DNA of 64,000 nucleotides from Chloroflexi bacterium CFX6. GTDB lineage: Bacteria > Chloroflexota > Anaerolineae > Anaerolineales > Villigracilaceae. Positions within the stretch are counted from its first letter, which is position 1, and each line of letters begins with the position of its first letter. Shown here piece after piece: positions 1 to 64,000 of the stretch. The notes below the pieces were generated by a model that was given only the letters and a program-made list of their open reading frames with translations, had not been told where the DNA came from and ran no database searches. Made by a program: the position numbers and the translations under genes. The stretch is from assembly GCA_030263595.1 (NCBI GenBank), contig SZPG01000048.1, positions 1 through 64,000 of the forward strand, given 5' to 3'.

Positions 1-510
1 TTGAGGGAAGTCTGCGAAACGGTCGGCATCCCGCCCGTCCTCCACATGGGCTCGTGCGTGGACAATACGCGCATCCTGACCGTCCTGACGCAAATGGTCG
101 AGGAGGGCGGCTTGGGCGACGACATTGACCAGATCCCAGCGGTGGGTCTCGCGCCGGAATGGATGAGCGAGAAGGCGCTGGCGATTGCAACATATTGTGT
201 TGCGTCGGGAGCGTACGTCATCTTCGGCGGCGCGTCGCCGATTAGTGGGATGCCCGACAGAGTTAACGACAGCGACGCGGTGCTTCATTACATCAGCGAA
301 GGCTGGGAGAAACTCTACGGCGGCAAACTGGAATTCATCCCCGACCCGCAAAAGATGATCGAAGCGACGCTCGCTCACATTGACAGGAAGCGCGCCGCGC
401 TCGGTCTGCCTGCGTGGGAGAAGGATAAGTTCGGTCGCAGCGGCGATGCGAAGATGATGGAATTGGAGAATTTGCCGCTGGCGCAAAAGCGTGAAGCGAT
501 TTATGGATAA
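1..510 (+). CDS. cooS: Anaerobic CO dehydrogenase catalytic subunit, C-terminal part
   Basis: This is the last 169 residues of the Ni-Fe CO dehydrogenase catalytic subunit, which interconverts CO2 and CO for the adjacent acetyl-CoA synthase in the cytoplasm. The family signatures LHMGSCVDNTRI (Cys at visible residue 19) and ATYCVASGAYVIFGG (Cys at 66) are the regions that hold C-cluster cysteines in CooS/AcsA. The true start is upstream of the window; the first codon TTG is only an internal Leu. The stop is TAA at 508-510. It is followed by 388 bp of tandem repeats and then acsB, so it belongs to the CODH/ACS cluster. Assignment is secure; whether it is the AcsA-type or stand-alone CooS-type cannot be settled from this fragment, but the context favours AcsA. 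Confidence 0.9.
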   Translation: MREVCETVGIPPVLHMGSCVDNTRILTVLTQMVEEGGLGDDIDQIPAVGLAPEWMSEKALAIATYCVASGAYVIFGGASPISGMPDRVNDSDAVLHYISEGWEKLYGGKLEFIPDPQKMIEATLAHIDRKRAALGLPAWEKDKFGRSGDAKMMELENLPLAQKREAIYG

Positions 511-630
511 GTTGGAGAGTCGGAGAGTCTGATAGTCAGATAGTCGGAGAGTCTGATGGTCGGAGAGTCTGATGGTCGGAGAGTCTGATAGTCTGATAGT
601 CGGAGAGTCTGATAGTCAAATAGTCTGACG
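511..630. repeat. Short tandem repeats, GGAGAGTCTGATAGTC type
   Basis: Directly after the cooS stop the sequence consists of repeated GTCGGAGAGT and CTGATAGTC/CTGATGGTC words with a roughly 10-bp rhythm, ending near 630. No coding potential is visible. It is the first of two different repeat blocks that fill the cooS-acsB gap. Similar words in reverse complement (GACCATCAGAC, GATCAGAC) occur inside acsV at about 7373-7418. Confidence 0.85.
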
Positions 631-647
631 GCATAATCAGCAAACGA

Positions 648-888
648 ACGACTATAAGACTAGCGACTATAAGACCAGCGACTATAAAACTAGCGGCTAT
701 AAGACCAGCGACTATAAAACTAGCGACTATGAGACTAGCGACTATGAGACCAGCGACTATCAGACCAGCAACTATAAGACCAGCGACTATGAGACCAGCG
801 ACTATAAGACCAGCGACTATAAAACCAGCGACTATAAGACCAGCGACTATAAAACTAGCGACTATAAAACTAGCGACTATGAGACCAG
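648..888. repeat. 15-bp tandem repeat array, about 16 copies
   Basis: About 16 copies of a 15-bp unit, consensus ACCAGCGACTATAAG, with variation mainly at two positions (ACC/ACT and AAG/AAA/GAG). The array ends at the acsB ribosome-binding site. Because 15 is a multiple of three and the unit has no stop in this phase, the array is an open frame encoding Ser-Asp-Tyr-Lys/Glu-Thr repeats. That frame is in phase with acsB from about 629, with no ATG, GTG or TTG before 899. Together with the 511-630 block this accounts for nearly all of the 388-bp gap. Confidence 0.9.
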
Positions 889-898
889 GAGACTGACC

Positions 899-3184
899 AT
901 GTCAAAATACATTGCCACTCGTGCGATGCGCGGCGCGAACGCGCTGGTCACCGAAGCCGAATTGATGCTCGATCGCGCGCTCAAAGACAAGGGCGCGGAT
1001 ACGCCCGTTTCGTTCCCGAACACGGCTTACTATCTTCCGACGATTCTCGGGATGACGGGCAAGGCAATCGAAAAACTCGGCGATTTGCAACCCATCATCA
1101 AATACGCGCGGGATTTGCTTCACCCGATCCCCGCGTTTGCAAAATGGACTCCCTACCTCGGCGAGACCTTAGACTCCGGAATGGCGACGCTTCTCGCGGC
1201 GGAGACGATTGAAGCGGTGCGCTTCGCTTATGGTCTTCAGCCTGAGCCCATGCCTGGATTCAAACTCGCGGGCGGCACTGCATTCACAAGCCCTGATAAT
1301 GGAAGGGAAGAGTCAACAGACGGTCATCTCAACGGTCCGATTGACGACATCCAACTTCGTTCGTGGGGCATTCAATTGGTGGATGGTCGTATGCCGGGCT
1401 TTGCCGCGATCGTGGGATGCGCGAAATCGAACGAGGTCGCGGTCAAGATCGTGCGCGAACTGCAACGCCGCAACATATTGACCTTCCTCTCCGGCAACGT
1501 CAACGGACGAAGCATCATTCATCAGTTGCAGGAAGAGGGCGTCGAATTAGGCTACGACACGTACACCGTCCCGTTCGGCACGGACACCATTTCCGCCATC
1601 TACGCGTTGGGATTTGCCACCCGCTCCGCCCTGACCTTCGGCGGACTCAAACCCGGTCAATCGCGCGAGATCCTGCTCTACAACAAGGAACGTGTCTTTG
1701 CCTTCGTCCTCGCCCTCGGCGAAGTGGACGACTTGAAATACGCCGCTGCAGCAGGCGCGATCAACTTCGGCTTCCCCGTCATTGCGGATACGGTCATTCC
1801 TGAAATCCTGCCTACAGGCGTTACCACGTATGAGCATGTCGTCTCGATGCCGTTCAACCAGATCGAAGGCAAGGATGACCTCGAACGCGCTGAACAACTC
1901 GTTCAAAAGTGCATCGAAGTGCGCGGCGTCAAGGTCAAGGTCTCGAACGTGGACGTGCCTGTGCCTTACGGCTCCGCCTTTGAAGGCGAAGTCGTTCGCA
2001 AGGCGGATTTGCGCGTGGAATTCGGCGGCAAGCGTTCGCGCGCCTTCGAATATCTCTACATGGCGAAACTGGATGAAGTCACGGATGGCAAGATCGAAGT
2101 GATCGGTCCCGATTTCTCGCAAATCCCCGCGCAAGGCTCGATGGACCTGGGCATCATCATCAAGGTTGCGGGCAGGCAGATGCAGCAGGACTTCGAGCCG
2201 GTGCTGGAACGGCAGGTCCATTACTTCGTCAACGGCGCGAGCGGAATCCAGCACGTCGGTCAACGCGACATTGCGTGGATCCGCGTCTCGAACAACGCCG
2301 CGGACAAGGGCTTCAACCTCGAACACTTCGGCAAGATCTTGCACGCCCGCTTCCACGAGGACTTCGGCGCGATCGTGGACAAGGTGCAGGTGACCATCGT
2401 CACCGAGCCCGCGCTCCACACGGAATGGCTGGAGAAGGCGCGCGTCGCGTACGACTTCCGCAATAAACGTCTCGCCGACCTGACCGACAACAAAGTGGAA
2501 GAGTTCTACTCGTGTACGCTCTGTCAATCGTTTGCGCCGAACCACGTCTGCGTGGTCTCGCCCGAACGACTCGGTCTATGCGGCGCGTACAACTGGCTGG
2601 ACTGCAAAGCCTCCTTCAGCATCAACCCGACGGGACCGAACCAGCCGATCAAGTTGGGCAAACTCGTGGACGACAAGAAAGGTTACTGGCAGGGGACGAA
2701 CGACTACGCCAAGATCGGTTCGCATGGCGTGGTGCAGGAAGTCTCGATGTACTCCATCATGGAAAACCCGATGACCGCCTGCGGCTGTTTCGAATGCATC
2801 GTCATGCTCATCCCAGAAGCCAACGGCGTGATGGTGGTCTCACGCGAAGATACCTCCATGACCCCCGCTGGCATGACCTTCTCGACTCTGGCGGGCATCG
2901 CGGGCGGCGGATTGCAGACCCCAGGCGTGATGGGAGTCGGAAAGTTCTACCTCATCAGCCCGAAGTTCATCTCAGCGGATGGCGGATTCAAACGCGTGGT
3001 GTGGATGTCGTCCGTGTTGAAGGAGACGATGAAGGATGAGTTCAGAGCCGTCTGCGAGCGCGAAGGCGACCCCGATTTATTGGATCGCATTGCCGACGAA
3101 CGCAATGTCACAACCGTTGACGACCTGCTCGCCTGGCTGGAGGCGCACAACCATCCCGCCATGGCGATGGAGCCGATGTTCTAG
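899..3184 (+). CDS. acsB: Acetyl-CoA synthase (CODH/ACS alpha subunit)
   Basis: Forms acetyl-CoA from CO, CoA and the methyl group delivered by the corrinoid protein. At 761 residues it is the full bacterial form with the N-terminal CODH-binding domain, not the short archaeal CdhC. The A-cluster motif CTLCQSFAPNHVC places cysteines at 539, 542, 551 and 561, and CGC lies at 628-630. These spacings equal those I know for the Moorella enzyme (506/509/518/528 and 595/597) with a constant offset of 33, so all metal ligands are present. The start ATG at 899 has an AGGAG about 8 bases upstream, right at the end of the 15-bp repeat array. An in-frame open region without a start codon extends about 270 bases upstream. 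The next gene is bacterioferritin. Confidence 0.96.
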   Translation: MSKYIATRAMRGANALVTEAELMLDRALKDKGADTPVSFPNTAYYLPTILGMTGKAIEKLGDLQPIIKYARDLLHPIPAFAKWTPYLGETLDSGMATLLAAETIEAVRFAYGLQPEPMPGFKLAGGTAFTSPDNGREESTDGHLNGPIDDIQLRSWGIQLVDGRMPGFAAIVGCAKSNEVAVKIVRELQRRNILTFLSGNVNGRSIIHQLQEEGVELGYDTYTVPFGTDTISAIYALGFATRSALTFGGLKPGQSREILLYNKERVFAFVLALGEVDDLKYAAAAGAINFGFPVIADTVIPEILPTGVTTYEHVVSMPFNQIEGKDDLERAEQLVQKCIEVRGVKVKVSNVDVPVPYGSAFEGEVVRKADLRVEFGGKRSRAFEYLYMAKLDEVTDGKIEVIGPDFSQIPAQGSMDLGIIIKVAGRQMQQDFEPVLERQVHYFVNGASGIQHVGQRDIAWIRVSNNAADKGFNLEHFGKILHARFHEDFGAIVDKVQVTIVTEPALHTEWLEKARVAYDFRNKRLADLTDNKVEEFYSCTLCQSFAPNHVCVVSPERLGLCGAYNWLDCKASFSINPTGPNQPIKLGKLVDDKKGYWQGTNDYAKIGSHGVVQEVSMYSIMENPMTACGCFECIVMLIPEANGVMVVSREDTSMTPAGMTFSTLAGIAGGGLQTPGVMGVGKFYLISPKFISADGGFKRVVWMSSVLKETMKDEFRAVCEREGDPDLLDRIADERNVTTVDDLLAWLEAHNHPAMAMEPMF

Positions 3185-3192
3185 CAAAACAT

Positions 3193-3288
3193 AGACCTGA
3201 CATGTCTCCGCGAGAGGCTGATCGGCTATGATGCTCATCCACGCGATAAACAAGGATGACAAGAACGCGGGTGAGACATGTCAGGTCT
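3193..3288 (+). other. 16-bp perfect inverted repeat before bfr
   Basis: Arms AGACCTGACATGTCTC at 3193-3208 and its exact reverse complement at 3273-3288 enclose 64 bases, and the right arm is followed by TTTATATA. It lies between acsB and bfr. It could act as a long-loop terminator for acsB or as a processing or regulatory structure for bfr. The arm closely resembles the stem of the hairpin after bfr (3793-3826). Confidence 0.7.
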
Positions 3289-3307
3289 TTTATATAAAGG
3301 AGAAAAC

Positions 3308-3784
3308 ATGAAAGGCAACGAAAAACTCATAAAGACCCTCAATGACCTTCTGGCGGATGAACTGACCGCCATCAGCCAGTACATGGTGCATTCCGAGATG
3401 TGCGATAACTGGGGATACGGCAAACTCCACAAAGCCATCGAAAAGCAGGCGATTGACGAGATGCACCACGCCGAGTGGCTCATCAGCCGCATCCTGTTTT
3501 TGGAGGGCATGCCCGTCGTCTCCAAACTCAACGAGATGAAGATCGGCAAGACGGTTTTGGAGATGCTCACCAACGACGAGAACGCCGAACTGGGAGCGAT
3601 CCAAGCCTACAACGCGGGCATCGCGCTGGCAAGCGAGGTCGGCGACGAATCCACTGGCGATCTGTTGACCACCATCCTCAAGATGGAGGAGGGACATCAC
3701 GACTGGGCGAAGAAACAGCGCACCCAGATCGAGCAGATGGGTTTGGAGAACTACCTGAGCAACCAGGCTGGCGAGGGAGAGTAA
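3308..3784 (+). CDS. bfr: Bacterioferritin-type iron storage protein
   Basis: A 158-residue cytoplasmic four-helix ferritin that oxidises and stores iron. The di-iron ligands fall at the classic bacterioferritin positions: Glu18, Glu51, His54, Glu94, Glu127 and His130. Met52, the axial haem ligand in Bfr, is also present (IDEMHHAE), so haem binding is plausible. ATG 3308 is chosen because AAAGGAGAA lies just upstream; an upstream in-frame ATG at 3278 would sit inside the inverted repeat. It interrupts the acs gene order, and is bracketed by two related palindromes. It may supply or buffer iron for the Fe-S enzymes of the cluster, which is inference. Confidence 0.93.
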   Translation: MKGNEKLIKTLNDLLADELTAISQYMVHSEMCDNWGYGKLHKAIEKQAIDEMHHAEWLISRILFLEGMPVVSKLNEMKIGKTVLEMLTNDENAELGAIQAYNAGIALASEVGDESTGDLLTTILKMEEGHHDWAKKQRTQIEQMGLENYLSNQAGEGE

Positions 3785-3792
3785 CCGAATAT

Positions 3793-3829
3793 AAACCTGA
3801 CAGGTCTCCTGAGACCTGTCAGGTTTTTT
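3793..3829 (+). terminator. Rho-independent terminator after bfr
   Basis: Perfect 16-bp stem AAACCTGACAGGTCTC at 3793-3808, paired with 3811-3826 and running into a T-tract (TTTTTT, 3824-3829). It lies 9 bases after the bfr stop and 12 bases before the CBS-protein start. It should at least partly separate bfr from the downstream acs genes. Confidence 0.85.
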
Positions 3830-3840
3830 CGCTGGAAATC

Positions 3841-4341
3841 ATGACTGAACAAAAACTCGTCCGTGACCTGATGACCGTCGGTGTGCCGACCTGCAAATGG
3901 GACTCTCCCATCGTGGACATTGCGCGTTTCCTGCTGGAGAAGAACGTCGAGGCGATGTGTGTACTCGATGCGGAAGGTCACGGCATCGGCGTGGTCGGAG
4001 CCGATGAATTGGTCTGGGCGTATGCAAAGGAAGGATATGAAAAACTGACCGCCGAAGACATCATGAGCGAGGGTGTCCCCGAACTGCCGCCGGATATATC
4101 CCTTGCGGTCGCGGCGCAGATGATGAAGGACAGGGGCATCCGCGTGGCATACATGCTGCACAATTCGGCGGGCATCATCTATCCGGCGGCTTACATTTCG
4201 TATCGTCATATCCTGCGTCACATGGCGGCGAAGGATGAAAACGAGTTGAAGGATTTGGGTCTCGCGGCGGAACGCAAGACGCCGATCGAGCAGTTTATCG
4301 AGAGAAGGGATGAGGCGAGGCGGAAGGCAGGGCTGAAGTAA
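3841..4341 (+). CDS. CBS-domain protein
   Basis: A 166-residue soluble protein with a pair of CBS motifs: VRDLMTVGVPTCKWDSPIVDIARFLLE at residues about 7-33 and AEDIMSEGVPELPPDISLAVAAQMM at about 70-95. Such Bateman modules bind adenine nucleotides or SAM and act as energy or ligand sensors. There is no attached enzymatic domain. It starts 12 bases after the bfr terminator, and a Shine-Dalgarno sequence is weak (CTGGAAATC). It lies between acsB and acsD, so a regulatory role in the acetyl-CoA pathway is possible but not shown. The stop abuts a 10-bp tandem repeat array. Confidence 0.85.
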   Translation: MTEQKLVRDLMTVGVPTCKWDSPIVDIARFLLEKNVEAMCVLDAEGHGIGVVGADELVWAYAKEGYEKLTAEDIMSEGVPELPPDISLAVAAQMMKDRGIRVAYMLHNSAGIIYPAAYISYRHILRHMAAKDENELKDLGLAAERKTPIEQFIERRDEARRKAGLK

Positions 4342-4447
4342 ACACGTAAACAAGTAGACACGTACACACGTGACCTGTATACCTGTGTACCTGTATACCT
4401 GTATACCTGTGTACCTGTCTACCTGTCTACCTGTATACCTGCATACA
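4342..4447. repeat. 10-bp tandem repeats, TACCTGTGTA family
   Basis: About ten 10-bp units of the form TACCTGTATA/TACCTGTGTA/TACCTGTCTA, preceded by units in the opposite sense (ACAAGTAGAC, ACACGTACAC), so the array switches orientation at about 4370. It fills the gap between the CBS gene and the acsD ribosome-binding site. Members of the same family recur at 8752-8846, 57569-57651 and 57695-57755. Confidence 0.88.
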
Positions 4448-4465
4448 ACAACCAAGGAGGCACAC

Positions 4466-5410
4466 ATGCCTATTGAAATTCCAAAAGACAAATGGCCCGG
4501 AAGCATCAGAATAATCACCATCGGCGCGACGAGCGCGGAGGGAGGCACGCGCGCAAAGTCCATCACGCTGGGCGGACAAACGACTCTGCCCTATTTGCAC
4601 TTCGAAGCGCCCACGCCGAATCCGCCCGTCATCGCGATCGAGATCAAATCGCGCAAGCCGGATGACTGGTCGCCCTTGCTGCTCGAGGCGTGGGGCGAGG
4701 CGATGGCGGATCCCGCTCAATGGGCGAAAAAGGCTGAAGAAGCAGGAGCAGACCTCCTCGTCCTGGCGCTGACCGTCGAAGATTCGGTCGAAGACGCGGT
4801 CAAGGCGGTCAAATCCGTTTTAGCCGCCAGCGGACTCCCGCTCATCGTCTGGGGTCCGGGGCAGGCGGAGAAGGATAACGAGTTACTCGTCCCGATTGCC
4901 GAAGCGACGAAGGGCGAAAAACTTGTTCTCGGAATCTGCGAAGATAAAAACTATCGCACCATCGTTGCGACCGCCATGGCGAACGGTCATCTCGTGCAGG
5001 CGCGCACGCCGATGGACGTGAACCTGTCGAAGCAGTTGAACATTTTGATCAGCGACATGGGCATGCCCAAAGACCGCATCCTGATGGACCCGACCACGGG
5101 CGCGCTCGGCTATGGAATCGAATACGGCTACTCGGTGATGGAGCGCTTGCGACTCGCCGCGCTGCAAGGTGACGCGATGACTCAATCGCCGATGATCGTC
5201 ACGCCCGGCTTCGAAGCCTGGAAGACCAAAGAGGCGAAGGTCGGCGAGGGCGTGCCTGAGGCGTGGGGCGATTGGAAAGCCCGCTCCATCAACTGGGAAA
5301 CGCTCACCGCGATGGCGTTGATCGAATCGGGAGCGGATGTGGTTGTGCTGAGGCATCCCGAATCGGTGAGACGCGTGAAGGATGCGATTGGAGAACTGGT
5401 GATGGCATAA
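4466..5410 (+). CDS. acsD: Corrinoid iron-sulfur protein small subunit
   Basis: A 314-residue TIM-barrel subunit of the corrinoid/Fe-S protein that carries the methyl group from methyl-H4folate to ACS. Segments such as ALTVEDSVEDAVKAVKS, LMDPTTGALGYGIEYGYSVMERLR and ALIESGADVVVLRHPESV match the AcsD/CdhD family. ATG 4466 is preceded by AAGGAGG at good spacing; an in-frame start at 4370 lies within the 10-bp repeats and would add a repeat-encoded tail (PVYLYTCIPVYL), so it is rejected. It pairs with acsC, which starts 82 bases downstream after a nested hairpin region. Confidence 0.94.
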   Translation: MPIEIPKDKWPGSIRIITIGATSAEGGTRAKSITLGGQTTLPYLHFEAPTPNPPVIAIEIKSRKPDDWSPLLLEAWGEAMADPAQWAKKAEEAGADLLVLALTVEDSVEDAVKAVKSVLAASGLPLIVWGPGQAEKDNELLVPIAEATKGEKLVLGICEDKNYRTIVATAMANGHLVQARTPMDVNLSKQLNILISDMGMPKDRILMDPTTGALGYGIEYGYSVMERLRLAALQGDAMTQSPMIVTPGFEAWKTKEAKVGEGVPEAWGDWKARSINWETLTAMALIESGADVVVLRHPESVRRVKDAIGELVMA

Positions 5411-5418
5411 ATTCCCTT

Positions 5419-5474
5419 TGCGTAGAATGCGTTCTCTAACGCATTGCGACGTTAGAGAACGTCGCCTACTACGC
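5419..5474. repeat. Nested palindrome between acsD and acsC
   Basis: Outer arms TGCGTAG (5419-5425) and CTACGCA (5468-5474) enclose two inner hairpins: TGCGTT/AACGCA at 5429-5444 and GCGACGTT/AACGTCGC at 5446-5465. The inner arms GTTCTCTAACG (5431-5441) and CGTTAGAGAAC (5450-5460) can also pair with each other, so alternative folds exist. The GAACGTCGCCTA core recurs at 22.5-22.8 kb and a related palindrome at about 55.3 kb, indicating a dispersed palindromic repeat. Confidence 0.75.
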
Positions 5475-5492
5475 AGATCATAGGAGACTCAC

Positions 5493-6629
5493 ATGGCACT
5501 AAGTGGCATTCAAATTTACAAACTCCTCCCTCAAACGAACTGTAAGGAATGCGGCTTCCCAACCTGTCTTGCGTTCGCGATGAAACTCGCCGCGAAGCAG
5601 GTGGAACTCGGCGCGTGTCCGTATGTCAGCGAAGAATCGAAGAAGCAACTGGCTGAATCTTCCGCGCCGCCGATTCGACTCATCGCGCTCCGAGCCGATG
5701 GAACCGAAATCAAAGCGGGCAACGAAGTCGTGATGTTTCGCCACGAAAAGACCTTTTACAACAAGCCCGGTCTCTTCGTCCGCGTCAAAGCCTCCGACCC
5801 CGATCTTGCAAAGAAAGTTGCGGAAGCCGACGCGTACAAGGTCAATTACGTCGGCATGGATTTTTCGATTGACGGCTTCGCGGTCCTTGCAGATGCGGAT
5901 TTAGGTAATGCAATCAAAACGATTCGGACTGCGACGAAACGTCCGTTGATTTTGATGGGCGACTCCGCCTCGCTTCAATCTGGACTTGAGGCTTGCGGAG
6001 GCGAGACCCCATTACTCTACGCCGCCGACGCCTCCAACGCCGACGCGATGGCTGACCTTGCAAAGCAATTCAAAACCGCCCTCGTCGTCAAAGCGGACTC
6101 GCTCGACGCGCTTGCAGACTTGACTCAAAAGATTCAAGCCAAGGGAGTCGAAGACCTCGTTCTCGATCCGTCTCCAAAGACGTTGAGCGAAGAGGTAACG
6201 CGCAACACGCAACTCCGCCGACTCGCCCTCAAGAATATGCGCGCGCTTGGTTATCCCATCATCGCCTTCCCCTGCGATGCGAAAGATGAAGCCGTCGCCG
6301 CCGCGCAAGCGATCGCGAAATACGCAGGCTTTGTGGTGCTGAGCGAATTCAAACCCGAATTGCTCTATCCGTTGCTCGTCCTGCGCGAGAACATCTACAC
6401 CGACCCGCAGAAACCGATCCAAGTCCAGCCCGGCGTGTACGAGATCAATTCGCCGAAGCCCGAAAGCCCGGTGCTGGTCACGACGAACTTCAGCATCACA
6501 TACTTTGCGGTTGCGCAAGGTCAACAGGAAACGAATCGTTTTGCCCGGTCACGTCGCGGTGCTTTCAGGCGAAGTGGAAGAGGAACTCCCGGATTGGGAA
6601 ATCCGCGTTGGACCAAGAGAAGCGGTTGA
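5493..6629 (+). CDS. acsC: Corrinoid iron-sulfur protein large subunit, 3' end disrupted
   Basis: Large subunit of the corrinoid/Fe-S methyl carrier. The N-terminal 4Fe-4S motif NCKECGFPTC has cysteines at 17, 20 and 25 plus Cys42, as in known AcsC, followed by the TIM barrel. The start has AGGAGA upstream. The open frame gives 378 residues, while the family is about 445. Homology stops at SITYFAV (about residue 340), and the last 38 residues (QGQQETNRFARSRRG and so on) are non-homologous. The expected C-terminus appears in another frame at 6517-6663. The corrinoid-binding part of the C-terminal domain, roughly 50 residues, is missing. It is either a real lesion that would inactivate the protein or an assembly or read error. 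Confidence 0.9.
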   Translation: MALSGIQIYKLLPQTNCKECGFPTCLAFAMKLAAKQVELGACPYVSEESKKQLAESSAPPIRLIALRADGTEIKAGNEVVMFRHEKTFYNKPGLFVRVKASDPDLAKKVAEADAYKVNYVGMDFSIDGFAVLADADLGNAIKTIRTATKRPLILMGDSASLQSGLEACGGETPLLYAADASNADAMADLAKQFKTALVVKADSLDALADLTQKIQAKGVEDLVLDPSPKTLSEEVTRNTQLRRLALKNMRALGYPIIAFPCDAKDEAVAAAQAIAKYAGFVVLSEFKPELLYPLLVLRENIYTDPQKPIQVQPGVYEINSPKPESPVLVTTNFSITYFAVAQGQQETNRFARSRRGAFRRSGRGTPGLGNPRWTKRSG

Positions 6630-6663
6630 TTTACCCGCGTTTATGAAGCAGGCATTGAACTAA
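6517..6663 (+). pseudogene. acsC: Out-of-frame C-terminal remnant of acsC
   Basis: Read in the frame beginning at 6517, this segment encodes KVNRKRIVLPGHVAVLSGEV followed by an ELPDWEIRVGPREA-type ending, and stops at TAA 6661-6663. This is the characteristic AcsC C-terminus (family form: IPGxxAxLSGxLEEELPGWEVxVGPREA). It joins the upstream frame at about 6513-6517 with around 50 expected residues missing. It shows that the acsC frame was broken by a deletion whose length is not a multiple of three. Confidence 0.88.
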
Positions 6664-6812
6664 TGTCATTGCGAGCGGAGGTCGAGTAGGGCTGAGTGTT
6701 CTCCTCAGCCCGTATCGAGACCGAAGCGAAGCAATCTCCTCTTCAGCAAGATTCCTCCGCGTGACGGGAGATTGCTTCGTCGCATAGAGCAAGAGCGCTC
6801 CTCGCAACGACA
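6664..6812. repeat. REP-like palindromic element, copy 1
   Basis: Begins TGTCATTGCGAG immediately after the acsC remnant stop and ends CTCGCAACGACA. Inside are the arms GAAGCAATCTC and GAGATTGCTTCG, and a nested inverted repeat GTCGAGTAGGGCTGA / TCAGCCCGTATCGAGAC. The same architecture occurs at 9785, 50037, 55352 and 61158. Apart from this element, the 160-bp gap before acsV holds only the short leader. Confidence 0.88.
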
Positions 6813-6823
6813 TATGAAAACAA

Positions 6824-8797
6824 ATGCAACACTCTATCACCTTCACCGGCGAAAACATAAACGCCAAAGTTCAAGTCCCCACCAACACGTTGCTGGCGGA
6901 TGCCGCGCATCTCGCGGGCATTGACATCGGTCAGCCGTGCGGCGGGCAGGGACGCTGCGGTCGCTGCGCGGTGCAGGTGACGGAGGGAACGGTCAGGCGA
7001 AGAAGCGCGCTGCGCCTTTCCCCTGCCGATATCGAGCAGGGTTACGCGCTCGCCTGTCAAACCGTCGTTGAAGGCGATGTGGCGATCTACGTCCCGCCGC
7101 AGGAGAAGATCGAACGAAGACTCACGACTGATAGAGTCGTTGCGGAAGTGACGGTCCCAGCGGACTACGAGTATCCGTTCTCGCAGACGGTTCGCCGTGT
7201 GCATCTCACTCTCACTCCGCCAAGCATGGACGACCAGACCGACGACTGGTCGCGTTTGCAGACGGCATTCCGATTGCAGCATCAGGTGGAGAGCCTTACG
7301 TGTTCCGTGAGTTTGTTGAGGAAGATGGGATATGTGCTGCGTGAGGGCGATTGGAATGTCACTGCTGTTATCGAGACGAGAAGACTGGAAGACCATCAGA
7401 CGATCAGACTAATAGACTTGTGCCCCTACCACGAAGACGAATACGCTCCGCTCTGGGGCTGCGCCATTGACATCGGCACGACGACGGTCACGCTTTGGCT
7501 GGTGGATTTGGTAACGGGTCAAGTCAAAGCGCAGGTTGCGGAATACAACGGACAGATCGCGCGCGGCGAGGATGTCATTTCGAGAATCATCTACACCAAC
7601 AAGAACGGCGGCGGGGATGAGTTGCGTCAGCGCGTGCTGGAGACGATCAACAGCCTGCTCGAACTGGCGTGCAAGCGCGTCAAGTCGCCTCAAGGCAAAG
7701 TGACTCCCGACCAGGTCGTCAAAGCGACCATCGCGGGCAACAGCACGATGATGCACCTATTGTTGGGGGTTCCCGCATCAAGCATTCGACTCTCACCGTT
7801 TATTACTGCGGTCAATCACCCTCCATTGATGACGGGACGCGAAGTCGGCTTGAATGTGAATCCCGAAGCGGTGGTGGATTGTCTGCCCGGCGTGGCAAGT
7901 TACGTCGGCGCGGATATTACAGCAGGCGTATTGTCCTCAGGACTCGACAGCGCGGAGAACGTGACTCTCTTCCTGGATGTCGGGACGAACGGCGAAACAG
8001 TGCTGGGCGACCGCGATTGGCTCGTCACGTGCGCGTGTTCGGCGGGACCGGCGTTCGAAGGCGCGGGTGTGGTCAATGGCATGAGGGCAACGCAGGGCGC
8101 CATCGAAGAAGTGTGGATCAACAGCGAAACGCTCGAGCCGACGTACCGCGTCATCGGCGGAGGCAAGCCGAAGGGAATTTGCGGAAGCGGGTTGATCTCC
8201 CTGCTCTCGGAGGCGTTCATCACGGGAGTCATTGACAAGGGAGGCAATGTCAATTTGGCGGCGCGCAGTCCGCGGGTCCGCGAAGGAGCGCATGGAGGGG
8301 AGTACGTCGTGGCTTGGGGCAGCGAATCCGAATCGGGCGAAGATATCGTCATCACCAGAGTTGACGTTGATAACCTGCTGCGCGCCAAAGCCGCCATCTA
8401 CGCGGGCTTCACGGTGCTGGCGGAGAACGTCGGCATCCCGCTCGAAACGACGGACAAGGTTTTGATCGGCGGGTCGTTCGGAAAATATATCAATGTCGAG
8501 AAGGCGGTGCAGATCGGGTTACTGCCCGATATGGATTGGTCGCGCTTCGAGTTTCTCGGCAATACGTCGGTGAAAGGCGCGTATCTCGCGCTGCTCGATT
8601 GGAGGAAGCGCGAGCGCATTACCGAGATTGCGAAGCGCATGACATACATCGAGTTATCGGCGGATAACAGTTTTTATGAAGCGTTCACATCGGCTCTATT
8701 TCTGCCGCACACGGATTTGAGCAAGTTCCCGAGTGTGGCGGAGGCTCTGGAAAGTAAACAAGTAGACAAGGAGACAGGTACACACGTAGACAAGTAG
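6824..8797 (+). CDS. acsV: Corrinoid protein reductive activator (RACo-type, ferredoxin plus ASKHA ATPase)
   Basis: ATP-dependent activator that re-reduces the inactive Co(II) corrinoid protein. The N-terminal 2Fe-2S ferredoxin domain has Cys39, 45 and 48 (QPCGGQGRCGRC) and a fourth Cys near residue 80 (ALACQ). The DUF4445/ASKHA-like ATPase core starts near residue 215 with AIDIGTTTVTLWLVD and includes VGTNGE, SAGPAFEGAG and KGICGSGLI. Length (657) is normal for the family. The linker at 7373-7418 (ETRRLEDHQTIRLIDL) is encoded by DNA resembling the 511-630 repeats. The last residues, KQVDKETGTHVDK, are encoded by the 10-bp repeat array, so the C-terminus is repeat-derived. No strong Shine-Dalgarno is seen (GAAAACAAATG). 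Confidence 0.93.
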   Translation: MQHSITFTGENINAKVQVPTNTLLADAAHLAGIDIGQPCGGQGRCGRCAVQVTEGTVRRRSALRLSPADIEQGYALACQTVVEGDVAIYVPPQEKIERRLTTDRVVAEVTVPADYEYPFSQTVRRVHLTLTPPSMDDQTDDWSRLQTAFRLQHQVESLTCSVSLLRKMGYVLREGDWNVTAVIETRRLEDHQTIRLIDLCPYHEDEYAPLWGCAIDIGTTTVTLWLVDLVTGQVKAQVAEYNGQIARGEDVISRIIYTNKNGGGDELRQRVLETINSLLELACKRVKSPQGKVTPDQVVKATIAGNSTMMHLLLGVPASSIRLSPFITAVNHPPLMTGREVGLNVNPEAVVDCLPGVASYVGADITAGVLSSGLDSAENVTLFLDVGTNGETVLGDRDWLVTCACSAGPAFEGAGVVNGMRATQGAIEEVWINSETLEPTYRVIGGGKPKGICGSGLISLLSEAFITGVIDKGGNVNLAARSPRVREGAHGGEYVVAWGSESESGEDIVITRVDVDNLLRAKAAIYAGFTVLAENVGIPLETTDKVLIGGSFGKYINVEKAVQIGLLPDMDWSRFEFLGNTSVKGAYLALLDWRKRERITEIAKRMTYIELSADNSFYEAFTSALFLPHTDLSKFPSVAEALESKQVDKETGTHVDK

Positions 8798-8846
8798 GCA
8801 GGTAAACACGTGTTTACTTGTGTACTTGTTTACCTGTGTACCAGAT
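8752..8846. repeat. 10-bp tandem repeats spanning acsV end
   Basis: Units such as AAACAAGTAGACAAG, GGTACACACGTAGACAAG and, past the inversion point near 8810, TGTTTACTTGTGTACTTGTTTACCTGTGTACC. The array includes the last 15 or so codons of acsV and ends at the acsE Shine-Dalgarno. Like the 4342-4447 array it flips orientation midway, giving a large imperfect palindrome centred near 8812 (ACACGTGT). Confidence 0.87.
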
Positions 8847-8856
8847 AGGAGAAACC

Positions 8857-9780
8857 ATGTACATCATCGGCGAGAACATTCACATCATCTCGGAAAAGGT
8901 GAAGGAAGCATTGAAGAACAGGGACCGCGAGTTCTTCATGGATCTGGCGGTCAAGCAGGTGGAGGCGGGCGCGAAAGCCGTTGACATCAATCTCGGTCCG
9001 CGCAAGAAGGATTGGGCGGAGGTCTTCCCGTGGATCGTCGAAACGGTCGAAACGGTCGTGGACGTGCCGCTTTCGATTGACACAACGAATGTTGACGGCA
9101 TGGAGGCGGCTCTGCAGAAAATCACGAAGGCGCAGCCGATCTTGAATTCCACGTCTGCGGAGCCTGAACGATTGGAGAAAGTTCCGCTGCTGGCAAAGAA
9201 GTACAACGCCAAGGTCATCGCGCTGACGATGCGGAGCGAGGGCATCCCCGTCGAGGCGGACGCGCGCGTCACCATCGCGGTCGAGCAATTGATCCCGCGC
9301 ATGATGGAGATTGACCTCCCGATGGAGAATCTCATCATTGACCCGCTCGTTCTCACTGTAAGCGGTTGCCAGCAATATTGCCCGCATCTCATCGAAACGG
9401 TGCGGACGCTGCAATATGCCTGGGACCCCGCGCCCATGATCTCGGTCGGGTTGTCGAACGTGTCGAACGCGGTGCCGAACGAGGGACGTCCCCTCATCAA
9501 CCGCGTCTACCTCGCCATGCTGATGGGCGTCGGCTTGCAGATGATGATCGCCAACCCGTTCGACGAAAAGCAGAATGATGTCATTAGATGGATAGAGACA
9601 AAGGACACTAGCAATCCGCTTGCCGCTGTCTACAATAAGATTGCGGATCGCATCGCGGCGGGCGAAGAGCCCCAGATGGAAGATTTCGACCTATCCGACC
9701 CCGAACAGTCCGCAATCTGGAAGACCACGCAGATTTTGTTGAACAAAGTGATTTACGCGGATTCGTATTTGATGAACTAA
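8857..9780 (+). CDS. acsE: Methyltetrahydrofolate:corrinoid protein methyltransferase
   Basis: A 307-residue TIM-barrel enzyme (pterin-binding family) that moves the methyl group of 5-methyl-H4folate to the corrinoid protein. Pterin-binding signatures are GAKAVDINLGPRKKDW, PLSIDTTNVDGMEAAL, ILNSTSAEPERL and LIIDPLVLTVSG. ATG 8857 is preceded by AGGAGA; an upstream in-frame start at 8818 lies in the repeat array. It is followed within five bases by REP-like copy 2 and then metVF. Function and pathway placement are secure. Confidence 0.95.
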   Translation: MYIIGENIHIISEKVKEALKNRDREFFMDLAVKQVEAGAKAVDINLGPRKKDWAEVFPWIVETVETVVDVPLSIDTTNVDGMEAALQKITKAQPILNSTSAEPERLEKVPLLAKKYNAKVIALTMRSEGIPVEADARVTIAVEQLIPRMMEIDLPMENLIIDPLVLTVSGCQQYCPHLIETVRTLQYAWDPAPMISVGLSNVSNAVPNEGRPLINRVYLAMLMGVGLQMMIANPFDEKQNDVIRWIETKDTSNPLAAVYNKIADRIAAGEEPQMEDFDLSDPEQSAIWKTTQILLNKVIYADSYLMN

Positions 9781-9784
9781 CATG

Positions 9785-9875
9785 TGTCATTGCGAGGGCG
9801 GTGTTCGTCCGCCGAAGCAATCCCCTCATTCTAGTTGGAGATTGCTTCGTCGCCTATCGGCTCCTCGCAATGACA
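9785..9875. repeat. REP-like palindromic element, copy 2
   Basis: Compact 91-bp copy: TGTCATTGCGAGG at the left, GAAGCAATC and GAGATTGCTTCG as inner arms, and CTCGCAATGACA at the right. It begins 4 bases after the acsE stop and ends 11 bases before the metVF ATG, so it is transcribed inside the operon and can form a long hairpin in the mRNA. Confidence 0.9.
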
Positions 9876-9886
9876 AAGGAGCCCTC

Positions 9887-11374
9887 ATGCCTGTATTCAC
9901 CCCCGGTCGCCGCTGGCAGCCGCCCTATTTACCCTTCAAGCGTGAACCGTTGAACCGCCGCGCGCTTGCGACTCTCGAAAAACTGATCAAAGGTCCGTTG
10001 TTCGGATGCCGCATGTGCGGAAACTGCCTGCTTCAAGAAACCGCCTTCATCTGTCCGATGGAATGTCCCAAGGGCGAGCGCAACGGTCCGTGCGGCGGCT
10101 CGACCAAAGAACACTGCTACGTGGACGAGACGCGTCCCTGCATCTGGTACAGGATCTACGAGCGCTCGTTCAGGATGGGACGCGAAGAGAAACTGCTCGA
10201 AGTCCTGCCCCCGCTCGATTGGGACAAGGTCGGCACCGAAACGTGGGGCGACGTGTTCCACAGGGTGGGGGAGATTGGCGCGGGCAAGGTGGTCAGCGGA
10301 TTGCTGTTCAAGCCTGCCGAAGTCCGCTACAAGACCTGGGACGATGTCTTCGAGCCGATCCGCGAACCCGACTGGTGGCAGGGCGATAACAAATATCACG
10401 CGCCGAACTACACCGAACCTGTCTCCGAACTCCAACGCAGACTTAAAGCGGGTGAATTCGTCGTCACCGCCGAAGTCGCGCCGCCGCTCACCGTGAAGAC
10501 CGACAAGTTGTTCAAGAACATCGAAATGGTCAAGCCCTACGTGGCGGCAATCAACTTTACCGACAACCCCTCCGCCACGCCGCGCATGTCCTCCCAGGCT
10601 TGTTCCAAGATGGCAATCGAACACGGCGCAGAACCCGTCATGCAGATCGCGGCGCGCGACCGCACGCGCGTCGGCTTGCAGTCTGAGGTCATGGGCGCGA
10701 GCGCGATGGGAATCCGCAACATCCTGTGTCTCTCCGGCGACTCGATGAAGATGGCGCCCGAGCCGCGCGGACGAATGGACGTGATTGACATCGACTCCAT
10801 CCAAATGCTGTGGATCCTGCGCCGTATGCGCGACGAGGGCAGGTACATGGACGGGCGCGAGATCAAGTTCCCGCCTCAATACTTCCTCGGAGCCGCCGCC
10901 TCCCCCTTTGCGTCCGAGCCGAAATTCCAGGCGTTGCGCGAGCACAAGAAGATCAACGCCGGCGCGCAATTCTTCCAGACCAACCTGGTCTATGACGTGG
11001 AACACATGGAAGTCTGGCTGAACGAACTCGCCAAACGGAACATCCTCGACAAGGTCTATATCCTCATCGGCATCACGCCGCTCAAAACCTTCAAGATGGC
11101 GAAGTACATGAACGACGAGGTGCCGGGCGTGTCCATTCCCTTCAACCTCATGGTGCGCATGGAACGCGCCGACAAGGCGGGCAACGCCCAGGAGGAAGGC
11201 GTGCAGATCGCGCTCGAACTCATCGAGAAGATCAAAAAGTTCGAAGGTCAGGGCGTGAACGGTCTGCACATCATGGCGGTCGGTTGGGAGGACATCGTCC
11301 CGCGCATCGTCACCGAAGGCGGGGTCCTGCCGAAGGACCTCCCCCAACCCGAACTCGAGAAAGTGCCCGCGTAA
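9887..11374 (+). CDS. metVF: Fused MetV - methylenetetrahydrofolate reductase (MetF)
   Basis: A 495-residue fusion. Residues 1 to about 170 are the MetV-like cysteine-rich domain (methylene-H4F reductase C-terminal family) with motifs GCRMCGNCLLQ, CPMECPKGERNGPCGGS and CYVDETRPC, predicted to bind Fe-S or zinc. From about 180 the MetF TIM barrel follows, with FVVTAEVAPPLTVKTDKLF, VAAINFTDNPSATPRMS and NILCLSGDS. It reduces methylene-H4folate to the methyl-H4folate used by acsE. In acetogens metV and metF are usually separate adjacent genes. ATG 9887 follows AAAGGAG; the longer frame from 9782 would translate the REP element. FAD-containing MetF with an uncertain electron donor. Confidence 0.92.
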   Translation: MPVFTPGRRWQPPYLPFKREPLNRRALATLEKLIKGPLFGCRMCGNCLLQETAFICPMECPKGERNGPCGGSTKEHCYVDETRPCIWYRIYERSFRMGREEKLLEVLPPLDWDKVGTETWGDVFHRVGEIGAGKVVSGLLFKPAEVRYKTWDDVFEPIREPDWWQGDNKYHAPNYTEPVSELQRRLKAGEFVVTAEVAPPLTVKTDKLFKNIEMVKPYVAAINFTDNPSATPRMSSQACSKMAIEHGAEPVMQIAARDRTRVGLQSEVMGASAMGIRNILCLSGDSMKMAPEPRGRMDVIDIDSIQMLWILRRMRDEGRYMDGREIKFPPQYFLGAAASPFASEPKFQALREHKKINAGAQFFQTNLVYDVEHMEVWLNELAKRNILDKVYILIGITPLKTFKMAKYMNDEVPGVSIPFNLMVRMERADKAGNAQEEGVQIALELIEKIKKFEGQGVNGLHIMAVGWEDIVPRIVTEGGVLPKDLPQPELEKVPA

Positions 11375-11420
11375 ACCCCGCCAAGGGAAGCCCACCACAC
11401 ACAGCAGGTTAGGAGAGATC

Positions 11421-11987
11421 ATGCTTCCTGAACAGATCAAAAACTTCCGTGAAATGGCGACGCTGAAAGACGGCGCCTATATTCTTCTGCGCCCGATGAA
11501 CGGCGACGACGAACAGCGCCTGATGGAATTCTACGTCTCCGTCAACGACGACGACATGCGCTACTTCCGTCACTACGTGAAGGACCCAGCCGTGGTCCAT
11601 GAGTGGTGTGAGAATCTCGATTACGGCAAGGTCCTGCCCATCCTGGCTTTGGCAAAAGATCGTGTGGTCGGCAGCGCCTCCCTGCATTTCGGCGAAGGAC
11701 CCAAACGCCACATCGCCGAAGTGCGCCTCTTCCTCTCGAAGGACTATCGCAAACGCGGCTTGGGGATGAAGATGATCCGCGCCCTCGTCGAACTGGCGCG
11801 CAAACAGGGTTTGCACATCCTGACCGCCGAAGTCATGGCGGAACAGACGAAGGTCGTCAAAGCCTTCGAACAACTCGGCTTCAAATCGCAGGCGACCCTC
11901 GACGATTACTTCATCTTCCCCGACGGCGAAACCCGCGACGTCGTCCTGCTGACGATATGCCTGCGCTCGAAGACGGATGAATTCTAG
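11421..11987 (+). CDS. GNAT-family N-acetyltransferase
   Basis: A 188-residue acetyltransferase fold: beta strand GAYILLRPMNGDDEQRLMEF at the N-terminus, then VRLFLSKDYRKRGLGMKMIRALVELAR, containing the acetyl-CoA pyrophosphate loop (R/Q-x-x-G-x-G/A as RKRGLG), and VKAFEQLGFK near the end. Substrate is unknown. It has AGGAGA upstream of ATG 11421 and sits between metVF and the HdrC-like gene with a one-base gap to the latter, so it is probably co-transcribed. In some Wood-Ljungdahl clusters such acetyltransferases could act on pathway proteins, but nothing here shows that. Confidence 0.88.
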   Translation: MLPEQIKNFREMATLKDGAYILLRPMNGDDEQRLMEFYVSVNDDDMRYFRHYVKDPAVVHEWCENLDYGKVLPILALAKDRVVGSASLHFGEGPKRHIAEVRLFLSKDYRKRGLGMKMIRALVELARKQGLHILTAEVMAEQTKVVKAFEQLGFKSQATLDDYFIFPDGETRDVVLLTICLRSKTDEF

Positions 11988-11988
11988 G

Positions 11989-12270
11989 ATGTCCCTGCGC
12001 CGCGTCGTCAAACTTGCGACGGGGCAGGACGTCAACATCTGTCACGCCTGCTTCGATTGCGACCTCCCGCTTGCGGACGAAATGGACGTCCCGCTGGGGA
12101 GTCTCGTCCAATTGATCCTGCAAAACGACGAAGAGGCGCTTCATTGCCGGACCCTGTGGTCTGATCCCGTTTTGGAAGCCTCCCGCGGCGCCTGCAAGCG
12201 CGGACTCGACCTGCGCGCCGTGCTGCTCGCCCTGCGCGAAGAATCGACGAGAAGGATCGGGATTATGTGA
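11989..12270 (+). CDS. Small HdrC-like protein with degenerate Fe-S site
   Basis: A 93-residue protein that starts one base after the GNAT stop. ICHACFDCDLP resembles the first CxxCxxC motif of HdrC, the ferredoxin-like subunit of heterodisulfide reductase. The pattern LGSLVQLILQNDEEALHCRTLWSD and GACKRGLDLRAVLLALREE aligns by eye with the HdrC helix, the second cluster region and its PRGVDIPEVMxALRE ending. Only one cysteine of the second cluster remains, so at most one cluster is expected. HdrC-type subunits couple to MetVF in some acetogens, and the position just after metVF makes that relation plausible. Family assignment is by pattern only. Confidence 0.6.
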   Translation: MSLRRVVKLATGQDVNICHACFDCDLPLADEMDVPLGSLVQLILQNDEEALHCRTLWSDPVLEASRGACKRGLDLRAVLLALREESTRRIGIM

Positions 12271-12347
12271 GTATCGCAAGACGCCATCTTGCGCCGCCAG
12301 ATTCTGAAGGATTGGATCGTTCAAACCAACAAAGAAAGAAGGTCACC

Positions 12348-13730
12348 ATGAACACTGAAGAACTTCTTGCCAAAGCCAAGAAGCCTTCTGCCGACGCCAT
12401 GAAACTGCACCCGTTCTATCGGGGGAAGATCGAAACCACGCTCAAATGCACCGTCCACAGTTTCGATGATTTCGCGATATGGTACACGCCCGGCGTCGCC
12501 GCGCCGTGCAAAGCCATTCAAGCCGACCCCGAACTCGTCTACGAGTACACCAACAAATGGAACACCGTTGCCGTGGTCAGCGACGGGACGCGCGTGCTGG
12601 GCTTGGGCGACATCGGACCGAAGGCGGGCTTGCCCGTGATGGAAGGCAAGGCATTGCTCTACAAATACCTGGGCGGCGTGGACGGCGTTCCCATCATGCT
12701 CGACACGAAGGACCCCGACGCCATCATCAACACCGTGCTGATGCTCCAGCCCGGGTTTGGCGGCGTCAACCTGGAAGATATTTCCAACCCGAAGTGTTTC
12801 TACATCCTCGATACCCTGCGTGAAAAGGCAGAGATCCCCATCTGGCACGATGACCAGCAAGGCACAGCCACCGTCACACTGGCGGGACTTATCAACGCAG
12901 TCAAAGTCGTGGGTAAAAAGATGGAGGATGTGAAAATAGTGTTCATTGGCACCGGCGCGTCGAACGTCGCCTGTTCGCGCCTGATCTTCGGCTGGGGCGC
13001 GGACCCGGCCAAGTGCTTCATGGTGGACAGCAAGGGCATCCTCGGCAAACATCGCAAAGACCTCGAAATGCGAAAAGCCGAGTACAAGGACAAATGGAAA
13101 CTGTGCAACGTCACCAACGCGCAGGGACGCGAAGGCGACATCCCCGAAGCCATGAAGGACGCGGACGTAGTCATCGCCCTTTCCAAATCGGGACCCGGCG
13201 TCATCCTCCCGGAATGGATCAAGGCGATGGCGAAGGATGCGATCGTCTTCGCGTGCGCGAACCCCGTCCCTGAGATCTGGCCCTGGGAGGCGAAGGAGGC
13301 AGGCGCGGCTGTGGTCGCGACCGGGCGTTCCGATTTCCCGAACCAGGTCAACAACTCGCTGGGCTTCCCCGGCATCTTCCGCGGCACATTGGATGTCCGC
13401 GCCCGCACCATCACCGACGAAATGTGTTTTGCCGCGGCGCAGGCATTGGCGAACCACGTCGGCGACCGCCTCGCGCCGGACTTCATTCTTCCGAACATGG
13501 ACGATTGGGAGGTCTTCCCGCGCGAAGCCGCATCGGTCGCCATGAAAGCCATCGAGCAGGGACTGGCGCGCATCGAGACCACCTACGAGGAGGAATTCCA
13601 GCGCGCCTCGAAGATCATCAAACGTTCACGCGAAATGACGAAGTGTTTGATGGAGGAAGGCTTCATCCCCGAACCGCCGCATGGCGACGGTCCCGAAGTG
13701 GATTTGGAAACGGTCAAGTCCGCGTATTAG
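12348..13730 (+). CDS. Malic enzyme (NAD(P)-dependent, oxaloacetate-decarboxylating)
   Basis: A 460-residue enzyme that converts malate to pyruvate and CO2. Family motifs are [62 protein letters not shown] and the Rossmann [19 protein letters not shown]. The start is taken at ATG 12348 because the protein [12 protein letters not shown] begins like other malic enzymes; the frame extends upstream to 12267 over the end of the HdrC-like gene. The Shine-Dalgarno (AAAGAAGG) is moderate. The 77-bp gap upstream holds nothing clear. It is 18 bases from the flavoprotein gene, probably one transcript. Confidence 0.94.
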
Positions 13731-13748
13731 AAGCGGAAGGAGATAACC

Positions 13749-14654
13749 ATGTACGATCTAATCATCATCGGGGGCGGGCCCGCAGGTCTGACCGCCGCGG
13801 TCTACGCCATCCGCAAACGCCTGAACGTCCTGCTCGTCTCGAAGGACCTCGGCGGCAAGACCAACTACCGCCTCGCCCTGCCCTGGGTCGAAGACTATCA
13901 GATCATCAAGGGACTCGAGGTCGTCAACAAGTTCCGCAACGAACTGGAATATCTCGATTTTGCGCGGCACATCGAATCCGTCGAAAAGGTCGAAAAGAGG
14001 GACGACCGCTTCATTGTCACGACGCGGAACGGCGCCGAACTGGAAGCCCGCGCGGTCATCCTTGCCACAGGCACACGCCAGACGCGCATGAACGTGCCGG
14101 GCGAGAAGGAATACACGATGAAGGGCTTGTGCTATTCCGCGCTCTCCTACGCGCCGCTGTTCATTGACAAATCCGTCCTGGTGATCGGCGACGAGGACCT
14201 GGCGCTGCGCTCGGCGGGCGAGCTTTCCACCGTCGCCAAAGAGGTGACCATGATCTGCTCCGGCGAAAGAGACCTCGACACCCCGCTCGGACACAAACTC
14301 CAGCAGGCGGGCAACGTCAAGATCATGAAGGACTGCGAGATCGTCGAGGTCAGGGGCGACGAATACGCCCGCAAACTGATCGTGAGGGAAAGATCCGGTC
14401 AGTTGAAGGAGATCGAAGCGGACGGCATGTTCGTGGAGAAGGCGCTCACCCCCAACACGGGTATGGTCAGAGGGCTGGTCGAACTCGACGCGCAGGGGCG
14501 CGTCATCGTGGATTGCGCCTGCCGCACGAGCGTCCCCGGACTCTTCGCCGCCGGCGACGTGACGAACAGTTACGCGGAGCAGGTGCTGGTGGCGGTCGGC
14601 GAGGGAGCGAAAGCCGCGCTGAGCGTGTACGAGTACCTGCTGCCGAAGTTGTAG
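13749..14654 (+). CDS. FAD-dependent NAD(P) oxidoreductase, TrxR-like without CxxC
   Basis: A 301-residue two-dinucleotide-binding-domain flavoprotein. FAD site: LIIIGGGPAGLTAAVYAIRKR near residue 3. ATG motif: VILATGTRQTR. C-terminal FAD motif: TSVPGLFAAGDVTNSYAEQV. In thioredoxin reductase the second domain carries YCATCDG; here the equivalent segment reads GLCYSALSYAPLF, so the redox-active disulfide is absent. The NAD(P)-binding stretch KSVLVIGDEDLALRSAGEL lacks a typical GxGxxA. It may act as a ferredoxin- or quinone-linked reductase or on an unknown partner. AGGAGATAACC precedes the ATG. Confidence 0.85.
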   Translation: MYDLIIIGGGPAGLTAAVYAIRKRLNVLLVSKDLGGKTNYRLALPWVEDYQIIKGLEVVNKFRNELEYLDFARHIESVEKVEKRDDRFIVTTRNGAELEARAVILATGTRQTRMNVPGEKEYTMKGLCYSALSYAPLFIDKSVLVIGDEDLALRSAGELSTVAKEVTMICSGERDLDTPLGHKLQQAGNVKIMKDCEIVEVRGDEYARKLIVRERSGQLKEIEADGMFVEKALTPNTGMVRGLVELDAQGRVIVDCACRTSVPGLFAAGDVTNSYAEQVLVAVGEGAKAALSVYEYLLPKL

Positions 14655-14702
14655 AAGATCGGACGCGACCCTGAACCGGAGCGCATCCGGCCATGCTTGC
14701 GG

Positions 14703-14738
14703 ATTTTGCGGGCGCGGAGCGGATCCAGCCCGCAAAAT
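14703..14738 (+). terminator. Hairpin after flavoprotein gene
   Basis: Arms ATTTTGCGGGC (14703-14713) and GCCCGCAAAAT (14728-14738) with a 14-base loop, lying 49 bases after the flavoprotein stop. It is followed by TCATATCG rather than a T-run, so terminator function is only likely. Confidence 0.5.
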
Positions 14739-14780
14739 TCATATCGAATATTCCCTGCCCGGCAACAAAGGAGGCGCGCG

Positions 14781-15809
14781 ATGTCGCACACAAATCAACC
14801 CGTAACGCCGAAGCCAGGCCGCCCCCGCTCTGCGCTTGCGAGGCTTTTCATAAGCAACCCCATCGGTCGCTGGTTCGTCGCGTTGACGGCGCTGGCGGCG
14901 CTGGCGCTCGCCTGCAACATCCCCGGACAAGAAGCCACGTCCCAGCCTCCCGCCTTCGACCCCACCAGGGCGGCGCTCGAATTGCAGGCGACCGAGATGT
15001 CGCTCCAATTGACCCGCCAGGCATTGGATAACGCGTCTCGAATCCAACCCACCGAGCCGCCGCCGCCCACGCAACCGCCGTCCGCCGAAAGCGTACCGAC
15101 TCCAACGGAGGTCGTTCCGACCGCCACCCTCGACGTCAACGAACGCATTGTGTCAGCCAAAATCCTGGTGTACGAGGACACGCCGTATATCGGAATGTGG
15201 GTGAAGGACACGCTGGACGGGATGGATTTGAAATACACCCACGTCGGCGACGCGCTGGGCACCTTCATGGAAAACCTGAACTCCGGCGTTGAATGGGATT
15301 TGATCATCGTCGCGGCGGAGGCGCACGAGAGGGTCTCGGGCGAGTTCTTCGACGTGATCACCGAACGGGTCGTGCGGCAGGACGCGGCGTTGATCATCGA
15401 AATGTGGTATCTCGACGAGATCAGCGAGGGGCGCATCAAAACGCTCACGACGCAATGCGGCATCGAACTCCAAAAGAGTTACAACCTGGCGGATTCGATC
15501 TACTGGCTCGATTCGACCCACCCGGTCTTCAACGAACCGAACAACGCCGTCCCGTTGATCCACTACGGGCGTTACTGGCAATGGCAGGCTGGCGATTACC
15601 TCCGCCTCCTGCCCGGCAGCGACGCGACCCTGCTGGCTGGGATGTATCAGAATCGAAACAGCGATTACGGCGTGGTCGCCTCGTGCTTCGAGGGGCGCGT
15701 CATCTTTCAGACCTTCTGCAACCACGATTACGACCAGGCGGACATCCAGTTGCTTTGGGAGAACTACATCTACAACACGCTGAAAAGCCGCTTTGCGGTC
15801 GTTCCCTGA
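14781..15809 (+). CDS. Predicted lipoprotein, unknown function
   Basis: A 342-residue protein beginning with about 30 polar residues, then a hydrophobic segment WFVALTALAALALAC whose Cys fits a lipobox (LALAC). A Pro/Thr-rich low-complexity linker (PTEPPPPTQPPS to PTPTEVVPTATLD) follows at about 95-125. The C-terminal 210-residue globular domain (KILVYEDTPYIGMWVKDTLDG to the end) has a Rossmann-like beginning, as if derived from a GATase1/ThuA-type fold, but I do not recognise it. Likely anchored outside the membrane. AAAGGAGG precedes ATG 14781. It ends the + strand run; the next genes are on the - strand. Confidence 0.72.
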   Translation: MSHTNQPVTPKPGRPRSALARLFISNPIGRWFVALTALAALALACNIPGQEATSQPPAFDPTRAALELQATEMSLQLTRQALDNASRIQPTEPPPPTQPPSAESVPTPTEVVPTATLDVNERIVSAKILVYEDTPYIGMWVKDTLDGMDLKYTHVGDALGTFMENLNSGVEWDLIIVAAEAHERVSGEFFDVITERVVRQDAALIIEMWYLDEISEGRIKTLTTQCGIELQKSYNLADSIYWLDSTHPVFNEPNNAVPLIHYGRYWQWQAGDYLRLLPGSDATLLAGMYQNRNSDYGVVASCFEGRVIFQTFCNHDYDQADIQLLWENYIYNTLKSRFAVVP

Positions 15810-15826
15810 TCCGATCCATGAACAGG

Positions 15827-15860
15827 AAAAACGAACAGCCCGGGCAACCGGGCTGTTCGT
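15827..15860 (-). terminator. Terminator for DUF2723 gene (- strand)
   Basis: Arms ACGAACAGCCCGG and CCGGGCTGTTCGT with a short loop at 15831-15860. Read on the - strand, the stem is followed by TTTTTCC, so it terminates the DUF2723 gene that ends at 15896. It may also stop + strand transcription of the lipoprotein gene, but there the T-run is lacking. Confidence 0.82.
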
Positions 15861-15895
15861 TCACAAGGAGAAGACCGCAGAACAAGTTTACGAGG

Positions 15896-17350
15896 TCAGG
15901 GCGCCGCTTCGAGGCAATCAATTTCCGCCCGATCGGTATATTGCACGAAACACGCCGGGCGCGTCGGGTTGGCGTCGGCGAGGTTTCGCGCCCACGGAAA
16001 TGGCCTGGGGACATTCAATGCGGGATAGGTATCGCGAAGCGTTTTCTGATACCAGTCGAAATGCAGGAGTTCCTCGGCAACGACGATCACATCCGGGCGT
16101 TCGCCGAGGACGAAGTGGAAATACCAGAGGGTGAAGACCGCCCGGTCGCCTTTGACGAAGAGCAGCGCCTCGTTCGGGACCCCGGACATGATCTGCCTCC
16201 CAAACCTTTCTGCCCGAAGATCTTTGGACGCATCCACCTGTCCCGTATAACCTGCGGCGTGGAATATGAGATAACCGGCGATCAAAACGCCCGCGCCCAG
16301 GCGGCTTGCGTGCGATGAAAATCGTTCCAACGCGTACCCGCTTCCCAGCCCGACCCAGGTCGCGAAGGAAACGTAGAGGGGGATCAGGTATACGTAGGAA
16401 TCAGCCGACGAATAGACGATTGCGAACAGGCTGTGGAGCGCGCCGCTCCACAACGTAAACAAATACAAACGCGACGGCTTGAATGGAAGGATCAATCCCG
16501 CGATCCCCAGCGTCGCTCCGAACCAGCCGAATTGCCGCAACAACAACGAAGCCCAGGCTTGCAAACGCCCCCAGATCTCGACGAACTCGAATTGCAGATA
16601 ATAACTTCGATACGACCCGCCGGAGACCAGCCACCAGAAACGCTCGAGCGTGACCGGGTCCCCCCAGTTGACGGGCGGATCGCTCGAGGCGCGCAGCGGA
16701 AGGGTCAGGTAGAGGAGCAAGCCCATCGAAAGCCAGAGCAGTTTCCGGGTCGGGGAGGAAGCGTTCCTCCGGGATTCGGGTATGAATGTGAGGGGGACAA
16801 GAAAGAGGGCGGTCGCGTGATTGCAGAGAGCGAGTCCCATGACGAGTCCGCGCAGGCGATCGGCTCCTTTCCCGTTCCCGCTCTGAAATGAATACAGGTA
16901 AAGGATCAGGGCGGTCAGGAACGCCTGCAATGCGTTGACCTCCGTGATGACCGCCTGCGACCAGACGAGCGGAGCCAGCCCGAAGGCAAACCCGGCGATC
17001 AGCCCGGGAAGCCAGGTGCGGCGCGCGCCCGATTCGTCGAGCGCCCGCGTTACGATCCTGTAGATCAGCGCGGCGGTCAATGTCGTTGCGAGAGCCGATA
17101 GCAGGTTGGTGCGATACGCCAGCGAACCGAGGGGGACGAATTGAAAGAGGCGCGCCAGAAGCAGGTAGAGAGGGTAGCCGGTTGGGTGCGCGACCCCGCC
17201 CGTGTACGCGGCGGCAATGAGGTCGCCGCCGTCGCTCCCGTCGTTCGCCCACGTCAGCCCCGGCGCAAGCGTGGAGAGGTAAACGCCCATAAGCGACAGG
17301 GCAAGAAAGATGGCGGGCAGGTGTCGGCGAAGAAAAACGCGAACGGGCAT
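15896..17350 (-). CDS. DUF2723-type multi-pass membrane protein (mannosyltransferase-like)
   Basis: A 484-residue integral membrane protein. The N-terminal LALSLMGVYLSTLAPGLTWANDGSDGGDLIAAAYTGGVAHPTGYPLYLLL is the hallmark of DUF2723, a GT-C-fold family related to protein O-mannosyltransferases. About ten hydrophobic segments follow, and a soluble tail from about residue 400. Conserved acidic residues in the first extracytoplasmic loop (GSDGGD) are expected at the active site. It probably transfers sugar from a lipid carrier to an outer-face acceptor. No Shine-Dalgarno is visible; the ATG follows a terminator hairpin by only a few bases. Confidence 0.85.
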   Translation of the reverse strand: MPVRVFLRRHLPAIFLALSLMGVYLSTLAPGLTWANDGSDGGDLIAAAYTGGVAHPTGYPLYLLLARLFQFVPLGSLAYRTNLLSALATTLTAALIYRIVTRALDESGARRTWLPGLIAGFAFGLAPLVWSQAVITEVNALQAFLTALILYLYSFQSGNGKGADRLRGLVMGLALCNHATALFLVPLTFIPESRRNASSPTRKLLWLSMGLLLYLTLPLRASSDPPVNWGDPVTLERFWWLVSGGSYRSYYLQFEFVEIWGRLQAWASLLLRQFGWFGATLGIAGLILPFKPSRLYLFTLWSGALHSLFAIVYSSADSYVYLIPLYVSFATWVGLGSGYALERFSSHASRLGAGVLIAGYLIFHAAGYTGQVDASKDLRAERFGRQIMSGVPNEALLFVKGDRAVFTLWYFHFVLGERPDVIVVAEELLHFDWYQKTLRDTYPALNVPRPFPWARNLADANPTRPACFVQYTDRAEIDCLEAAP

Positions 17351-17351
17351 G

Positions 17352-17392
17352 GATGAAAAAATAACGGGGAAGAGGCGCGCCTCTTCCCCGTT
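17352..17392 (-). terminator. Terminator after the 17.4-18.0 kb gene (- strand)
   Basis: Perfect palindrome AACGGGGAAGAGGCG / CGCCTCTTCCCCGTT at 17363-17392. On the - strand it is followed by ATTTTTTC and then, almost at once, the ATG of the DUF2723 gene at 17350. Confidence 0.88.
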
Positions 17393-17417
17393 GTTGGATC
17401 AGGTTTTGGGTGGGGGG

Positions 17418-18029
17418 TTATTTGCCGACCAGCGCATACACCCCGGATACCTGGGTGAAGGCGCAGGCGGTCTTGTTGTCGGTGTCCACGCGGGTTTCGA
17501 GCGCCTCCCAGGTCTTTGGCGGGTGGGTCAGTTTTTTGAAGCGCACGCCGTAGAAATCGTAGAAGTAAAACTGCGCCTGTTTGTCCGGGGGGGCGGCGTA
17601 GCAGGCTTCGACGCTTCCGTCTTCGATGGGGAGTTCATACGTCAGGCGTCCCTGATAATAGACCCGCAGGAACAGCATGTGAGCCAGGACCTTGCCGGCC
17701 TCGTCCGGGATGCGTTTGAACTGAAACCTCGGGTTCCACAAGACCGCTTCGATGCAGTAACCGGGTTTCAAATTTCTGATCTCGATGGTGACCACCCCGC
17801 CGACGGAATAGAGACCGTCCTCACATGCTTTGAAATGTCGGGGCGGCGGTTTGACCGAGCCGGGACCGGGAGGACCGGCGAGGAGCGACGGCTCGCCCTG
17901 CTCCAATCCAACCGCTGCGTTCGCGGCGTTATCCTGACCCGCCCAAACCGATCCTTCCCCTGCCAGCAGGAGGATCCCAAGAAGCACGACGAGCGCGAGC
18001 GTCATCCGCAAGTATTTATTGGTCGTCAC
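17418..18029 (-). CDS. Secreted protein of unknown function
   Basis: A 203-residue protein with a clear signal peptide (KYLRMTLALVVLLGILLLAGEGSVWA, residues 5-30). Then comes a Pro/Gly-rich linker (LLAGPPGPGSVKPPPRHF) and a compact domain with cysteines in ACEDGLYS, GYCIEAV, EACYAAP and TACAFTQ that could form disulfides outside the cell. No family recognised. The start is GTG 18029, supported by GGAAAGGAAGGC about 7 bases upstream. It has its own terminator at 17352-17392, and lies between the DUF4012 gene and the DUF2723 gene, so an envelope role is likely. Confidence 0.7.
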   Translation of the reverse strand: MTTNKYLRMTLALVVLLGILLLAGEGSVWAGQDNAANAAVGLEQGEPSLLAGPPGPGSVKPPPRHFKACEDGLYSVGGVVTIEIRNLKPGYCIEAVLWNPRFQFKRIPDEAGKVLAHMLFLRVYYQGRLTYELPIEDGSVEACYAAPPDKQAQFYFYDFYGVRFKKLTHPPKTWEALETRVDTDNKTACAFTQVSGVYALVGK

Positions 18030-18102
18030 GATATGCCTTCCTTTCCTCTCATTATATCCCGGCGCATCCCCCGGGAAGACGGGATGCCCGGTTCACTCCC
18101 AT

Positions 18103-20103
18103 TTACGGGACGTGGAAAACCACTTCGAGATACATGTCCGTCCGCAGGTCTGTCTGGATCAGGAGGTTGTTCCCCTGGACGAGCGCCTGCATGTTGATCG
18201 CCTCCGCCTGGGAACGATCCGGCAAATGAACGCGGATCGCCAGCGGATGGGCAAGCGTGCCGGGTTGTTTTTGTACTTTCAGGCGATAGGTATATTGATC
18301 CTGATCCTCCGCGCGGGAAACGACCGAGGATGGCAGGCTGAATTCAAAAAAAGTGTTGAGCGACTGCCCGCCAGGGACGACGATCAATGCGCCAAACCCT
18401 CGCGCTCCGTCCAATTGCTCGTCGAGTTCGTCCACGCGCGCCGGCACGCTCCTTTCGAGCAACATCCATTCAGCGGGTATTTCGTGCGAGGCGGCATCCG
18501 TCAGTTCGACGCCCGCCTGCTTGTAGGCGCGCAAGTATGCCCAATAACAGCGATCCATTGGATAGAGAAGATCTTCGGGCGCCGGGCGGGTGTCGAAATG
18601 AATACACTGCGCGTCGGCGCTCGAATTGTTTTTGTGGGTCACCATCAGGGCGGCGGTCGGCGCGGAGAGCTCGGTCAGGTCAACGTCGTAGGAAAGGCTG
18701 ACCTCCATCAGGGCGTTGGTCTTGTTGAAGCCGATATTGGTATCGGTGGTCATCAGGAAATCGCCTCCGCCGGGGCGCACGGCGTTGTCCCAGCCGCGTT
18801 CGGCGAGCAGGGAGGCGAGCGCCGGGTCGTCGAATTGCAGCAGGAGGTGGCGTTCCTCCAGTGCGCGCGTGAGCGCGACCGCCAGCGCGCGCCAGTTGTT
18901 GTTCCTCCCGTCCATAAGTTTATCGAGGATCGCATCGGCGATGTCCCCGATGAATTCCTTGCGGTACCAGCCGGAGGGGACGGGTTGATCCGAGGGAGGT
19001 TCCTTGGCGGAACGCATGTATTCGACGGCGTTTGCGCTGGTGATCGGATATGGCGCGCCTTCCACCTCGAGCGGACCGAGGGCGCTCAACAGCATGACCA
19101 GGAATTGCTGATCGAAGGCTATGACCCCGTCCATCGGTTCGGGATGATCGTAGCCGTATAAATACTCAGCCCACATCGCGCTGGTCGGGAAATCCGCGAA
19201 CCAGTTCGAATCGCGCAGGATCAGCACGTCGGCGTTCATGTATTCCTGCAATTGCCAGGGGGCGGCCGGGTAGGGCTTCGTCCAATCCTCGCGGCTGTCC
19301 ACGCTTTCGAATTCCAGGCTGACAATCTCTCCCTCGTGGAGGACCAGCCTGCCGACGGTGGTGATGAATCCCCCGGTGGGGCGCAGTTCGTCCTCGTTTT
19401 GCGCCAGGAGCAAGTAGGTCTTTGGACCGTTCCCATCGGCTCCCAGGACAACGGGCAGAGTCGCGGATAATGACAACCCGTCGTCCATCAACGCAAGAAG
19501 CGGATCGAGTTCCTTTGTGAGAAGTCCCCGCAAGCGGGGGGACAACCTCCCGACCTCGATCCGGTTCCGGACCTCGAGAGCCTGATCGAACTCCCGCCGC
19601 GCTTCCAACAACCGGGGCTGGGCGTCCACCAACAAGGCTGTGATGCCGGCCGGGTCGAGCGCGGAGTCGGGGGAGTTGATCTCGCGCTGCAGAGGTTCCG
19701 CCGCCTCGAGCGCGGCGATGGAGGCATTCACCAATTGATCCGCCAATTCGATGAGGGTTGGAGCATTCGCCAGGTCCCCGCCGTAGGTTGGAACCCATCC
19801 CAATTTGGGCGCCAGCCATAACAAAGGTCGAGCCTCCTTTGTGAATTCGTCGAGGTCGCCCTGTAATTCCGCCATTGCGGAGGCGGTCTCCTTGAAATCC
19901 ATGCCTTCGAGGGAACTTCGAAGCGATCCCCGCAGGGCGGTCGCGTCTTCGTACACGATCAAGCCTTTTTGATAGATCCGCCAGGCTTTGATGCCCGCCA
20001 ACCCCAGTGCGGCGAGCAGCAACAAGACCGCCAGCCAGCGGAGGGATCGCCGCAAGCCCGGCGCGGTTTTCCTGTTTTTCAAATCAACGAATTCCCTTTC
20101 CAT
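18103..20103 (-). CDS. DUF4012 membrane-anchored protein
   Basis: A 666-residue protein with one N-terminal transmembrane helix (LRWLAVLLLLAALGLAGIKAW) and a large outside part. The DUF4012 core is visible as LAQNEDELRPTGGFITTVGRLVLHEGEI, GVIAFDQQFLVMLLSALGPLEVEG and DRCYWAYLRAYK. DUF4012 proteins are common next to polysaccharide clusters in Gram-positives and Chloroflexi, but their biochemical role is not established. Coiled-coil-like sequence lies between residues 45 and 180. It follows the phosphatase gene with a one-base gap, so the order wzz/kinase - phosphatase - DUF4012 is one transcript. Confidence 0.87.
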   Translation of the reverse strand: MEREFVDLKNRKTAPGLRRSLRWLAVLLLLAALGLAGIKAWRIYQKGLIVYEDATALRGSLRSSLEGMDFKETASAMAELQGDLDEFTKEARPLLWLAPKLGWVPTYGGDLANAPTLIELADQLVNASIAALEAAEPLQREINSPDSALDPAGITALLVDAQPRLLEARREFDQALEVRNRIEVGRLSPRLRGLLTKELDPLLALMDDGLSLSATLPVVLGADGNGPKTYLLLAQNEDELRPTGGFITTVGRLVLHEGEIVSLEFESVDSREDWTKPYPAAPWQLQEYMNADVLILRDSNWFADFPTSAMWAEYLYGYDHPEPMDGVIAFDQQFLVMLLSALGPLEVEGAPYPITSANAVEYMRSAKEPPSDQPVPSGWYRKEFIGDIADAILDKLMDGRNNNWRALAVALTRALEERHLLLQFDDPALASLLAERGWDNAVRPGGGDFLMTTDTNIGFNKTNALMEVSLSYDVDLTELSAPTAALMVTHKNNSSADAQCIHFDTRPAPEDLLYPMDRCYWAYLRAYKQAGVELTDAASHEIPAEWMLLERSVPARVDELDEQLDGARGFGALIVVPGGQSLNTFFEFSLPSSVVSRAEDQDQYTYRLKVQKQPGTLAHPLAIRVHLPDRSQAEAINMQALVQGNNLLIQTDLRTDMYLEVVFHVP

Positions 20104-20104
20104 T

Positions 20105-20614
20105 TCATCCCGCCCGGTCGGGGTTGGAGTAGCCCCTCCGCGCCTCCCGCAATCGGATCGCCAGCGCGCATATATTCTCGAAGCCGCTGCGGATGAGGCG
20201 GTGAAGATTCCCGCCGACCTCCATCATGGATTCGGCGGAACGGATCAGATCCGGGACGCTGTACACGCGTCCCTCCGTAACCTGCGACAGAAGATGAATG
20301 CGGTCGCTGTGCGATGGAAATTCGTTCTGCAGCGCCTCCAGGTGGCCCGTTTCCATGACGAGGATCAGGTCGAAGTTGGAAAGGAGCGCCTCGGTCACCG
20401 GCTTGGAGCGATGACGGGCGAGGTCGAGACCGTATTTGCGGGCGATCATGGAGACTTCGGGCAGGACCGGCAGGCCGGGGACCGTCCAGGCGCCGGCGCT
20501 GTCAACCTCCCAGGTTTCGTCGGCGCGCAGCGACCGCAGCGCATCCCGAAAAAAGGCGGACGCCAATGGGGAACGAAAACGATTGGCTGTGCAAACGAAC
20601 AACACGGAGGGCAT
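20105..20614 (-). CDS. Low-molecular-weight protein tyrosine phosphatase
   Basis: A 169-residue cytosolic phosphatase. The P-loop CX5R-S is VCTANRFRS with Cys8 and Arg14 near the N-terminus, as in the LMW-PTP family (Wzb/Etp). The usual DPxY-type general acid motif near the end is not obvious; RVYSVPDLIRS may be the equivalent. It starts 2 bases after the stop of the BY-kinase gene and should dephosphorylate that kinase to control chain length, as known for Wzb/Wzc pairs. Confidence 0.9.
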   Translation of the reverse strand: MPSVLFVCTANRFRSPLASAFFRDALRSLRADETWEVDSAGAWTVPGLPVLPEVSMIARKYGLDLARHRSKPVTEALLSNFDLILVMETGHLEALQNEFPSHSDRIHLLSQVTEGRVYSVPDLIRSAESMMEVGGNLHRLIRSGFENICALAIRLREARRGYSNPDRAG

Positions 20615-20616
20615 GA

Positions 20617-22455
20617 TCAGTCGCTGGATAAGTCAGCGGACGGGATCTCCTCCAATTCCGCGTTGATGCCGGAAAAATATCCCTTGCTCTCGCTGTAGGG
20701 GGAGTAATATTTGTAACCGCCGTAATAGTAACTGCGGTTGCGCGGGATGCGGTTGAGGACCACGCCGACCACCCTCACGCCCGCGCGCCGGTAGAGTTCC
20801 ATGGAACTGAGGGCGGAAGCCGCGCTCGTCTTGCCCGGCTTGATCACGAGCAATACGGCGTCCACTTTTGCCGCCAGCACCTGTGCGTCGGCGACCAGCG
20901 AGGGCGGGGTGTCAATGATGACCATTTCCGCAATGGAGCGCAGTTCCTCCAGGATCCAGCCCATGCGGTCGGAGCCGAGCAGTTCCGCGGGGTTGGGCGG
21001 CAGGTTGCCGGTGGTGATGATGGACAGTTTGGGCAGGTCCACCTTGTTGCGGGCGATCTTCAGCACGTCCGTCTGGTCGCGGAACAGGTTGGTCAATCCG
21101 TCCTGGTTGGTCAGCCCCATGTAACGATGCACGTTGGGATGCCGCATGTCGGCGTCCAGCAATGCGACCTTCCGTTTTGCCTGGCTGTAGATCGCCGCCA
21201 GGTTGACGGCTATCGTCGTTTTGCCCTCGGAGGGTTCGGGGCTGGTCACGATCAGGGTGTGAATGGGCTTCTGGACGGAGGCATATTCGAGGTTGGTGCG
21301 AAGCGAGCGGAAGGCTTCCGAAACGGGGGAGCGCGGTTGGCGCGTGACGTACACCTCGAATCCCTTGCCCCTGTATTGCATGTCCGCAATGAAGCCCAGC
21401 ACGGGAACGCCCAGGACGCGCTCGACTTCATCCGGCGTCTTGAGGGTATCGTCCAGGTGTTCGACGAGGAACACGATGCCGGCCGCCAGCATCAATCCCA
21501 CCACGGCGGCGAGCGCAGTGTTCATCGCGGTGCGCGGACGGATGGGCATCTCCGGCGTGGAGGCGGGTTCGATCTGGACGATGTTGGGCGTGTTTTGCAG
21601 GCGCGCCAGGCGAATCGTTTCGAGGCTGTTCAACAGGTTGATGTAGATCTGCTGGTATAGACTCAGCGTGGACTGGAGTTGCGACAACTGCGGGTCGTTG
21701 TCGTTCCCGCTCCCGCTCTGGATGGGCTGCCCGAAGACGAGCAGGTTCGAATAGATCTCCTGGTAGACGTTCAGCAGGGGTTTGATCTGGTTGATGCGCG
21801 CCTGTTTCTCCGCAATGAGGACCTTGTTTTGCGTGATGTGGGTGGGCAGGGCGGCGATCTCCTGCTCCAGTTTGAGGACCTCCTCCTGCAGGGGCGTGAT
21901 CTGCGCCTCCAACTGCTCGATCTGTTCCTTCAGGTTCTGGTTCGAGATCTGGCTGATGATGGTCTGCAAGCCGGAGATCTGGGTTTCCACCTGCTGGATC
22001 TGTTCGCGCAGGCTCGCTTCGGCGGAGTTGAAACGCCCAGCCTGGAAGGCGTCGTTCTGCTCGATCAGTTTATCCACCAGCACGTTGGCGATGGCGGCGG
22101 CGTGTTCGGGGTTCTCGTCCTCCACGGTCAACTGGATGACCTGCGTGTCGCGGATCTGCTGGACGCTGATCTGCTCCCGTTCGACCTCGTACCCCAGTTC
22201 CGCCGAAGCCGCGTCCAGGACGGGCTGCGTGGTGACCAGTTGAACGTAGGTCTGGGTCAATTGTTGCGCGCTCAGGTAGGTGTAATCGGAGGCGCTCTCC
22301 TGCGGCGGGCGCATGACCATCACGCGGGTGGACGCCTGGTAGACCGGGACCTGGTAACTGCTGGCAAGATAGCCGCCTCCCCCGCCCAGCACAAGACCCA
22401 GGATGAGCAGCCACGCCCAATGTTTTACAATACGGATATATTCCTTTAATTCCAT
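20617..22455 (-). CDS. Polysaccharide chain-length/BY-type tyrosine autokinase
   Basis: A 612-residue Wzc-type fusion. N-terminal Wzz domain (ELKEYIRIVKHWAWLLILGLVLGGGGGYLAS with TM1), a long coiled-coil periplasmic-side region at about 150-270 (LREQIQQVETQISGLQ and so on), TM2 near residue 315 (AALAAVVGLMLAAGIVFLVEHL), then the cytoplasmic BY-kinase. Kinase motifs: Walker A PEPSEGKTTIAVNLA, Walker A' KVALLDADMR, Walker B VIIDTPP. The C-terminal tyrosine cluster is SYYYGGYKYYSPY. It regulates polymerisation and export of the polysaccharide. AGGAG precedes the ATG. The upstream gap carries the 73-bp repeats. Confidence 0.94.
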   Translation of the reverse strand: MELKEYIRIVKHWAWLLILGLVLGGGGGYLASSYQVPVYQASTRVMVMRPPQESASDYTYLSAQQLTQTYVQLVTTQPVLDAASAELGYEVEREQISVQQIRDTQVIQLTVEDENPEHAAAIANVLVDKLIEQNDAFQAGRFNSAEASLREQIQQVETQISGLQTIISQISNQNLKEQIEQLEAQITPLQEEVLKLEQEIAALPTHITQNKVLIAEKQARINQIKPLLNVYQEIYSNLLVFGQPIQSGSGNDNDPQLSQLQSTLSLYQQIYINLLNSLETIRLARLQNTPNIVQIEPASTPEMPIRPRTAMNTALAAVVGLMLAAGIVFLVEHLDDTLKTPDEVERVLGVPVLGFIADMQYRGKGFEVYVTRQPRSPVSEAFRSLRTNLEYASVQKPIHTLIVTSPEPSEGKTTIAVNLAAIYSQAKRKVALLDADMRHPNVHRYMGLTNQDGLTNLFRDQTDVLKIARNKVDLPKLSIITTGNLPPNPAELLGSDRMGWILEELRSIAEMVIIDTPPSLVADAQVLAAKVDAVLLVIKPGKTSAASALSSMELYRRAGVRVVGVVLNRIPRNRSYYYGGYKYYSPYSESKGYFSGINAELEEIPSADLSSD

Positions 22456-22477
22456 CGAAAACTCCTGAATGGCGAAT

Positions 22478-22760
22478 CTGCAAAAAAACGTGACCTGCGT
22501 TCTTTGGCGCAGGGGGGCGACGTATGAGAACGTCGCCTACGCGTTGGGAACTGCAAAAAAACGTGACCTGCGTTCTTTGGCGCAGGGGGGCGACGTTTGA
22601 GAACGTCGCCTACGCGTTGGGAACTGCAAAAAAACGTGACCTGCGTTCTTTGGCGCAGGGGGGCGACGTATGAGAACGTCGCCTACGCGTTGGAGGTGTT
22701 ACCTGAGAACGTCGCCTACGCGTTGGGGATGTTACCTGAGAACGTCGCTTACGCGTAGGT
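22478..22760. repeat. 73-bp direct repeats upstream of BY-kinase gene
   Basis: Three near-identical 73-bp units start at 22478, 22551 and 22624 (each beginning CTGCAAAAAAACGTGACC and containing GACGTATGAGAACGTC, an imperfect palindrome). Two shorter units of about 33 bp (GGTGTTACCTGAGAACGTCGCC and a close variant) follow up to 22757. The units lie in the 364-bp gap between the kinase gene and the DegT gene, in the presumed leader or promoter region of the kinase operon on the - strand. The GAACGTCGCCTACGCG core matches the acsD-acsC palindrome. Confidence 0.9.
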
Positions 22761-22819
22761 TTTCAAGCCCGCGCCCTTATTGTACACAAACGGGGAGCGT
22801 TCCCGTGATATTGCATTGC

Positions 22820-23983
22820 TTACGTAACGACCCGGCCGGCGCGCGCGAGGGAGGCTTGCGCCGCCTCCGCCACCGATTCGATGGAATCGTCCGATAAGGC
22901 CGGGTACAGGGGCAGGGTCACTTCGCGCGCCGCAACGGATTCGGTGCGATCCAAGCCCGGCGTGGAACCCGCTTCACGATACGCGCTGAAGAGATGGACC
23001 GGCGGATAGTGGATGCTGGTCTGGATGCCCTGCGCCTTCATATTCTCCATGAACGCCTCGCGCGGCGTTCCATCGGGGAGCAGGATCGGGAGCAAATGAC
23101 ACGCCGAAACGCCGGGATGATTCTCGAACGGCACGACGATCTCGGGGCAGAGTTCATCGAACAATTGACGATAGAGCCGCGTCTTCTCCCGGCGCAGCCG
23201 GTTGTTGCGCGGGAGTTTCTTCAGTTGCTCGCGCCCCAGCGCCGAGCGGATCTCGTCCATGCGATAGTTGTATCCCAGGTCCACCACGTCGTAACTCCAG
23301 GCGTGACCCTTGTGCCGGTCCCAGGTCAGGCTGGTCATGCCGTGCGAACGCAGGAGGCGCAGCCGTTCAGCCAGTTCGTCGTCGTCCGTGACCAGCATCC
23401 CGCCCTCGCCGGTGGTCATGTTCTTGTTGGAAAAGAAACTGAAACAACCGACCCAGCCCCACGTCCCCAACATGCGGCCGTCGAGCGCCGAGCCAATGGC
23501 GTGCGCGGCGTCCTCGATGACGACCAGCCCGTGTCTTTCCGCAAGCGACAGGATGGCGGGCATGTCGCAGGCATAGCCGCCGTAATGCACGACCAGGATG
23601 GCGCGCGTCCGCGGGGTGATGCGCTCTTCGATGGAGCGCGCGGAAATGTTCAGGTTGGCTTCGCTCTCGATGTCCGCGAAGACGGGAATGGCTCCGGCGT
23701 AGCGAACGGCATTGGCGGTCGCGACAAACGTCAGGGAGGGGAGAATCGCTTCGTCCTCCGCGCCCAAGCCCGCCGCGACGCAGGCAAGGTGCAGCGCGGC
23801 TGTGGCGTTCGTCACCGCGATCGCGTGGCGCGCGCCGGTGTACGCCGCGAACTCGCGCTCGAACTCGCGGGTCACGGCGCCCATCGTCAGCCAGCGGCTT
23901 TCCAGCACTTGTTGAACCGCCTGCATTTCTTCGGCTCCGAAATCAATGTCGGACAGGGGGACGCGCCAATCCACTCGAATCAC
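22820..23983 (-). CDS. DegT/DnrJ/EryC1/StrS sugar aminotransferase
   Basis: A 387-residue PLP enzyme that aminates a nucleotide-keto-sugar. The fold-I motifs are VTNATAALHLACVAAGLG, PSLTFVATANAVRYAGAIPVFADIE, VIEDAAHAIGSALDGRMLG and the lysine site FSFFSNKNMTTGEGGM. The start is GTG 23983, whose GTGA overlaps the TGA of the upstream nucleotidyltransferase gene; the longer frame to 24067 is out of family. The product could be an amino sugar built from the dehydratase encoded at 24700-25695 (LegB/LegC-like pairing), but the exact sugar is not determined. Confidence 0.9.
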   Translation of the reverse strand: MIRVDWRVPLSDIDFGAEEMQAVQQVLESRWLTMGAVTREFEREFAAYTGARHAIAVTNATAALHLACVAAGLGAEDEAILPSLTFVATANAVRYAGAIPVFADIESEANLNISARSIEERITPRTRAILVVHYGGYACDMPAILSLAERHGLVVIEDAAHAIGSALDGRMLGTWGWVGCFSFFSNKNMTTGEGGMLVTDDDELAERLRLLRSHGMTSLTWDRHKGHAWSYDVVDLGYNYRMDEIRSALGREQLKKLPRNNRLRREKTRLYRQLFDELCPEIVVPFENHPGVSACHLLPILLPDGTPREAFMENMKAQGIQTSIHYPPVHLFSAYREAGSTPGLDRTESVAAREVTLPLYPALSDDSIESVAEAAQASLARAGRVVT

Positions 23984-24690
23984 TCCTCGGGAAGAAATTG
24001 ATCCCGCATGCTGGCAAAGTCCTCGGCGGCTTGGGCGTAATCGTCCGGGCGGCCCAAATCCATCCAATAACCGTCGTACGCGTAACCGACGACCTTCTCG
24101 CCGACGGAGATCATTTTCAAGACGAGTTCGGGGAAATCAAGATACACGTTATGGGGAATGTATTTCATCACCCGCGGCTCGAAGACATAGACGCCCATGC
24201 TGACCGTGTAATCGTAGACCGGCTTTTCGATGTACCCGCTGATGCGGTTGTTCCCGTTCCATTGCACCACGCCGAGGTCAATGCGTACCTGCCGCCGATG
24301 CACCGCAATGGTGGCGATGCCGCCCTGCGACTTGTGAAAAGCCGCGAGTTCTCCGAAATCCAGCGTGGTCAACACGTCGCCGTTGGTCACGAGGAAGGTC
24401 GAATCCAATGCCTCGATCAGCGAAAGCGGACCCGCCGTGCCGAGCGGCTTTTCCTCGTAACTGTACGAAATGTTCATGCCCCATTGCCGCCCGTCCATGA
24501 AGAACGTCCGCAGCAGGTTGGCGAGATGCCCGACGGTCAGGGTCACGTCCGTGATCCCGGCGCGCTTCATCTGCTTGAGCATCACCTCCAGGATCGGCAT
24601 GTCGCCGATCGGCATGAGCGGCTTGGGCAAGATCTTCGTGTAGGGCGCCAGCCGCGTGCCTTTCCCTCCCGCCAATACGACCGCTTTCAT
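23980..24690 (-). CDS. Sugar-nucleotide pyrophosphorylase
   Basis: A 236-residue nucleotidyltransferase of the NTP_transferase family. It has LAGGKGTRLAPYTKILPKPLMPIGDMPILE at the N-terminus (GGxGTRL nucleotide loop, PKP lysine), LVTNGDVLTTLDF with the metal Asp, and YWMDLGRPDDYAQAAEDF at the end. It activates a sugar-1-phosphate as an NDP-sugar for the polysaccharide. Excellent Shine-Dalgarno (TAGGAGGAAGGA). It lies 10 bases after the dehydratase gene and overlaps the aminotransferase gene by GTGA. Confidence 0.92.
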   Translation of the reverse strand: MKAVVLAGGKGTRLAPYTKILPKPLMPIGDMPILEVMLKQMKRAGITDVTLTVGHLANLLRTFFMDGRQWGMNISYSYEEKPLGTAGPLSLIEALDSTFLVTNGDVLTTLDFGELAAFHKSQGGIATIAVHRRQVRIDLGVVQWNGNNRISGYIEKPVYDYTVSMGVYVFEPRVMKYIPHNVYLDFPELVLKMISVGEKVVGYAYDGYWMDLGRPDDYAQAAEDFASMRDQFLPEE

Positions 24691-24699
24691 TCCTTCCTC

Positions 24700-25695
24700 C
24701 TAGAACTCATATTCACCGACCCGATAACGATCCAGGTTTTGACGCACCCAGGCGATGGTCCGATCCAGGCCCTCGTCCAGCGCGACTTCCGGCTTCCATC
24801 CCAAACGCCGGATGGCGAGGGAATTATCGGACAGCAGCCGCATGACCTCGGACGCTTCGGGTCTTAACCGCGGGCTGTCCTCCACGACCGGCAGGCTTTT
24901 TCCCAGCCGATCCATGATCCGTTTTGCGAGGTCGCCGATGGTGATCTCCTCGCCGGTCCCCAGGTTGAACACGTCGCCCTCCACGCCCTGCGCTTCCGCG
25001 GCGCGCAGGAATCCGTTCACGGTGTCGCTCACGAACGTGAAATCGCGCGTGGCGGTTAGATTCCCAAGTTTGATCTCGTCCTTTACCAGCGCCTGCGTGA
25101 CGATGGTGGGAATCACCGCCCGCGCAGACTGCCTCGGTCCGAACGTGTTGAACGGGCGCACCGTCACGGCAGGCAAACCGTACGAAGCGACGAAACTCTC
25201 GACCAGTTTATCCGCGCCGATCTTGCTGGCGGAATACGGGGATTGTCCCTGCAATGGGTGGGTCTCGTCAATCGGCGCCCGCCGCGCCGTGCCGTACACT
25301 TCGCTCGTGGAGGTGTGCGCCAGCCGTTCCACGCCATGTTCGCGGCAAGCCATCAACACATTGAGCGTCCCCATGAAATTGACGGACGCCGCTTCGGCGG
25401 GATGCACGTACGAATACGGGATGGAGATGAGCGCCCCCAGGTGGAAAACGAAGTCGCAGCCTTTGACCGCCTGGTATACGGCATGTTCGTCGCGCAGGTC
25501 CCCGGCGACGATCTCGATTTTGGAGAGGTCTTCGGGGCTGAGAAGTTCGAGCAAAGCCAGGTCGTTGCGCGAGGTGTAGCGTATGAACGCGCGCACCTTC
25601 GCCCCCCGGCGGAGTAGCGCTTCGACGAGATGACTCCCGATGAATCCGCCCGCGCCGGTGACCAGCGCCCGCCTGCCGTTCCAAAAGCCGTTCAT
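24700..25695 (-). CDS. NAD-dependent sugar-nucleotide 4,6-dehydratase/epimerase
   Basis: A 331-residue extended SDR. NAD loop GAGGFIGSHLVEALLRRG at residues 14-31, HTSTSEVYGTARRAPIDE, and the catalytic Tyr-Lys in SPYSASKIGADKLVE. It ends with substrate-domain motifs (VRPFNTFGPRQSARAVIPTIV, DFTFVSDTVNGFLRA). The sequence looks like the LegB/GDP-mannose-4,6-dehydratase-like group; together with the aminotransferase and pyrophosphorylase it probably makes an amino-deoxy sugar nucleotide. ATG overlaps the stop of the sugar-transferase gene by 4 bases. Confidence 0.9.
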   Translation of the reverse strand: MNGFWNGRRALVTGAGGFIGSHLVEALLRRGAKVRAFIRYTSRNDLALLELLSPEDLSKIEIVAGDLRDEHAVYQAVKGCDFVFHLGALISIPYSYVHPAEAASVNFMGTLNVLMACREHGVERLAHTSTSEVYGTARRAPIDETHPLQGQSPYSASKIGADKLVESFVASYGLPAVTVRPFNTFGPRQSARAVIPTIVTQALVKDEIKLGNLTATRDFTFVSDTVNGFLRAAEAQGVEGDVFNLGTGEEITIGDLAKRIMDRLGKSLPVVEDSPRLRPEASEVMRLLSDNSLAIRRLGWKPEVALDEGLDRTIAWVRQNLDRYRVGEYEF

Positions 25696-27260
25696 GCGTT
25701 TGCGCTCCCGGCGTCGGCTTGAACCGGGGCGGATTCCCCCGGCTTCGTTTCCCGGCGCGGAGCGGGTTCCGTCAATTTACGGCGCAGTAACTCCAGCGCA
25801 TCCGAAAGCATGACCACGCGCGCGCCGCTCCTGTTGCAGGCGTTCAGGATGCGCTGGCGATCCTCCGGCGAGATGCGGGCGATCGTATAAAGGATGACGC
25901 CGACGTCGTGCCGCTCGACCAGTTCGGGGAGTTCGGTGGTGGAGCCGATCACTTTTAGCCCGTCGAAACGCATCCCCTGTTTGGAGGGGTCGTCGTCCAC
26001 GATGCCGACGATGGCGTAGACGCGTTTGAACTCGCGCCTTTGCAGCAGCCACGCGGCGAACTCGCTCCCTTCCCCCGCGCCGACGACGAGCACGCGTTCC
26101 GTCGCGCCGAAGGCGCTGTCCCGCAGGTTGATCCAGCGGCTGGCCAGGCCGGTGATCAGGCGCAGGCGGTACCGCGCGGCGACGAAGCCGAACAGGACGG
26201 ATAACCCCGCGACCGACATGAAGCGGACAGGCGGGAAGGTTTCGGGATGATATGCCAGTTCCAGCGCGATCACCGCGACCGTGACCAGCGCGCAGGAAAC
26301 GAACAAACGCAGGACGTCCTCCGCGGCGGGCCTCGACCACGAGACGGATTTCAACCCGAGCAGGGTGTTGAACATGCCGAAGAGGAATGCCAGGACGACC
26401 GCCATGGCGATGGCTCTCTCCAGGCCGATGTCCAGCGGACCGCTCATCCGCCAGAGCGCGCCCGTCAGGCTGATGCACAGGAGGGCGATAAAGAAATCCA
26501 CGATGAACCAGTTCAGGTAGCGGCGCGTGACGCGTGTGATCGGTCCGCGGAAGAGCCATTTTTCGGAGATGCGTTTGTCGCCGAGACGCGGGATGAGGAC
26601 GACCATCGTCCAGAACAGGGTGTCGAGGTCGGTGAAGAAGTTATGGTGGCGGACGTAGAGCTGGTCGAGGCGGAGTTTGTCGGGCAGGATGTTCTCCGCG
26701 TAATCGTCCATCAGGCGGGTCGGGTCGAGGCATTTTTCCTCGTCCCGATATACGATGCTGGCGGGACTGGTGATGCCCGGCCGCACGGAGAGGATCTCGC
26801 GCTGCGCGGCTCGCGACCAGGTCTTTGCGATCTCGGTCGCTTCGGGGCGCGGACCGACGAGGCTCATCTCGCCGAGCAGCACGTTCCACAACTGGGGCAG
26901 TTCGTTGAGTTTGGTGTCGCGCAGCCAGCCTCCCAGCGGCGTGATGCGGGGATCGTTCCGCCCGGTGATGCAGGGACCGGCGTAACTGGCTGGCTCTTCG
27001 CGCATGGTGCGAAACTTGATGATCTGGAAGACGCGCCCGCCCCTCCCCATGCGCGGACCGCGATAGAAAACGGGACCGGGCGATTCGCGCTTGATCAGGA
27101 TCGCCAGCGCGAGGAACAGCGGGGCGAGAAGCGTCAAGCCCAAAAGCGAGAAGGCGATGTCCAGGAGGCGTTTGAGCAGGTCCGAAGCCCAGGCTCGAAT
27201 CGAGGCGCCCAGCCCGGGAACGGGAAACGGAGAGCGCAGGGTGACGCGGTCGTTTTGCAT
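25692..27260 (-). CDS. Polyprenyl-phosphate sugar-phosphate transferase, permuted domain order
   Basis: A 522-residue membrane protein. It starts the glycan on undecaprenyl phosphate. The catalytic phosphoglycosyltransferase domain is at the N-terminus: LKRLLDIAFSLLGLTLLAPLFL (re-entrant/TM helix), GPVFYRGPRMGRGGRVFQIIKFRTM, and ELPQLWNVLLGEMSLVGPRPE. Residues about 265-370 then have four hydrophobic helices, and about 390-500 form a Rossmann domain (ERVLVVGAGEGSEFAAWLLQRR, IVGIVDDDPSKQGMRFDGLKVIGSTTEL). In WbaP-type enzymes the four helices and Rossmann-like domain precede the catalytic domain; here the order is reversed. ATG 27260 has AAGGA 10 bases upstream. Confidence 0.88.
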   Translation of the reverse strand: MQNDRVTLRSPFPVPGLGASIRAWASDLLKRLLDIAFSLLGLTLLAPLFLALAILIKRESPGPVFYRGPRMGRGGRVFQIIKFRTMREEPASYAGPCITGRNDPRITPLGGWLRDTKLNELPQLWNVLLGEMSLVGPRPEATEIAKTWSRAAQREILSVRPGITSPASIVYRDEEKCLDPTRLMDDYAENILPDKLRLDQLYVRHHNFFTDLDTLFWTMVVLIPRLGDKRISEKWLFRGPITRVTRRYLNWFIVDFFIALLCISLTGALWRMSGPLDIGLERAIAMAVVLAFLFGMFNTLLGLKSVSWSRPAAEDVLRLFVSCALVTVAVIALELAYHPETFPPVRFMSVAGLSVLFGFVAARYRLRLITGLASRWINLRDSAFGATERVLVVGAGEGSEFAAWLLQRREFKRVYAIVGIVDDDPSKQGMRFDGLKVIGSTTELPELVERHDVGVILYTIARISPEDRQRILNACNRSGARVVMLSDALELLRRKLTEPAPRRETKPGESAPVQADAGSANA

Positions 27261-28296
27261 GATGGATGAGTCCTTGTGGGATACGATCTTTCCAACGGTT
27301 GGCAAACTTAATCAATCCAGCCAAAAAACCAAGCCCGTAACTGAAATGGAGTATCGAAAAGACCAAAGGAAGTTTCGATAGATACTGCCATCCATGTCTT
27401 TGTGCGACCAGGATGGATGCGACCAGGTTTGCCAGAAGGTAGGAACCCGCCACAAAAACCAATAACCAAAGTCCCCACGAGAAAAAGAAAGCCAGGGACG
27501 GACCGGCAAGAAAGGCAGTCACCAGCAACAAGGGCGCAAACTGGCGCGGGCGCATTTGCAGGGGATGTTTTTGCAGAACGCGTACTTTGTAAAACCCGTA
27601 TTGGTAGTATTGGCGACAGACAGAGGATGGAGCGCTCCGGACAGCGTACTGTGAACGGATTGCCGGGGAGAGCAGGATGCGCCCCCCATGTTTTCGTAAA
27701 CGGTAATTGATTTCATCATCCTGGTCGCGGACCAATTCCTCGTCGAACAACCCGATCCTTTCAAACACCCTGCGGGACCATGCTCCCATGTAGACGGTAT
27801 CCACCCATTCCTCCCTGTCGGAATAATGGAAACGTCCGCCGCCTATTCCAAAGGGTGCACTGGTTCCCAATGCAATCGCCTTGCCGAATGGAGTATTCCC
27901 GATGGCGTTCATCCTCCCGCCGACATTATCCGCATTCGTGCGCCGAAGGGTTTCCACGCATTGACGCACATAATCGGGCGCTATGATGGTATGCCCATCC
28001 ACACGAATGATGATCCCGCCGCGCGCGTGCCGCAGGGCAATATTCAACCCTGTCGAAACAATTTTGCCGGGATTATCCAGAATTTTCAATGATACATTTG
28101 GATACTTTTTTGCCAACTGTTCCACAATCGCACGCGTGCCGTCCGTGGACATGCCGTCTGCCACGAGAATTTCCATACATTCAGCAGGATAATTCTGCGC
28201 CAGCACCGCTCCCAAACTGCGCTGGATGAAACCGGCTTCGTTGCGGACAGGCATGAGAATGGAAACATTTAGGGGGGGCAAATCAAACTTCTCCAA
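26641..28296 (-). CDS. GT2 glycosyltransferase (ExoA-like) with run-on 3' end
   Basis: The first about 348 residues are a GT2 enzyme: VSILMPVRNEAGFIQRSL, ILVADGMSTDGTRAIVEQ, the DxD-like IIRVDGHTIIAPDY, RDQDDEINYRLRKHGG, and a C-terminal membrane part (LLLVTAFLAGPSLAFFFSWGLWLL). It resembles succinoglycan ExoA. The natural end is near 27252, exactly where the next gene starts, but no stop is present. The frame continues another 203 codons out of phase across the sugar-transferase gene, giving Arg/His/Pro-rich sequence. A lost stop or an indel is likely; the functional protein is probably about 350 residues. It overlaps the upstream GT4 gene by 14 bases. Confidence 0.82.
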   Translation of the reverse strand: MEKFDLPPLNVSILMPVRNEAGFIQRSLGAVLAQNYPAECMEILVADGMSTDGTRAIVEQLAKKYPNVSLKILDNPGKIVSTGLNIALRHARGGIIIRVDGHTIIAPDYVRQCVETLRRTNADNVGGRMNAIGNTPFGKAIALGTSAPFGIGGGRFHYSDREEWVDTVYMGAWSRRVFERIGLFDEELVRDQDDEINYRLRKHGGRILLSPAIRSQYAVRSAPSSVCRQYYQYGFYKVRVLQKHPLQMRPRQFAPLLLVTAFLAGPSLAFFFSWGLWLLVFVAGSYLLANLVASILVAQRHGWQYLSKLPLVFSILHFSYGLGFLAGLIKFANRWKDRIPQGLIHHAKRPRHPALSVSRSRAGRLDSSLGFGPAQTPPGHRLLAFGLDASRPAVPRAGDPDQARIARSRFLSRSAHGEGRARLPDHQVSHHARRASQLRRSLHHRAERSPHHAAGRLAARHQTQRTAPVVERAARRDEPRRSAPRSDRDRKDLVASRAARDPLRAAGHHQSRQHRISGRGKMPRPDPPDGRLRGEHPARQTPPRPALRPPP

Positions 28297-29254
28297 GAGC
28301 TTTTTTGTACACTGAGATCAACTTTTGCGTCAGTGCAATTTCATCGAGCTCAATCACTGTTTTTCTGCCGTCCACTCTTTTTTTGTGACTTAACACAAAC
28401 AGAATACCAGCCGCCAGGGTTTCAGGCTTATCGTCATCACAAATGACACATCCTTCAATGGAATCGATTCGTTCACGTACATCGCCAACATCCGTCGAAA
28501 CCACAGGCAGGTTGCATGCCAGCGCTTCCTTGACCACGTTTGGAGAGCCTTCATGGACCGAAGCAAGAAGCAGCACATCACAGGCGCTCATGTACAGGGG
28601 AATTATCTCGTGGGGAACCTGGTCGGCTGCTACTAGATCCAGGTTGGGAATCTCGTTCTTCGCCAAATTCACAGCCTGCTCGATCAGTGAAAATCGCTTT
28701 CTAGGATTGGATTTATCACCGGCAAACAGCACTAATTCTCCCTCAGGCAGACTCAAGATATGTCTGGCTTGCCTTTTTTCAACAGGATGAAACTTCTCCA
28801 GATCAATCCCGGAGGGAATAACGTGATAATCATTTATGCCCAATTTGAAGGCTAAATCTCTGGCGACCACAATGCGCTCGTCGGCAATATGAGCCATATA
28901 CCGGCTAATCATCGTCAAAACAAGACCTGTAAGTGTCTGGTGGTTCTTTTTGCCAACAATGCCATGTACATCGTCGCCGCGAAAGGTGACAACCAGCGGC
29001 TTGGTTTTTGGCAGCGCCAACAATGCGCTTTGGCCCCACTGTGCATGGATCACATCAAAATCGCGCTGGTGGATTAATCTTCTAACTTCATTTCGCGCTT
29101 GAAGATAATTGAATATCTGCTTATTCCCTCTAAAAGGAAAAACATCAACTTCGACGTCTGCTGCCCTCAGATTCTCAACCTGGCGGACGATGAACGGAAC
29201 GGCATGCGGGCGCTCCGACGTGGGCCATTCGCTGGTGATCATCAGGACACGCAT
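28283..29254 (-). CDS. GT4 glycosyltransferase
   Basis: A 323-residue GT-B enzyme. N-terminal Rossmann MITSEWPTSERPHAVPFIVRQVENL, HAQWGQSALLALPKTKPLVVTFRGDDVHG, and the GT4 C-terminal motif ACDVLLLASVHEGSPNVVKEALACNLPVVSTDVGDVRE with the E-x7-E nucleotide-sugar site. The start at ATG 29254 lies one base after the stop of the upstream GT4 gene. It transfers a sugar, retaining mechanism, in polysaccharide assembly; donor unknown. Lower GC than flanking genes suggests that this part of the cluster was acquired. Confidence 0.9.
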   Translation of the reverse strand: MRVLMITSEWPTSERPHAVPFIVRQVENLRAADVEVDVFPFRGNKQIFNYLQARNEVRRLIHQRDFDVIHAQWGQSALLALPKTKPLVVTFRGDDVHGIVGKKNHQTLTGLVLTMISRYMAHIADERIVVARDLAFKLGINDYHVIPSGIDLEKFHPVEKRQARHILSLPEGELVLFAGDKSNPRKRFSLIEQAVNLAKNEIPNLDLVAADQVPHEIIPLYMSACDVLLLASVHEGSPNVVKEALACNLPVVSTDVGDVRERIDSIEGCVICDDDKPETLAAGILFVLSHKKRVDGRKTVIELDEIALTQKLISVYKKALGEV

Positions 29255-29255
29255 T

Positions 29256-30383
29256 TCAATCGTCCCGCATTTCCAGGAGTTCATCGTATGCTGTTTCTGT
29301 TTCACGAACCATTCGTTCCATAGTGAACCACTCCTCCACGCGGCGGCGACCAGCCTCACCGAAGCGGCGTGCCATGGCAGGATCCGCTAGAATTGACGAC
29401 ATGGCGTCGGCAAATGTGCGAGAGTCGCCGAACGGGACCAAAAGGCCGGTTTCCCCGGGCAGGATGACTTCTCGATTGCCGCCGACATCCGTTGCCACCA
29501 CCGGCAAACCCGCCGCCATGTATTCGAGCAGGGCATTGGAGGTCCCCTCGTGTTCGGAGGAAAGCACGCCCAGCGTCGCCCTGCCTAGGATGGCAGGCAC
29601 ATCATCATGTCTTCCCCAAAATGTGACCGAACCGCCCAGTCCAAGATCCAATGCCAGTCTCTCCAGATTCATCCTTTCATCCCCATCCCCGACAATCCAC
29701 AAACAGGCGTCCGGGTGCCGCCCCTTAATCCAGGCAAAAGCCCGCAACAGGAGCGACAGGTGCTTTACAGGGCGCAATGAGGAAACCGCACAGATCACCT
29801 TGTTCGTGTTTTTCTGCCTGCCAGACCCTGGAAATGGAATTTCTTTTTGCATCTTTTGATCAAGATCCATAACATCCAAGCCGTTATGAACCAACCGAAT
29901 CGGGGGAACCTGGCTTTTTCCGTTCAGGCTTCGATATGCCTGCGCGGCTGTGTGTGAATTTTCTAGGATCAGGTCGGCGGAATTGATGAGGAGCCGGTCA
30001 AACCATGTCACCCAGCGCGCGGGGTCGGTTCTGAATGAAACGACCACTTTTGACCTTCCCAGGAGCCTGGCGGCTGGGATGGCTGCCCGGCTGGCAAAGG
30101 AAAAGGAATGGATCACGTCAGGTGAGATCTTCCGCAATAACGAATATACATTCCACAAGGTATACATGCGCCCCCTTCCCTCCCGTTCAAGGATGTGGAG
30201 CGGTACATCGAGGCGGTGGAATTGACCCTGCAATTCCACCCGGTGACCGGACAGACAGATCACGAAGGGGTTGAATCGCCGCAGGTTCATGTGTTGCAAA
30301 AGCGCAAGCAACTGTGTCTCGGTGCCGCCGACTGCCAGCTGCCCGATCACGTAGGCGATCTTTATACGACTACTGCCCTTCAT
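29256..30383 (-). CDS. GT4 glycosyltransferase
   Basis: A 375-residue GT-B enzyme: KIAYVIGQLAVGGTETQLLALLQHM at the N-terminus, ICAVSSLRPVKHLSLLLRAFAW and LGVLSSEHEGTSNALLEYMAAGLPVVATDVGGNREVI in the C-terminal donor domain. This is the common exopolysaccharide GT4 form. Start ATG 30383 overlaps the end of the polymerase-like gene by 14 bases. Donor and linkage cannot be told. Confidence 0.9.
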   Translation of the reverse strand: MKGSSRIKIAYVIGQLAVGGTETQLLALLQHMNLRRFNPFVICLSGHRVELQGQFHRLDVPLHILEREGRGRMYTLWNVYSLLRKISPDVIHSFSFASRAAIPAARLLGRSKVVVSFRTDPARWVTWFDRLLINSADLILENSHTAAQAYRSLNGKSQVPPIRLVHNGLDVMDLDQKMQKEIPFPGSGRQKNTNKVICAVSSLRPVKHLSLLLRAFAWIKGRHPDACLWIVGDGDERMNLERLALDLGLGGSVTFWGRHDDVPAILGRATLGVLSSEHEGTSNALLEYMAAGLPVVATDVGGNREVILPGETGLLVPFGDSRTFADAMSSILADPAMARRFGEAGRRRVEEWFTMERMVRETETAYDELLEMRDD

Positions 30384-31743
30384 CCGGCCTGGCCAGTCTC
30401 CCAAAGCGACCTACGCTCAATCCGACGGCGATCCATATCAACTTGTCGTAATGGTCATGCTTGGTCAAACCACCCAACAACATGAGGATGAGCACCGCCA
30501 GCCAGGTCTGCGCCAGCGAGGCGGTTGCAACCTGACCGGAGCGCCCCAGCCGCCATAGTTCACGCAGGGAGGCAAGGAACATGGCGACAAACAGGATGAT
30601 CCCCACCAGCCCGGTCTCGGACAGCACCTGGATGTACATGTTGTGGGCGCCCAGGCGGAGGCGGTGCACAGGCAACAGGTCGCTCCCGTAGGAGGCCAGC
30701 CGCTCCACGTATTGACCGATCCCCACCCCCTGCAGGGGATGATCGAGCCACATGCGCCAGCCCGCCGTCCACAGGTTGTAGCGCAAACCGACCGTATCAC
30801 TGCCTTCGCGCACCGACGTGAAGACCGTGCCCATGATGAGCAGGATGTTATCGGCGAAGAACCAGACCAGCATGAAAGCCGCGAGCAGCAGGAGGAACGC
30901 CTGGATCTGCCTGCGCCCGCCCTGGCGTTGGACCAGGAACAGCCCAAAGGCGGCAATCAGCAGGAGCAAGCCGGTACGGGAGACGGTATATAACGTGGCG
31001 AACAAGAGTATTCCGAAGCCCAACAGGAGCGATAGACGCAGAAAGGGCTTTGGGGTTGTTATACGAAGATAATTGAGGAAGACCATGCCCACCACGAAAT
31101 AGCGCGCCGCCGTGTTCGACCCGCCCGCCAGCCCGGCCGCGCGTTCCGATTCGCGCAGGCTTTCGCCGATCTGCCCCTGCGTGAGGGCATACACGGCAGA
31201 GACCAGCACCGCGATGGAAAAGACCCAGATCAGATGACGGTGCTTGTCCGGCGTATCGAGGAGCTGGGCAGCCAGCCAGGCAAGCAGCCAGAGTTGAACG
31301 AAGGTAAAAGCCCAAGTGCGATCATCACTGCCCGGCAGCAACGCCGCGGAGGGGTGGCTGGCGATGATCCAAAAGATGAACAAGGCTCCCCACACCAGGC
31401 CTACCCCCCAACGGATATCCCCGCCCCGGCGCAACAGGCGCGGCACGAAAAACGCCCCGAGGGTCACGCCGCCCAGCAGAGACACCACCGAGGAGCCGAA
31501 GGGGATGGACGGCAGGATATCCAGCATTGGCAGGCTGGCAATGATCATGACGATGCCCCAATAGGGATGCCGCAGGATCAACAACGCCAGCAGGACGAAC
31601 CCGGCCAGTTGAAGGACGCGGACCGCATCCTCTGTTTCGATACTGACAATGTAATAGCCCCCTGCAAAAAAGAGCAAGAGCGCCAGCAGGACCCAGCCAA
31701 CCCGGATCATATTATGGGAAAAGACCTGTGCAAGTTTTCTCAT
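30370..31743 (-). CDS. O-antigen ligase/polymerase-like membrane protein
   Basis: A 457-residue membrane protein with about 11-12 hydrophobic segments. A Wzy_C/O-antigen-ligase signature is seen in the large loop (NLWTAGWRMWLDHPLQGVGIGQYVERL, then RLGAHNMYIQVLSETGLVGIILF), where the H-N-x-Y/F-Q-L/V-x-x-E-x-G motif is typical. It would polymerise or ligate the lipid-linked glycan at the outer face. The start at ATG 31743 overlaps the upstream GT2 stop as ATGA; a longer frame to 31905 is discarded because its first 54 residues are a shadow of that GT2 gene. Confidence 0.9.
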   Translation of the reverse strand: MRKLAQVFSHNMIRVGWVLLALLLFFAGGYYIVSIETEDAVRVLQLAGFVLLALLILRHPYWGIVMIIASLPMLDILPSIPFGSSVVSLLGGVTLGAFFVPRLLRRGGDIRWGVGLVWGALFIFWIIASHPSAALLPGSDDRTWAFTFVQLWLLAWLAAQLLDTPDKHRHLIWVFSIAVLVSAVYALTQGQIGESLRESERAAGLAGGSNTAARYFVVGMVFLNYLRITTPKPFLRLSLLLGFGILLFATLYTVSRTGLLLLIAAFGLFLVQRQGGRRQIQAFLLLLAAFMLVWFFADNILLIMGTVFTSVREGSDTVGLRYNLWTAGWRMWLDHPLQGVGIGQYVERLASYGSDLLPVHRLRLGAHNMYIQVLSETGLVGIILFVAMFLASLRELWRLGRSGQVATASLAQTWLAVLILMLLGGLTKHDHYDKLIWIAVGLSVGRFGRLARPDEGQ

Positions 31744-32756
31744 GAAGATCTTGCCGAGGGCGGGATTGCCTTCCACTTCCAGATCGCCAGGAGGAAGCCG
31801 TACAAGCCGCCTGCCAGACGGGACCAGCTCCCCCCTGAGAACGGCTTTCTCAGGATTCCCCACCAGACAGCTCTCAGGATCTCCAACGTGGAAACACGAA
31901 GCCATTGACGCCGATATGCCTTCGCATCACTGGACATCCAGCGCATGGTATGAGCACGGCCCCAAGTCTCTGTCATCCCCTTATACCAACCGTTCCCTGC
32001 ATCCACAGTATGAACAGCATTATCACCGCTCGGGTGAATCGCAAGTGAATGTGTGACCATGAATAACTTTCCCTCTTGTCTGGCATAATGACTTAACACC
32101 GCATCCTCGCTCGGACCAATTCGACGGACAAATAAGTCAACCAAACCGTCCAACAACCCAATTTTCTCGAGAACTTCGCGCCGGTAAGACATACATCCTC
32201 CGGAAAGGCGCCCCACCTCGACCAAGATGCCACTAGGCATGCTTTTCGCAGGCACTCCCAATCCGCCACTTGTGATCGAGGCGGAAGGCAGGGTGGCGAT
32301 CCCCAGCCATCTTTCTTCAAAGGAAGTGCGGCTTCGCAGTTTCTCACTACCATCATCCAAAATTAAATAAAAACCAACACCACCAATTGCTTGTCTGTCC
32401 TGTTGGGTAAACAGGTTTTGATAAGCACGTTCCAGCATCTGCAAGGCCTCCGGCATGAGGATTATGTCATCGTCCATAAAAAACACGATTTGCCCGGTGC
32501 TGTGTTGAAAACCGTTCCAACGATGCCAGGGCAATGCCCTGCATTCGGACGGCACATATTTCAACTGCAAGTATGGATTCATTTCCTGAAAGGCAATCAC
32601 AACCTGTCGTGTCTGGTCGGTCTGAGACGAGTCACTTACAACAATTTCATCCGGCAGTCGCACCTGTTTGGCAATGGCATCCAACGTCGAGACAAGCAGG
32701 CGGCTCCGCTCATGGGTGGCAATGCAAATGCTTATCGAAAGGCTGTCAGGCATCAT
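31740..32756 (-). CDS. GT2 glycosyltransferase
   Basis: A 338-residue GT-A enzyme: ISICIATHERSRLLVSTLDAI, DEIVVSDSSQTDQTRQVV, and the metal-binding GQIVFFMDDDIILMPEAL. The sequence SGGCMSYRREVLEKIGLLDG is the acceptor-side region. The C-terminal hydrophobic stretch (GGLYGFLLAIWKWKA) may touch the membrane. ATG overlaps the stop of the next upstream GT4 gene by 4 bases (ATGA). Donor unknown. Confidence 0.88.
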   Translation of the reverse strand: MMPDSLSISICIATHERSRLLVSTLDAIAKQVRLPDEIVVSDSSQTDQTRQVVIAFQEMNPYLQLKYVPSECRALPWHRWNGFQHSTGQIVFFMDDDIILMPEALQMLERAYQNLFTQQDRQAIGGVGFYLILDDGSEKLRSRTSFEERWLGIATLPSASITSGGLGVPAKSMPSGILVEVGRLSGGCMSYRREVLEKIGLLDGLVDLFVRRIGPSEDAVLSHYARQEGKLFMVTHSLAIHPSGDNAVHTVDAGNGWYKGMTETWGRAHTMRWMSSDAKAYRRQWLRVSTLEILRAVWWGILRKPFSGGSWSRLAGGLYGFLLAIWKWKAIPPSARSS

Positions 32757-33910
32757 CTTCTTTCAGTATGAAAGCGATTGATACAATCCATAAAAAACTT
32801 TTCGTTCTGGGACATTATGATCTCCTGTGAAAATTTCCCATTGATCTTCTCCCAGCCAGCCCGGCCGAGTTGCGCTGCCAATCGTTCATCTTTCAATACT
32901 CGTATGACCGCGTCGGCTATTGACTCGATATTTTCCGGGTCTATCAGGATGCCATCCTTGCCATGTTCGATCAATTCAGGTCCGCTGGCACGTTCGGTAA
33001 AGATCACCGGACAGCCGACCGACATGGCATCCATTGGTGCCAAGGCAAATCCTTCCACCAACGACGGGAAAACAGCAACATTGGCTGTTATGAGAGCATT
33101 AAGAACAGTCTCTCGCGTGACGAAACCATGAAAGGTCACTCCCTGCTTAATCACATGTTGAAATTCTGAGTTCAAATATTCCTGCATGAAACGCCCTTCT
33201 TCCATACGCCAATCCTTGCCAAAGATATGAAGTTCAGCATTTGTACAGGCTTCTTTTACCTTGGGCCAGACAGAGATCAACTGAATGACACCCTTATTGC
33301 GGTTCAAGGTGCCGGCAAACACCACTTTACCCAGCACCCGCTTTGATGAAGGCGAATATGAACGAACTTCAACTGGATTATAGATGACCTGTATATCCTT
33401 ATCCATCAGGGAAAACAATTCTGCTGTTTTTCTAGCAAGGCACAAACTTACAGAGCGGTAAAAATCGGCTCGACGCATGGACCAGTTTTCGATCCAGAAA
33501 GAGAGGCGTTGCAAGGGTCGTTCCTGCTCCCTGGCATTGTGAGAAGCCGATCCATGTAAATGAACAATTACGGGCACGGGCAGTGAAGCCCAACCTGCCG
33601 CCCAACCCTGATAATCTGGCACATCCACCAGTTCAATCTCTCCATCTCTTGCCAATTGCGAGATCACACGAAACAACCGCCAGCGTCCCAGTATCCAACC
33701 GAAATAACGTAAACGCGGCTCACGCATACGCCAAACCCTTACACCCATGTCCACTTCGAAATCCGGCGCAGGGTAATCGTGGGCATAGATACCGATCACG
33801 TTCACCTCGTGGCCCCTATGAACCAGAGAACGCGCCAGCGTCTGGACCAATATGCCGATGCCGCCATATTTTCCGGGAGGATACTCAGAGCAAATAAAGC
33901 AGATCTTCAA
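32753..33910 (-). CDS. GT4 glycosyltransferase
   Basis: A 385-residue GT-B enzyme with KICFICSEYPPGKYGGIGILVQTLARSLVHRGHEVNVI at the N-terminus. It also has VVFAGTLNRNKGVIQLISVWPKV and VAVFPSLVEGFALAPMDAMSVGCPVIFTERASGPELI at the C-terminus, with the conserved EGFxxxxxEAM-like donor motif altered to EGFALAPMDAM. It belongs to the same long transcript; its start region overlaps the end of the upstream GT2 gene by 26 bases. Confidence 0.9.
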   Translation of the reverse strand: MKICFICSEYPPGKYGGIGILVQTLARSLVHRGHEVNVIGIYAHDYPAPDFEVDMGVRVWRMREPRLRYFGWILGRWRLFRVISQLARDGEIELVDVPDYQGWAAGWASLPVPVIVHLHGSASHNAREQERPLQRLSFWIENWSMRRADFYRSVSLCLARKTAELFSLMDKDIQVIYNPVEVRSYSPSSKRVLGKVVFAGTLNRNKGVIQLISVWPKVKEACTNAELHIFGKDWRMEEGRFMQEYLNSEFQHVIKQGVTFHGFVTRETVLNALITANVAVFPSLVEGFALAPMDAMSVGCPVIFTERASGPELIEHGKDGILIDPENIESIADAVIRVLKDERLAAQLGRAGWEKINGKFSQEIIMSQNEKFFMDCINRFHTERR

Positions 33911-34949
33911 GTTTGTCTTTTCCGTAATTGTGCCTCCCAGCCAGCATGGAAAGGGAATAATCCCAGCCTGCCGCGGTGTTTTGCCAGGACCTGCCAGATA
34001 AACTCCGGGCCATTTCTCTCAGCACAGAAAGGGGTTGTGACCTCAGGTTCGAGTGCAGGAATCTCCATTTATGATAATGGAACAGGAACCAGAGTTCATC
34101 CTTCTCGCGCCTGTTTAGGTCTTCCCGGTCTTTCCATAGTGCCCCCCAGCGTTCCATAAAAAGCACTCCTTCATGAACGGGCATCTGCCGTGCTTGTCCC
34201 GCCATCCAAAGGGCATTGATCTCCTCTTTTTGCCAAACCTGCCCGGTAAGTTCCTCCAAATGCTCAACAAGAACATCAATGCCCAATTGTTCCTGAATAT
34301 TGCCAAATGTACGAGAAATGCGGCTTTCATGCCTTCTGACAAAAGATAATACATCAGGTATCACTCCCAACCAGCCAAGGCGCGAGAGTCGGCATATCAT
34401 TCTATAATCCTGTGCCGCGGGCAATTCACGGTATCCACCCACATCCAATAACGCGTCCCGTTCTACGGTAAAGGAACTATGCGAAGCGAAACTGCGCAGG
34501 ACGAGATACCACTTGAGTCCATCGGAGGTCAGGGGCAATTTTTGCTGACCCCCGCGAAGCACGCCTCGCTCATCGAAAGATCGCCAGGGTGTGATACAGG
34601 ATCGAAACTGGGGATGGGATCTCAAAAATCCAAGTTGGCGCTCGATACGACGGACAGGCGACAGGTCATCTGCGTCTATACGGACGATATACCTGCCCCG
34701 CGCTTCGTGCAAGCCGGTATTCGCCGCGGCAAACGGACCTCCGGGCTGGCTCCGCCGCAACAAGCGGATTCGCCCATCCTGCTTGATAAACCTTTCAACA
34801 ACCTCTGTCGTATCATCCTCCGAGGCGTCGTCCACGATGATATATTCCCAATCACGAAAGGTCTGGGCTTGCATGTTCGCGATCGTTTCCCCGACGAACT
34901 GTCCTGCGTTACGAGCCGCGGTCAATATCGTCACTTCGGGAGAGGTCAT
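33885..34949 (-). CDS. GT2 glycosyltransferase
   Basis: A 354-residue GT-A enzyme: VTILTAARNAGQFVGETIANMQAQTFRDWEYIIVDDASEDDTTEVVERF and the metal site GRYIVRIDADDLSPVRRIERQ. The first 210 residues are the catalytic domain; the rest is helical and probably binds the acceptor. ATG 34949 forms an ATGA overlap with the stop of the heparinase-like gene. An upstream in-frame ATG at 34976 would lengthen the overlap and is not preferred. Confidence 0.88.
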   Translation of the reverse strand: MTSPEVTILTAARNAGQFVGETIANMQAQTFRDWEYIIVDDASEDDTTEVVERFIKQDGRIRLLRRSQPGGPFAAANTGLHEARGRYIVRIDADDLSPVRRIERQLGFLRSHPQFRSCITPWRSFDERGVLRGGQQKLPLTSDGLKWYLVLRSFASHSSFTVERDALLDVGGYRELPAAQDYRMICRLSRLGWLGVIPDVLSFVRRHESRISRTFGNIQEQLGIDVLVEHLEELTGQVWQKEEINALWMAGQARQMPVHEGVLFMERWGALWKDREDLNRREKDELWFLFHYHKWRFLHSNLRSQPLSVLREMARSLSGRSWQNTAAGWDYSLSMLAGRHNYGKDKLEDLLYLL

Positions 34950-36871
34950 GGACAAAACTCCCACTCGACAGACCATGTAAACGGCAGTTTCACTTTTCCA
35001 AAAAGCAGTAAAGTGCGCCCGTCTTTTTCGACCCCATATTCCGGCGCATATTTCGAGGGCATCACTTCAATTTTGATATTTTGGGGAAGGAAGAGTTTCA
35101 TCGAAACCTGCGAGTCTCCGACCGGACAAATGAAGGTGGATGCGTCTTCCTGCCTCCAGGGAGCATCCCCCAGGTGCAGGTTGGAAGTGAAGCGGTACTT
35201 GCCGTTCCCGGTGATGCTTTCCTCCATCACCAGTCTTGTCTCAGCCCGCCAAAACCAGGTACGAGTCAAGACGATTGATGAATCCAAACGGCTCAATCCA
35301 CGAGAGCTGTACTTCACGCCCCGCCCGCCCAGTTGTTTCCATTCCCCATTCTGGCGCGCAAAATACCATAATGGCAGGTAAGGCTGGTATTCAGAACTGA
35401 TCCCGGGCGGTATGTCATTAAGGGATGAAACGTTCTGCCCGGCGCCATTGAGGTACCAATGCCGGGCTTTCAAGGTATAAGTGGGATTACCCGGTTCTCT
35501 TATGAGAACCACATTTTTCCACCATAATTCGAAAGTACCGCGGCCGGCATCCCCTGAATGATGCGTTTCCCTTCTTGGATCGCCATGTACTGCCAAATCC
35601 ATGTCCAGATTTGTGTCGGTAACAAACGCCCAACCACCCTGAGGATATAAAACGATATCTTTACCCCTTTTTTCAATTTGCGGACCTTCGACCGCCTTTG
35701 AATAATACAACGTCAATAAAGTAATGGCATTGTGACGAGGCGGGCGCGGCAGAAGGCCGTGGGCATAACAAGCCGGGAGCAGACCCCAAAAATCTTCCAC
35801 AAGATGATCCGGGGAGGTGTTCCCGGAGCGGATCAACGAACCATCGGAGCGTATCAGGTCATCGGCTTGCAAGAACATCTTGCAGATGCGTTGAAAGAGT
35901 TCCGGCGCGATCTCCTGTCCGCTTTGCCGTGCAGCTAGCACATACTCCAAAGCCGTGCGGCACATTTGCACGTGATAAAAACTGGTCTGTTCAGCGAAAC
36001 TTCCATCTTCGAGAATCAGCAGAGGAAAATATTTCTCCCATAATTCAAAAGCCTGCCTTTCCCAATCTCCTGCCTGCGGCGCATCACCTAACATTCGGCT
36101 CGCAATATACAAGGCGCGGGCATTGTTCAGAATGTGATTATTGAAATCCTCACGGATCTCGAGATTCTCATGCAAATGGAGCACGTCCAGATATATGCGT
36201 TGTTTGACAGATATAACCATATCATCAAACTCAGGCAAGCCTGCCTGCTTAAGCCAGAGCAAAACCTCACACAACGATGCAATACGCTCCGATGTAGTGT
36301 ACGGGGCTGCCACCGCAACATCGCCTTCCCATGCCTGCGACATCCAGGCGGACAGGTCTCTCTTCAAAGCATCAAGAGATCCTGCATGTCCACGGAAAAC
36401 CGCACGGGCATAGCGAACTGCCCAATATAGGCGGTGATATGCATGTAGGTGCTCAATATCTTGTACATCGCTTAAGGACTTTCTCATATCGAAATAAGCG
36501 CCGCCTGCCAACCGGAATACCCCCACCATCTGTTGTTCGACTTCGGCAAATAATCCTGTTTCTTCAACCAACCTGGGTGGATAGCTACCATGACCTGCAA
36601 ACAAGTTGTGAATCTCACTTGCAAGCGATACCCCATTAGGCATGTTCAGGGGAAGCTTATATCTTACCCGTTTTGGCGACACAATATCCCGGTACCAGCG
36701 ATATGCCAGATAGCGGAAAGGATATACGGAAGCCTGAAACCATTCTGACAAACGACCTGCTCTCCGACATTGCGTTAAGTAGTTTAGACGCTCACTGCGT
36801 GACATGCGCCAAATATCAATTGTCTGTTCCAGGCTAACCCGGAATCTATTTTTTTTACCAATACTTATCAT
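34946..36871 (-). CDS. Heparinase II/III-like polysaccharide lyase family protein
   Basis: A 641-residue protein. The N-terminal half is an alpha/alpha-toroid (NHILNNARALYIASRMLG, EQTSFYHVQMCRTALEYVLAARQ). The C-terminal beta-sandwich has the heparinase II/III motif: DLAVHGDPRRETHHSGDAGRGTFELWWKN. No signal peptide is visible, which is usual for the members found in polysaccharide gene clusters, where the activity may be modification or editing of the polymer. His-rich HHSGD is expected near the catalytic site. It is the promoter-proximal gene of the - strand run 28-37 kb; the upstream 97 bp face the divergent acyltransferase gene. Confidence 0.87.
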   Translation of the reverse strand: MISIGKKNRFRVSLEQTIDIWRMSRSERLNYLTQCRRAGRLSEWFQASVYPFRYLAYRWYRDIVSPKRVRYKLPLNMPNGVSLASEIHNLFAGHGSYPPRLVEETGLFAEVEQQMVGVFRLAGGAYFDMRKSLSDVQDIEHLHAYHRLYWAVRYARAVFRGHAGSLDALKRDLSAWMSQAWEGDVAVAAPYTTSERIASLCEVLLWLKQAGLPEFDDMVISVKQRIYLDVLHLHENLEIREDFNNHILNNARALYIASRMLGDAPQAGDWERQAFELWEKYFPLLILEDGSFAEQTSFYHVQMCRTALEYVLAARQSGQEIAPELFQRICKMFLQADDLIRSDGSLIRSGNTSPDHLVEDFWGLLPACYAHGLLPRPPRHNAITLLTLYYSKAVEGPQIEKRGKDIVLYPQGGWAFVTDTNLDMDLAVHGDPRRETHHSGDAGRGTFELWWKNVVLIREPGNPTYTLKARHWYLNGAGQNVSSLNDIPPGISSEYQPYLPLWYFARQNGEWKQLGGRGVKYSSRGLSRLDSSIVLTRTWFWRAETRLVMEESITGNGKYRFTSNLHLGDAPWRQEDASTFICPVGDSQVSMKLFLPQNIKIEVMPSKYAPEYGVEKDGRTLLLFGKVKLPFTWSVEWEFCP

Positions 36872-36968
36872 TTAAACTCTACTGAAATCTACGATATACT
36901 TTTTCTCGTCCATTATCGTCCCATCAAATATTCCAAGTTCCAACAACAGAGAAAAGGCGGTGCCAAGT

Positions 36969-37598
36969 ATGAAAAAGGCCCTGGGTTACCTGAAAAATAT
37001 TATCTCAAGCCGGTGTAACATCATACCAACGGTCATTTTGGGGCTTCGCGAGAGAAGCACCTGCCTGGCTGTATTCCCCAATGTGCATGTGAGCATGGAT
37101 CGATCCTCGTCTGTAACAGGCAACGGCTTCTTGAGGCTGGGACGAAAATGGAACGGGCTTAGATACTTGCCTTCAGAGATTAAACTTTCAAATGGCGCAC
37201 AATTGATCGTGAATGGTGAATTCAGTTTATACACCGGGTTTCACGTGACAATTAACGAAAATGCCACCCTCGTACTTGGAACTGGCTACATCAACAATCA
37301 CGTAACAATCGATTGTTTTAATAGAATTTTCTTTGGAAATAACGTTGCAATTTCCAAGGGAGTAACGTTTCGTGACAGCGACAATCACTCAATTGACCGA
37401 AAGACACCCATTAGTGCGCCTATAGTTGTTGAAGACAATGTATGGATTGGTCTAAATGCAACCATACTGAAAGGAGTACATATTGGACATGGATCAGTGA
37501 TTGCTGCAGGAGCAGTTGTTACCAGAGATGTACCGGAAAATTCATTAGTCGGCGGTGTTCCTGCCAAAGTAATTAAAAAGGATATTACATGGGCCTAA
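36969..37598 (+). CDS. Left-handed beta-helix acyltransferase
   Basis: A 209-residue hexapeptide-repeat transferase. Repeats such as [11 protein letters not shown]-like [64 protein letters not shown] are the classic CysE/LacA/NodL end. The His in FRDSDNHSI is the likely catalytic residue. It acetylates a sugar of the polymer, probably from acetyl-CoA. It is the only + strand gene in 15.9-49.2 kb and is visibly AT-richer than its neighbours. ATG 36969 has AAGG at 11 bases; the alternative GTG 36960 is too close to that site. Confidence 0.88.
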
Positions 37599-37602
37599 AA
37601 AC

Positions 37603-39027
37603 TTAGCTTACCATTACAAAAAATTGGGACTTACCAAGCCGACTCTTCAATACATTTACACCGCGCTCCGTAGATTTTCCATCGTCGAATGTGCAGATCT
37701 CTTCTACGAGTTTTTGCCTGCCCACAGCCAGCCGTCCCGGCTCCCGCAATGCTGAACACACCGCCTCAATGAATTCGCCGGTGTTGCCCGCCAACGCCAG
37801 CCCGCCCGAATTCGTGATCGGCAGGTAATGTTCGCGCAGGTACAGTTCCTTCAGGACCTGGTCGTACTGCGGTCGCCCTTCCGGGTCGTAGGCAGGACCA
37901 ACCTGCGGCTTATCGAAAATAGCGCCGTCCACGGTCAATGTGGAGGAGACATTGACATGCACATGGCTGTGATGCAGCGTCGAGACCAGTCTCTCGATGT
38001 CCCGGCGGGAGATGTCCGTTTTGCCATCGGTCTCGCGCGCCTGCCACGGCCTGTCCACGACCACATGTTTGCATTGCTTTAGGACGGGGGTCCACCGGCT
38101 CTCGATGTCCACCGGATGCCTGCGAAACAGGATCACAGGCTTATCGGGAATCTGACCGTTTTCGATTGCCTGATCCAGGTCCAATAATAGGGACGTCTCA
38201 TTAGGCACGATCTTCACATACCCCGATCCCCAAAAAATGACCGGGGCATCCGTCGGCAGGCCCAGTTCTCTGCGCCAGGCGCCTTCGTCCCAGATATAAC
38301 TTTCATCCCAATAAAAATCGAACTGCGGCGGGCCCGTCACGGAAACATCCTCCGCTTTGACGGCTGGATAAGAACGCAGAAGTTCCTGTGCATTGTATCG
38401 ATTCCAAACCATGTAGTGCTGGAACGTGACCGGAAGCCATGTGCGGGCGGTGATGTTATCAAAGGATAGAATGGCAGTGAACAATGGAATACACGCTTTT
38501 CTGCCCAACCGCAACAAAGGTTCATCCTGGTAAATGAACGGCGTAACGGAAAAAACAGCATCCGGCCGGGCGTTCTCGAACAGGCATTTAAATTCGTCAA
38601 CGTTCGTATCGCGCCAGAAAAGTTCCTCGTCCTTTGCAAGCAGGCGTTCCACACCTTGAGGCAGGGCGCTCTCGAGGGTCATCAGGGCTTCCCGAAACCT
38701 GTTCACCAGCAGTGAACGCCGGCTCATGAACAGGGCGTTCCGCCGGCGGTCAATGCGAGTCGTGACGGTCTTTCGGTAACGGCGATGCCAGTGGTTGATG
38801 CGCGCCCGGACGTGTTCGAAGTCGTTCCCAAACTTGAACTGCGGAACGGTGTGCACCTCCGCCCCCAGCAGTTCGATCTCCCGGCGCAGTGCGGGGTCCT
38901 CCCACGTCAGCGCGACGACCGGCTGGGAGAAATTAGCCAGCATTTTCAGCATACCCGTCCGCACAAGATAACGGACCGTGAAATGCTGGGAGACCGGTAT
39001 TAACAAACGGATGCGTGTGCCTGTCAT
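37603..39027 (-). CDS. Putative GT-B transferase, glycerophosphotransferase/capsule type
   Basis: A 474-residue soluble protein that I do not place securely. RIRLLIPVSQHFTVRYLVRTGMLKML begins a Rossmann-like domain; the C-terminal half contains VIFWGSGYVKIVPNETSLLLDLDQA, PVILFRRHPVDIESRW, VHVNVSSTLTVDGAIFDKPQVGPAYDPEG. The H-P-x-D and S-S-T-x-x-x-D patterns are like CDP-glycerol glycerophosphotransferases and related capsule GT-B enzymes. The frame extends to 39342, but the first 105 residues are shadow; ATG 39027 is 8 bases after the upstream GT4 stop. Role in polymer decoration or chain building is inferred from context. Confidence 0.72.
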   Translation of the reverse strand: MTGTRIRLLIPVSQHFTVRYLVRTGMLKMLANFSQPVVALTWEDPALRREIELLGAEVHTVPQFKFGNDFEHVRARINHWHRRYRKTVTTRIDRRRNALFMSRRSLLVNRFREALMTLESALPQGVERLLAKDEELFWRDTNVDEFKCLFENARPDAVFSVTPFIYQDEPLLRLGRKACIPLFTAILSFDNITARTWLPVTFQHYMVWNRYNAQELLRSYPAVKAEDVSVTGPPQFDFYWDESYIWDEGAWRRELGLPTDAPVIFWGSGYVKIVPNETSLLLDLDQAIENGQIPDKPVILFRRHPVDIESRWTPVLKQCKHVVVDRPWQARETDGKTDISRRDIERLVSTLHHSHVHVNVSSTLTVDGAIFDKPQVGPAYDPEGRPQYDQVLKELYLREHYLPITNSGGLALAGNTGEFIEAVCSALREPGRLAVGRQKLVEEICTFDDGKSTERGVNVLKSRLGKSQFFVMVS

Positions 39028-39034
39028 CAAGTTC

Positions 39035-40267
39035 TCAAGCCAGGTGTTCGAGCACTTTCCCAAACCTGGGTAATTGAGCCTCCAGGGTAAATTCGTTCTC
39101 GAAGGTTTTTTTTGCCGCACAGCCAACACGCTCGCGCAATTCCCGGTCCTGGACCAACGCGGGCAGGGTCTTCGCAAAGGCCTCCAGTTCAGGCAGGACG
39201 ATGCAATTCCCGCCCGGCACCAGCTCCGGCGAGCCGGCCACCGCCGGCCGCGCGGCGACCACCACCTGGGCATGGTTGAAAAGCAGGGACAGTTTGGTGC
39301 GCGTGCCGGTATCGTGCTCGTAGGGGATGATGGCAATATCAAAGGGGCGCAGGATGGAACTCAAATCGTCTACATGCCCATGAAGGACTGCCTTGCAGGC
39401 GAATAAACGTTCCATTAGTTCAGGCTTGGCGCCGGTCGTATCACCGATGACGTGAAGTTGAAAACATGATTCGCCAGCCTCGAAATGAGATTGCACTTTA
39501 TCCAGATAAGCCATCAAACCAAGGTAATTGGAGGTGGTGCGCAAACCTCCCAGGTGCAGGATGCGGGCAGGCGACCCGTCCTGCGGCTTCAAACGGTCCA
39601 GTTCGACCTCTTCATACGTGGTGGGGATTACAAGGACGTACCTGCCCCCCGCCCTTCGCAACTCATCCGCCTCGGTCTGCGACCCCGTGGTGATGACGGT
39701 TGCCTTGCGGATGATCCGCATCTCGCCCCTGCGCACCGCCCACTCATGAATTTGTTCACTCAACAGCGGTCTGCGCGACCTTGCCTGACGGCGGAGCTGG
39801 AAGATCCGGTGATGAAAATCCGTCTGGGCATACACATAGGGCAGTGGGAAGGGCTGTGAGGCCGCCAGGGCGCCCGCCGCCCCCGACTCCGCCCAGAGGA
39901 AATCCGGTTTCAATCCCTGCAGGGCATTCACAAACCCCGCAAGCAAGGTCCCCGTCTCGGGGAAAGCCAGCCTCACCGGTTGGAACGTCGCCCGTTGCAA
40001 CAGTTCGAGGCGTGTGCGATACGGCGGCGTTGATGGGTACACGACATCCGTCCATGAATCCGCCTGCCTGCGGAACTGCCTGCCGTGTGCAGACTCCCCG
40101 GTCTCATGTGCCAGCACCTTCTCGCGCGTATTCTCCGAGAGAAAGCGCCAGACGTGGACTTCGACTCCCAGCCGTTTCAACGCCAGGAATGACCCCAAAT
40201 GACGGCTGGCGGCGCCTGAAAAATTCGCTGAGAGCGGGGCATCGCCGAACAAAAAGATGCACTTCAT
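39035..40267 (-). CDS. GT4-like glycosyltransferase
   Basis: A 410-residue GT-B enzyme: KCIFLFGDAPLSANFSGAASRHLGSFLALKRLGVEVHVWRF at the N-terminus, ARILHLGGLRTTSNYLGLMAYLDKV and FDIAIIPYEHDTGTRTKLSLLFNHAQVVVAARPAVAGSPEL in the donor domain. The usual E-x7-E is replaced by a G-T-R-T-K-L-like motif seen in some GT4 subgroups. ATG 40267 overlaps the stop of the next gene upstream as ATGA. Confidence 0.83.
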   Translation of the reverse strand: MKCIFLFGDAPLSANFSGAASRHLGSFLALKRLGVEVHVWRFLSENTREKVLAHETGESAHGRQFRRQADSWTDVVYPSTPPYRTRLELLQRATFQPVRLAFPETGTLLAGFVNALQGLKPDFLWAESGAAGALAASQPFPLPYVYAQTDFHHRIFQLRRQARSRRPLLSEQIHEWAVRRGEMRIIRKATVITTGSQTEADELRRAGGRYVLVIPTTYEEVELDRLKPQDGSPARILHLGGLRTTSNYLGLMAYLDKVQSHFEAGESCFQLHVIGDTTGAKPELMERLFACKAVLHGHVDDLSSILRPFDIAIIPYEHDTGTRTKLSLLFNHAQVVVAARPAVAGSPELVPGGNCIVLPELEAFAKTLPALVQDRELRERVGCAAKKTFENEFTLEAQLPRFGKVLEHLA

Positions 40268-42021
40268 GCAGGTTTCAAAACGGGCAGTTGGATCAAGTCT
40301 GCCTCCCGTGACTTCGCAAGCCAGCCGCACAACAGGTTCAAAGAAGGCGAGGCGCGCAGGTCGTCCAGCGAACGGGCTGTAATGCCGATGTTGTCATGCA
40401 CGTCGCTTTGCGCCTCGTGAAGCCTTTTTAATTCCATGGGCGCAACATCCTCGAAGGAGATCTGCTTCCCGATCACGAGCGCATAAAAGTGCCGGCGCGC
40501 CAATTGTTGGATGTCGGCATTCAAGCGTTCCACTTTGTGCAGGTTGCGCAGGGTTTCGAAATATTCCGCCTGCGTCTTCGGCTCGATGGTAAAGCCATAG
40601 CCGTTATAGCGACCCGTGCCAGCCAGCACCGCCGGGATCCCAAAGCAGGGGAACTCCATCCCCACCGTCCCGTTGACCGTCAGCACGCAGTCCACCAGCG
40701 GGAACAGGGAACGGGTGTTGATCCCGGTCTCGGCGGGCATGAAGCGCACGTGCTCCGGCAGGGGCATGAGCGGTTCGAGCAGGCGCCGCTCGGAGGAGGT
40801 CTTGATCGTTTCACGCTGCAGTTTGAAGACGTTGAAGGGATGCTCCTTGACGATCCAGTTCATCAGGCGGCACCCGGGCTCGGATGAAACGAATTGCACG
40901 GTCTGGTAGAGCCAGTCCTCGAAGTCCTCGAACAGACCCGAGCCGAAGAAGAAAGCCGCGTCCCAGGCGACCTGCGAAAAGATGACGGCAGTCTTTTTCT
41001 GCGGGTCCAGTCCCAGCTGCCTGTACACCTCATCCGGCGGCAGGAGCTGTTTGCCCGATTGCAGGCGCCGCGTGTCATCCAGGGAGTCCGGACGGTAACG
41101 CGCCGCGAATTCCTGCTCCAAAGCCTCGTCCTGTTCGTCCCCCCAGGGTTCGCCCTTCACCTTTTCCCACGTATCGGGGGAGAGCGAAAAATAATGCCGC
41201 CCGCGCGTTTCGGGGGTGTAGCGCTTGAAGATCCAGGTACTGCGGCGCTGACCGAACTCCAGGACGGCGCAGTCCACCCCGCGATTCAGGGCAGTTTCAA
41301 AGATGGGCCCGCTGGGGATGTACCCGGCGTCGCGCACCAGCATCTTTTCCAGGGGGTTCTGGTCCAGGTATTTTTCGGCTGTGACCACGCTTTGCACAGC
41401 CGACCTCAACTGCGAACGGAACAGGGCGAAGGTTTCGGCATCCTGCAAATTCAAACGTCCTTCGATACGCTTGCGGCAGGTCATCGAAAGCGCGTGTTCG
41501 CCAACGTGCACGCCGTGGAAGACCACGCTCTTCGCCGAAGCGACCGTGACCGCCCGCGGCAGTAACGCCTCCACCTCCGCCTCCAGTTGCTCCTCAGCCA
41601 GCCCGAACCTTTTCTCCCACTCGTCCCACATCTCGAGGTGCGCAAGCCCGAACAAGCCGTAATACGAATGGGCAAAACGATTGCCCGAACGGGTGAAGAT
41701 GACAGGAGTGAAGCCCTGCAATTGCATGCCCTTGGCAACCAGGCAATGGAACTTGGCATGCATGGGCAGGTTGGTGAAACTCAGGATGGCAAAACGCCGG
41801 TCCGGATCGGAGAATTCGCTGCCCTGCCATGCCCAATCCGCCACCTGGCGGCGGGTGATCTGCAGGTCGCGTTTCAATTCGTACTGCTGGCTGCGATACA
41901 CTGGGTCTGTTATCAATCGCAGACTATTCGTTAATGCCTTATATGGTGAAAATTCCATGGAAAATGCAGACTCGCGCTTATGAGATTCGACACCGACAGG
42001 GACACGGGGATAAACTGTCAA
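40264..42021 (-). CDS. Capsule-polysaccharide-like (KpsS/LipB-type) transferase, uncertain
   Basis: A 585-residue soluble protein with a GT-B look: FAILSFTNLPMHAKFHCLVAKGMQLQGFTPVIF at about 75, KKTAVIFSQVAWDAAFFFGSGLFEDFEDWLYQTVQFV, NWIVKEHPFNVFKL, and SLFPLVDCVLTVNGTVGMEFPCFGIPAVLAGTGRYNGYGF. The K-E-H-P-x-N and V-N-G-T-V-G-x-E motifs are like those of capsule polysaccharide biosynthesis (Kdo-transferase/KpsS) proteins. Start choice: TTG 42021 has AAGAAGGATGGA just upstream and makes a TTGA overlap with the methyltransferase stop; ATG 41958 is an alternative without a good site. Confidence 0.72.
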   Translation of the reverse strand: MTVYPRVPVGVESHKRESAFSMEFSPYKALTNSLRLITDPVYRSQQYELKRDLQITRRQVADWAWQGSEFSDPDRRFAILSFTNLPMHAKFHCLVAKGMQLQGFTPVIFTRSGNRFAHSYYGLFGLAHLEMWDEWEKRFGLAEEQLEAEVEALLPRAVTVASAKSVVFHGVHVGEHALSMTCRKRIEGRLNLQDAETFALFRSQLRSAVQSVVTAEKYLDQNPLEKMLVRDAGYIPSGPIFETALNRGVDCAVLEFGQRRSTWIFKRYTPETRGRHYFSLSPDTWEKVKGEPWGDEQDEALEQEFAARYRPDSLDDTRRLQSGKQLLPPDEVYRQLGLDPQKKTAVIFSQVAWDAAFFFGSGLFEDFEDWLYQTVQFVSSEPGCRLMNWIVKEHPFNVFKLQRETIKTSSERRLLEPLMPLPEHVRFMPAETGINTRSLFPLVDCVLTVNGTVGMEFPCFGIPAVLAGTGRYNGYGFTIEPKTQAEYFETLRNLHKVERLNADIQQLARRHFYALVIGKQISFEDVAPMELKRLHEAQSDVHDNIGITARSLDDLRASPSLNLLCGWLAKSREADLIQLPVLKPA

Positions 42022-43028
42022 TCCATCCTTCTTAATTTTGATGGCATCCAGGAATGGGCGACCAGCTTTCCCTTACTCAAGCCAAGGATTTGTTTTATGG
42101 TATTACGCATCAAATATCTTTGATATTCCCAATACGATACAGCAGGGCGATTTGAAAGATATCGTCTCATTCTTTCACGAAAAGGCGATGAATGGCGCAT
42201 GGATTGACTCTTAAGCGGAATGTGTTTCTGCGCGACAACAACAAGGTACAAATTGTCCTTTTCCGGTGCTCTTGGATAACCATGAGTCCTCATGCCAAGA
42301 ATCTGAAATCCCGCACTTCTCAACAGCCTCTCAAGGGATGTTTCGTTGAACCCCCAAAGATGGGTGATCTCGAAACAGGCTCCGCCGCTGGTATGTGGAA
42401 CCTCAATGCACAAATAACCATCCTGCCGCAACAGAGCATGAACATCCTGTAATAGTTTCCGGAAATCGGACACATGCTCCAATACATGAGACATGGTAAT
42501 CACATCAAATGATGGTTTTCCCGCTTTGTATAGGTTAAATAGATTTTCAAATACAGTAAAACCCATATCCTGGGAAAACTGTTTGTAATCGTGATCCAAT
42601 TCAATCCCAACCGCGGATGATGCGCCCATTTCCTTGACAGCCGCTTGCAACAGTCCACCCGCTGAAGAGCCAAAATCCAACAAGTTTCCCAATGACTTTT
42701 CGCCTGATAGTTCAAGGAAGATGGACAGTAGATTCCTGCCCCGTTTTATTTGAAACTCGAACTCCGCCTCGGTCGTTTGACTTTCTCCTTCATAGAGAAA
42801 TCGATAGAACCGGGCATAAAATTGCGATAGGTATTCCTCTTCCAACCTGGGCGATTGTGCGACCAGAGCGCAATTTTTGCAGATCCAGTATTCCACCCGT
42901 ATATCAAAGTGAAGCCTGCCGCCAAAATACTCCCATATTCCCCCTCCACAGACCGGACAATTCCCCAGTGCTACGGTTTGTGATTTTCGCAAATCAGCGA
43001 GGATGGTGTTTCGTTCCAGTGCGGTCAT
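42018..43028 (-). CDS. SAM-dependent methyltransferase with zinc-ribbon
   Basis: A 336-residue protein. An N-terminal zinc-ribbon (CPVCGGG and CKNC about 28 residues apart) precedes a class I methyltransferase: NLLDFGSSAGGLLQAAVKEMG (motif I), AVGIELDHDY, FDVITMSHVLEHVSDFRKLLQDVHALLRQDGYLCIEVP. This layout is common for sugar or chain-end methyltransferases in polysaccharide clusters. Next to the ABC exporter it may cap the chain, since some Wzm/Wzt systems recognise a methylated end; this is inference. Its ATG is 4 bases after the wzt stop. Confidence 0.88.
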   Translation of the reverse strand: MTALERNTILADLRKSQTVALGNCPVCGGGIWEYFGGRLHFDIRVEYWICKNCALVAQSPRLEEEYLSQFYARFYRFLYEGESQTTEAEFEFQIKRGRNLLSIFLELSGEKSLGNLLDFGSSAGGLLQAAVKEMGASSAVGIELDHDYKQFSQDMGFTVFENLFNLYKAGKPSFDVITMSHVLEHVSDFRKLLQDVHALLRQDGYLCIEVPHTSGGACFEITHLWGFNETSLERLLRSAGFQILGMRTHGYPRAPEKDNLYLVVVAQKHIPLKSQSMRHSSPFRERMRRYLSNRPAVSYWEYQRYLMRNTIKQILGLSKGKLVAHSWMPSKLRRMD

Positions 43029-43032
43029 ACGC

Positions 43033-44343
43033 TCAATTCAGTATTTTCGACTCTTCGGTACGAATTTCGCTCCAGTTGTAATCGAAGCGAAAGCGTCCAA
43101 AAATCCACGAGCGGGAATACGCATTCGAGTCGTCCGCCGACAGGCGCTTGATGACCGAAAATTGGATGGTATCCGCAATGGTATCCTGCCTGATGCCATC
43201 GGCAAACAACTTAAGGGTGACTCTGTATGTTCCATCCCGCAGGTAATTCGGATCGATCCGAACCTTCGTTGAGTAAACGCCCGGCTCAAATTGCTCCTGA
43301 TATTCAGGAGAGGGTATGGTGAATAATTCCCCATAGACATCCGGAGTGGCAATCCCACAGCCCAATTGAAGATGAGAGACCGGTCTTTCAAGGGAGAAAC
43401 CAACCTCAATTGTAATAGGCTCGCCTTCAAGGAATGTACTCAGCTGATGGTCCTGGATATTTGTAAGCCTTACAAACGTGAACTGAGCGTGCCTATCTTT
43501 GAGCGCTGATGGGCGTTGTTTTTCCTGCAAGTCCGAATAGCCATCATCCGGCACATTGGCACTCGACCGCGCAACATAAGCTGCAATGACCGATTCAGTA
43601 TCCCCAAGATCCACAATCCGCCCGCCATCCAGACACATACTGGAATGACACAGATTGCTGATAGCGCCCATATTATGGCTGACAAACAATACTGTTCTGC
43701 CCTCCCTGGCAACATCACCCATCTTTCCCAGACATTTTTTTTGGAATACAACATCCCCCACCGCCAGCACCTCGTCCACCACGAGAATTTCCGGCTCAAG
43801 GTGCGCCGCCACGGCGAATGCCAGGCGCACGTACATGCCGCTGGAATAACGTTTGACGGGCGTATCTATGAACTTCTCCACACCGGCAAAGTCCACGATC
43901 TCACCGAACTTGCGGGTGATCTCCTCGCGTTTCATGCCTAAAATGGCGCCGTTCAGGTAGGTGTTCTCGCGCCCGGTCAATTCAGGATGAAAGCCGGTTC
44001 CCACCTCCAGCAGGCTGGCGATGCGTCCCTTCACCCTGACCTGTCCGCTGGTGGGGGCGGTTATGCGCGAGAGGACCTTGAGCAGGGTGCTCTTGCCGGC
44101 GCCGTTGCGCCCGATGATCCCCAGCACCTCGCCTTGTTGAACCTGAAAACTGACATCCTTCAGCGCCCAGACCTCCCCGCCTTCGCGATTGCCGTGGTCC
44201 GCCTCACCGATCTTGAGCAGGGGGTTGGACTCCCCGCGTATCCTCGCCCACCAGACTTTCAGGTCGTTCGCGAATGTTCCAGTACCGATCTGCCCCAGGC
44301 GGTAGACCTTGGAAAGGTTTTCACCGGAAATCACTATTGTCAT
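43033..44343 (-). CDS. wzt: Polysaccharide ABC exporter, ATP-binding subunit
   Basis: A 436-residue Wzt/TagH-type ATPase. Walker A IGRNGAGKSTLLKVLSR, signature RYSSGMYVRLAFA, Walker B EILVVDEVLAVGD, switch FVSHNM. Residues from about 275 form a C-terminal beta-sandwich (FVRLTNIQDHQLSTFLEGEPITIEVGFSLERPVSHLQLGCGI), the Wzt_C glycan-binding domain that selects finished chains. It overlaps the permease gene by ATGA, as usual for Wzm/Wzt pairs. The presence of Wzt_C implies chain-end recognition before export. Confidence 0.93.
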   Translation of the reverse strand: MTIVISGENLSKVYRLGQIGTGTFANDLKVWWARIRGESNPLLKIGEADHGNREGGEVWALKDVSFQVQQGEVLGIIGRNGAGKSTLLKVLSRITAPTSGQVRVKGRIASLLEVGTGFHPELTGRENTYLNGAILGMKREEITRKFGEIVDFAGVEKFIDTPVKRYSSGMYVRLAFAVAAHLEPEILVVDEVLAVGDVVFQKKCLGKMGDVAREGRTVLFVSHNMGAISNLCHSSMCLDGGRIVDLGDTESVIAAYVARSSANVPDDGYSDLQEKQRPSALKDRHAQFTFVRLTNIQDHQLSTFLEGEPITIEVGFSLERPVSHLQLGCGIATPDVYGELFTIPSPEYQEQFEPGVYSTKVRIDPNYLRDGTYRVTLKLFADGIRQDTIADTIQFSVIKRLSADDSNAYSRSWIFGRFRFDYNWSEIRTEESKILN

Positions 44344-45209
44344 ACTGTGTCCATGAAGGTCTGTTCAACGCGATTAAAGATCAACATCCCGAGGAAAACC
44401 GCCACGAGCATAAAGCCCAAACTATAAAGCAAATGTCCCGCGTCCACTGTGCCTGCGCCCAGAAACGCAAACCGGAACGCCTCAACTATGGGCGTCATCG
44501 GGTTTGCCAGAATGATCCACCTGAAACGTTCCGGTATGGATGACACCGGGTAGATCACAGGCGTGGCATACATCATCAATTGAACGCCAAAGGTCACCAG
44601 AAAACGCAGGTCGCGGTACTTGGTGGTCAGCGAGGAAACAATAATGCCGAAGCCGAGTCCCAGCCCCGCCATCATCAACACTAGCAAAGGCACCAGGAAC
44701 AGCCACAGATTGGGTTGAACGCTCGATCCGGTTAGCATAAAGAATATGACGAACGCCGCGAACAATCCCAGTTGAATGGCAAACGTGATCAGGTTCGAAA
44801 TCAGGATCGAAACCGGCATTGCCAGGCGGGGAAAATACACCTTGCCGAACAGGCTGGCGTTCTGCACGAACGTATTTGACGTCTTGTTCAGGCAATCGGC
44901 AAAATACGCCCATACCACCGTCCCAGACATGTAGAACAGAAACTGTGGCAAACCGTCCGTGGGCAGGCTGGCAATATTGCCAAAGATCACCGTGAACGTG
45001 ATCGTTGTCAACAGCGGCTGGATCAAATACCACACTGGCCCCAGAATGGTCTGCTTATAGACAGATATAAAATCGCGCTGCACGAACAGCATTACCAGGT
45101 CACGATAGCGCCACAGTTCCCCCAGGCGTAGATCAAACCAATTGCGCTGGGGTCCGATAATCATTGACCAATTTTCTTCATCCAATGGGATTCCTGTCTC
45201 CTTGATCAT
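44340..45209 (-). CDS. wzm: Polysaccharide ABC exporter, permease subunit
   Basis: A 289-residue ABC-2 type permease. The N-terminal NWFDLRLGELWRYRDLVMLFVQRDFISVYKQTILGPVWYLIQPLL is the signature of polysaccharide exporters (Wzm/TagG). Six transmembrane helices follow, with GLGFGIIVSSLTTKYRDLRFLV before the last pair. It moves the lipid-linked glycan across the membrane. It is the first gene of the transcript with wzt and the methyltransferase; AAGGAG-like sequence (AGGAGACAGG) lies downstream of the start codon, and the upstream site is weak. Confidence 0.93.
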   Translation of the reverse strand: MIKETGIPLDEENWSMIIGPQRNWFDLRLGELWRYRDLVMLFVQRDFISVYKQTILGPVWYLIQPLLTTITFTVIFGNIASLPTDGLPQFLFYMSGTVVWAYFADCLNKTSNTFVQNASLFGKVYFPRLAMPVSILISNLITFAIQLGLFAAFVIFFMLTGSSVQPNLWLFLVPLLVLMMAGLGLGFGIIVSSLTTKYRDLRFLVTFGVQLMMYATPVIYPVSSIPERFRWIILANPMTPIVEAFRFAFLGAGTVDAGHLLYSLGFMLVAVFLGMLIFNRVEQTFMDTV

Positions 45210-45737
45210 ATTCTTTTATGAACCTTATGCAAACAATATAAGCAGTGCCTTGGATTCGAGTGACACCATCGAGTCTGTCGCCATGGATGGATCCGGCCGG
45301 AGCAAAGCTCCGCCCACCCGACACGATCGTGCTCATGCACCGGAAAACAAATTAATGTATCCAGGGAGAAGGTGTCCGAATCTTCTATTGCCAGGTATTA
45401 TGCTGTAATTACAAAATCCCCTTACAACTTTTCAAGATTCGATGCCCTCATCTCTGTGAAATTGTCGCTTTTACATATAATTCGGTCAAACAAATTCAGA
45501 ATAGCCCTGCAAGTGTGTCCATGAATTTGAATGAACAACTTATCTTGCGCTGTACCGGGATTCCATCCTGTTTTTACAGGGCAACACTGTGAAGCGCATT
45601 GCGGTACTGACAAAATGCGTAACATCAGTTATGGCGGTATCTCTAAAACAACCGTTCCTGCAGGCGATACCGATCAATATCGCCTGCAGAAATCACCATT
45701 AAATCAGATGAATTTAAGGAACTTTGTTTGCCTGGTC
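45210..45737. other. Intergenic region between wzm and surface protein locus
   Basis: 528 bases without a gene that I can support. It should contain the promoter of the wzm operon and the end of the surface-protein transcript. The only clear structure is a 12-bp stem hairpin CTGCAGGCGATA / TATCGCCTGCAG around 45658-45688, which could terminate the - strand surface-protein transcript, though it lacks a T-run. The region is AT-richer than the genes. Short open frames here lack family features and ribosome sites. Confidence 0.6.
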
Positions 45738-46076
45738 TTATGGGAGATTCAAAGAAAAATACATGAATGGTGAATAGGGACCATAGCCATAGGGACCATG
45801 GTCACGCACCCACCATCTGTAATCTCCCGTTCCCAAACCTGCCAAAGCCGAAGGTATGACCTCACAACTTGTATCCACGTTGCAGCCCGCTTCAATCGCA
45901 GTGTACCATCTGCTGAACAGTATGGTCCCGCCTGCCGTCTGCACTTGCAAAAAATAGTGGGTTGCAGCGCTGTGGCCGGTCCAACTGAAAGTGTTATTCC
46001 AACTGGTCAACGAGCCATTGGGCGCGATCAGTATCTCACCGCGGAAGGTGGCAGTTACATTCTTGTTACCGTTCAT
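45738..46076 (-). pseudogene. Out-of-frame C-terminal repeat of the surface protein
   Basis: This 112-codon frame begins MNGNKNVTATFRGEILIAPN and continues with a full copy of the repeat domain (NNTFSWTGHSAATHYFLQVQ, GCNVDTSCEVIPSALAGLG, GYGPYSPFMYFSLNLP). It is the third copy of the repeat that ends the 46066-49194 protein and ends with a natural-looking stop. It is cut off from that protein by an 80-bp deletion that shifts the frame. If the deletion is an assembly fault, this is the true C-terminus. Confidence 0.85.
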
Positions 46077-49000
46077 CGAGTTGGATTACCGTACCAGCTG
46101 TATAGCCGCCGCTACAGGTCTGGGCAGGTACCAGAACAGAGCCGCTTCCGACCACACTCGTTGCCAGCGTGTAACAGGCGATGCTAAGGTCAAAGGTCAT
46201 GTAGGGAGAGTAGGGACCATAGCCATAAGCGCCATAATCGCGCACATGCCACTTGTAATTCCCAGCGCCCAAGCTTGCCAATTCAGATGGTATGACATCA
46301 CAACTGGTATCTGTATCACAGCCTGCCTGTGCCGCTGTATACCATTTGTTCAACAGGACCGTGTTATCCGCTTTCTGCACTTGCAAAAAATAGTGGGTTG
46401 CAGCGCTAGCGCTGTGGCCAGTCCAACTGAAAGTGTTATTCCAACTGGTCAACGAGCCATTGGGTGCGATCAGTATCTCACCGCGGAAAGTGGCAGTTAC
46501 ATTCTTGTTACCGTTCATCGTGATGCTGACGGGGTTGGTCGTTCCACTCGCATCCCCACTCCAGCCTCCAAAGGCGAAGCCTGTGCTTGGTAGAGCTGTG
46601 AGTTGGATTACCGTACCAGCTGTATAGCCGCCGCTACAGGTCTGGGCAGGCGGCGGAACTGAACCGCTGCCAACCACATTCATTGTTAATATGTAACAAT
46701 CTCCACTCAGAGCAAAACTTGTGAAGGTAGTGTAGGGACCAAACCCGTAGGTGCCACTACCATAGTCTTCAACCCACCACTTGTAGTTCCCTTGGGCAAG
46801 GCTTCCTAACGCGGTAGGTGACACTTGACAACTCAAGTCCATATCACAACCTGCCTGTGCTGTGGTAAACCACTGTTTATGAACCAGAACATCGGCGTCC
46901 GTGTACACTTCCAATAAATATGCTGTCGCGCCACTTACTCCCGTCCAACTGAAAATGTTAGCCCAGTTCGTCAGTGAACCACTCGGCGCGAGCAACACTG
47001 ATACTTCCGGAGTTGCGTAGAACAGATTCACATTCTCGATCACAGGTGTAATTCCGAGCGTCGGACTGGACAGGCTGGCGCGATATTGGATATAACGCCC
47101 ATAGGGGAACGTTGTTGCGCTGCCGACTGCCCCCCAACCAGACCAGTAGTCATTCGGAGTGGGGGTGTTGCCGGTATGAACTTCCACATTCACGGTTGTT
47201 CCGTCTGGGGTTTGCAATGTGGCTGTCTGATTGTTCCAGTTCACCACTTCTCCCGCATCGAACACCCGCGACTCGAACACACACGAAGTCGAGGATGGAA
47301 TATTCAACCTCACCGCCCCATCCCCGATCGTATTATCCACCACGCAATCCCCCACGGTCCCCGCGTTGAAATCCGCTGCGGTGGTATCGGTAAAGCCTCC
47401 GCCGCTGGTAGTGAAACTCCAGGTATCGTTGCTTCCCAACGTGTTCCCGGTCAGGTCCGCGACGGAACCGGAGACGGTCACGTTATACAGCGTGCCGGAA
47501 GCCAGGTCGGAGGTTGGATCCAGCGTGGCGACCTGGTTGGCGTAACTGACCGTCGCAGGCACGTCGCTGCCGGCGCCGTCCGCGCGCAGGGTGAAGGTCG
47601 AGTTCGTGATGCTGGCGGGATTCATCGGCTCGCTGAATGTGACGGTCACGTTCGTGCCAACGGCGACATCGGTTGCCGATGGAGCAGGCGAACGATCGGT
47701 GATGGTTGGAGGAACATCCACCTCATACGCCCCCATATCGCACGCTGTCCCTTGCGGGCGGGTCACGCCGCGCTGGTCGGTGGAGGCGCAGGTGGAGTTG
47801 TTTCCCGCGTCAATTGCGGCGCTCCCGGTACCCAGCGCCATCGTCTGAGTAAAGCCGCCGTTGTTCGCGAGCGCGCCCAATAGCGGATCGGAATTCAGGA
47901 CGTTCGTACAGGTCGCGCCTGCGGGACAACCTCCCTGCACGATGCTGTCATTGACGGTAATGCTGCCGGTCCCGTCGCTCGTGATCTCGGTTGCGGTGTC
48001 TCCCCAGAAAACGGAGTTGTGGATCACCGGGTTGCTGACTTGCAGGGTTACAGGCTCCTGGGCGTTCCGCATGGCGCTTCCGTCCACGTTGTCTGCGGTG
48101 CTGGTATTCCCGCTGAAGGTGACGTTGTTCAACGTGGGACTGCTGGCAACGTTCATCAGCCCGCCGCCGCCGCGGGGATCAGCCCCGCCATTATTCGACG
48201 TATTATTGTAAAAGGTCACGTTCGTCAGGACGGCAGTGCTGAACTCCAGCAAAAGGCCCCCGCCGCGCCGGTTGGCGACATTGCCGCTGAAAGTGACGTT
48301 CGTCAAATGACCGGTGCTGTTGCCGATGAACAGGCCGCCGCCTCCGGTCGCCGTGTTATTGATAAAAGACACGTTCGTGAGGATCGGGTTGATGGGCGGG
48401 TCGAACGCCCCGTTGGTCTGGGAATTCATCCCGCCGCCGCCCGTCGCCAGGGCGATATTATCAATGAAGACCACGTTTTCCAATATCGGGTCGCTGTTAT
48501 GGCTGAACAACCCGCCGCCGCGCCCGGAGCGGTTGTTGGAAAACGTCACGTTGGAAATGACCGGCGTGATGATGGGACTGCCTGCCTGGTCGTTCATATA
48601 CACTCCGCCCCCGCCGCTGCCTACGGTATTGCCCGCCCGGTTATCCGTGATGATAAGGTTGTTCAGGGTGGGACTGCTGTTGACGATGTAAATGCCGGCG
48701 CCGAAAGCGTTGCCATCGGCGTCCGTCACGTGACCTAGGGTTACTGTGAAGCCGTCCAGGGTGGGGGCGGTCGTTGTATTGGCAATCGTGACAATGTGGA
48801 ATGAATTGTCGGTTCTATCGCCCACCGTGCCGATATCGCCGCTCAGGATCGTGTTCGCCGGGTCTGGGTTGCGTTGGCTGCGCGCAGTTTCCGTGCCGAC
48901 GAAACCGCCATAGACAGCCACGCCGCCTGGGATCGTGAACGTATCCGCGCGGGCTGCGCCTGGCGTGTACGTCCCCTGCTGGACCCAAATCTCGTCGCCG

Positions 49001-49194
49001 TCAACGGCGGCAGTCAACGCGCGTTGTAACGTGCATGCGGCTCCCCAACTATCGCACGGACCGCTGGACAGTCCGCCTGAAGCCACCACGTAGCGATTCG
49101 TCGCGGCGGACGCCGATTGCGGGTATGCAAACTGGCTGATGACAAGCATAATAAGGATGGAAAAGGACGCAAGTTGTCGCCGGGTGGTCTTCAT
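46066..49194 (-). CDS. Secreted beta-helix/Ig-like multidomain surface protein, frameshifted near its end
   Basis: 1042 residues. Signal peptide MKTTRRQLASFSILIMLVIS... to SASAA. Residues about 35-520 are a pectate-lyase-like parallel beta-helix (repeats such as GGGGVYMNDQ, NPILTNVSFINNTA) ending with GSAAIDAGNNSTC...CDMGAYEV, the choice-of-anchor-Q signature. Then an SbsA-like Ig domain (PPTITDRSPAPSATDVAVGTNV), and two copies of a repeat with a Fn3-like unit (SGSLTNWANIFSWTGVSGATAYLLEVY) plus an InlB-like unit (GGYTAGTVIQLTALPSTGFAFGGWSG). The second copy breaks off at TVIQLDER and stop. ATG 49194 is chosen for the signal peptide and its AGGAGAA site. Probably a cell-surface adhesin or sheath protein. 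Confidence 0.88.
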   Translation of the reverse strand: MKTTRRQLASFSILIMLVISQFAYPQSASAATNRYVVASGGLSSGPCDSWGAACTLQRALTAAVDGDEIWVQQGTYTPGAARADTFTIPGGVAVYGGFVGTETARSQRNPDPANTILSGDIGTVGDRTDNSFHIVTIANTTTAPTLDGFTVTLGHVTDADGNAFGAGIYIVNSSPTLNNLIITDNRAGNTVGSGGGGVYMNDQAGSPIITPVISNVTFSNNRSGRGGGLFSHNSDPILENVVFIDNIALATGGGGMNSQTNGAFDPPINPILTNVSFINNTATGGGGLFIGNSTGHLTNVTFSGNVANRRGGGLLLEFSTAVLTNVTFYNNTSNNGGADPRGGGGLMNVASSPTLNNVTFSGNTSTADNVDGSAMRNAQEPVTLQVSNPVIHNSVFWGDTATEITSDGTGSITVNDSIVQGGCPAGATCTNVLNSDPLLGALANNGGFTQTMALGTGSAAIDAGNNSTCASTDQRGVTRPQGTACDMGAYEVDVPPTITDRSPAPSATDVAVGTNVTVTFSEPMNPASITNSTFTLRADGAGSDVPATVSYANQVATLDPTSDLASGTLYNVTVSGSVADLTGNTLGSNDTWSFTTSGGGFTDTTAADFNAGTVGDCVVDNTIGDGAVRLNIPSSTSCVFESRVFDAGEVVNWNNQTATLQTPDGTTVNVEVHTGNTPTPNDYWSGWGAVGSATTFPYGRYIQYRASLSSPTLGITPVIENVNLFYATPEVSVLLAPSGSLTNWANIFSWTGVSGATAYLLEVYTDADVLVHKQWFTTAQAGCDMDLSCQVSPTALGSLAQGNYKWWVEDYGSGTYGFGPYTTFTSFALSGDCYILTMNVVGSGSVPPPAQTCSGGYTAGTVIQLTALPSTGFAFGGWSGDASGTTNPVSITMNGNKNVTATFRGEILIAPNGSLTSWNNTFSWTGHSASAATHYFLQVQKADNTVLLNKWYTAAQAGCDTDTSCDVIPSELASLGAGNYKWHVRDYGAYGYGPYSPYMTFDLSIACYTLATSVVGSGSVLVPAQTCSGGYTAGTVIQLDER

Positions 49195-49380
49195 TCTCGT
49201 TTCTCCTCGAACGCTATTCACAAATGGAAAATCAACCCCTCTTTGCATTATTGCAAGCATGACGTACATTATATCTGACAGGTTACAGAAGACCGATCGG
49301 CAATTCCGCGCGGGAGGACTCCCCGAAGCGGGCGGTTGTGTGCGGTAAAATTCGCTTCACACCCTGACGAGGAAACTGCC

Positions 49381-50010
49381 ATGTCCCAATCCAACTTGTT
49401 CGACGCCGATTCCGCCTCCCACTCCTCCCTCGACGAACTGTTCGACCGCATGAGGCGCATGACGGACGACCCGCTGGCTTCGGCGGGGACGAACGTCGTC
49501 ATCAGCCGGGGGAATCCGCAAGCCCGGTTGCTCATCATCGGTGAAGCGCCGGGTCCCGAGGAGAACGTCCGCGGCAAACCCTTCGTCGGGCGCGCGGGAC
49601 AAATGCTCGACAAGATCCTGCAATCCGTGGACTTCGACCCCGAAAAGGACGTGTTCATCACCAACTCGGTCTTTCGCATGCCGCCCGGCGACGGGGAAAA
49701 GGCTTTCCGCAAACCCACCGACGAAGAGATCAAATACTACCGCCCGTACGTGCAGGAGATCATCCGCATGGTGGACCCGCTCGTCATCCTGTTGACCGGC
49801 AACGTCGCCTGCCAATCCGTTCTCGGAAAGACGGGCATCACCAGCCTGCGCGGTCAATGGACTCACGCGCAGGGACGCTGGATCATGCCGATCTACCATC
49901 CCTCGTACCTGCTGCGGAATCCTTCGAAAGAGCCGGGCTCCCCGAAGGCGCAAATGTGGGACGACATCCGCGAAGCGCGCCGGAAATTCGACGAACTGGT
50001 TTCATCTTAG
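49381..50010 (+). CDS. Type-4-like uracil-DNA glycosylase without Fe-S cysteines
   Basis: A 209-residue glycosylase that removes uracil from DNA. Family motifs: LLIIGEAPGPEENVRGKPFVGRAGQMLDKIL (motif A and the uracil pocket) and MPIYHPSYLLRNPS (motif B). Type-4 enzymes normally have four cysteines binding a 4Fe-4S cluster (two near the N-terminus, two in NxxKCRPP...C). Here those places read MTDDPLASAG, NSVFRMPPGDGEK and EIKYYRPYV, and the only Cys is in GNVACQSVL. It is divergent from the surface-protein gene across 186 bp. ATG 49381 follows GAGGAAA; a longer frame from 49336 is not needed. Confidence 0.87.
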   Translation: MSQSNLFDADSASHSSLDELFDRMRRMTDDPLASAGTNVVISRGNPQARLLIIGEAPGPEENVRGKPFVGRAGQMLDKILQSVDFDPEKDVFITNSVFRMPPGDGEKAFRKPTDEEIKYYRPYVQEIIRMVDPLVILLTGNVACQSVLGKTGITSLRGQWTHAQGRWIMPIYHPSYLLRNPSKEPGSPKAQMWDDIREARRKFDELVSS

Positions 50011-50036
50011 GGTCGGTAAATTATTAACTTCCCTCA

Positions 50037-50129
50037 TGTCGTTGCGAGTCTTCGAGAAGCAATCTCGTGTTGCCATGGATTTTCCTGCAAAGTGGGGATT
50101 GCTTCGGGACGAACACCCTCGCAATGACA
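50037..50129. repeat. REP-like palindromic element, copy 3
   Basis: TGTCGTTGCGAG at the left, GAAGCAATCTC and GGGGATTGCTTCG as inner arms, CTCGCAATGACA at the right; 93 bp. It occupies the first third of the 330-bp gap between the glycosylase and nirS; the rest of that gap is the nirS upstream region. Confidence 0.87.
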
Positions 50130-50254
50130 TTCATTTCGTGGAAGGTGAGGGAGCATATTTTTTTACGAACCCTTAGCGGCAGCGGTGAATTTTCGAGGGG
50201 CGTACCCGAAAAGCGGGGAATGTCGTTTCGCGCTGCAACCCTTCAGGCGCCCAT

Positions 50255-50306
50255 TGTGACGAATGAGACAAAAGTCACAGCGTTTCCCCGCCCCCCTGTT
50301 TATACT
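50255..50306 (+). promoter_or_regulatory. Putative nirS promoter with inverted-repeat operator
   Basis: TGTGAC at 50255-50260 and GTCACA at 50274-50279 form an inverted repeat with a 13-base spacer. A -10-like TATACT lies at 50301-50306, 35 bases before the nirS ATG, with no good -35. The repeat centre is about 45 bases before the expected transcription start, the place where a CRP/FNR-family activator usually binds. The spacer is longer than the 6 bases of the CRP consensus, so the match is only suggestive. Confidence 0.35.
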
Positions 50307-50340
50307 GGCAACAACGGTAATACCTTTTAAAGGAGAAGTC

Positions 50341-52731
50341 ATGAAACTTGTCAAGTTGGGGTCGCTTTTTCTGCTTTTCGCCGCGATCCTCGCGGCGTGC
50401 GGAGGCGGCGAAGGACTGGTCAGCGCAAGGGAATACGTGTTGACCACCGGCATCGAGGACGGGACTCCCGTCTTCCTGGGCGTGGGCGACGAGATCAACG
50501 GCGCGGTCAACCCGGAATTGCGGGCGGAACCGGGCGAGACGATCACGGTCACGCTCATCAACGGCGGCGAGGGCAGGCACCAGATCGTTTTTCCGTCGCT
50601 CAAAGTGAAAACGGACGAAGTGCATGAAAAGGGAGAGAGCGCTTCGGTAACGTTCAAGGCGCCCAATGAGGCGGGGGAACTGGAATACATGGACGGCAAT
50701 TCCGCTTTCGAGGCGCTGGGCATGAAGGGCGTGCTGGTCGTCGCTCCCGACGGGGCGCCGTCCGCTGAAAGACCCGCCGGGCTTTACGTCAATGAACTCG
50801 CCGTGCAAGCCATTCAAAAGGGCGGATGCGTGGCGTGTCACATCATACCCGGCGTTCCGGGCGCGGTTGGCGTCATCGGTCCCGACCTGAGCGAGATCGG
50901 CGAAAAGGTCGCGGCGCGCATCGAGGCGGGCGAATATACCGGCATGGCAAAGACCATCGAGGAATACCTCCATGAATCCATCCAGTCGCCGGATGCGTTC
51001 ATCGCGCCCGATTGCCCGACCGGTCCGTGCGGCGCGGGGGTGATGCCCGCGTCGCTGGCGCAGACTCTCAGCGCGGACGAATTGAACGGCGTCGTAAATT
51101 ACCTGGCGTCGCTTCCAGAGGGGGCGACCGCCGCGGGACCAGAATCAGGCTTGGGTGAGTCCGAAGCGCCCGCGTTCATCGGAGATGTCCCCTCCCTGAC
51201 CGACGAGGAATTTTCCTGGGCAAAGCAGACCTTCTTCGAGCGGTGCGCGGGCTGTCACGGCACGTTGAGAAAAGGCGCGACGGGTCCCGCCCTCACGCCC
51301 GACGTTACCCTCCCCAAAGGGACGGTGGGTCTGGCGGCGATCATCTTCAACGGCACGACGGGCGGCATGCCCGATTGGGGCAAACAAGGCGTGTTGACCC
51401 AGGCAGAGACCGAAGTCATGGCGAAGTTCCTGCAAAACGAACCGCCCGCCCCGCCGGAAATGTCGCTGGAACAGATGAAGGCTTCGTGGCAGTTGATTAC
51501 GCCGGTGACGGAGCGCCCAACCGAGCCGCAGACCGCGCGCGACTGGCAAAACTATTTCATCGTGACCCTGCGCGACGCCGGGCAGGTGGCGATCATTGAC
51601 GGCGACACTTACGAGATCGTCAGCACGGTGGACAGCGGTTACGCCGTGCATATCACGCGCATGTCCGCTTCGGGACGGTACGCCTACGTGATCGGGCGCG
51701 ACGGACGGCTGGCGTTGATTGACCTGTGGATGGAGAAGCCCGAAGTGGTGGCGCGCGTGCAGACCTGTTACGACGCGCGTTCGGTGGAGGTGAGCAAATA
51801 CGACGGACCCGAAGGCGACTTCCGCGACAAATACGCCGTCACGGGTTGTTACTGGCCCCCCCACTTCGCCATCCTCGACGGGCAGACGCTCGAACCGATG
51901 AAGGTGGTTTCCACCCGCAGTTACACCTTCGATACCGGCGCTTATCACCCCGAGCCGCGCGTGGCGAGCATTCTGGCTTCGCACTATAAACCGGAATGGG
52001 TCGTGAACGTCAAGGAGACCGGGCAGATCTGGCTGGTGAATTACACCGATCCGCTCAATCCGTCCATCAAGATGATCAATGCCGCCCTGTTCCTGCACGA
52101 CGGCGGGGTGGATTCGACCAAACGTTACTTCCTGGTGGCGGCGAACCAATCCAACAAGGTCGCGGTGGTGGATCTGAAGACCAGCAGCCTGGCGGGGATC
52201 GCGGACGTGGGCGCGGTGCCGCATCCCGGACGCGGGGCGAACTGGATTGACCCTGAATTCGGTCCGGTATGGAGCACGCCGCATTTGGGCGAGGCTTCGG
52301 TGATGTCGCTGGGGACCGATCCCGAATCCCATGCCGAGAACGCGTGGAAGGCGGTTCGCACCACGCCTTTGCCTGGTTCCGGGAGTCTGTTCATCAAGAC
52401 TCACCCGAACAGTCAATGGGTCTGGGTGGACATGACGCTCAACTCCGACCCGGTCCTGGCGCGCACCATCTGCGTGATCGCCAAATCCGATCCGTCCCAG
52501 GCCTACAAGTGCTGGGAGATCGGGACGTACGGCCGGGCTGTCCACTTCGAATACAACCGCGACGGCACCGAAGTGTGGGTCAGCCTGTGGGGCGACGCTG
52601 CGAAACCCGGCGAGACCGGCGCGATCGTCATCTACGACGACGCCACACTGGAGGAGAAGGCGCGCATTGACAACCTGATCACGCCGACGGGCAAGTTCAA
52701 TGTGTACAACACGGTGAGCGACATTTACTAA
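50341..52731 (+). CDS. nirS: Chimeric cytochrome cd1 nitrite reductase (lipoprotein, cupredoxin - cyt c - cyt c - d1)
   Basis: 796 residues; reduces nitrite to NO outside the cytoplasmic membrane. Lipobox LAAC (Cys20). Residues about 55-140 are a cupredoxin-like domain (GETITVTLINGGEGRHQIVF ... FEALGMKGVLVV) that keeps one His and the Met but lacks the Cys and second His of a type 1 copper site. An extra cytochrome c has CVACH at 163-167 and Met235. The NirS cytochrome c follows (CAGCH 302-306, Met343 in GGMPDW), then the eight-bladed d1 domain from about 400. The d1 proximal His is 437 and the distal His are 586 (FLHDGG) and 628 (PHPGRG), the 42-residue spacing matching Pseudomonas His327/His369. 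AAAGGAGAAGTC precedes the ATG. No haem d1 synthesis genes are in the window. Confidence 0.95.
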   Translation: MKLVKLGSLFLLFAAILAACGGGEGLVSAREYVLTTGIEDGTPVFLGVGDEINGAVNPELRAEPGETITVTLINGGEGRHQIVFPSLKVKTDEVHEKGESASVTFKAPNEAGELEYMDGNSAFEALGMKGVLVVAPDGAPSAERPAGLYVNELAVQAIQKGGCVACHIIPGVPGAVGVIGPDLSEIGEKVAARIEAGEYTGMAKTIEEYLHESIQSPDAFIAPDCPTGPCGAGVMPASLAQTLSADELNGVVNYLASLPEGATAAGPESGLGESEAPAFIGDVPSLTDEEFSWAKQTFFERCAGCHGTLRKGATGPALTPDVTLPKGTVGLAAIIFNGTTGGMPDWGKQGVLTQAETEVMAKFLQNEPPAPPEMSLEQMKASWQLITPVTERPTEPQTARDWQNYFIVTLRDAGQVAIIDGDTYEIVSTVDSGYAVHITRMSASGRYAYVIGRDGRLALIDLWMEKPEVVARVQTCYDARSVEVSKYDGPEGDFRDKYAVTGCYWPPHFAILDGQTLEPMKVVSTRSYTFDTGAYHPEPRVASILASHYKPEWVVNVKETGQIWLVNYTDPLNPSIKMINAALFLHDGGVDSTKRYFLVAANQSNKVAVVDLKTSSLAGIADVGAVPHPGRGANWIDPEFGPVWSTPHLGEASVMSLGTDPESHAENAWKAVRTTPLPGSGSLFIKTHPNSQWVWVDMTLNSDPVLARTICVIAKSDPSQAYKCWEIGTYGRAVHFEYNRDGTEVWVSLWGDAAKPGETGAIVIYDDATLEEKARIDNLITPTGKFNVYNTVSDIY

Positions 52732-52780
52732 ACCGCACGCGGCGCCGCGGGATTTGTCCCGCCCTTGGGACGATTTATCG

Positions 52781-52824
52781 GGGACCGCTGTATTCTCCAG
52801 GATACAGCGGTCCCTTTTGTGTTT
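52781..52824 (+). terminator. Terminator after nirS
   Basis: Stem GGGACCGCTGTAT (52781-52793) and ATACAGCGGTCCC (52802-52814), 8-base loop, then TTTTGTGTTTT. It lies 50 bases after the nirS stop, so nirS is probably a single-gene transcript. Confidence 0.92.
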
Positions 52825-52854
52825 TGGAGAATGTCGGCGCTCGTCCGTTCTCTG

Positions 52855-53056
52855 TTAGAGAGTGTTTCTTAAGTCCAAGTTATCATCTTTTCTGTACACG
52901 GATACTTCGACAGGGTCTCGGCAGGCTCGACCACCTGCTCAGTACAAGTTTCACGGACAACACGGAAAAGAGCGCTTTTTTTAATGGTCTTTCCGTGAAA
53001 ATCAGTGAAATCCGTGGTGTCCGTGTCCAAAAGAGTCGTTAAGAAACACTCTCTAA
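52855..53056. mobile_element. 202-bp MITE-like element with 18-bp perfect terminal inverted repeats
   Basis: TTAGAGAGTGTTTCTTAA at 52855-52872 and its exact reverse complement at 53039-53056. No transposase frame is inside; the interior holds words common in dispersed repeats (CTTCGACAGGGTCTCGGCAG; TTTCCGTGAAAATCAGTG). No clear target duplication is seen at the edges (flanks TCTG and GGCG). It fills half of the 398-bp gap between nirS and the rib genes. Confidence 0.7.
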
Positions 53057-53117
53057 GGCGAGGGTCGCTTTTCGTGAAAGTGTTGATATTGACAATCCGT
53101 TCGGGAGACATCGAGCG

Positions 53118-53130
53118 TACAATTAAAATA
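53118..53130 (+). promoter_or_regulatory. Possible -10 box of a leaderless ribD-like mRNA
   Basis: TACAAT at 53118-53123 lies 6 bases before the ATG at 53130 and no Shine-Dalgarno is present (GCGTACAATTAAAATATG). Transcription would begin at or next to the start codon. A TTGACA at 53089-53094 is too far (23-base spacer) for a standard promoter. Confidence 0.4.
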
Positions 53131-53822
53131 TGAACCGTCCCTTCGTTTTCATCAACGTGGCAATGACCGCCGACGGCAAGCTAGATACCTTCGCGCGCAA
53201 GGGCGCGGCGATCTCGTCGCAACACGACAAGGAACGCGTGGACAAATTGCGCGCCGAATCCGATGCGGTGATGGTGGGCGGACGAACGCTTCTCGACGAA
53301 GACCCGAAGTTGACCGTCAAATCGGAAGCATTGCGCGCGGAAAGGATCGCGCGCGGACTTCCGCCGAACCCCATCAAAGTGGGGGTCGTCACGAACGCGG
53401 AGATCGAATCTCATTCGAAATTCTTACGCGAGGGCGGCGGGCGCGTCGTAATATTCACAACACATCGGACATCTAATGAACGACTCACGTCCCTTCGTTC
53501 GCAAAACAACGTGACAGTCTTCGTCCACGAAGGTGAACGCGTGGATTTGGGAAAAACGATGCAAACCCTGCGTGAACTTGGAATCGAACGTCTCATGGTC
53601 GAAGGCGGAGCGACGCTCAACTTCGAACTGATCCGCCTCGGGCTTGTGGACGAAGTCTCAGCCTACCTCGCGCCGATGATCTTCGGGGGAGAAAATGCCC
53701 CGACGATGGCGGCGGGTTCCGGGTTGGAAAGAGACGAAGCGGTTCCGTTGAAATTGATCCGCGCAGAGACCTGGGACGACGGCGGCGTGTTATTACATTA
53801 CAAAGTGGAGAGAGTATTATGA
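53130..53822 (+). CDS. RibD C-terminal-domain reductase (riboflavin pathway)
   Basis: A 230-residue dihydrofolate-reductase-fold protein that corresponds to the reductase half of RibD or to the stand-alone archaeal/fungal-type diaminopyrimidine-phosphate reductase. Motifs are PFVFINVAMTADGKLDT, DAVMVGGRTLLDEDPKLTVKS, and LMVEGGATLNFELIRLGLVDEVSAYLAPMIFGG. The deaminase domain is missing. NADPH-dependent reduction of the ribosylamino-pyrimidine phosphate is expected. It overlaps ribA by ATGA, which confirms the riboflavin or F420/flavin context. Probably leaderless (see promoter entry). Confidence 0.9.
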   Translation: MNRPFVFINVAMTADGKLDTFARKGAAISSQHDKERVDKLRAESDAVMVGGRTLLDEDPKLTVKSEALRAERIARGLPPNPIKVGVVTNAEIESHSKFLREGGGRVVIFTTHRTSNERLTSLRSQNNVTVFVHEGERVDLGKTMQTLRELGIERLMVEGGATLNFELIRLGLVDEVSAYLAPMIFGGENAPTMAAGSGLERDEAVPLKLIRAETWDDGGVLLHYKVERVL

Positions 53823-54577
53823 CGACAACCATGCACGAAAACTTCGACCTGCTTCTCGAGCAGGATCCAGAGCACGAATGTCCGGGGCTGGGCAGGGATA
53901 AGGTCTGCGTCCGCATCGTGGCGATGGCGGAACTGCCCACGCGCTTCGGCGATTTTCACATTGTCGCGTTCGAGAACAACCGCGACGGAAAGGAACACGT
54001 CGCCATTACAAAAGGGGACGTGATCGGCGCGAGCGACGTGCCGGTGCGTTTACATTCGGAGTGCCTGACCGGCGACGCGCTCGGCTCGTTGCGCTGCGAT
54101 TGTCGCGATCAACTCGAAGCCGCGCTCACGACCATTGGAAAGATGGAAAGGGGAATGGTGTTATATTTGCGCCAGGAGGGGCGCGGCATCGGTCTCACCA
54201 ACAAGGTCCGCGCCTACAGTTTACAGGATCAGGGACTCGACACGGTCGAGGCGAACCACGCGCTCGGCTTCCGCGACGACGAACGCGATTACGCCGTCGC
54301 CGCGCACATGCTCATGTCGCTCAAGATCGCGTCCATCCAGTTGATGACCAACAACCCGAAGAAGATCGCGCAACTCACGCAATACGGCATCAACGTCGCG
54401 CGGCGCATCCCGCACATCATGGAAGCCAACGAGTACAACAGGTTCTACCTGCAAACCAAAGCCGCCAAATCGGGCCACCTGATTGACTTCCGCGGCAGGG
54501 AACACCTGCTCGAACAATCCGACCGTCCCTTCATCGAGGGCATGACGGAGGAACAGGCAATCGCCATACAGGAGTGA
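53819..54577 (+). CDS. ribA: GTP cyclohydrolase II
   Basis: A 252-residue enzyme that opens GTP to the first riboflavin intermediate. The zinc site is in HSECLTGDALGSLRCDCRDQLEAAL (three Cys), followed by YLRQEGRGIGLTNKVRAYSLQDQGLDTVEAN and the GTP-binding MTNNPKKIAQL. It lacks the DHBP synthase (RibB) domain, so is a stand-alone RibA. Its first 70 residues (up to FHIVAFENNRDGKEHVAI) are slightly longer than usual. ATGA overlap with the ribD-like gene and close coupling to the SDR gene. Confidence 0.95.
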   Translation: MTTTMHENFDLLLEQDPEHECPGLGRDKVCVRIVAMAELPTRFGDFHIVAFENNRDGKEHVAITKGDVIGASDVPVRLHSECLTGDALGSLRCDCRDQLEAALTTIGKMERGMVLYLRQEGRGIGLTNKVRAYSLQDQGLDTVEANHALGFRDDERDYAVAAHMLMSLKIASIQLMTNNPKKIAQLTQYGINVARRIPHIMEANEYNRFYLQTKAAKSGHLIDFRGREHLLEQSDRPFIEGMTEEQAIAIQE

Positions 54578-54579
54578 CC

Positions 54580-55254
54580 ATGCAAAAAGTAGCAGTCATC
54601 ACCGGCGCGACCGGCGCGTTGGGAAGTCTCACCGCCAAAACGTTCGCCGAAATGGGCGTTTCGCTGGCATTGCTGGATAAAGATCGAGACAAATTGGATT
54701 CCCTGGTCAGGGAGTTGAATCTCCCCGAGGACAGACTCCTCGCCTCGGTCGTTGACCTGCGCGACGGAGGGGCGGTTCAGGACTCAGCCGAGGCTGTCGC
54801 GAACAAATTCGGCGATATCCACGCCCTGATCCACCTCGTCGGCGGATGGGTCGGCGGCAGGACCATTCCCGAATCGTCCGATGAGGACATGACCTTCATG
54901 CTCGACCAGCACGTGTGGACGACGTTCCATTTGTTCCGCGCCTTCGCGCCCAAACTCGCCGCCAGCGGATGGGGACGCGTGATCGCGGTCTCCGCCTCGA
55001 CGGTGGGAAACCCGCCCGGCAAGTCCGGTCCTTATACCGCCGCGAAAGCCGCGCAGGAAAACCTCGTCCTTTCGCTCGCCGCAGAATTGAAGGAGAGCGG
55101 CGTCACCGCAAATATCATTCAGGTCAGGGCGATTGACGTGGACGGTTCCCGCAAAGGCACCGGCACGACCCCGGCGGTGATCGTCGCCGCGATGCAATAT
55201 TTATTTTCCGACCAGGCGGGCAAGGTCAACGGCGCGAGGATACCGTTGTATTAA
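54580..55254 (+). CDS. Short-chain dehydrogenase/reductase
   Basis: A 224-residue classical SDR. The NAD(P) loop is TGATGALGSLTAKTFAEMG (TGxxxGxG variant), followed by the NNAG-like site LIHLVGGWVGG. The catalytic Ser is in VSASTVG and the Tyr/Lys in GPYTAAKAA (YxxxK). Substrate unknown. The ATG at 54580 has ACAGGAG at 6 bases; a GTG at 54574 overlapping the ribA stop is an alternative. Position suggests a link to flavin or pteridine metabolism, but nothing proves it. Confidence 0.87.
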   Translation: MQKVAVITGATGALGSLTAKTFAEMGVSLALLDKDRDKLDSLVRELNLPEDRLLASVVDLRDGGAVQDSAEAVANKFGDIHALIHLVGGWVGGRTIPESSDEDMTFMLDQHVWTTFHLFRAFAPKLAASGWGRVIAVSASTVGNPPGKSGPYTAAKAAQENLVLSLAAELKESGVTANIIQVRAIDVDGSRKGTGTTPAVIVAAMQYLFSDQAGKVNGARIPLY

Positions 55255-55257
55255 GAC

Positions 55258-55345
55258 TTTGGCTCATCTATGAAAAGTGTGCGAAAACATTACCGTGTAG
55301 CGGACGTTCTCTAACGTCTGCACACGAATCACACATGAGCCAAAA
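55258..55345. repeat. Palindromic repeat after SDR gene
   Basis: Arms TTTGGCTCAT (55258-55267) and ATGAGCCAAA (55335-55344) enclose an inner palindrome GTAGCGGACGTTCTCTAACGTCTGCACAC. The inner GACGTTCTCTAACGTC resembles the acsD-acsC and 22.5-kb palindromes. The right arm is followed by ACTTTT, so it may also terminate the rib operon. Confidence 0.6.
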
Positions 55346-55351
55346 CTTTTA

Positions 55352-55487
55352 CCGTCCTTGCGAGCCCATCGCGTTGATCGGAACGTAGTGAAGTCGAAGC
55401 GTAGGGCGAAGCAATCTCCACCACGAGAAGGGGATTGCTTCGCCGGGATTTCGACGCTGACGCGTCTCGACCCTCTTCGCAATGACG
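55352..55487. repeat. REP-like palindromic element, copy 4
   Basis: CCGTCCTTGCGAG at the left and CTTCGCAATGACG at the right, with inner arms GAAGCAATCTCC and GGGGATTGCTTCG. An inserted segment (GGAACGTAGTGAAGTCGAAG / TTTCGACGCTGACGCG) makes it longer. It ends 5 bases before the stop of the MGDG-synthase-like gene, so lies between two converging genes. Confidence 0.82.
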
Positions 55488-55492
55488 AAAAC

Positions 55493-56641
55493 TCACAACC
55501 CCAGCATTTCCCCGATCGTTCTTGCAATCGTTCTTGCGGCTTCGGGTCTGCCGGCGCGGCGGCAGTTTTCGATGACCTTCTTCCGCTCCTCGGGACGCGA
55601 GACCCAACGCGTGAGCGCGCGGACGACCTCCTGCGGCGTCGGCGCCCAGACGCCCGCGCCCTCCTCCTGCACGAAGGTCACGTTCCCATCCTCCTGACCG
55701 GGTAACTTGGAATACAGGATGATCGGCAATTCGGCGTTGAGCGCCTCGGCGATCGTGCCGGGACCGGCTTTGGTCACGATGAAATCGGCAGCGCGCATGA
55801 AGTCCGGCATGTCGCGCGTGAAGCCGTAGATGTAGGCGGGGTTCTCCCACTTGCGCGCCTCGAGAGTCGCCTTCAGTTTTTGATTCCGCCCGCAAACGAT
55901 GACCAGGCTCAGGTCGAGACCCGAAGCGTCTATTTCGTACGCCGTCTTTGCCAGCGGACCCATCCCCTCGCCGCCTCCCACCAGCAGGACAGTGGGTTTA
56001 TCCAAAGTCCAGCCGAGTTTTTTCCGCAGGATGCTTTTTCGTCCCCTGGGTTTGCAATATTGATCCGCGACGGGAAGCCCGACGACCTTTACTTTTTCGG
56101 GAGGCATTTTGTATTTGAGGGCGCGCCTGCGGGCGTTCTCGGTGGGGACGAGGATGAGGTCGGCGCGGTTGTCGTACCAGAGCGCGTGGGTGGTGACCAT
56201 GTCCGTGACGACGTTGATGAAGGGAGGGCGGTTGGAGCCGAGGGCTTTCAACGCGAACGTATTCGCGAAGGGATGAACCGTGACGATGAGGTCGGCGGGA
56301 TGACTCTGCACGAGCGTTTTCGCCGCGTGCCGCGCGATGGGCCACATGGTGGCGGTGATGGCGCGCGCCTGCGGACGCCCGTCGGTGGCGTGGAAACTGG
56401 CGCTCCACAACTGCGGCGCCTTGACCATGTGCGGATACCAGTCCGGCATCTTGTTGAAGGGACGCGGCGCGTAATCCTTGAAGAAGTCCACCATTTCGGT
56501 GGTGACCCTGTTTTTGTATTCGAGGTGGATGGCTTCGATGATGGCTTCCGCCGCGGAGCGATGCCCGCCGCCGGTATCGGAAAAGTAGAAGACGACGTGC
56601 GGTTTTTTAGGGGTCGTTTTTCGGGTCGCTTTGTTGTTCAT
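55493..56641 (-). CDS. MGDG-synthase-like glycosyltransferase (GT28)
   Basis: A 382-residue GT-B enzyme related to monogalactosyldiacylglycerol synthase and processive diacylglycerol glucosyltransferases. The N-terminal VVFYFSDTGGGHRSAAEAI is the family hallmark, then SHPADLIVTVHPFANTF and the donor motif PDFMRAADFIVTKAGPGTIAEALNAELPIILYSKLPGQEDGN. It probably makes a membrane glycolipid at the inner face. The ATG 56641 overlaps the end of the DUF951 gene by 35 bases. Confidence 0.9.
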   Translation of the reverse strand: MNNKATRKTTPKKPHVVFYFSDTGGGHRSAAEAIIEAIHLEYKNRVTTEMVDFFKDYAPRPFNKMPDWYPHMVKAPQLWSASFHATDGRPQARAITATMWPIARHAAKTLVQSHPADLIVTVHPFANTFALKALGSNRPPFINVVTDMVTTHALWYDNRADLILVPTENARRRALKYKMPPEKVKVVGLPVADQYCKPRGRKSILRKKLGWTLDKPTVLLVGGGEGMGPLAKTAYEIDASGLDLSLVIVCGRNQKLKATLEARKWENPAYIYGFTRDMPDFMRAADFIVTKAGPGTIAEALNAELPIILYSKLPGQEDGNVTFVQEEGAGVWAPTPQEVVRALTRWVSRPEERKKVIENCRRAGRPEAARTIARTIGEMLGL

Positions 56642-56831
56642 TCTCGCTCTTGGTGAGGTTGACTTTGAGGCGTTTGGCAAGTTCCCGCCGCGTGAGCATC
56701 ACGCGCCGCCCGCATCCCAGACATTCCAGCCCGATGTCCGCGCCGAGGCGGGTGACGATCCATTCGTAGGAGCCGCACGGGTGTTGTTTGCGCAGGCGCA
56801 GGCGGTCGTTGAGGCGCAGGTCGGGGAGCAT
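56607..56831 (-). CDS. DUF951 family small protein
   Basis: A 74-residue protein with LRLNDRLRLRKQHPCGSYEWIVTRLGADIGLECLGCGRRVMLTRRELAKRLKV, the nearly complete DUF951 domain: HPCG plus CLGCGR cysteines that may bind zinc. The role of the family is not known. The charged tail LTKSENEQQSDPKNDP is an extension that overlaps the glycosyltransferase start. No clear Shine-Dalgarno is seen before the ATG. Confidence 0.88.
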   Translation of the reverse strand: MLPDLRLNDRLRLRKQHPCGSYEWIVTRLGADIGLECLGCGRRVMLTRRELAKRLKVNLTKSENEQQSDPKNDP

Positions 56832-57009
56832 ATTCGCAAGTGATGAAGACTGAAGGATGAAGGATGAATGCCGGTGAGCATTATAAAATGAATCGTGATA
56901 AACTACGGGGCGAAATCAACAAGACCATGTCGCTCTGAGCGCGGCAAGGAGTCCCGCTTCCGGGCAACGGGACGCTTCGCTTCGTTCAGCATGACAGCGG
57001 GAAGGGAAC

Positions 57010-57561
57010 ATGTCCAAACGCCAAACCTATTCTGTGGAGATCGCCGGTCTGAAACGCGACCTGCGCCTGTTCGAGATCAAGCCGGGCTTGAAGATCGCCA
57101 TTCTGAACATCCTGGGCGATACGGAACTGGTGCAAGCCTGCGCGAAGGAACTGGCTCTGAAACTCAAGGAGGTCGAGTACGACGTGCTGGTCACCGCAGA
57201 GGCGAAATCCATTCCGCTGGCGCACGCGTTGTCCGTGGAGACGAGGAAGCCGTATGTGGTTCTTCGCAAAGTGTACAAGCCGTACATGGGCGACGCGCTC
57301 AAAGCCGAGACCCTTTCCATCACCACCGGTCAGCAGCAGACGTTGCTGTTGGATGAAAAGGACGTCGAGATGATGAAGGGGAAACGGGTCGTCATCCTGG
57401 ACGATGTGATCAGCACCGGCTCCACCCTGCAGGGGATGAGGATGATCCTCGATAAAGCGGGGTCGAAGGTCGTGGCGGAGGCGGCGATCTTCACCGAAGG
57501 CGACCGCGCCCAATGGATGCACATCATTTCACTGGGGCATTTGCCGCTGTTTACGGAGTGA
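57010..57561 (+). CDS. apt: Adenine phosphoribosyltransferase-like protein
   Basis: A 183-residue type I phosphoribosyltransferase. The PRPP loop is RVVILDDVISTGSTL at about 131-145, and VTAEAKSIPLAHALS with KPYVVLRK is the base- and hood-region of Apt/Xpt-like enzymes. It salvages a purine base with PRPP. The start is supported by GGGAAGGGAAC. The N-terminal part differs from E. coli Apt, so the base specificity is a family inference. It is followed by 10-bp repeats and a terminator. Confidence 0.85.
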   Translation: MSKRQTYSVEIAGLKRDLRLFEIKPGLKIAILNILGDTELVQACAKELALKLKEVEYDVLVTAEAKSIPLAHALSVETRKPYVVLRKVYKPYMGDALKAETLSITTGQQQTLLLDEKDVEMMKGKRVVILDDVISTGSTLQGMRMILDKAGSKVVAEAAIFTEGDRAQWMHIISLGHLPLFTE

Positions 57562-57568
57562 GGGATGG

Positions 57569-57651
57569 GTACATGGGACAGGGTATACAGGTAGACAGGG
57601 TATACAGGGTATACAGGTACACAGGGTACACAGGTATACAGGTATACAGGT
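57569..57651. repeat. 10-bp tandem repeats after apt
   Basis: About eight units of GGTATACAGG/GGTACACAGG/GGTAGACAGG, the reverse complement of the CCTGTATACC units at 4.4 kb. The array starts about 8 bases after the apt stop and runs up to the terminator hairpin. Together with 57695-57755, which reads in the opposite sense, it brackets that hairpin. Confidence 0.88.
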
Positions 57652-57652
57652 G

Positions 57653-57690
57653 AAACGGCTGGAGGTGTCATGCAACCTTCAGCCGTTTTT
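57653..57690 (+). terminator. Terminator after apt
   Basis: Stem AAACGGCTGGAGGT (57653-57666) pairs with AACCTTCAGCCGTTT (one G-T wobble), with a short loop, then TTT. It is flanked on both sides by the 10-bp repeats and could act on both strands (AAA at the left edge). Confidence 0.85.
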
Positions 57691-57694
57691 CATA

Positions 57695-57755
57695 TCTACA
57701 TCTACTTGTCTACTTGTTTACTTGCCTACTTGTGTACTTGCCCACTTGCCCGCTT
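57695..57755. repeat. 10-bp tandem repeats at end of GIY-YIG gene
   Basis: About six units of CTACTTGTTTA/CTACTTGTGTA/CCACTTGCC type. The array covers the stop and the last codons of the GIY-YIG gene on the - strand, so that the encoded tail is GQVGKYTSRQVNK. It is the same family as at 8.8 kb. Confidence 0.85.
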
Positions 57756-58000
57756 CCCACCCTCGCCAATTTCATCTTCCCCTCGCGCCCCAATCTCTTG
57801 ATCGCCATCTCCCTCTTCATCGCGGTCTTGCGATCCGGTTGTTCCTCCACGTACACCAGTTTGACCGGCAGGCGCGTGCGCGTGTACCTTGCGCCGCGTC
57901 CCTTGTTGTGGACCTCGACGCGTTTTGCGGGGTCAATCGCCCAGCCGGTGTAATACGTCCCATCGGCGCATTCGACGATGTAGCAGTAGCATTTGGTCAC
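57710..58000 (-). CDS. GIY-YIG domain protein (UPF0213-like)
   Basis: A 96-residue single-domain protein of the YhbQ/UPF0213 group: CYCYIVECADGTYYTGWAIDPAKRVEVHNKGRGARYTRTRLPVKLVYVEEQPDRKTAMKREMAIKRL. The catalytic Tyr, Arg and the RG-A-R-Y-T-R motif are present. These stand-alone proteins may act on DNA; the exact role is not settled. The last 13-16 residues are encoded by the 10-bp repeat array and are not part of the domain. ATG overlaps the stop of the upstream dehydrogenase gene by 4 bases. Confidence 0.88.
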   Translation of the reverse strand: MTKCYCYIVECADGTYYTGWAIDPAKRVEVHNKGRGARYTRTRLPVKLVYVEEQPDRKTAMKREMAIKRLGREGKMKLARVGSGQVGKYTSRQVNK

Positions 58001-58995
58001 TTGCGTTTTTTTGCGCCCTCCCCAAAGGCTGTGCCGAAGAACATGCGGTTCATACGTTCGCTGAAGGAGGGCGTGTCAATTTTCTGCGCCTCCCTGTTCA
58101 ACCATTCGGCTCCGTGACGTTCCTCGAACCAGCGGACGCGTCCGCCCCAGGCGTTCTCGAGACGCGAGCCGAGCGCGTCGCGGTCGCCGTCTTCGATCGC
58201 GTCGCGGAGTTGGACGAGCGAAGCGATGTAGGAATTGAGCAGGCGCACCGTGTTCTCGCGGGTTTCCAGCGAGACATCACGCAGGGACATCGCGTCATCG
58301 TGATAGGCAAACCCCGACGTGACAGCCGCATAGGGGCGGGCGGCAAATTTTTTGGCTTCCAGCCAGCCGGGCTGATCGAGCGTGGCGTCCAACAGCGCGG
58401 CGGCAATGAGTTGCGGAAGGACGTGCACCTTTCCCAGCAGACCGTCCGCTTCCGTGGTATCCATCAGCAGGGGGAGCGAGCCAAGCAATGCGACGAAGTC
58501 CATTGCAAGTTTGAAGACGTTCTCCGGTATCCCGTGCGGCGCAGTGACGACCGTCACGCCTCTTTCGAACAAATCGGCGCGCGCCGCCTTGACGCCGTAC
58601 TCGATGCCGTGCAGGAGATCGGGATGAATGGACGGGAAGAGACCCACGTAGAACCGTCCCTGGGGGATCAGTTCGTTCGCCCACGCGGCAACCGTCCCTT
58701 TGGCGGGAGCCGTATCGAGGACCAGGGTCCCCTCCTGAAGGTCGGGCGCGATCACTTCCAGCGTCTCGCGCACCTCTGCAAGCGGCAGGGCGAGGATCAC
58801 GATGCGAGCCTCGCGCACGGAATCGGGCAGGTTGTATTTGAAGGCATCCACCGCGCCGGCCTCCTGGGCGGCTTTGGCTGAACGCGCGTCCTTATCGTGT
58901 CCGACGAGATGAACGTCCGCGTTGCGCGCTTTCAGGGCAAGCCCGATCGAAGCGCCGATCTGTCCGAGACCGATGATCGTAATTTGTACTGGCAT
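57997..58995 (-). CDS. Prephenate/arogenate dehydrogenase family protein
   Basis: A 332-residue NAD(P)-dependent dehydrogenase. Rossmann ITIIGLGQIGASIGLALKARNADVHLVGHD, then VILALPLAEVRETLEVIAPDLQEGTLVLDTAPAKGTV, and FYVGLFPSIHPDLLHG (the family GxHP motif appears as SIHP). The C-terminal half is helical as in TyrA. The usual substrate-binding GSEKxG motif is not evident, so the substrate may differ from prephenate. Start ATG 58995 with AGGATGCC upstream. Confidence 0.82.
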   Translation of the reverse strand: MPVQITIIGLGQIGASIGLALKARNADVHLVGHDKDARSAKAAQEAGAVDAFKYNLPDSVREARIVILALPLAEVRETLEVIAPDLQEGTLVLDTAPAKGTVAAWANELIPQGRFYVGLFPSIHPDLLHGIEYGVKAARADLFERGVTVVTAPHGIPENVFKLAMDFVALLGSLPLLMDTTEADGLLGKVHVLPQLIAAALLDATLDQPGWLEAKKFAARPYAAVTSGFAYHDDAMSLRDVSLETRENTVRLLNSYIASLVQLRDAIEDGDRDALGSRLENAWGGRVRWFEERHGAEWLNREAQKIDTPSFSERMNRMFFGTAFGEGAKKRK

Positions 58996-59052
58996 GGCAT
59001 CCTCGCAAAATGGTTTGACGCGGTTATTATAGCGAATGTCCCCGTTAAATGC

Positions 59053-59081
59053 GAGAACCGCGGACGCCGACCGCGGTTCTC
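59053..59081. other. GC-rich hairpin between divergent genes
   Basis: Perfect stem GAGAACCGCGG / CCGCGGTTCTC with a 7-base loop. It lies in the 289-bp gap between the dehydrogenase gene (-) and the ABC transporter (+). No T-run follows on either strand, so a transcription-start-linked structure or a leader hairpin is possible. Confidence 0.55.
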
Positions 59082-59240
59082 TTACAAAAGGAGGAGAAGA
59101 GAAATCACCTTACTGCATCTAATTTATCACAACGGCTTGGAAAGCGCTTGACGTAAAACCTACGATTACCCTACGACAAACCGACAGTTTCTTCCGGGCT
59201 TCGGATGTCTTCGGGCTTCCGAAATTCGCGGGAGGAAGAG

Positions 59241-59246
59241 TATAAT
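59241..59246 (+). promoter_or_regulatory. Putative -10 box for ABC transporter operon
   Basis: TATAAT at 59241-59246, 38 bases before the ATG at 59285, with a weak -35 region (CTTCCG). AAGGAGAGAG in between is the ribosome-binding site. Another TTGACG lies at 59148 without a matching -10. Confidence 0.45.
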
Positions 59247-59284
59247 AGAACAAATTTTCCAGAACGTAACGCTTAAGGAGAGAG

Positions 59285-60310
59285 ATGTCCAACCACGCGA
59301 TCGAAACAAAAGATCTGGGGCGCATCTACAAGATCCGCGGCAACAAAAAGGAGAAGCGCATCCGCAAGGAACTGGTCGCCCTCCAGGATGTGAACCTGAC
59401 AGTGGAACGCGGCGAACTGTTCGGACTCCTCGGGCCGAACGGCGCGGGCAAAACGACCCTGATCAAGATCCTCACCACGCTTCTCGCGCCGACCTCGGGC
59501 TGGGCGCGCGTTGCCTCCCACGACGTGATCCAACACCCGAGCCTGGTCCGACCGCTCATCAACATGGTCTCCGGCGGAGAGTCGTCGGGCTACGGCTTGC
59601 TGACCGTGCGCGAGAACCTGTGGATGTTCTCGCAGTTCTACGGCATGCCCTCGAAGGAAGCCAACCAGCGCATCGTGGAACTGCTCAAGATGGTCGGGCT
59701 GGAGGATCGCCTGCACACGAAATCCTCCGACCTCTCGACCGGTCTGCGGCAGAAGATGAACATCGTGCGCGGTTTCCTGACCGACCCTGAAGTGCTATTC
59801 CTCGACGAGCCGACCCTGGGATTGGACGTGGGCGCGGCGCGCGACGTCCGCAGGCTGATACGCGGCTGGGTGGACGCGGACAAGTCCCGCACGCTGTTGC
59901 TGACCACCCATTACATGGTCGAAGCCGAGGAATTGTGCGACCGCGTAGCGATCATCAACAAGGGACAGGTGCTCGCCTGCGATACGCCCGCCAACCTGAA
60001 ACGCAATTTGCAGCGCGACGCCATCTTCGAGATCGAGACCAGTCCGCTCAACGGGTTGACTCCGCAAATGCTGCAGGACCAGCCCGAAGTCAGGAAAGCC
60101 GCGCTGACCGACATCGAAGGCGGCGCGAAACTGGAATTGATCCTCGAGGAGGAATCCGCGCTGGCGAGCGTCATCAACATCCTCACGCAAAAGGAGGTCA
60201 AGGTCATGCGCCTGAGCAAACGCGAGCCGACGCTCGAGGACGTGTTCATGGACCTGGTCGGTCAGAAGATGGAGGACGTGGAGAAGGAGGAGGCGCCGAA
60301 TGCGGTCTGA
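59285..60310 (+). CDS. ABC-2 transporter ATP-binding protein
   Basis: A 341-residue ATPase of the daunorubicin-resistance/NatA type. Walker A LLGPNGAGKTTLIKILTTLL, signature DLSTGLRQKMNIVRGFL (STG instead of SGG), Walker B VLFLDEPTLGLDVGAA, H-loop LLTTHYMVEAEELCDRVAIINKG. The C-terminal about 90 residues are the usual regulatory tail. With the next two permeases it makes an exporter of drugs, lipids or polymers. Its stop overlaps the first permease start by 11 bases. Confidence 0.92.
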   Translation: MSNHAIETKDLGRIYKIRGNKKEKRIRKELVALQDVNLTVERGELFGLLGPNGAGKTTLIKILTTLLAPTSGWARVASHDVIQHPSLVRPLINMVSGGESSGYGLLTVRENLWMFSQFYGMPSKEANQRIVELLKMVGLEDRLHTKSSDLSTGLRQKMNIVRGFLTDPEVLFLDEPTLGLDVGAARDVRRLIRGWVDADKSRTLLLTTHYMVEAEELCDRVAIINKGQVLACDTPANLKRNLQRDAIFEIETSPLNGLTPQMLQDQPEVRKAALTDIEGGAKLELILEEESALASVINILTQKEVKVMRLSKREPTLEDVFMDLVGQKMEDVEKEEAPNAV

Positions 60311-61157
60311 TTCTTCGCTGGCGTTTCACGCTTCCGAAAAAGCGACGGGTTGGAGGTTGTTCCTGAAAACGATCCTAGCCCGCGCCTATCCGCGCGTCAT
60401 CGGTCAGCAACGCGAAAAGTCGTGGATATTCTTCGATATCTTTTTGCCGATGCTGGCGGTTTCCGCGTACGTGTTCGTGTACCGCGCCATCGGCGCGCCG
60501 GAGGAGTACGTGGGCTTTGTGGTGGTCGGCGGCGCGATGACCTCCTTCTGGATGAACGTGCTGTGGAGCATGTCCAGCCAGTTGTATTGGGAGAAGGAAC
60601 AGGGCAACCTGGCGCTGTACATTATCGCGCCGAATTCGATGATGGCGATCCTGCTCGGCATGGCGGTCGGCGGGTTGTTCGCGACGGCGCTGCGCGCGGT
60701 GGCGATCATCCTCGTCGGTTCGTTGATGTTCGATGTGACCTATTCGGTGGCAAGTTTCACCCAGTTACTTCTGGTGTTCCTGCTTGCGATGACCGCGCTG
60801 TACGGCATGGGGATGATGAGCGCGTCGTTGTTTCTTTTGCTCAGCCGCGAGGCGTGGCACATCTCGAACCTGGCGCAGGAGCCGGTCTACCTCGTTTCGG
60901 GTTTTTACTTCCCGATCAAGTCGTTCAATTTCTGGGTCGCCGCGGCGGCTTCGATTATTCCGCTCACGCTCGGGCTGGACGCGATGCGTCAACTGGTATT
61001 CCCTTCCGGCGCGCTGCTCGGCTTCCTGAGCGTGAAAATCGAGATTACCGTCTTGATCGTTCTGTGCGTCCTCTTCCTCATGGGCGCCAGGTTCCTGCTC
61101 GATTACATGGAAAAGTTGGCAATACGCGAGGGCAGGTTGACGGAAAGCCGCAGATAA
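60300..61157 (+). CDS. ABC-2 transporter permease 1
   Basis: A 285-residue membrane protein with six hydrophobic segments (IFLPMLAVSAYVFVYRAIGA, GMAVGGLFATALRAVAIILVGSLM, VTVLIVLCVLFLMGARFLL and others). ABC-2 permease motifs LYGMGMMSASLFLLLSREAWHISNLAQEPVYLVSGFYFPIKSF are typical of the transporters that pair with NatA-type ATPases. It partners with the second permease at 61293. It is followed directly by REP-like copy 5. Confidence 0.9.
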   Translation: MRSDSSLAFHASEKATGWRLFLKTILARAYPRVIGQQREKSWIFFDIFLPMLAVSAYVFVYRAIGAPEEYVGFVVVGGAMTSFWMNVLWSMSSQLYWEKEQGNLALYIIAPNSMMAILLGMAVGGLFATALRAVAIILVGSLMFDVTYSVASFTQLLLVFLLAMTALYGMGMMSASLFLLLSREAWHISNLAQEPVYLVSGFYFPIKSFNFWVAAAASIIPLTLGLDAMRQLVFPSGALLGFLSVKIEITVLIVLCVLFLMGARFLLDYMEKLAIREGRLTESRR

Positions 61158-61281
61158 TGTCATTGCGAGGGCTGGTGGTTGAGTAGGGCGGGCGCTTTTC
61201 TTGCCCGTATCGAAACCACAGCCCGAAGCAATCTCATGATTAATGTTTAGTCGAGATTGCTTCGCTACGCTCGCAATGACA
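61158..61281. repeat. REP-like palindromic element, copy 5
   Basis: Begins TGTCATTGCGAGG right after the TAA of the first permease and ends CTCGCAATGACA, with inner arms GAAGCAATCTC and GAGATTGCTTCG. A nested inverted repeat GTTGAGTAGGGCGGGC / GCCCGTATCGAAAC is the same insertion as in copy 1. It lies inside a transporter operon between two co-directional permease genes. Confidence 0.9.
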
Positions 61282-61292
61282 AAGGATAATTT

Positions 61293-62147
61293 ATGAACCG
61301 TTCCGAAACATCCCGTTCCTTCAGCATGGCAACCTGGCTGGGATGGCAGGTCGAGTCGAACTGGACCGATCCCTTCCTGTTTGCCATCTACGTCATCATC
61401 AAGCCGCTGGCGGGCGCCGCCATTCTCGTCGTCATGTACAGCATCATCACCGGCGGAGATTACAAATCACCGCTCTTCCCCTACATCTACCTCGGCAACG
61501 CGTTCTACATCTACGTCGGCGCGGTGATGGCGGGAGTCTCGTGGGCGGTGATTGACGACCGCGAACATTACAAGACCCTCAAATACATGTACATCGCGCC
61601 GATCCGGATTCCCTTTTACTGGCTGGGGCGCGGCGTCTCGCGTTTTCTCATCGGGACGGTGGCGGTCATCATCACGCTGGGAGCGGGCGCGCTGTTCCTC
61701 CATCTTCCTCTCGACCTGACGCGGGTGGACTGGGGATTGTTCCTCGTTTCGCTCGTCATCGGCGTGACCATGCTCGCCATGATGGGATTGATCCTCGCCA
61801 GCATCACGCTCATGGTCGCGCATCACTTTTTTCTCATCGGCGAGGCGGTGGCGGGCGCGCTCTACCTCTTCAGCGGCGCGATCTTTCCGCTCGAGGTTTT
61901 GCCCGCCTGGCTGCGTCCCATCGGGTACGCCATGCCCATCACCTACTGGCTCGAACTGATGCGCCGCTCGCTCATCGGCGAGGTCGCGCAAGCCTTCCCC
62001 ACGCTGGCGCGATTCAACAACCTCGAACTGATTGGCATCCTGCTCGGGCTGACGGTCGTGTTCGCCATCCTGTCCGTGTTCACCTTCCGCTGGTGCGATC
62101 ACCGCGCCCGCGAACTCGGTCTCATTGACATGGTGTCGAATTATTGA
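61293..62147 (+). CDS. ABC-2 transporter permease 2
   Basis: A 284-residue membrane protein with six hydrophobic segments: FAIYVIIKPLAGAAILVVMYSII, YLGNAFYIYVGAVMAGVSWAVI, FLIGTVAVIITLGAGALFL and others, then SGAIFPLEVLPAWLRPIGYAMPITYWLELMRR, the ABC-2 signature. It forms a heterodimer with permease 1. AAAGGATAA lies before the ATG. Confidence 0.9.
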   Translation: MNRSETSRSFSMATWLGWQVESNWTDPFLFAIYVIIKPLAGAAILVVMYSIITGGDYKSPLFPYIYLGNAFYIYVGAVMAGVSWAVIDDREHYKTLKYMYIAPIRIPFYWLGRGVSRFLIGTVAVIITLGAGALFLHLPLDLTRVDWGLFLVSLVIGVTMLAMMGLILASITLMVAHHFFLIGEAVAGALYLFSGAIFPLEVLPAWLRPIGYAMPITYWLELMRRSLIGEVAQAFPTLARFNNLELIGILLGLTVVFAILSVFTFRWCDHRARELGLIDMVSNY

Positions 62148-62170
62148 CCCATGAGGGCGCCTCGCGCCGG

Positions 62171-62212
62171 ACAGGAGCGACTCAACAGAGTCGCTCCTGT
62201 CTTCTTTTTTTT
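62171..62212 (+). terminator. Terminator after ABC transporter operon
   Basis: Stem ACAGGAGCGACT (62171-62182) and AGTCGCTCCTGT (62189-62200), 6-base loop, then CTTCTTTTTTTT. It ends the three-gene transporter transcript 28 bases before the next gene. Confidence 0.93.
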
Positions 62213-62222
62213 CGATTGCCGT

Positions 62223-62228
62223 TACAAT
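62223..62228 (+). promoter_or_regulatory. Possible -10 box for ChrA-like operon
   Basis: TACAAT at 62223-62228 lies 12 bases before ATG 62241 and after the terminator; no Shine-Dalgarno is visible between (TACCCTCATCCC). The mRNA would have a leader of about 6 bases or none. Confidence 0.4.
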
Positions 62229-62240
62229 TACCCTCATCCC

Positions 62241-62756
62241 ATGGACCAACTTCTTCAACTCTTCTGGATCTTCATCAAGGTCAACCTGCTCAGCACGTCG
62301 GGACCGGCGTCGGTCGGTCTGCTCTATCACGAGACGGTGGGCAAACTGGTGACGGACGGTCAGTTCGTGCAGGCGGTCGGGTTGTCGTCCGTGCTGCCGG
62401 GCAGCGACGCGTTGCAACTCGCCATGTACATCGGCTACGCCGTCGCGGGGATACCGGGCGGGTTCGTCGCGTTGAGCGGCTCCATCCTGCCGCCCACGAT
62501 CATCATCCTCGGCGTGACGATGGTCCTTCACCGTTTGCGGCGCGAGGCGTGGCTGGGCAGCTTCATCGAAGGACTCACCCCCGCCATCTCGGTCCTGATG
62601 CTTTTCGTCGCGTGGAAGATCTTTCAGAAGGGAGGCTCAACGGGTTGGGAGGGCTGGGCGATCGGCGTCGCCAGCCTGGCTGCCATGTCCCTCAAGGCGC
62701 CGGCGCGGATCGTCGTATTGATCGCGGGGCTGGTGGGAATCATATTTCTGACATGA
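62241..62756 (+). CDS. Half-size ChrA-family transporter, subunit 1
   Basis: A 171-residue membrane protein of the chromate transporter family, half-size form. LLQLFWIFIKVNLLSTSGPASVGLLYHETVGKLVTDGQFVQAVGLSSVLPGSDALQLAMYIGYAVAGIPGGFVAL corresponds to the family N-terminal motif region; five hydrophobic segments. In canonical ChrA the loop is LPGPxA; here it is LPGSDA. Substrate could be chromate, sulfate or another anion. Starts without a Shine-Dalgarno. Overlaps subunit 2 by ATGA. Confidence 0.85.
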   Translation: MDQLLQLFWIFIKVNLLSTSGPASVGLLYHETVGKLVTDGQFVQAVGLSSVLPGSDALQLAMYIGYAVAGIPGGFVALSGSILPPTIIILGVTMVLHRLRREAWLGSFIEGLTPAISVLMLFVAWKIFQKGGSTGWEGWAIGVASLAAMSLKAPARIVVLIAGLVGIIFLT

Positions 62757-63298
62757 ACCGTTCGCAGTTCGCCGTCTGGCTCCGGCTGTTGTGGATGTTC
62801 CTCAAGGTGAACATCCTTTCGCCCTCCGGTCCCGCCTCCATAGGGTTCCTGTACGATGAAGCGGTTGGCAAGATCATGACGGAGGAGCGCTTCGTCGAAG
62901 CCGTCGGCTTTTCCAACGTCCTGCCGGGGAGCGAGGCGTTGAAACTTGCCATGTTCGTCGGCTACGCGGCAGGCGGTTTTACGGGGGTGCTCGCCGCGTT
63001 GCTCGGCGCGATCCTTCCGCCCACTGTGTTGATGCTCGTGGTCTCCGCGCTTCTTCAGCAGTTCCAGCATGAAGCCTGGCTGGGCGGTTTCGTGGCGGGC
63101 ATGAGTCCGGCGGTGGCGGCGTTGATCGTGATCGTCGCCTGGGAATTGTTCCGCGCCGGCACGCGCAAGAGGCTGGATCGCCGCGTCCTGTTGATCGGCG
63201 CGTTGAGCGCGGTCGCGTTCTGGTTTGAAGCGCCTTCGCCCTTCGTCCTGCTCGGCGCGGGGCTGCTGGGCGTCATTCTGTTCGGCAAACGGAGTTAG
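62753..63298 (+). CDS. Half-size ChrA-family transporter, subunit 2
   Basis: A 181-residue paralogue of the previous protein: LRLLWMFLKVNILSPSGPASIGFLYDEAVGKIMTEERFVEAVGFSNVLPGSEALKLAMFVGYAAGGFTGVLAALLGAILPPT. The two half-size proteins are expected to form an inverted heterodimer like other paired short ChrA proteins. The same LPGS change is present. The gene is followed closely by the universal stress protein gene. Confidence 0.85.
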   Translation: MNRSQFAVWLRLLWMFLKVNILSPSGPASIGFLYDEAVGKIMTEERFVEAVGFSNVLPGSEALKLAMFVGYAAGGFTGVLAALLGAILPPTVLMLVVSALLQQFQHEAWLGGFVAGMSPAVAALIVIVAWELFRAGTRKRLDRRVLLIGALSAVAFWFEAPSPFVLLGAGLLGVILFGKRS

Positions 63299-63299
63299 G

Positions 63300-64000
63300 A
63301 TGAAATCGCATCTATTGATCGCAACGAACGGATTCAAGGAGACCTGGCCCGCCGTCGAATACGGCGCGTGGTTCGCCGAAACCATGCGGATGAAGATCAC
63401 GTTTCTGGGCGTGACCGAGAGCCTGAGTCCTGCGGCGATAGACGAACGCCACCCTTTGGAGGATATCTTCGAACGCGCTCTCGGCTTGTTCGAGGCTCGA
63501 GGCGTGGAATACAGCCTCGAGGTCCGCAAAGGGGACGCGGAGCAGGTCATCCCCGATAAGGCGCACGAAGGCGATTACATCACGGTCGTCGGCCCGCTGG
63601 GACGTCATCCCTTCAAACGCTGGCTGACGGGGCGTTCCATTCGGACGTTAATGGAGAGGATTGCAACGCCGATCCTGTACGCGCCAAAGACGCGCCTGCC
63701 CTTGAAAAAGATGCTGGTCAGCATCGGCGGGTTGGGATACGAAGCCGCGGCGGAGAACCTCGCCTTTCAGGTGGCGACCGCCGCCCGCGCGGATGTGACC
63801 ATCCTGCACGTGGCGTCCCCATCCGAATTGGAGTATCCGGGCGGGCGCGACGTGTTGAAGCGCCTGGACGATCTCGCGGAGACGGATACCCTGCCGGGGC
63901 GCGGGTTGAAGAAGGGGTTGGAGATCGCGAAGCGATCAGGCTTGAACGCGCGTGTGGCGACGCGTCAGGGGAACGTGGTGGAGGAGATCCTGGCTGAGAT
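63300..64000 (+). CDS. Tandem universal stress protein, cut by window end
   Basis: At least 233 residues. MKSHLLIATNGFKETWPAVEYGAWFAETM starts one UspA-like domain, which ends with YITVVGPLGRHPFKRWLTGRSIRTLMERIATPILYAPKTR. A second domain begins PLKKMLVSIGGLGYEAAAENLAFQVATAARADVTILHVA. The domain 1 end (G-x9-S-x-x-T-l-m-e..-t-P-I-L) is like the ATP-binding USP motif. Probable cytoplasmic stress-response protein. The stop lies beyond 64000. Starts one base after the stop of ChrA subunit 2 (GGAGTTAGG). Confidence 0.85.
   Translation, partial: MKSHLLIATNGFKETWPAVEYGAWFAETMRMKITFLGVTESLSPAAIDERHPLEDIFERALGLFEARGVEYSLEVRKGDAEQVIPDKAHEGDYITVVGPLGRHPFKRWLTGRSIRTLMERIATPILYAPKTRLPLKKMLVSIGGLGYEAAAENLAFQVATAARADVTILHVASPSELEYPGGRDVLKRLDDLAETDTLPGRGLKKGLEIAKRSGLNARVATRQGNVVEEILAE

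Follow-up and report, generated by a model that had tools for sequence, protein, structure and literature searches.

In metagenomes, nirS serves as a marker of denitrifiers. The closest described relatives of the protein analysed here come from Schwartz et al. (2022), who reported C1-C2-NirS proteins from Chloroflexi, variants with an N-terminal cupredoxin in a few of them, and eNOR (PMC8756737). A cupredoxin placed before C1-C2-NirS is already in print in that paper, in the legend of Fig. A6c and in the Discussion (PMC8756737). The same authors found no denitrification genes within 20 kb of nirS, and their Table A1 places the d1 genes of Pseudomonas aeruginosa in its nir cluster (PMC8756737). 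In the accessible portions of the article we found no treatment of the copper ligands, of cupredoxin exchange between NirS and NirK genes, or of a genome-wide lack of d1 genes (PMC8756737).

We analysed a window of 64,000 nucleotides from Chloroflexi bacterium CFX6 (contig SZPG01000048.1), in which an open reading frame at 50341-52731(+) encodes a member of this group. Its product is called the focal protein below, and the genome to which it belongs (G000, 90.9% complete) the host genome. The initial annotation had mentioned a report of chimeric Nir proteins in Chloroflexi; that report exists, and the focal protein is akin to the published chimeras, with the domain order of the one in Fig. A6c (PMC8756737). 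Additionally, a cupredoxin ORF in Table A3 of the same paper lies on DIDP01000039.1, the contig of our locus L030, whose best segment is 85% identical. That table groups the ORF with C1 ORFs that lack NirS, in keeping with a frame break in L030 that severs NirS (PMC8756737).

Domain order and haem ligands of the focal protein

The gene is a single open frame with its ATG at 50341 and a stop codon that ends at 52731; its features are collected in Table 1. In residues, the cupredoxin domain (Cup0) spans ~28-136, C1 ~150-262, C2 ~285-370 and the d1 propeller 401-791. Pfam assigned two cytochrome c stretches and, at 421 bits, Cytochrom_D1 over residues 401-791. The N-terminus ends in a lipobox at Cys20; similar N-termini occur in many relatives, while some relatives lack a lipobox. 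This pattern suggests a putative lipid-anchored lipoprotein.

Table 1. Features of the focal gene, in window coordinates
Feature	Position	Strand	Basis or remark
Putative Cup0-C1-C2-d1 lipoprotein nitrite reductase	50341..52731	+	796 aa; Shine-Dalgarno-like AAAGGAG before ATG
Putative lipoprotein signal peptide, end LAA-Cys20	50341..50400	+	sequence pattern
Cup0, cupredoxin domain with Cys-to-Asp (His80, Asp118, Phe123, Met128)	50422..50748	+	alignments and structure prediction
C1 cytochrome c (CVACH 163-167, Met235; further Cys225, Cys230)	50788..51126	+	Pfam, ligands
C2, haem c domain of cytochrome cd1 (CAGCH 302-306, Met343)	51193..51450	+	Pfam, PDB match, ligands
Haem d1 beta-propeller (His437, His586, His628)	51541..52713	+	Pfam; 1h9x match; ligands
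Hairpin then T-rich run, likely terminator of the focal gene	52781..52814	+	16-nt arms, 94% complementary

The initial annotation had described a NirS chimera with a lipobox signal, a complete canonical cd1 part with all three d1 histidines, and an added cytochrome c with a second CxxCH and Met235. Each of these elements was recovered within the one frame. The C2 haem site (C302-A-G-C305-H306 with Met343) is that of the NirS haem c domain, and the propeller carries His437, His586 and His628, the three d1 histidines of NirS. Across the alignment, the C2 and d1 ligands are kept in 31/31 Chloroflexota rows and 45/45 overall, counting rows that have letters at those columns. The added C1 site (C163-V-A-C166-H167 with Met235) keeps its haem ligands in 33/33 Chloroflexota rows, and all 14 non-Chloroflexota rows have a gap at the C1 cysteines, which sets the focal protein among the C1-C2-NirS chimeras. 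C1 is SoxX-like at 40.5 bits, a score below the cut-off of 61. Electron flow from C1 to haem c is plausible, a proposal that Schwartz et al. also made (PMC8756737).

For the whole protein, an AlphaFold2 model was built from 47 rows (the focal protein, 45 of the 52 nirS loci and a second protein of L027). Mean pLDDT was 83.7, and residues 31-130 reached 83-96 in ten-residue blocks; it fell below 50 at 139-149, at 263-277 and, next to the Met of C1, at 224-235. The best PDB matches of this model are cytochrome cd1 structures, with 1h9x at a TM-score of 0.93 (normalised by target) and 51% identity.

Haem d1 genes in the carrier genomes

The supply of the cofactor is a more surprising part of this system than the loss of the copper site. 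We searched by profile for four families that we take to be tied to haem d1 synthesis, namely PF17805 (siroheme decarboxylase, NirDLGH), NirJ, SUMT and NirF-like D1 proteins. Five non-Chloroflexota cd1 genomes were used as controls: two of Scalindua, one labelled Deltaproteobacteria, Halobeggiatoa and one gammaproteobacterium. PF17805 was not found in the host genome by profile search, and it exceeded the cut-off in none of 15 further Chloroflexota carriers (G397 scored 21.8 bits, below it) while doing so in 5/5 controls. For the other markers, with Cytochrom_D1 counted as extra copies, the search covered 14 Chloroflexota records, the host genome among them, and the five controls. Because G213 and G396 encode identical NirS and are probably one species, these 14 amount to 13 independent records.

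SUMT gave no match at E <= 1e-20 in the host genome and was found in 1/14 Chloroflexota records (G400, 297 bits), compared with 5/5 controls. The best NirJ match in the host genome scored 101.8 bits. No Chloroflexota record of the 14 reached 374 bits for NirJ (maximum 153 bits), whereas all five controls did (374-646 bits); this threshold is the score of the lowest control, set after the search, and the curated cut-off of 515 is passed by 2/5 controls. With Cytochrom_D1, the host genome yielded one strong match and two weak ones, the extras scoring at most 24.5 bits alone and 30.4 bits with their neighbours. Matches above 190 bits beyond the NirS frame were present in 0/14 Chloroflexota records and in 4/5 controls; since the extra match in G405 is a second NirS-length frame, a NirF- or NirN-like match is clear in just 3/5 of these controls. 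Weak extra D1 matches that exceed the family cut-off (26-48 bits, alone or with neighbours) occur in G000, G027, G061, G130, G399 and G400.

A census of 396 Anaerolineae genomes, in which at most four candidates per genome were scored, gave a D1 match at E <= 1e-10 in 38 genomes, one in each. Of these 38, 27 have window-type cd1 (E 6.2e-120 or better). PF17805 exceeded its cut-off in 0/27 window-type genomes (G199 reached 21.8 bits, below it) and in 11 other Anaerolineae genomes. Among the D1-positive genomes outside the window type, which also number 11, G049 has a D1 fragment at a contig end and a PF17805 score of 31 bits, just over the cut-off. The single-contig carriers G027, G213 and G228, which are 97-99% complete, and the isolate Longilinea arvoryzae KOME-1 (G398), whose C1-C2-NirS is locus L049, were negative for all four d1 markers at these thresholds.

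Within the limits of these profile searches, the known haem d1 genes were not found in the carrier genomes. The set of genes that usually accompanies a NirS in its own genome (SUMT/NirE, NirDLGH, NirJ and NirF) was likewise not found in the host genome. A literature search that left most subscription journals outside and that included the accessible parts of PMC12569097, PMC5671600, PMC9530715, PMC12505453 and PMC13168839 turned up no account of d1 genes being absent from Chloroflexota with nirS.

One way to account for this result is that d1 is made in the cell by undescribed enzymes, for example PqqD-linked radical SAM proteins, without the usual SUMT step. The strictly conserved cd1 site suggests a reliable d1 supply, and the host genome does contain a PqqD-type radical SAM gene pair (G000:C129), the first member of which matches NirJ at 101 bits; other carriers have comparable matches (92-105 bits). 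Additionally, nirS has a MazG protein that includes a tetrapyrrole-methylase domain in its vicinity in 3/52 loci (L007, L031 and L035). However, the C129 protein prefers PqqE (115.9 vs 101 bits) and falls far under the NirJ cut-off, and we rejected the pair as NirJ. Its C-terminus looks frame-broken, which perhaps lowered the score, but relatives that look unbroken score alike, and in two carriers, G228 and G348, nothing matches NirJ at E <= 1e-18. We also clustered 694 ORFs from the 52 nirS loci and kept families present in at least three loci. These include a Crp/FNR-type regulator (18 loci), a 364-aa protein without a Pfam match (11 loci) and a heavy-metal ATPase (8 loci); the sole radical SAM family is confined to four loci, all of them Planctomycetota (L038, L040, L047 and L054). 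The clustering lends no support to d1 genes hidden among the nirS neighbours. Taken together, we view synthesis by such enzymes as a possible but rather unlikely explanation.

A second explanation, which we consider improbable, is that the protein does without d1, the propeller holding another haem or standing empty and the enzyme serving a different purpose, such as sensing or the chemistry of NO or hydroxylamine. The failure to find d1 genes in the carriers would agree with this, and Schwartz et al. leave open a function outside denitrification (PMC8756737). Against it, the three d1 histidines are kept in every row that has letters at those columns, just as in the rows from Scalindua and Proteobacteria, among which five genomes have d1 markers, and one would expect a different cofactor to loosen or reshape the pocket.

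Slightly less credible again is that the d1 genes are missing through an artefact of search or assembly. Most of the genomes are drafts, the host genome itself is incomplete, and profile searches can miss diverged members of a family. Yet the near-complete single-contig genomes and the L. arvoryzae isolate gave the same result. Moreover, the recovery of PF17805 in 11 other Anaerolineae genomes and of SUMT in G400 indicates that both profiles work in this group.

The Cup0 domain and its exchange between NirS and NirK

Pfam Cupredoxin_1 matched residues 59-134 of the focal protein at 17.8 bits, below the cut-off of 27, so structure prediction was needed for Cup0. The initial annotation had proposed a degenerate cupredoxin that keeps the first His and the last Met of a type 1 copper site and lacks the Cys and the second His, and had set structure prediction as a test able to refute the fold. 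The AlphaFold2 model of the domain alone (8 sequences) reached a mean pLDDT of 88.8 and is a cupredoxin fold, its best PDB matches being the N-terminal part of the Hyphomicrobium denitrificans NIR (TM 0.85-0.87, 31-34% identity). In a profile alignment, the Cys, second His and Met of the Hyphomicrobium NIR fall on Asp118, Phe123 and Met128 of the focal protein, which keeps His80 as first His. The ligands thus read as proposed: His80 and Met128 are present, and the His-Cys-His set with axial Met of a type 1 site is broken at Asp118 and Phe123.

We then compared 44 distinct cupredoxin rows matched by the Cup0 profile among the loci. Of the places found with this profile in the Anaerolineae census, just the best 30 became loci, which leaves weaker canonical relatives under-sampled. 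The rows split without overlap into 17 at 148 bits or more (Cup0) and 27 at 93 bits or less (canonical). At the copper-Cys column, all 17 Cup0 rows have Asp and none has Cys, while 26/27 canonical rows have Cys, the exception being Gly in the first copy of L206. Misalignment of the ligands, the other refuting condition of the initial annotation, is ruled out by this column, since Asp stands there against two Hyphomicrobium NIR rows as well as the 27 canonical ones. Met is kept in 17/17 Cup0 rows, the first His in 15/17 (Gln in L004 and L005) and the second His in 10/17, namely 7/8 NirK-borne rows vs 3/9 NirS-borne rows; L084 is a NirK-borne copy with both His. The 17 rows form one side of a branch with support of 100/100. 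Because Asp is present in every row on this branch, we take the Cys-to-Asp change to be common to the entire Cup0 clade, whether NirK or NirS carries the domain, with further decay mostly on NirS enzymes; loss of the second His is, from the same rows, the patchier step. The suggestion that copper-site loss might be the novelty of this protein therefore holds in part: the loss is real, but that of the Cys is not private to the focal protein, and the second His that is absent here is present in most Cup0 relatives.

Cup0 might nonetheless be a working His-Asp-His-Met metal site, like that of engineered C112D azurin, with a part in electron transfer or copper handling. The invariant Asp and Met and the frequent first and second His would favour such a site, azurin with Asp instead of Cys reportedly binds copper (PMC11966278), and the homologous Hyphomicrobium domain accepts electrons (PMC7201279). 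However, the second His is Phe in the focal protein and is missing from 6/9 NirS-borne copies, L004 and L005 have also lost the first His, and the reorganisation energy of C112D azurin is well above that of wild type (PMC8915257). We find this as doubtful as the artefact of search or assembly discussed above.

Cup0 occurs on three architectures. It precedes C1-C2-NirS in the focal protein, L004-L007, L012, L030, L034 and L057, and C1-NirK in L027, L083, L084 and L085; it is followed by a canonical cupredoxin and NirK in L086, which belongs to the host genome (G000:C120), and in L087-L089. The NCBIfam copper nitrite reductase profile matched L027 at 317 bits and L086 at 337 bits, both above the 296-bit cut-off, and the remaining Cup0-NirK proteins are 49-82% identical to these or to one another. 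In the census of 396 Anaerolineae genomes, Cup0 (>150 bits) was present at 9 places in 8 genomes. On NirS it was found in 2/27 genomes with window-type cd1 (G000 and G130) and in 7/52 nirS loci. That the fusion is merely an assembly or frame artefact is most improbable: Schwartz et al. suspected this of the cupredoxin-C1-NirK form on the grounds of few, identical copies (PMC8756737), and nirS of L030 is interrupted by a frame break, but there are nine NirS-borne Cup0 copies (those of L004 and L005 almost the same, that of L030 spanning its frame break), the four Cup0-C1-NirK proteins are mutually 66-80% identical rather than identical, and the focal gene is unbroken.

Trees of the two modules conflict. 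On the cd1 tree the focal protein groups with L012, L004 and L005 (99/97), and AU tests rejected a clade of the focal protein and L030 (p 2e-5) and one of L012, L034 and L057 (p 5e-4). On the Cup0 tree the focal copy groups with L030 (97/98), and its grouping with L012, L004 and L005 was rejected (p 3e-4). These subset tests were picked after the trees were seen, whereas the NirS-versus-NirK grouping was given by architecture. A single clade of NirS-borne Cup0 was rejected in three data sets (AU p 0.0036, 0.020 and 0.00011, the last without L006 and L007), with Cup0 rows that are short (124-127 columns) and include several long branches. Thus, the conflicting trees show that Cup0 has been exchanged, and exchanged also between NirS and NirK genes.

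Segment identities, which for C1 were compared without a tree, agree in part. The focal protein and L012 are 52% identical in Cup0, 79% in C1 and 88-89% in C2 and d1, and the focal protein and the NirK protein L083 are 60% identical in Cup0 and 51% in C1. With L057, however, the values are 58% in Cup0 and 81% in C1, and identity by itself would therefore not reveal the exchange. Linker 137-152 of the focal protein is 75% identical to that of L012 and, over ten columns, 20% identical to that of L030; the swap junction probably lies near it. On the cd1 tree, the Cup0-bearing rows as one clade were not rejected (p 0.33, with an L039 sequence that starts inside d1), so a single gain of Cup0 followed by loss in L008 is possible on the cd1 side.

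Model and comparison with known systems

On balance we lean towards a lipid-anchored cd1 nitrite reductase that is fed by C1, carries a non-blue Cup0 swapped between NirS and NirK, and uses d1 that is scavenged or made by an undescribed route. The lipid anchor would hold the enzyme at the membrane. Electrons would enter at C1 (His167/Met235) from a donor that is soluble or in the membrane, and pass to the C2 haem c (His306/Met343) and on to d1, a path that we infer from the conserved ligands and the domain order. Nitrite would be reduced to NO at the d1 site, although conservation of the ligands is no proof of bound d1. Because the known d1 genes were not found in the carriers, d1 would probably be taken up from neighbouring bacteria or produced by an undescribed route.

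Removal of the NO by the host is plausible. The host genome has a haem-copper subunit I at C130 (L127:4329-6113(-)) that scores 201 bits against COX1, below every NCBIfam oxidase cut-off, and that by eye reads HPAQQ at the site where oxidases carry HPxxY. A Gln at the position of the oxidase Tyr was named as the mark of eNOR by Schwartz et al. (PMC8756737). It is this HPAQQ protein, together with the NirK of the host, that makes NO removal plausible. COX1-like fragments at C107 of the same genome were considered as an NO reductase and, by eye, did not resemble one.

Since Cup0 would be unable to hold a blue copper in the focal protein, it is probably no electron carrier but a non-blue spacer, dock or oligomerisation domain. 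The homologous domain of the Hyphomicrobium NIR lies ~24 Å from the core copper and forms the contact between trimers (PMC7201279), so that it is reasonable to see a copper-less Cup0 as structural. However, in pulse radiolysis the N-terminal copper of that enzyme takes the electron first (PMC7201279); the domain is thus more than structural there, which counts against Cup0 as a spacer.

We see about even grounds for and against the wider claim that a whole cd1 lineage lacks d1 synthesis of its own by the known route, depending on uptake or an unknown one, and bears a Cys-to-Asp cupredoxin cassette traded between unrelated nitrite reductases. If the carriers cannot make d1 by the known route, nirS alone is no proof of the ability to reduce nitrite, and d1 would either be a public good among the bacteria of biofilms and sludge or have a synthesis yet to be discovered. 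The Cup0 cassette, borne by NirS and NirK, offers a natural test of tethered nitrite reductase domains that cannot act as blue copper carriers.

Among known systems, the NirS of Paracoccus and Pseudomonas are 50-52% identical to the focal C2-d1 part (best 26 matches) with all haem ligands, and to our knowledge have neither C1 nor Cup0. C112D azurin, of the 'type zero' series, likewise has Asp for Cys in a cupredoxin copper site, but it is engineered and retains both His, whereas the focal Cup0 lacks the second. The N-terminal cupredoxin of the three-domain CuNIR of Hyphomicrobium denitrificans (2dv6, 6tfo, 6tfd) is the nearest solved structure to Cup0 and, like it, is N-terminal on a nitrite reductase. 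That domain keeps the type 1 Cys, His and Met, and its enzyme is a CuNIR rather than a cd1 and has no C1 (PMC7201279). While the chimera architecture itself was known, the clade-wide Cys-to-Asp change, the presence of Cup0 on three architectures with swapping between NirS and NirK, and the nearly empty searches for d1 genes in the carriers are findings of this analysis.

Domain arrangements and ligand residues of related nitrite reductases

The cytochrome c domain (C1) of NirS carries two additional cysteines, C225 and C230, just ahead of the axial Met235. Both are conserved in all 33 Chloroflexota rows of the alignment, and the pair may form a disulfide or a redox switch.

Loss of a copper site is also seen in a cupredoxin pair at locus L206 (genome G381), where the first copy has glycine in place of the copper Cys and tyrosine in place of the second His. 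This site was lost separately, in a different lineage from that of Cup0, the N-terminal cupredoxin of the NirS encoded in the window.

At locus L027 two nitrite reductase genes are adjacent and co-oriented, the one for Cup0-C1-NirK immediately preceding the one for C1-C2-NirS. The nirS of L030 (DIDP01000039.1) is broken up over two overlapping frames, and the frame break falls between C1 and the haem c domain, C2.

Distant cd1-like proteins, radical SAM genes and a MazG protein

Nine class genomes (G096, G103, G114, G181, G193, G234, G244, G346 and G378) encode a cd1-like protein just 33–35% identical to the window protein. Each has one match to D1 (Pfam Cytochrom_D1), with E-values of 5e-71 to 6e-81, and the siroheme decarboxylase family PF17805 scored over cut-off in none of the nine. 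In the genome of the window itself, the first of two adjacent PqqD-type radical SAM genes appears by eye to have a frame break close to its C-terminus. Near nirS in three loci (L007, L031 and L035) is a gene for a MazG protein whose N-terminal part is a tetrapyrrole-methylase domain.

Repeats and neighbours of nirS

Features in the window and in related loci
Feature	Position	Strand	Remarks
Repeat protein, 1067 aa	window 46066-49269	-	matches Chlam_PMP, Big_5, Flg_new_2 (InlB-type)
130-bp repeat	window 50021-50150		upstream of nirS
Copy of 130-bp repeat	L086:1763-1891		96% identical
C225 to C230	window 51013-51030		
MITE-like element, 202 bp	window 52855-53056		between nirS and ribD-like gene; perfect 18-nt inverted repeats at both ends
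Cup0-C1-NirK gene	L027:6006-7784		
C1-C2-NirS gene	L027:7980-10010		
nirS frames	L030:7998-8930, 8825-10366		
PqqD-type radical SAM pair	L124:5688-8411 (G000:C129)		own genome
MazG/tetrapyrrole-methylase	L007:14569-16029	-	
Uracil-DNA glycosylase	L018:8450-9094, L064:687-1331		

At L086, which belongs to the same genome as the window, the second copy of the 130-bp repeat lies ~2.8 kb away from nirK. No other copy of the MITE-like element was found in the window or in six own-genome stretches.

A uracil-DNA glycosylase gene adjoins nirS in the window and likewise in one relative, represented by two records with identical NirS (L018 and L064). A UDG-like gene is also among those given for the nirS neighbourhood of SURF MAG 42 (PMC8756737). 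This common neighbourhood speaks for a genuine window contig.
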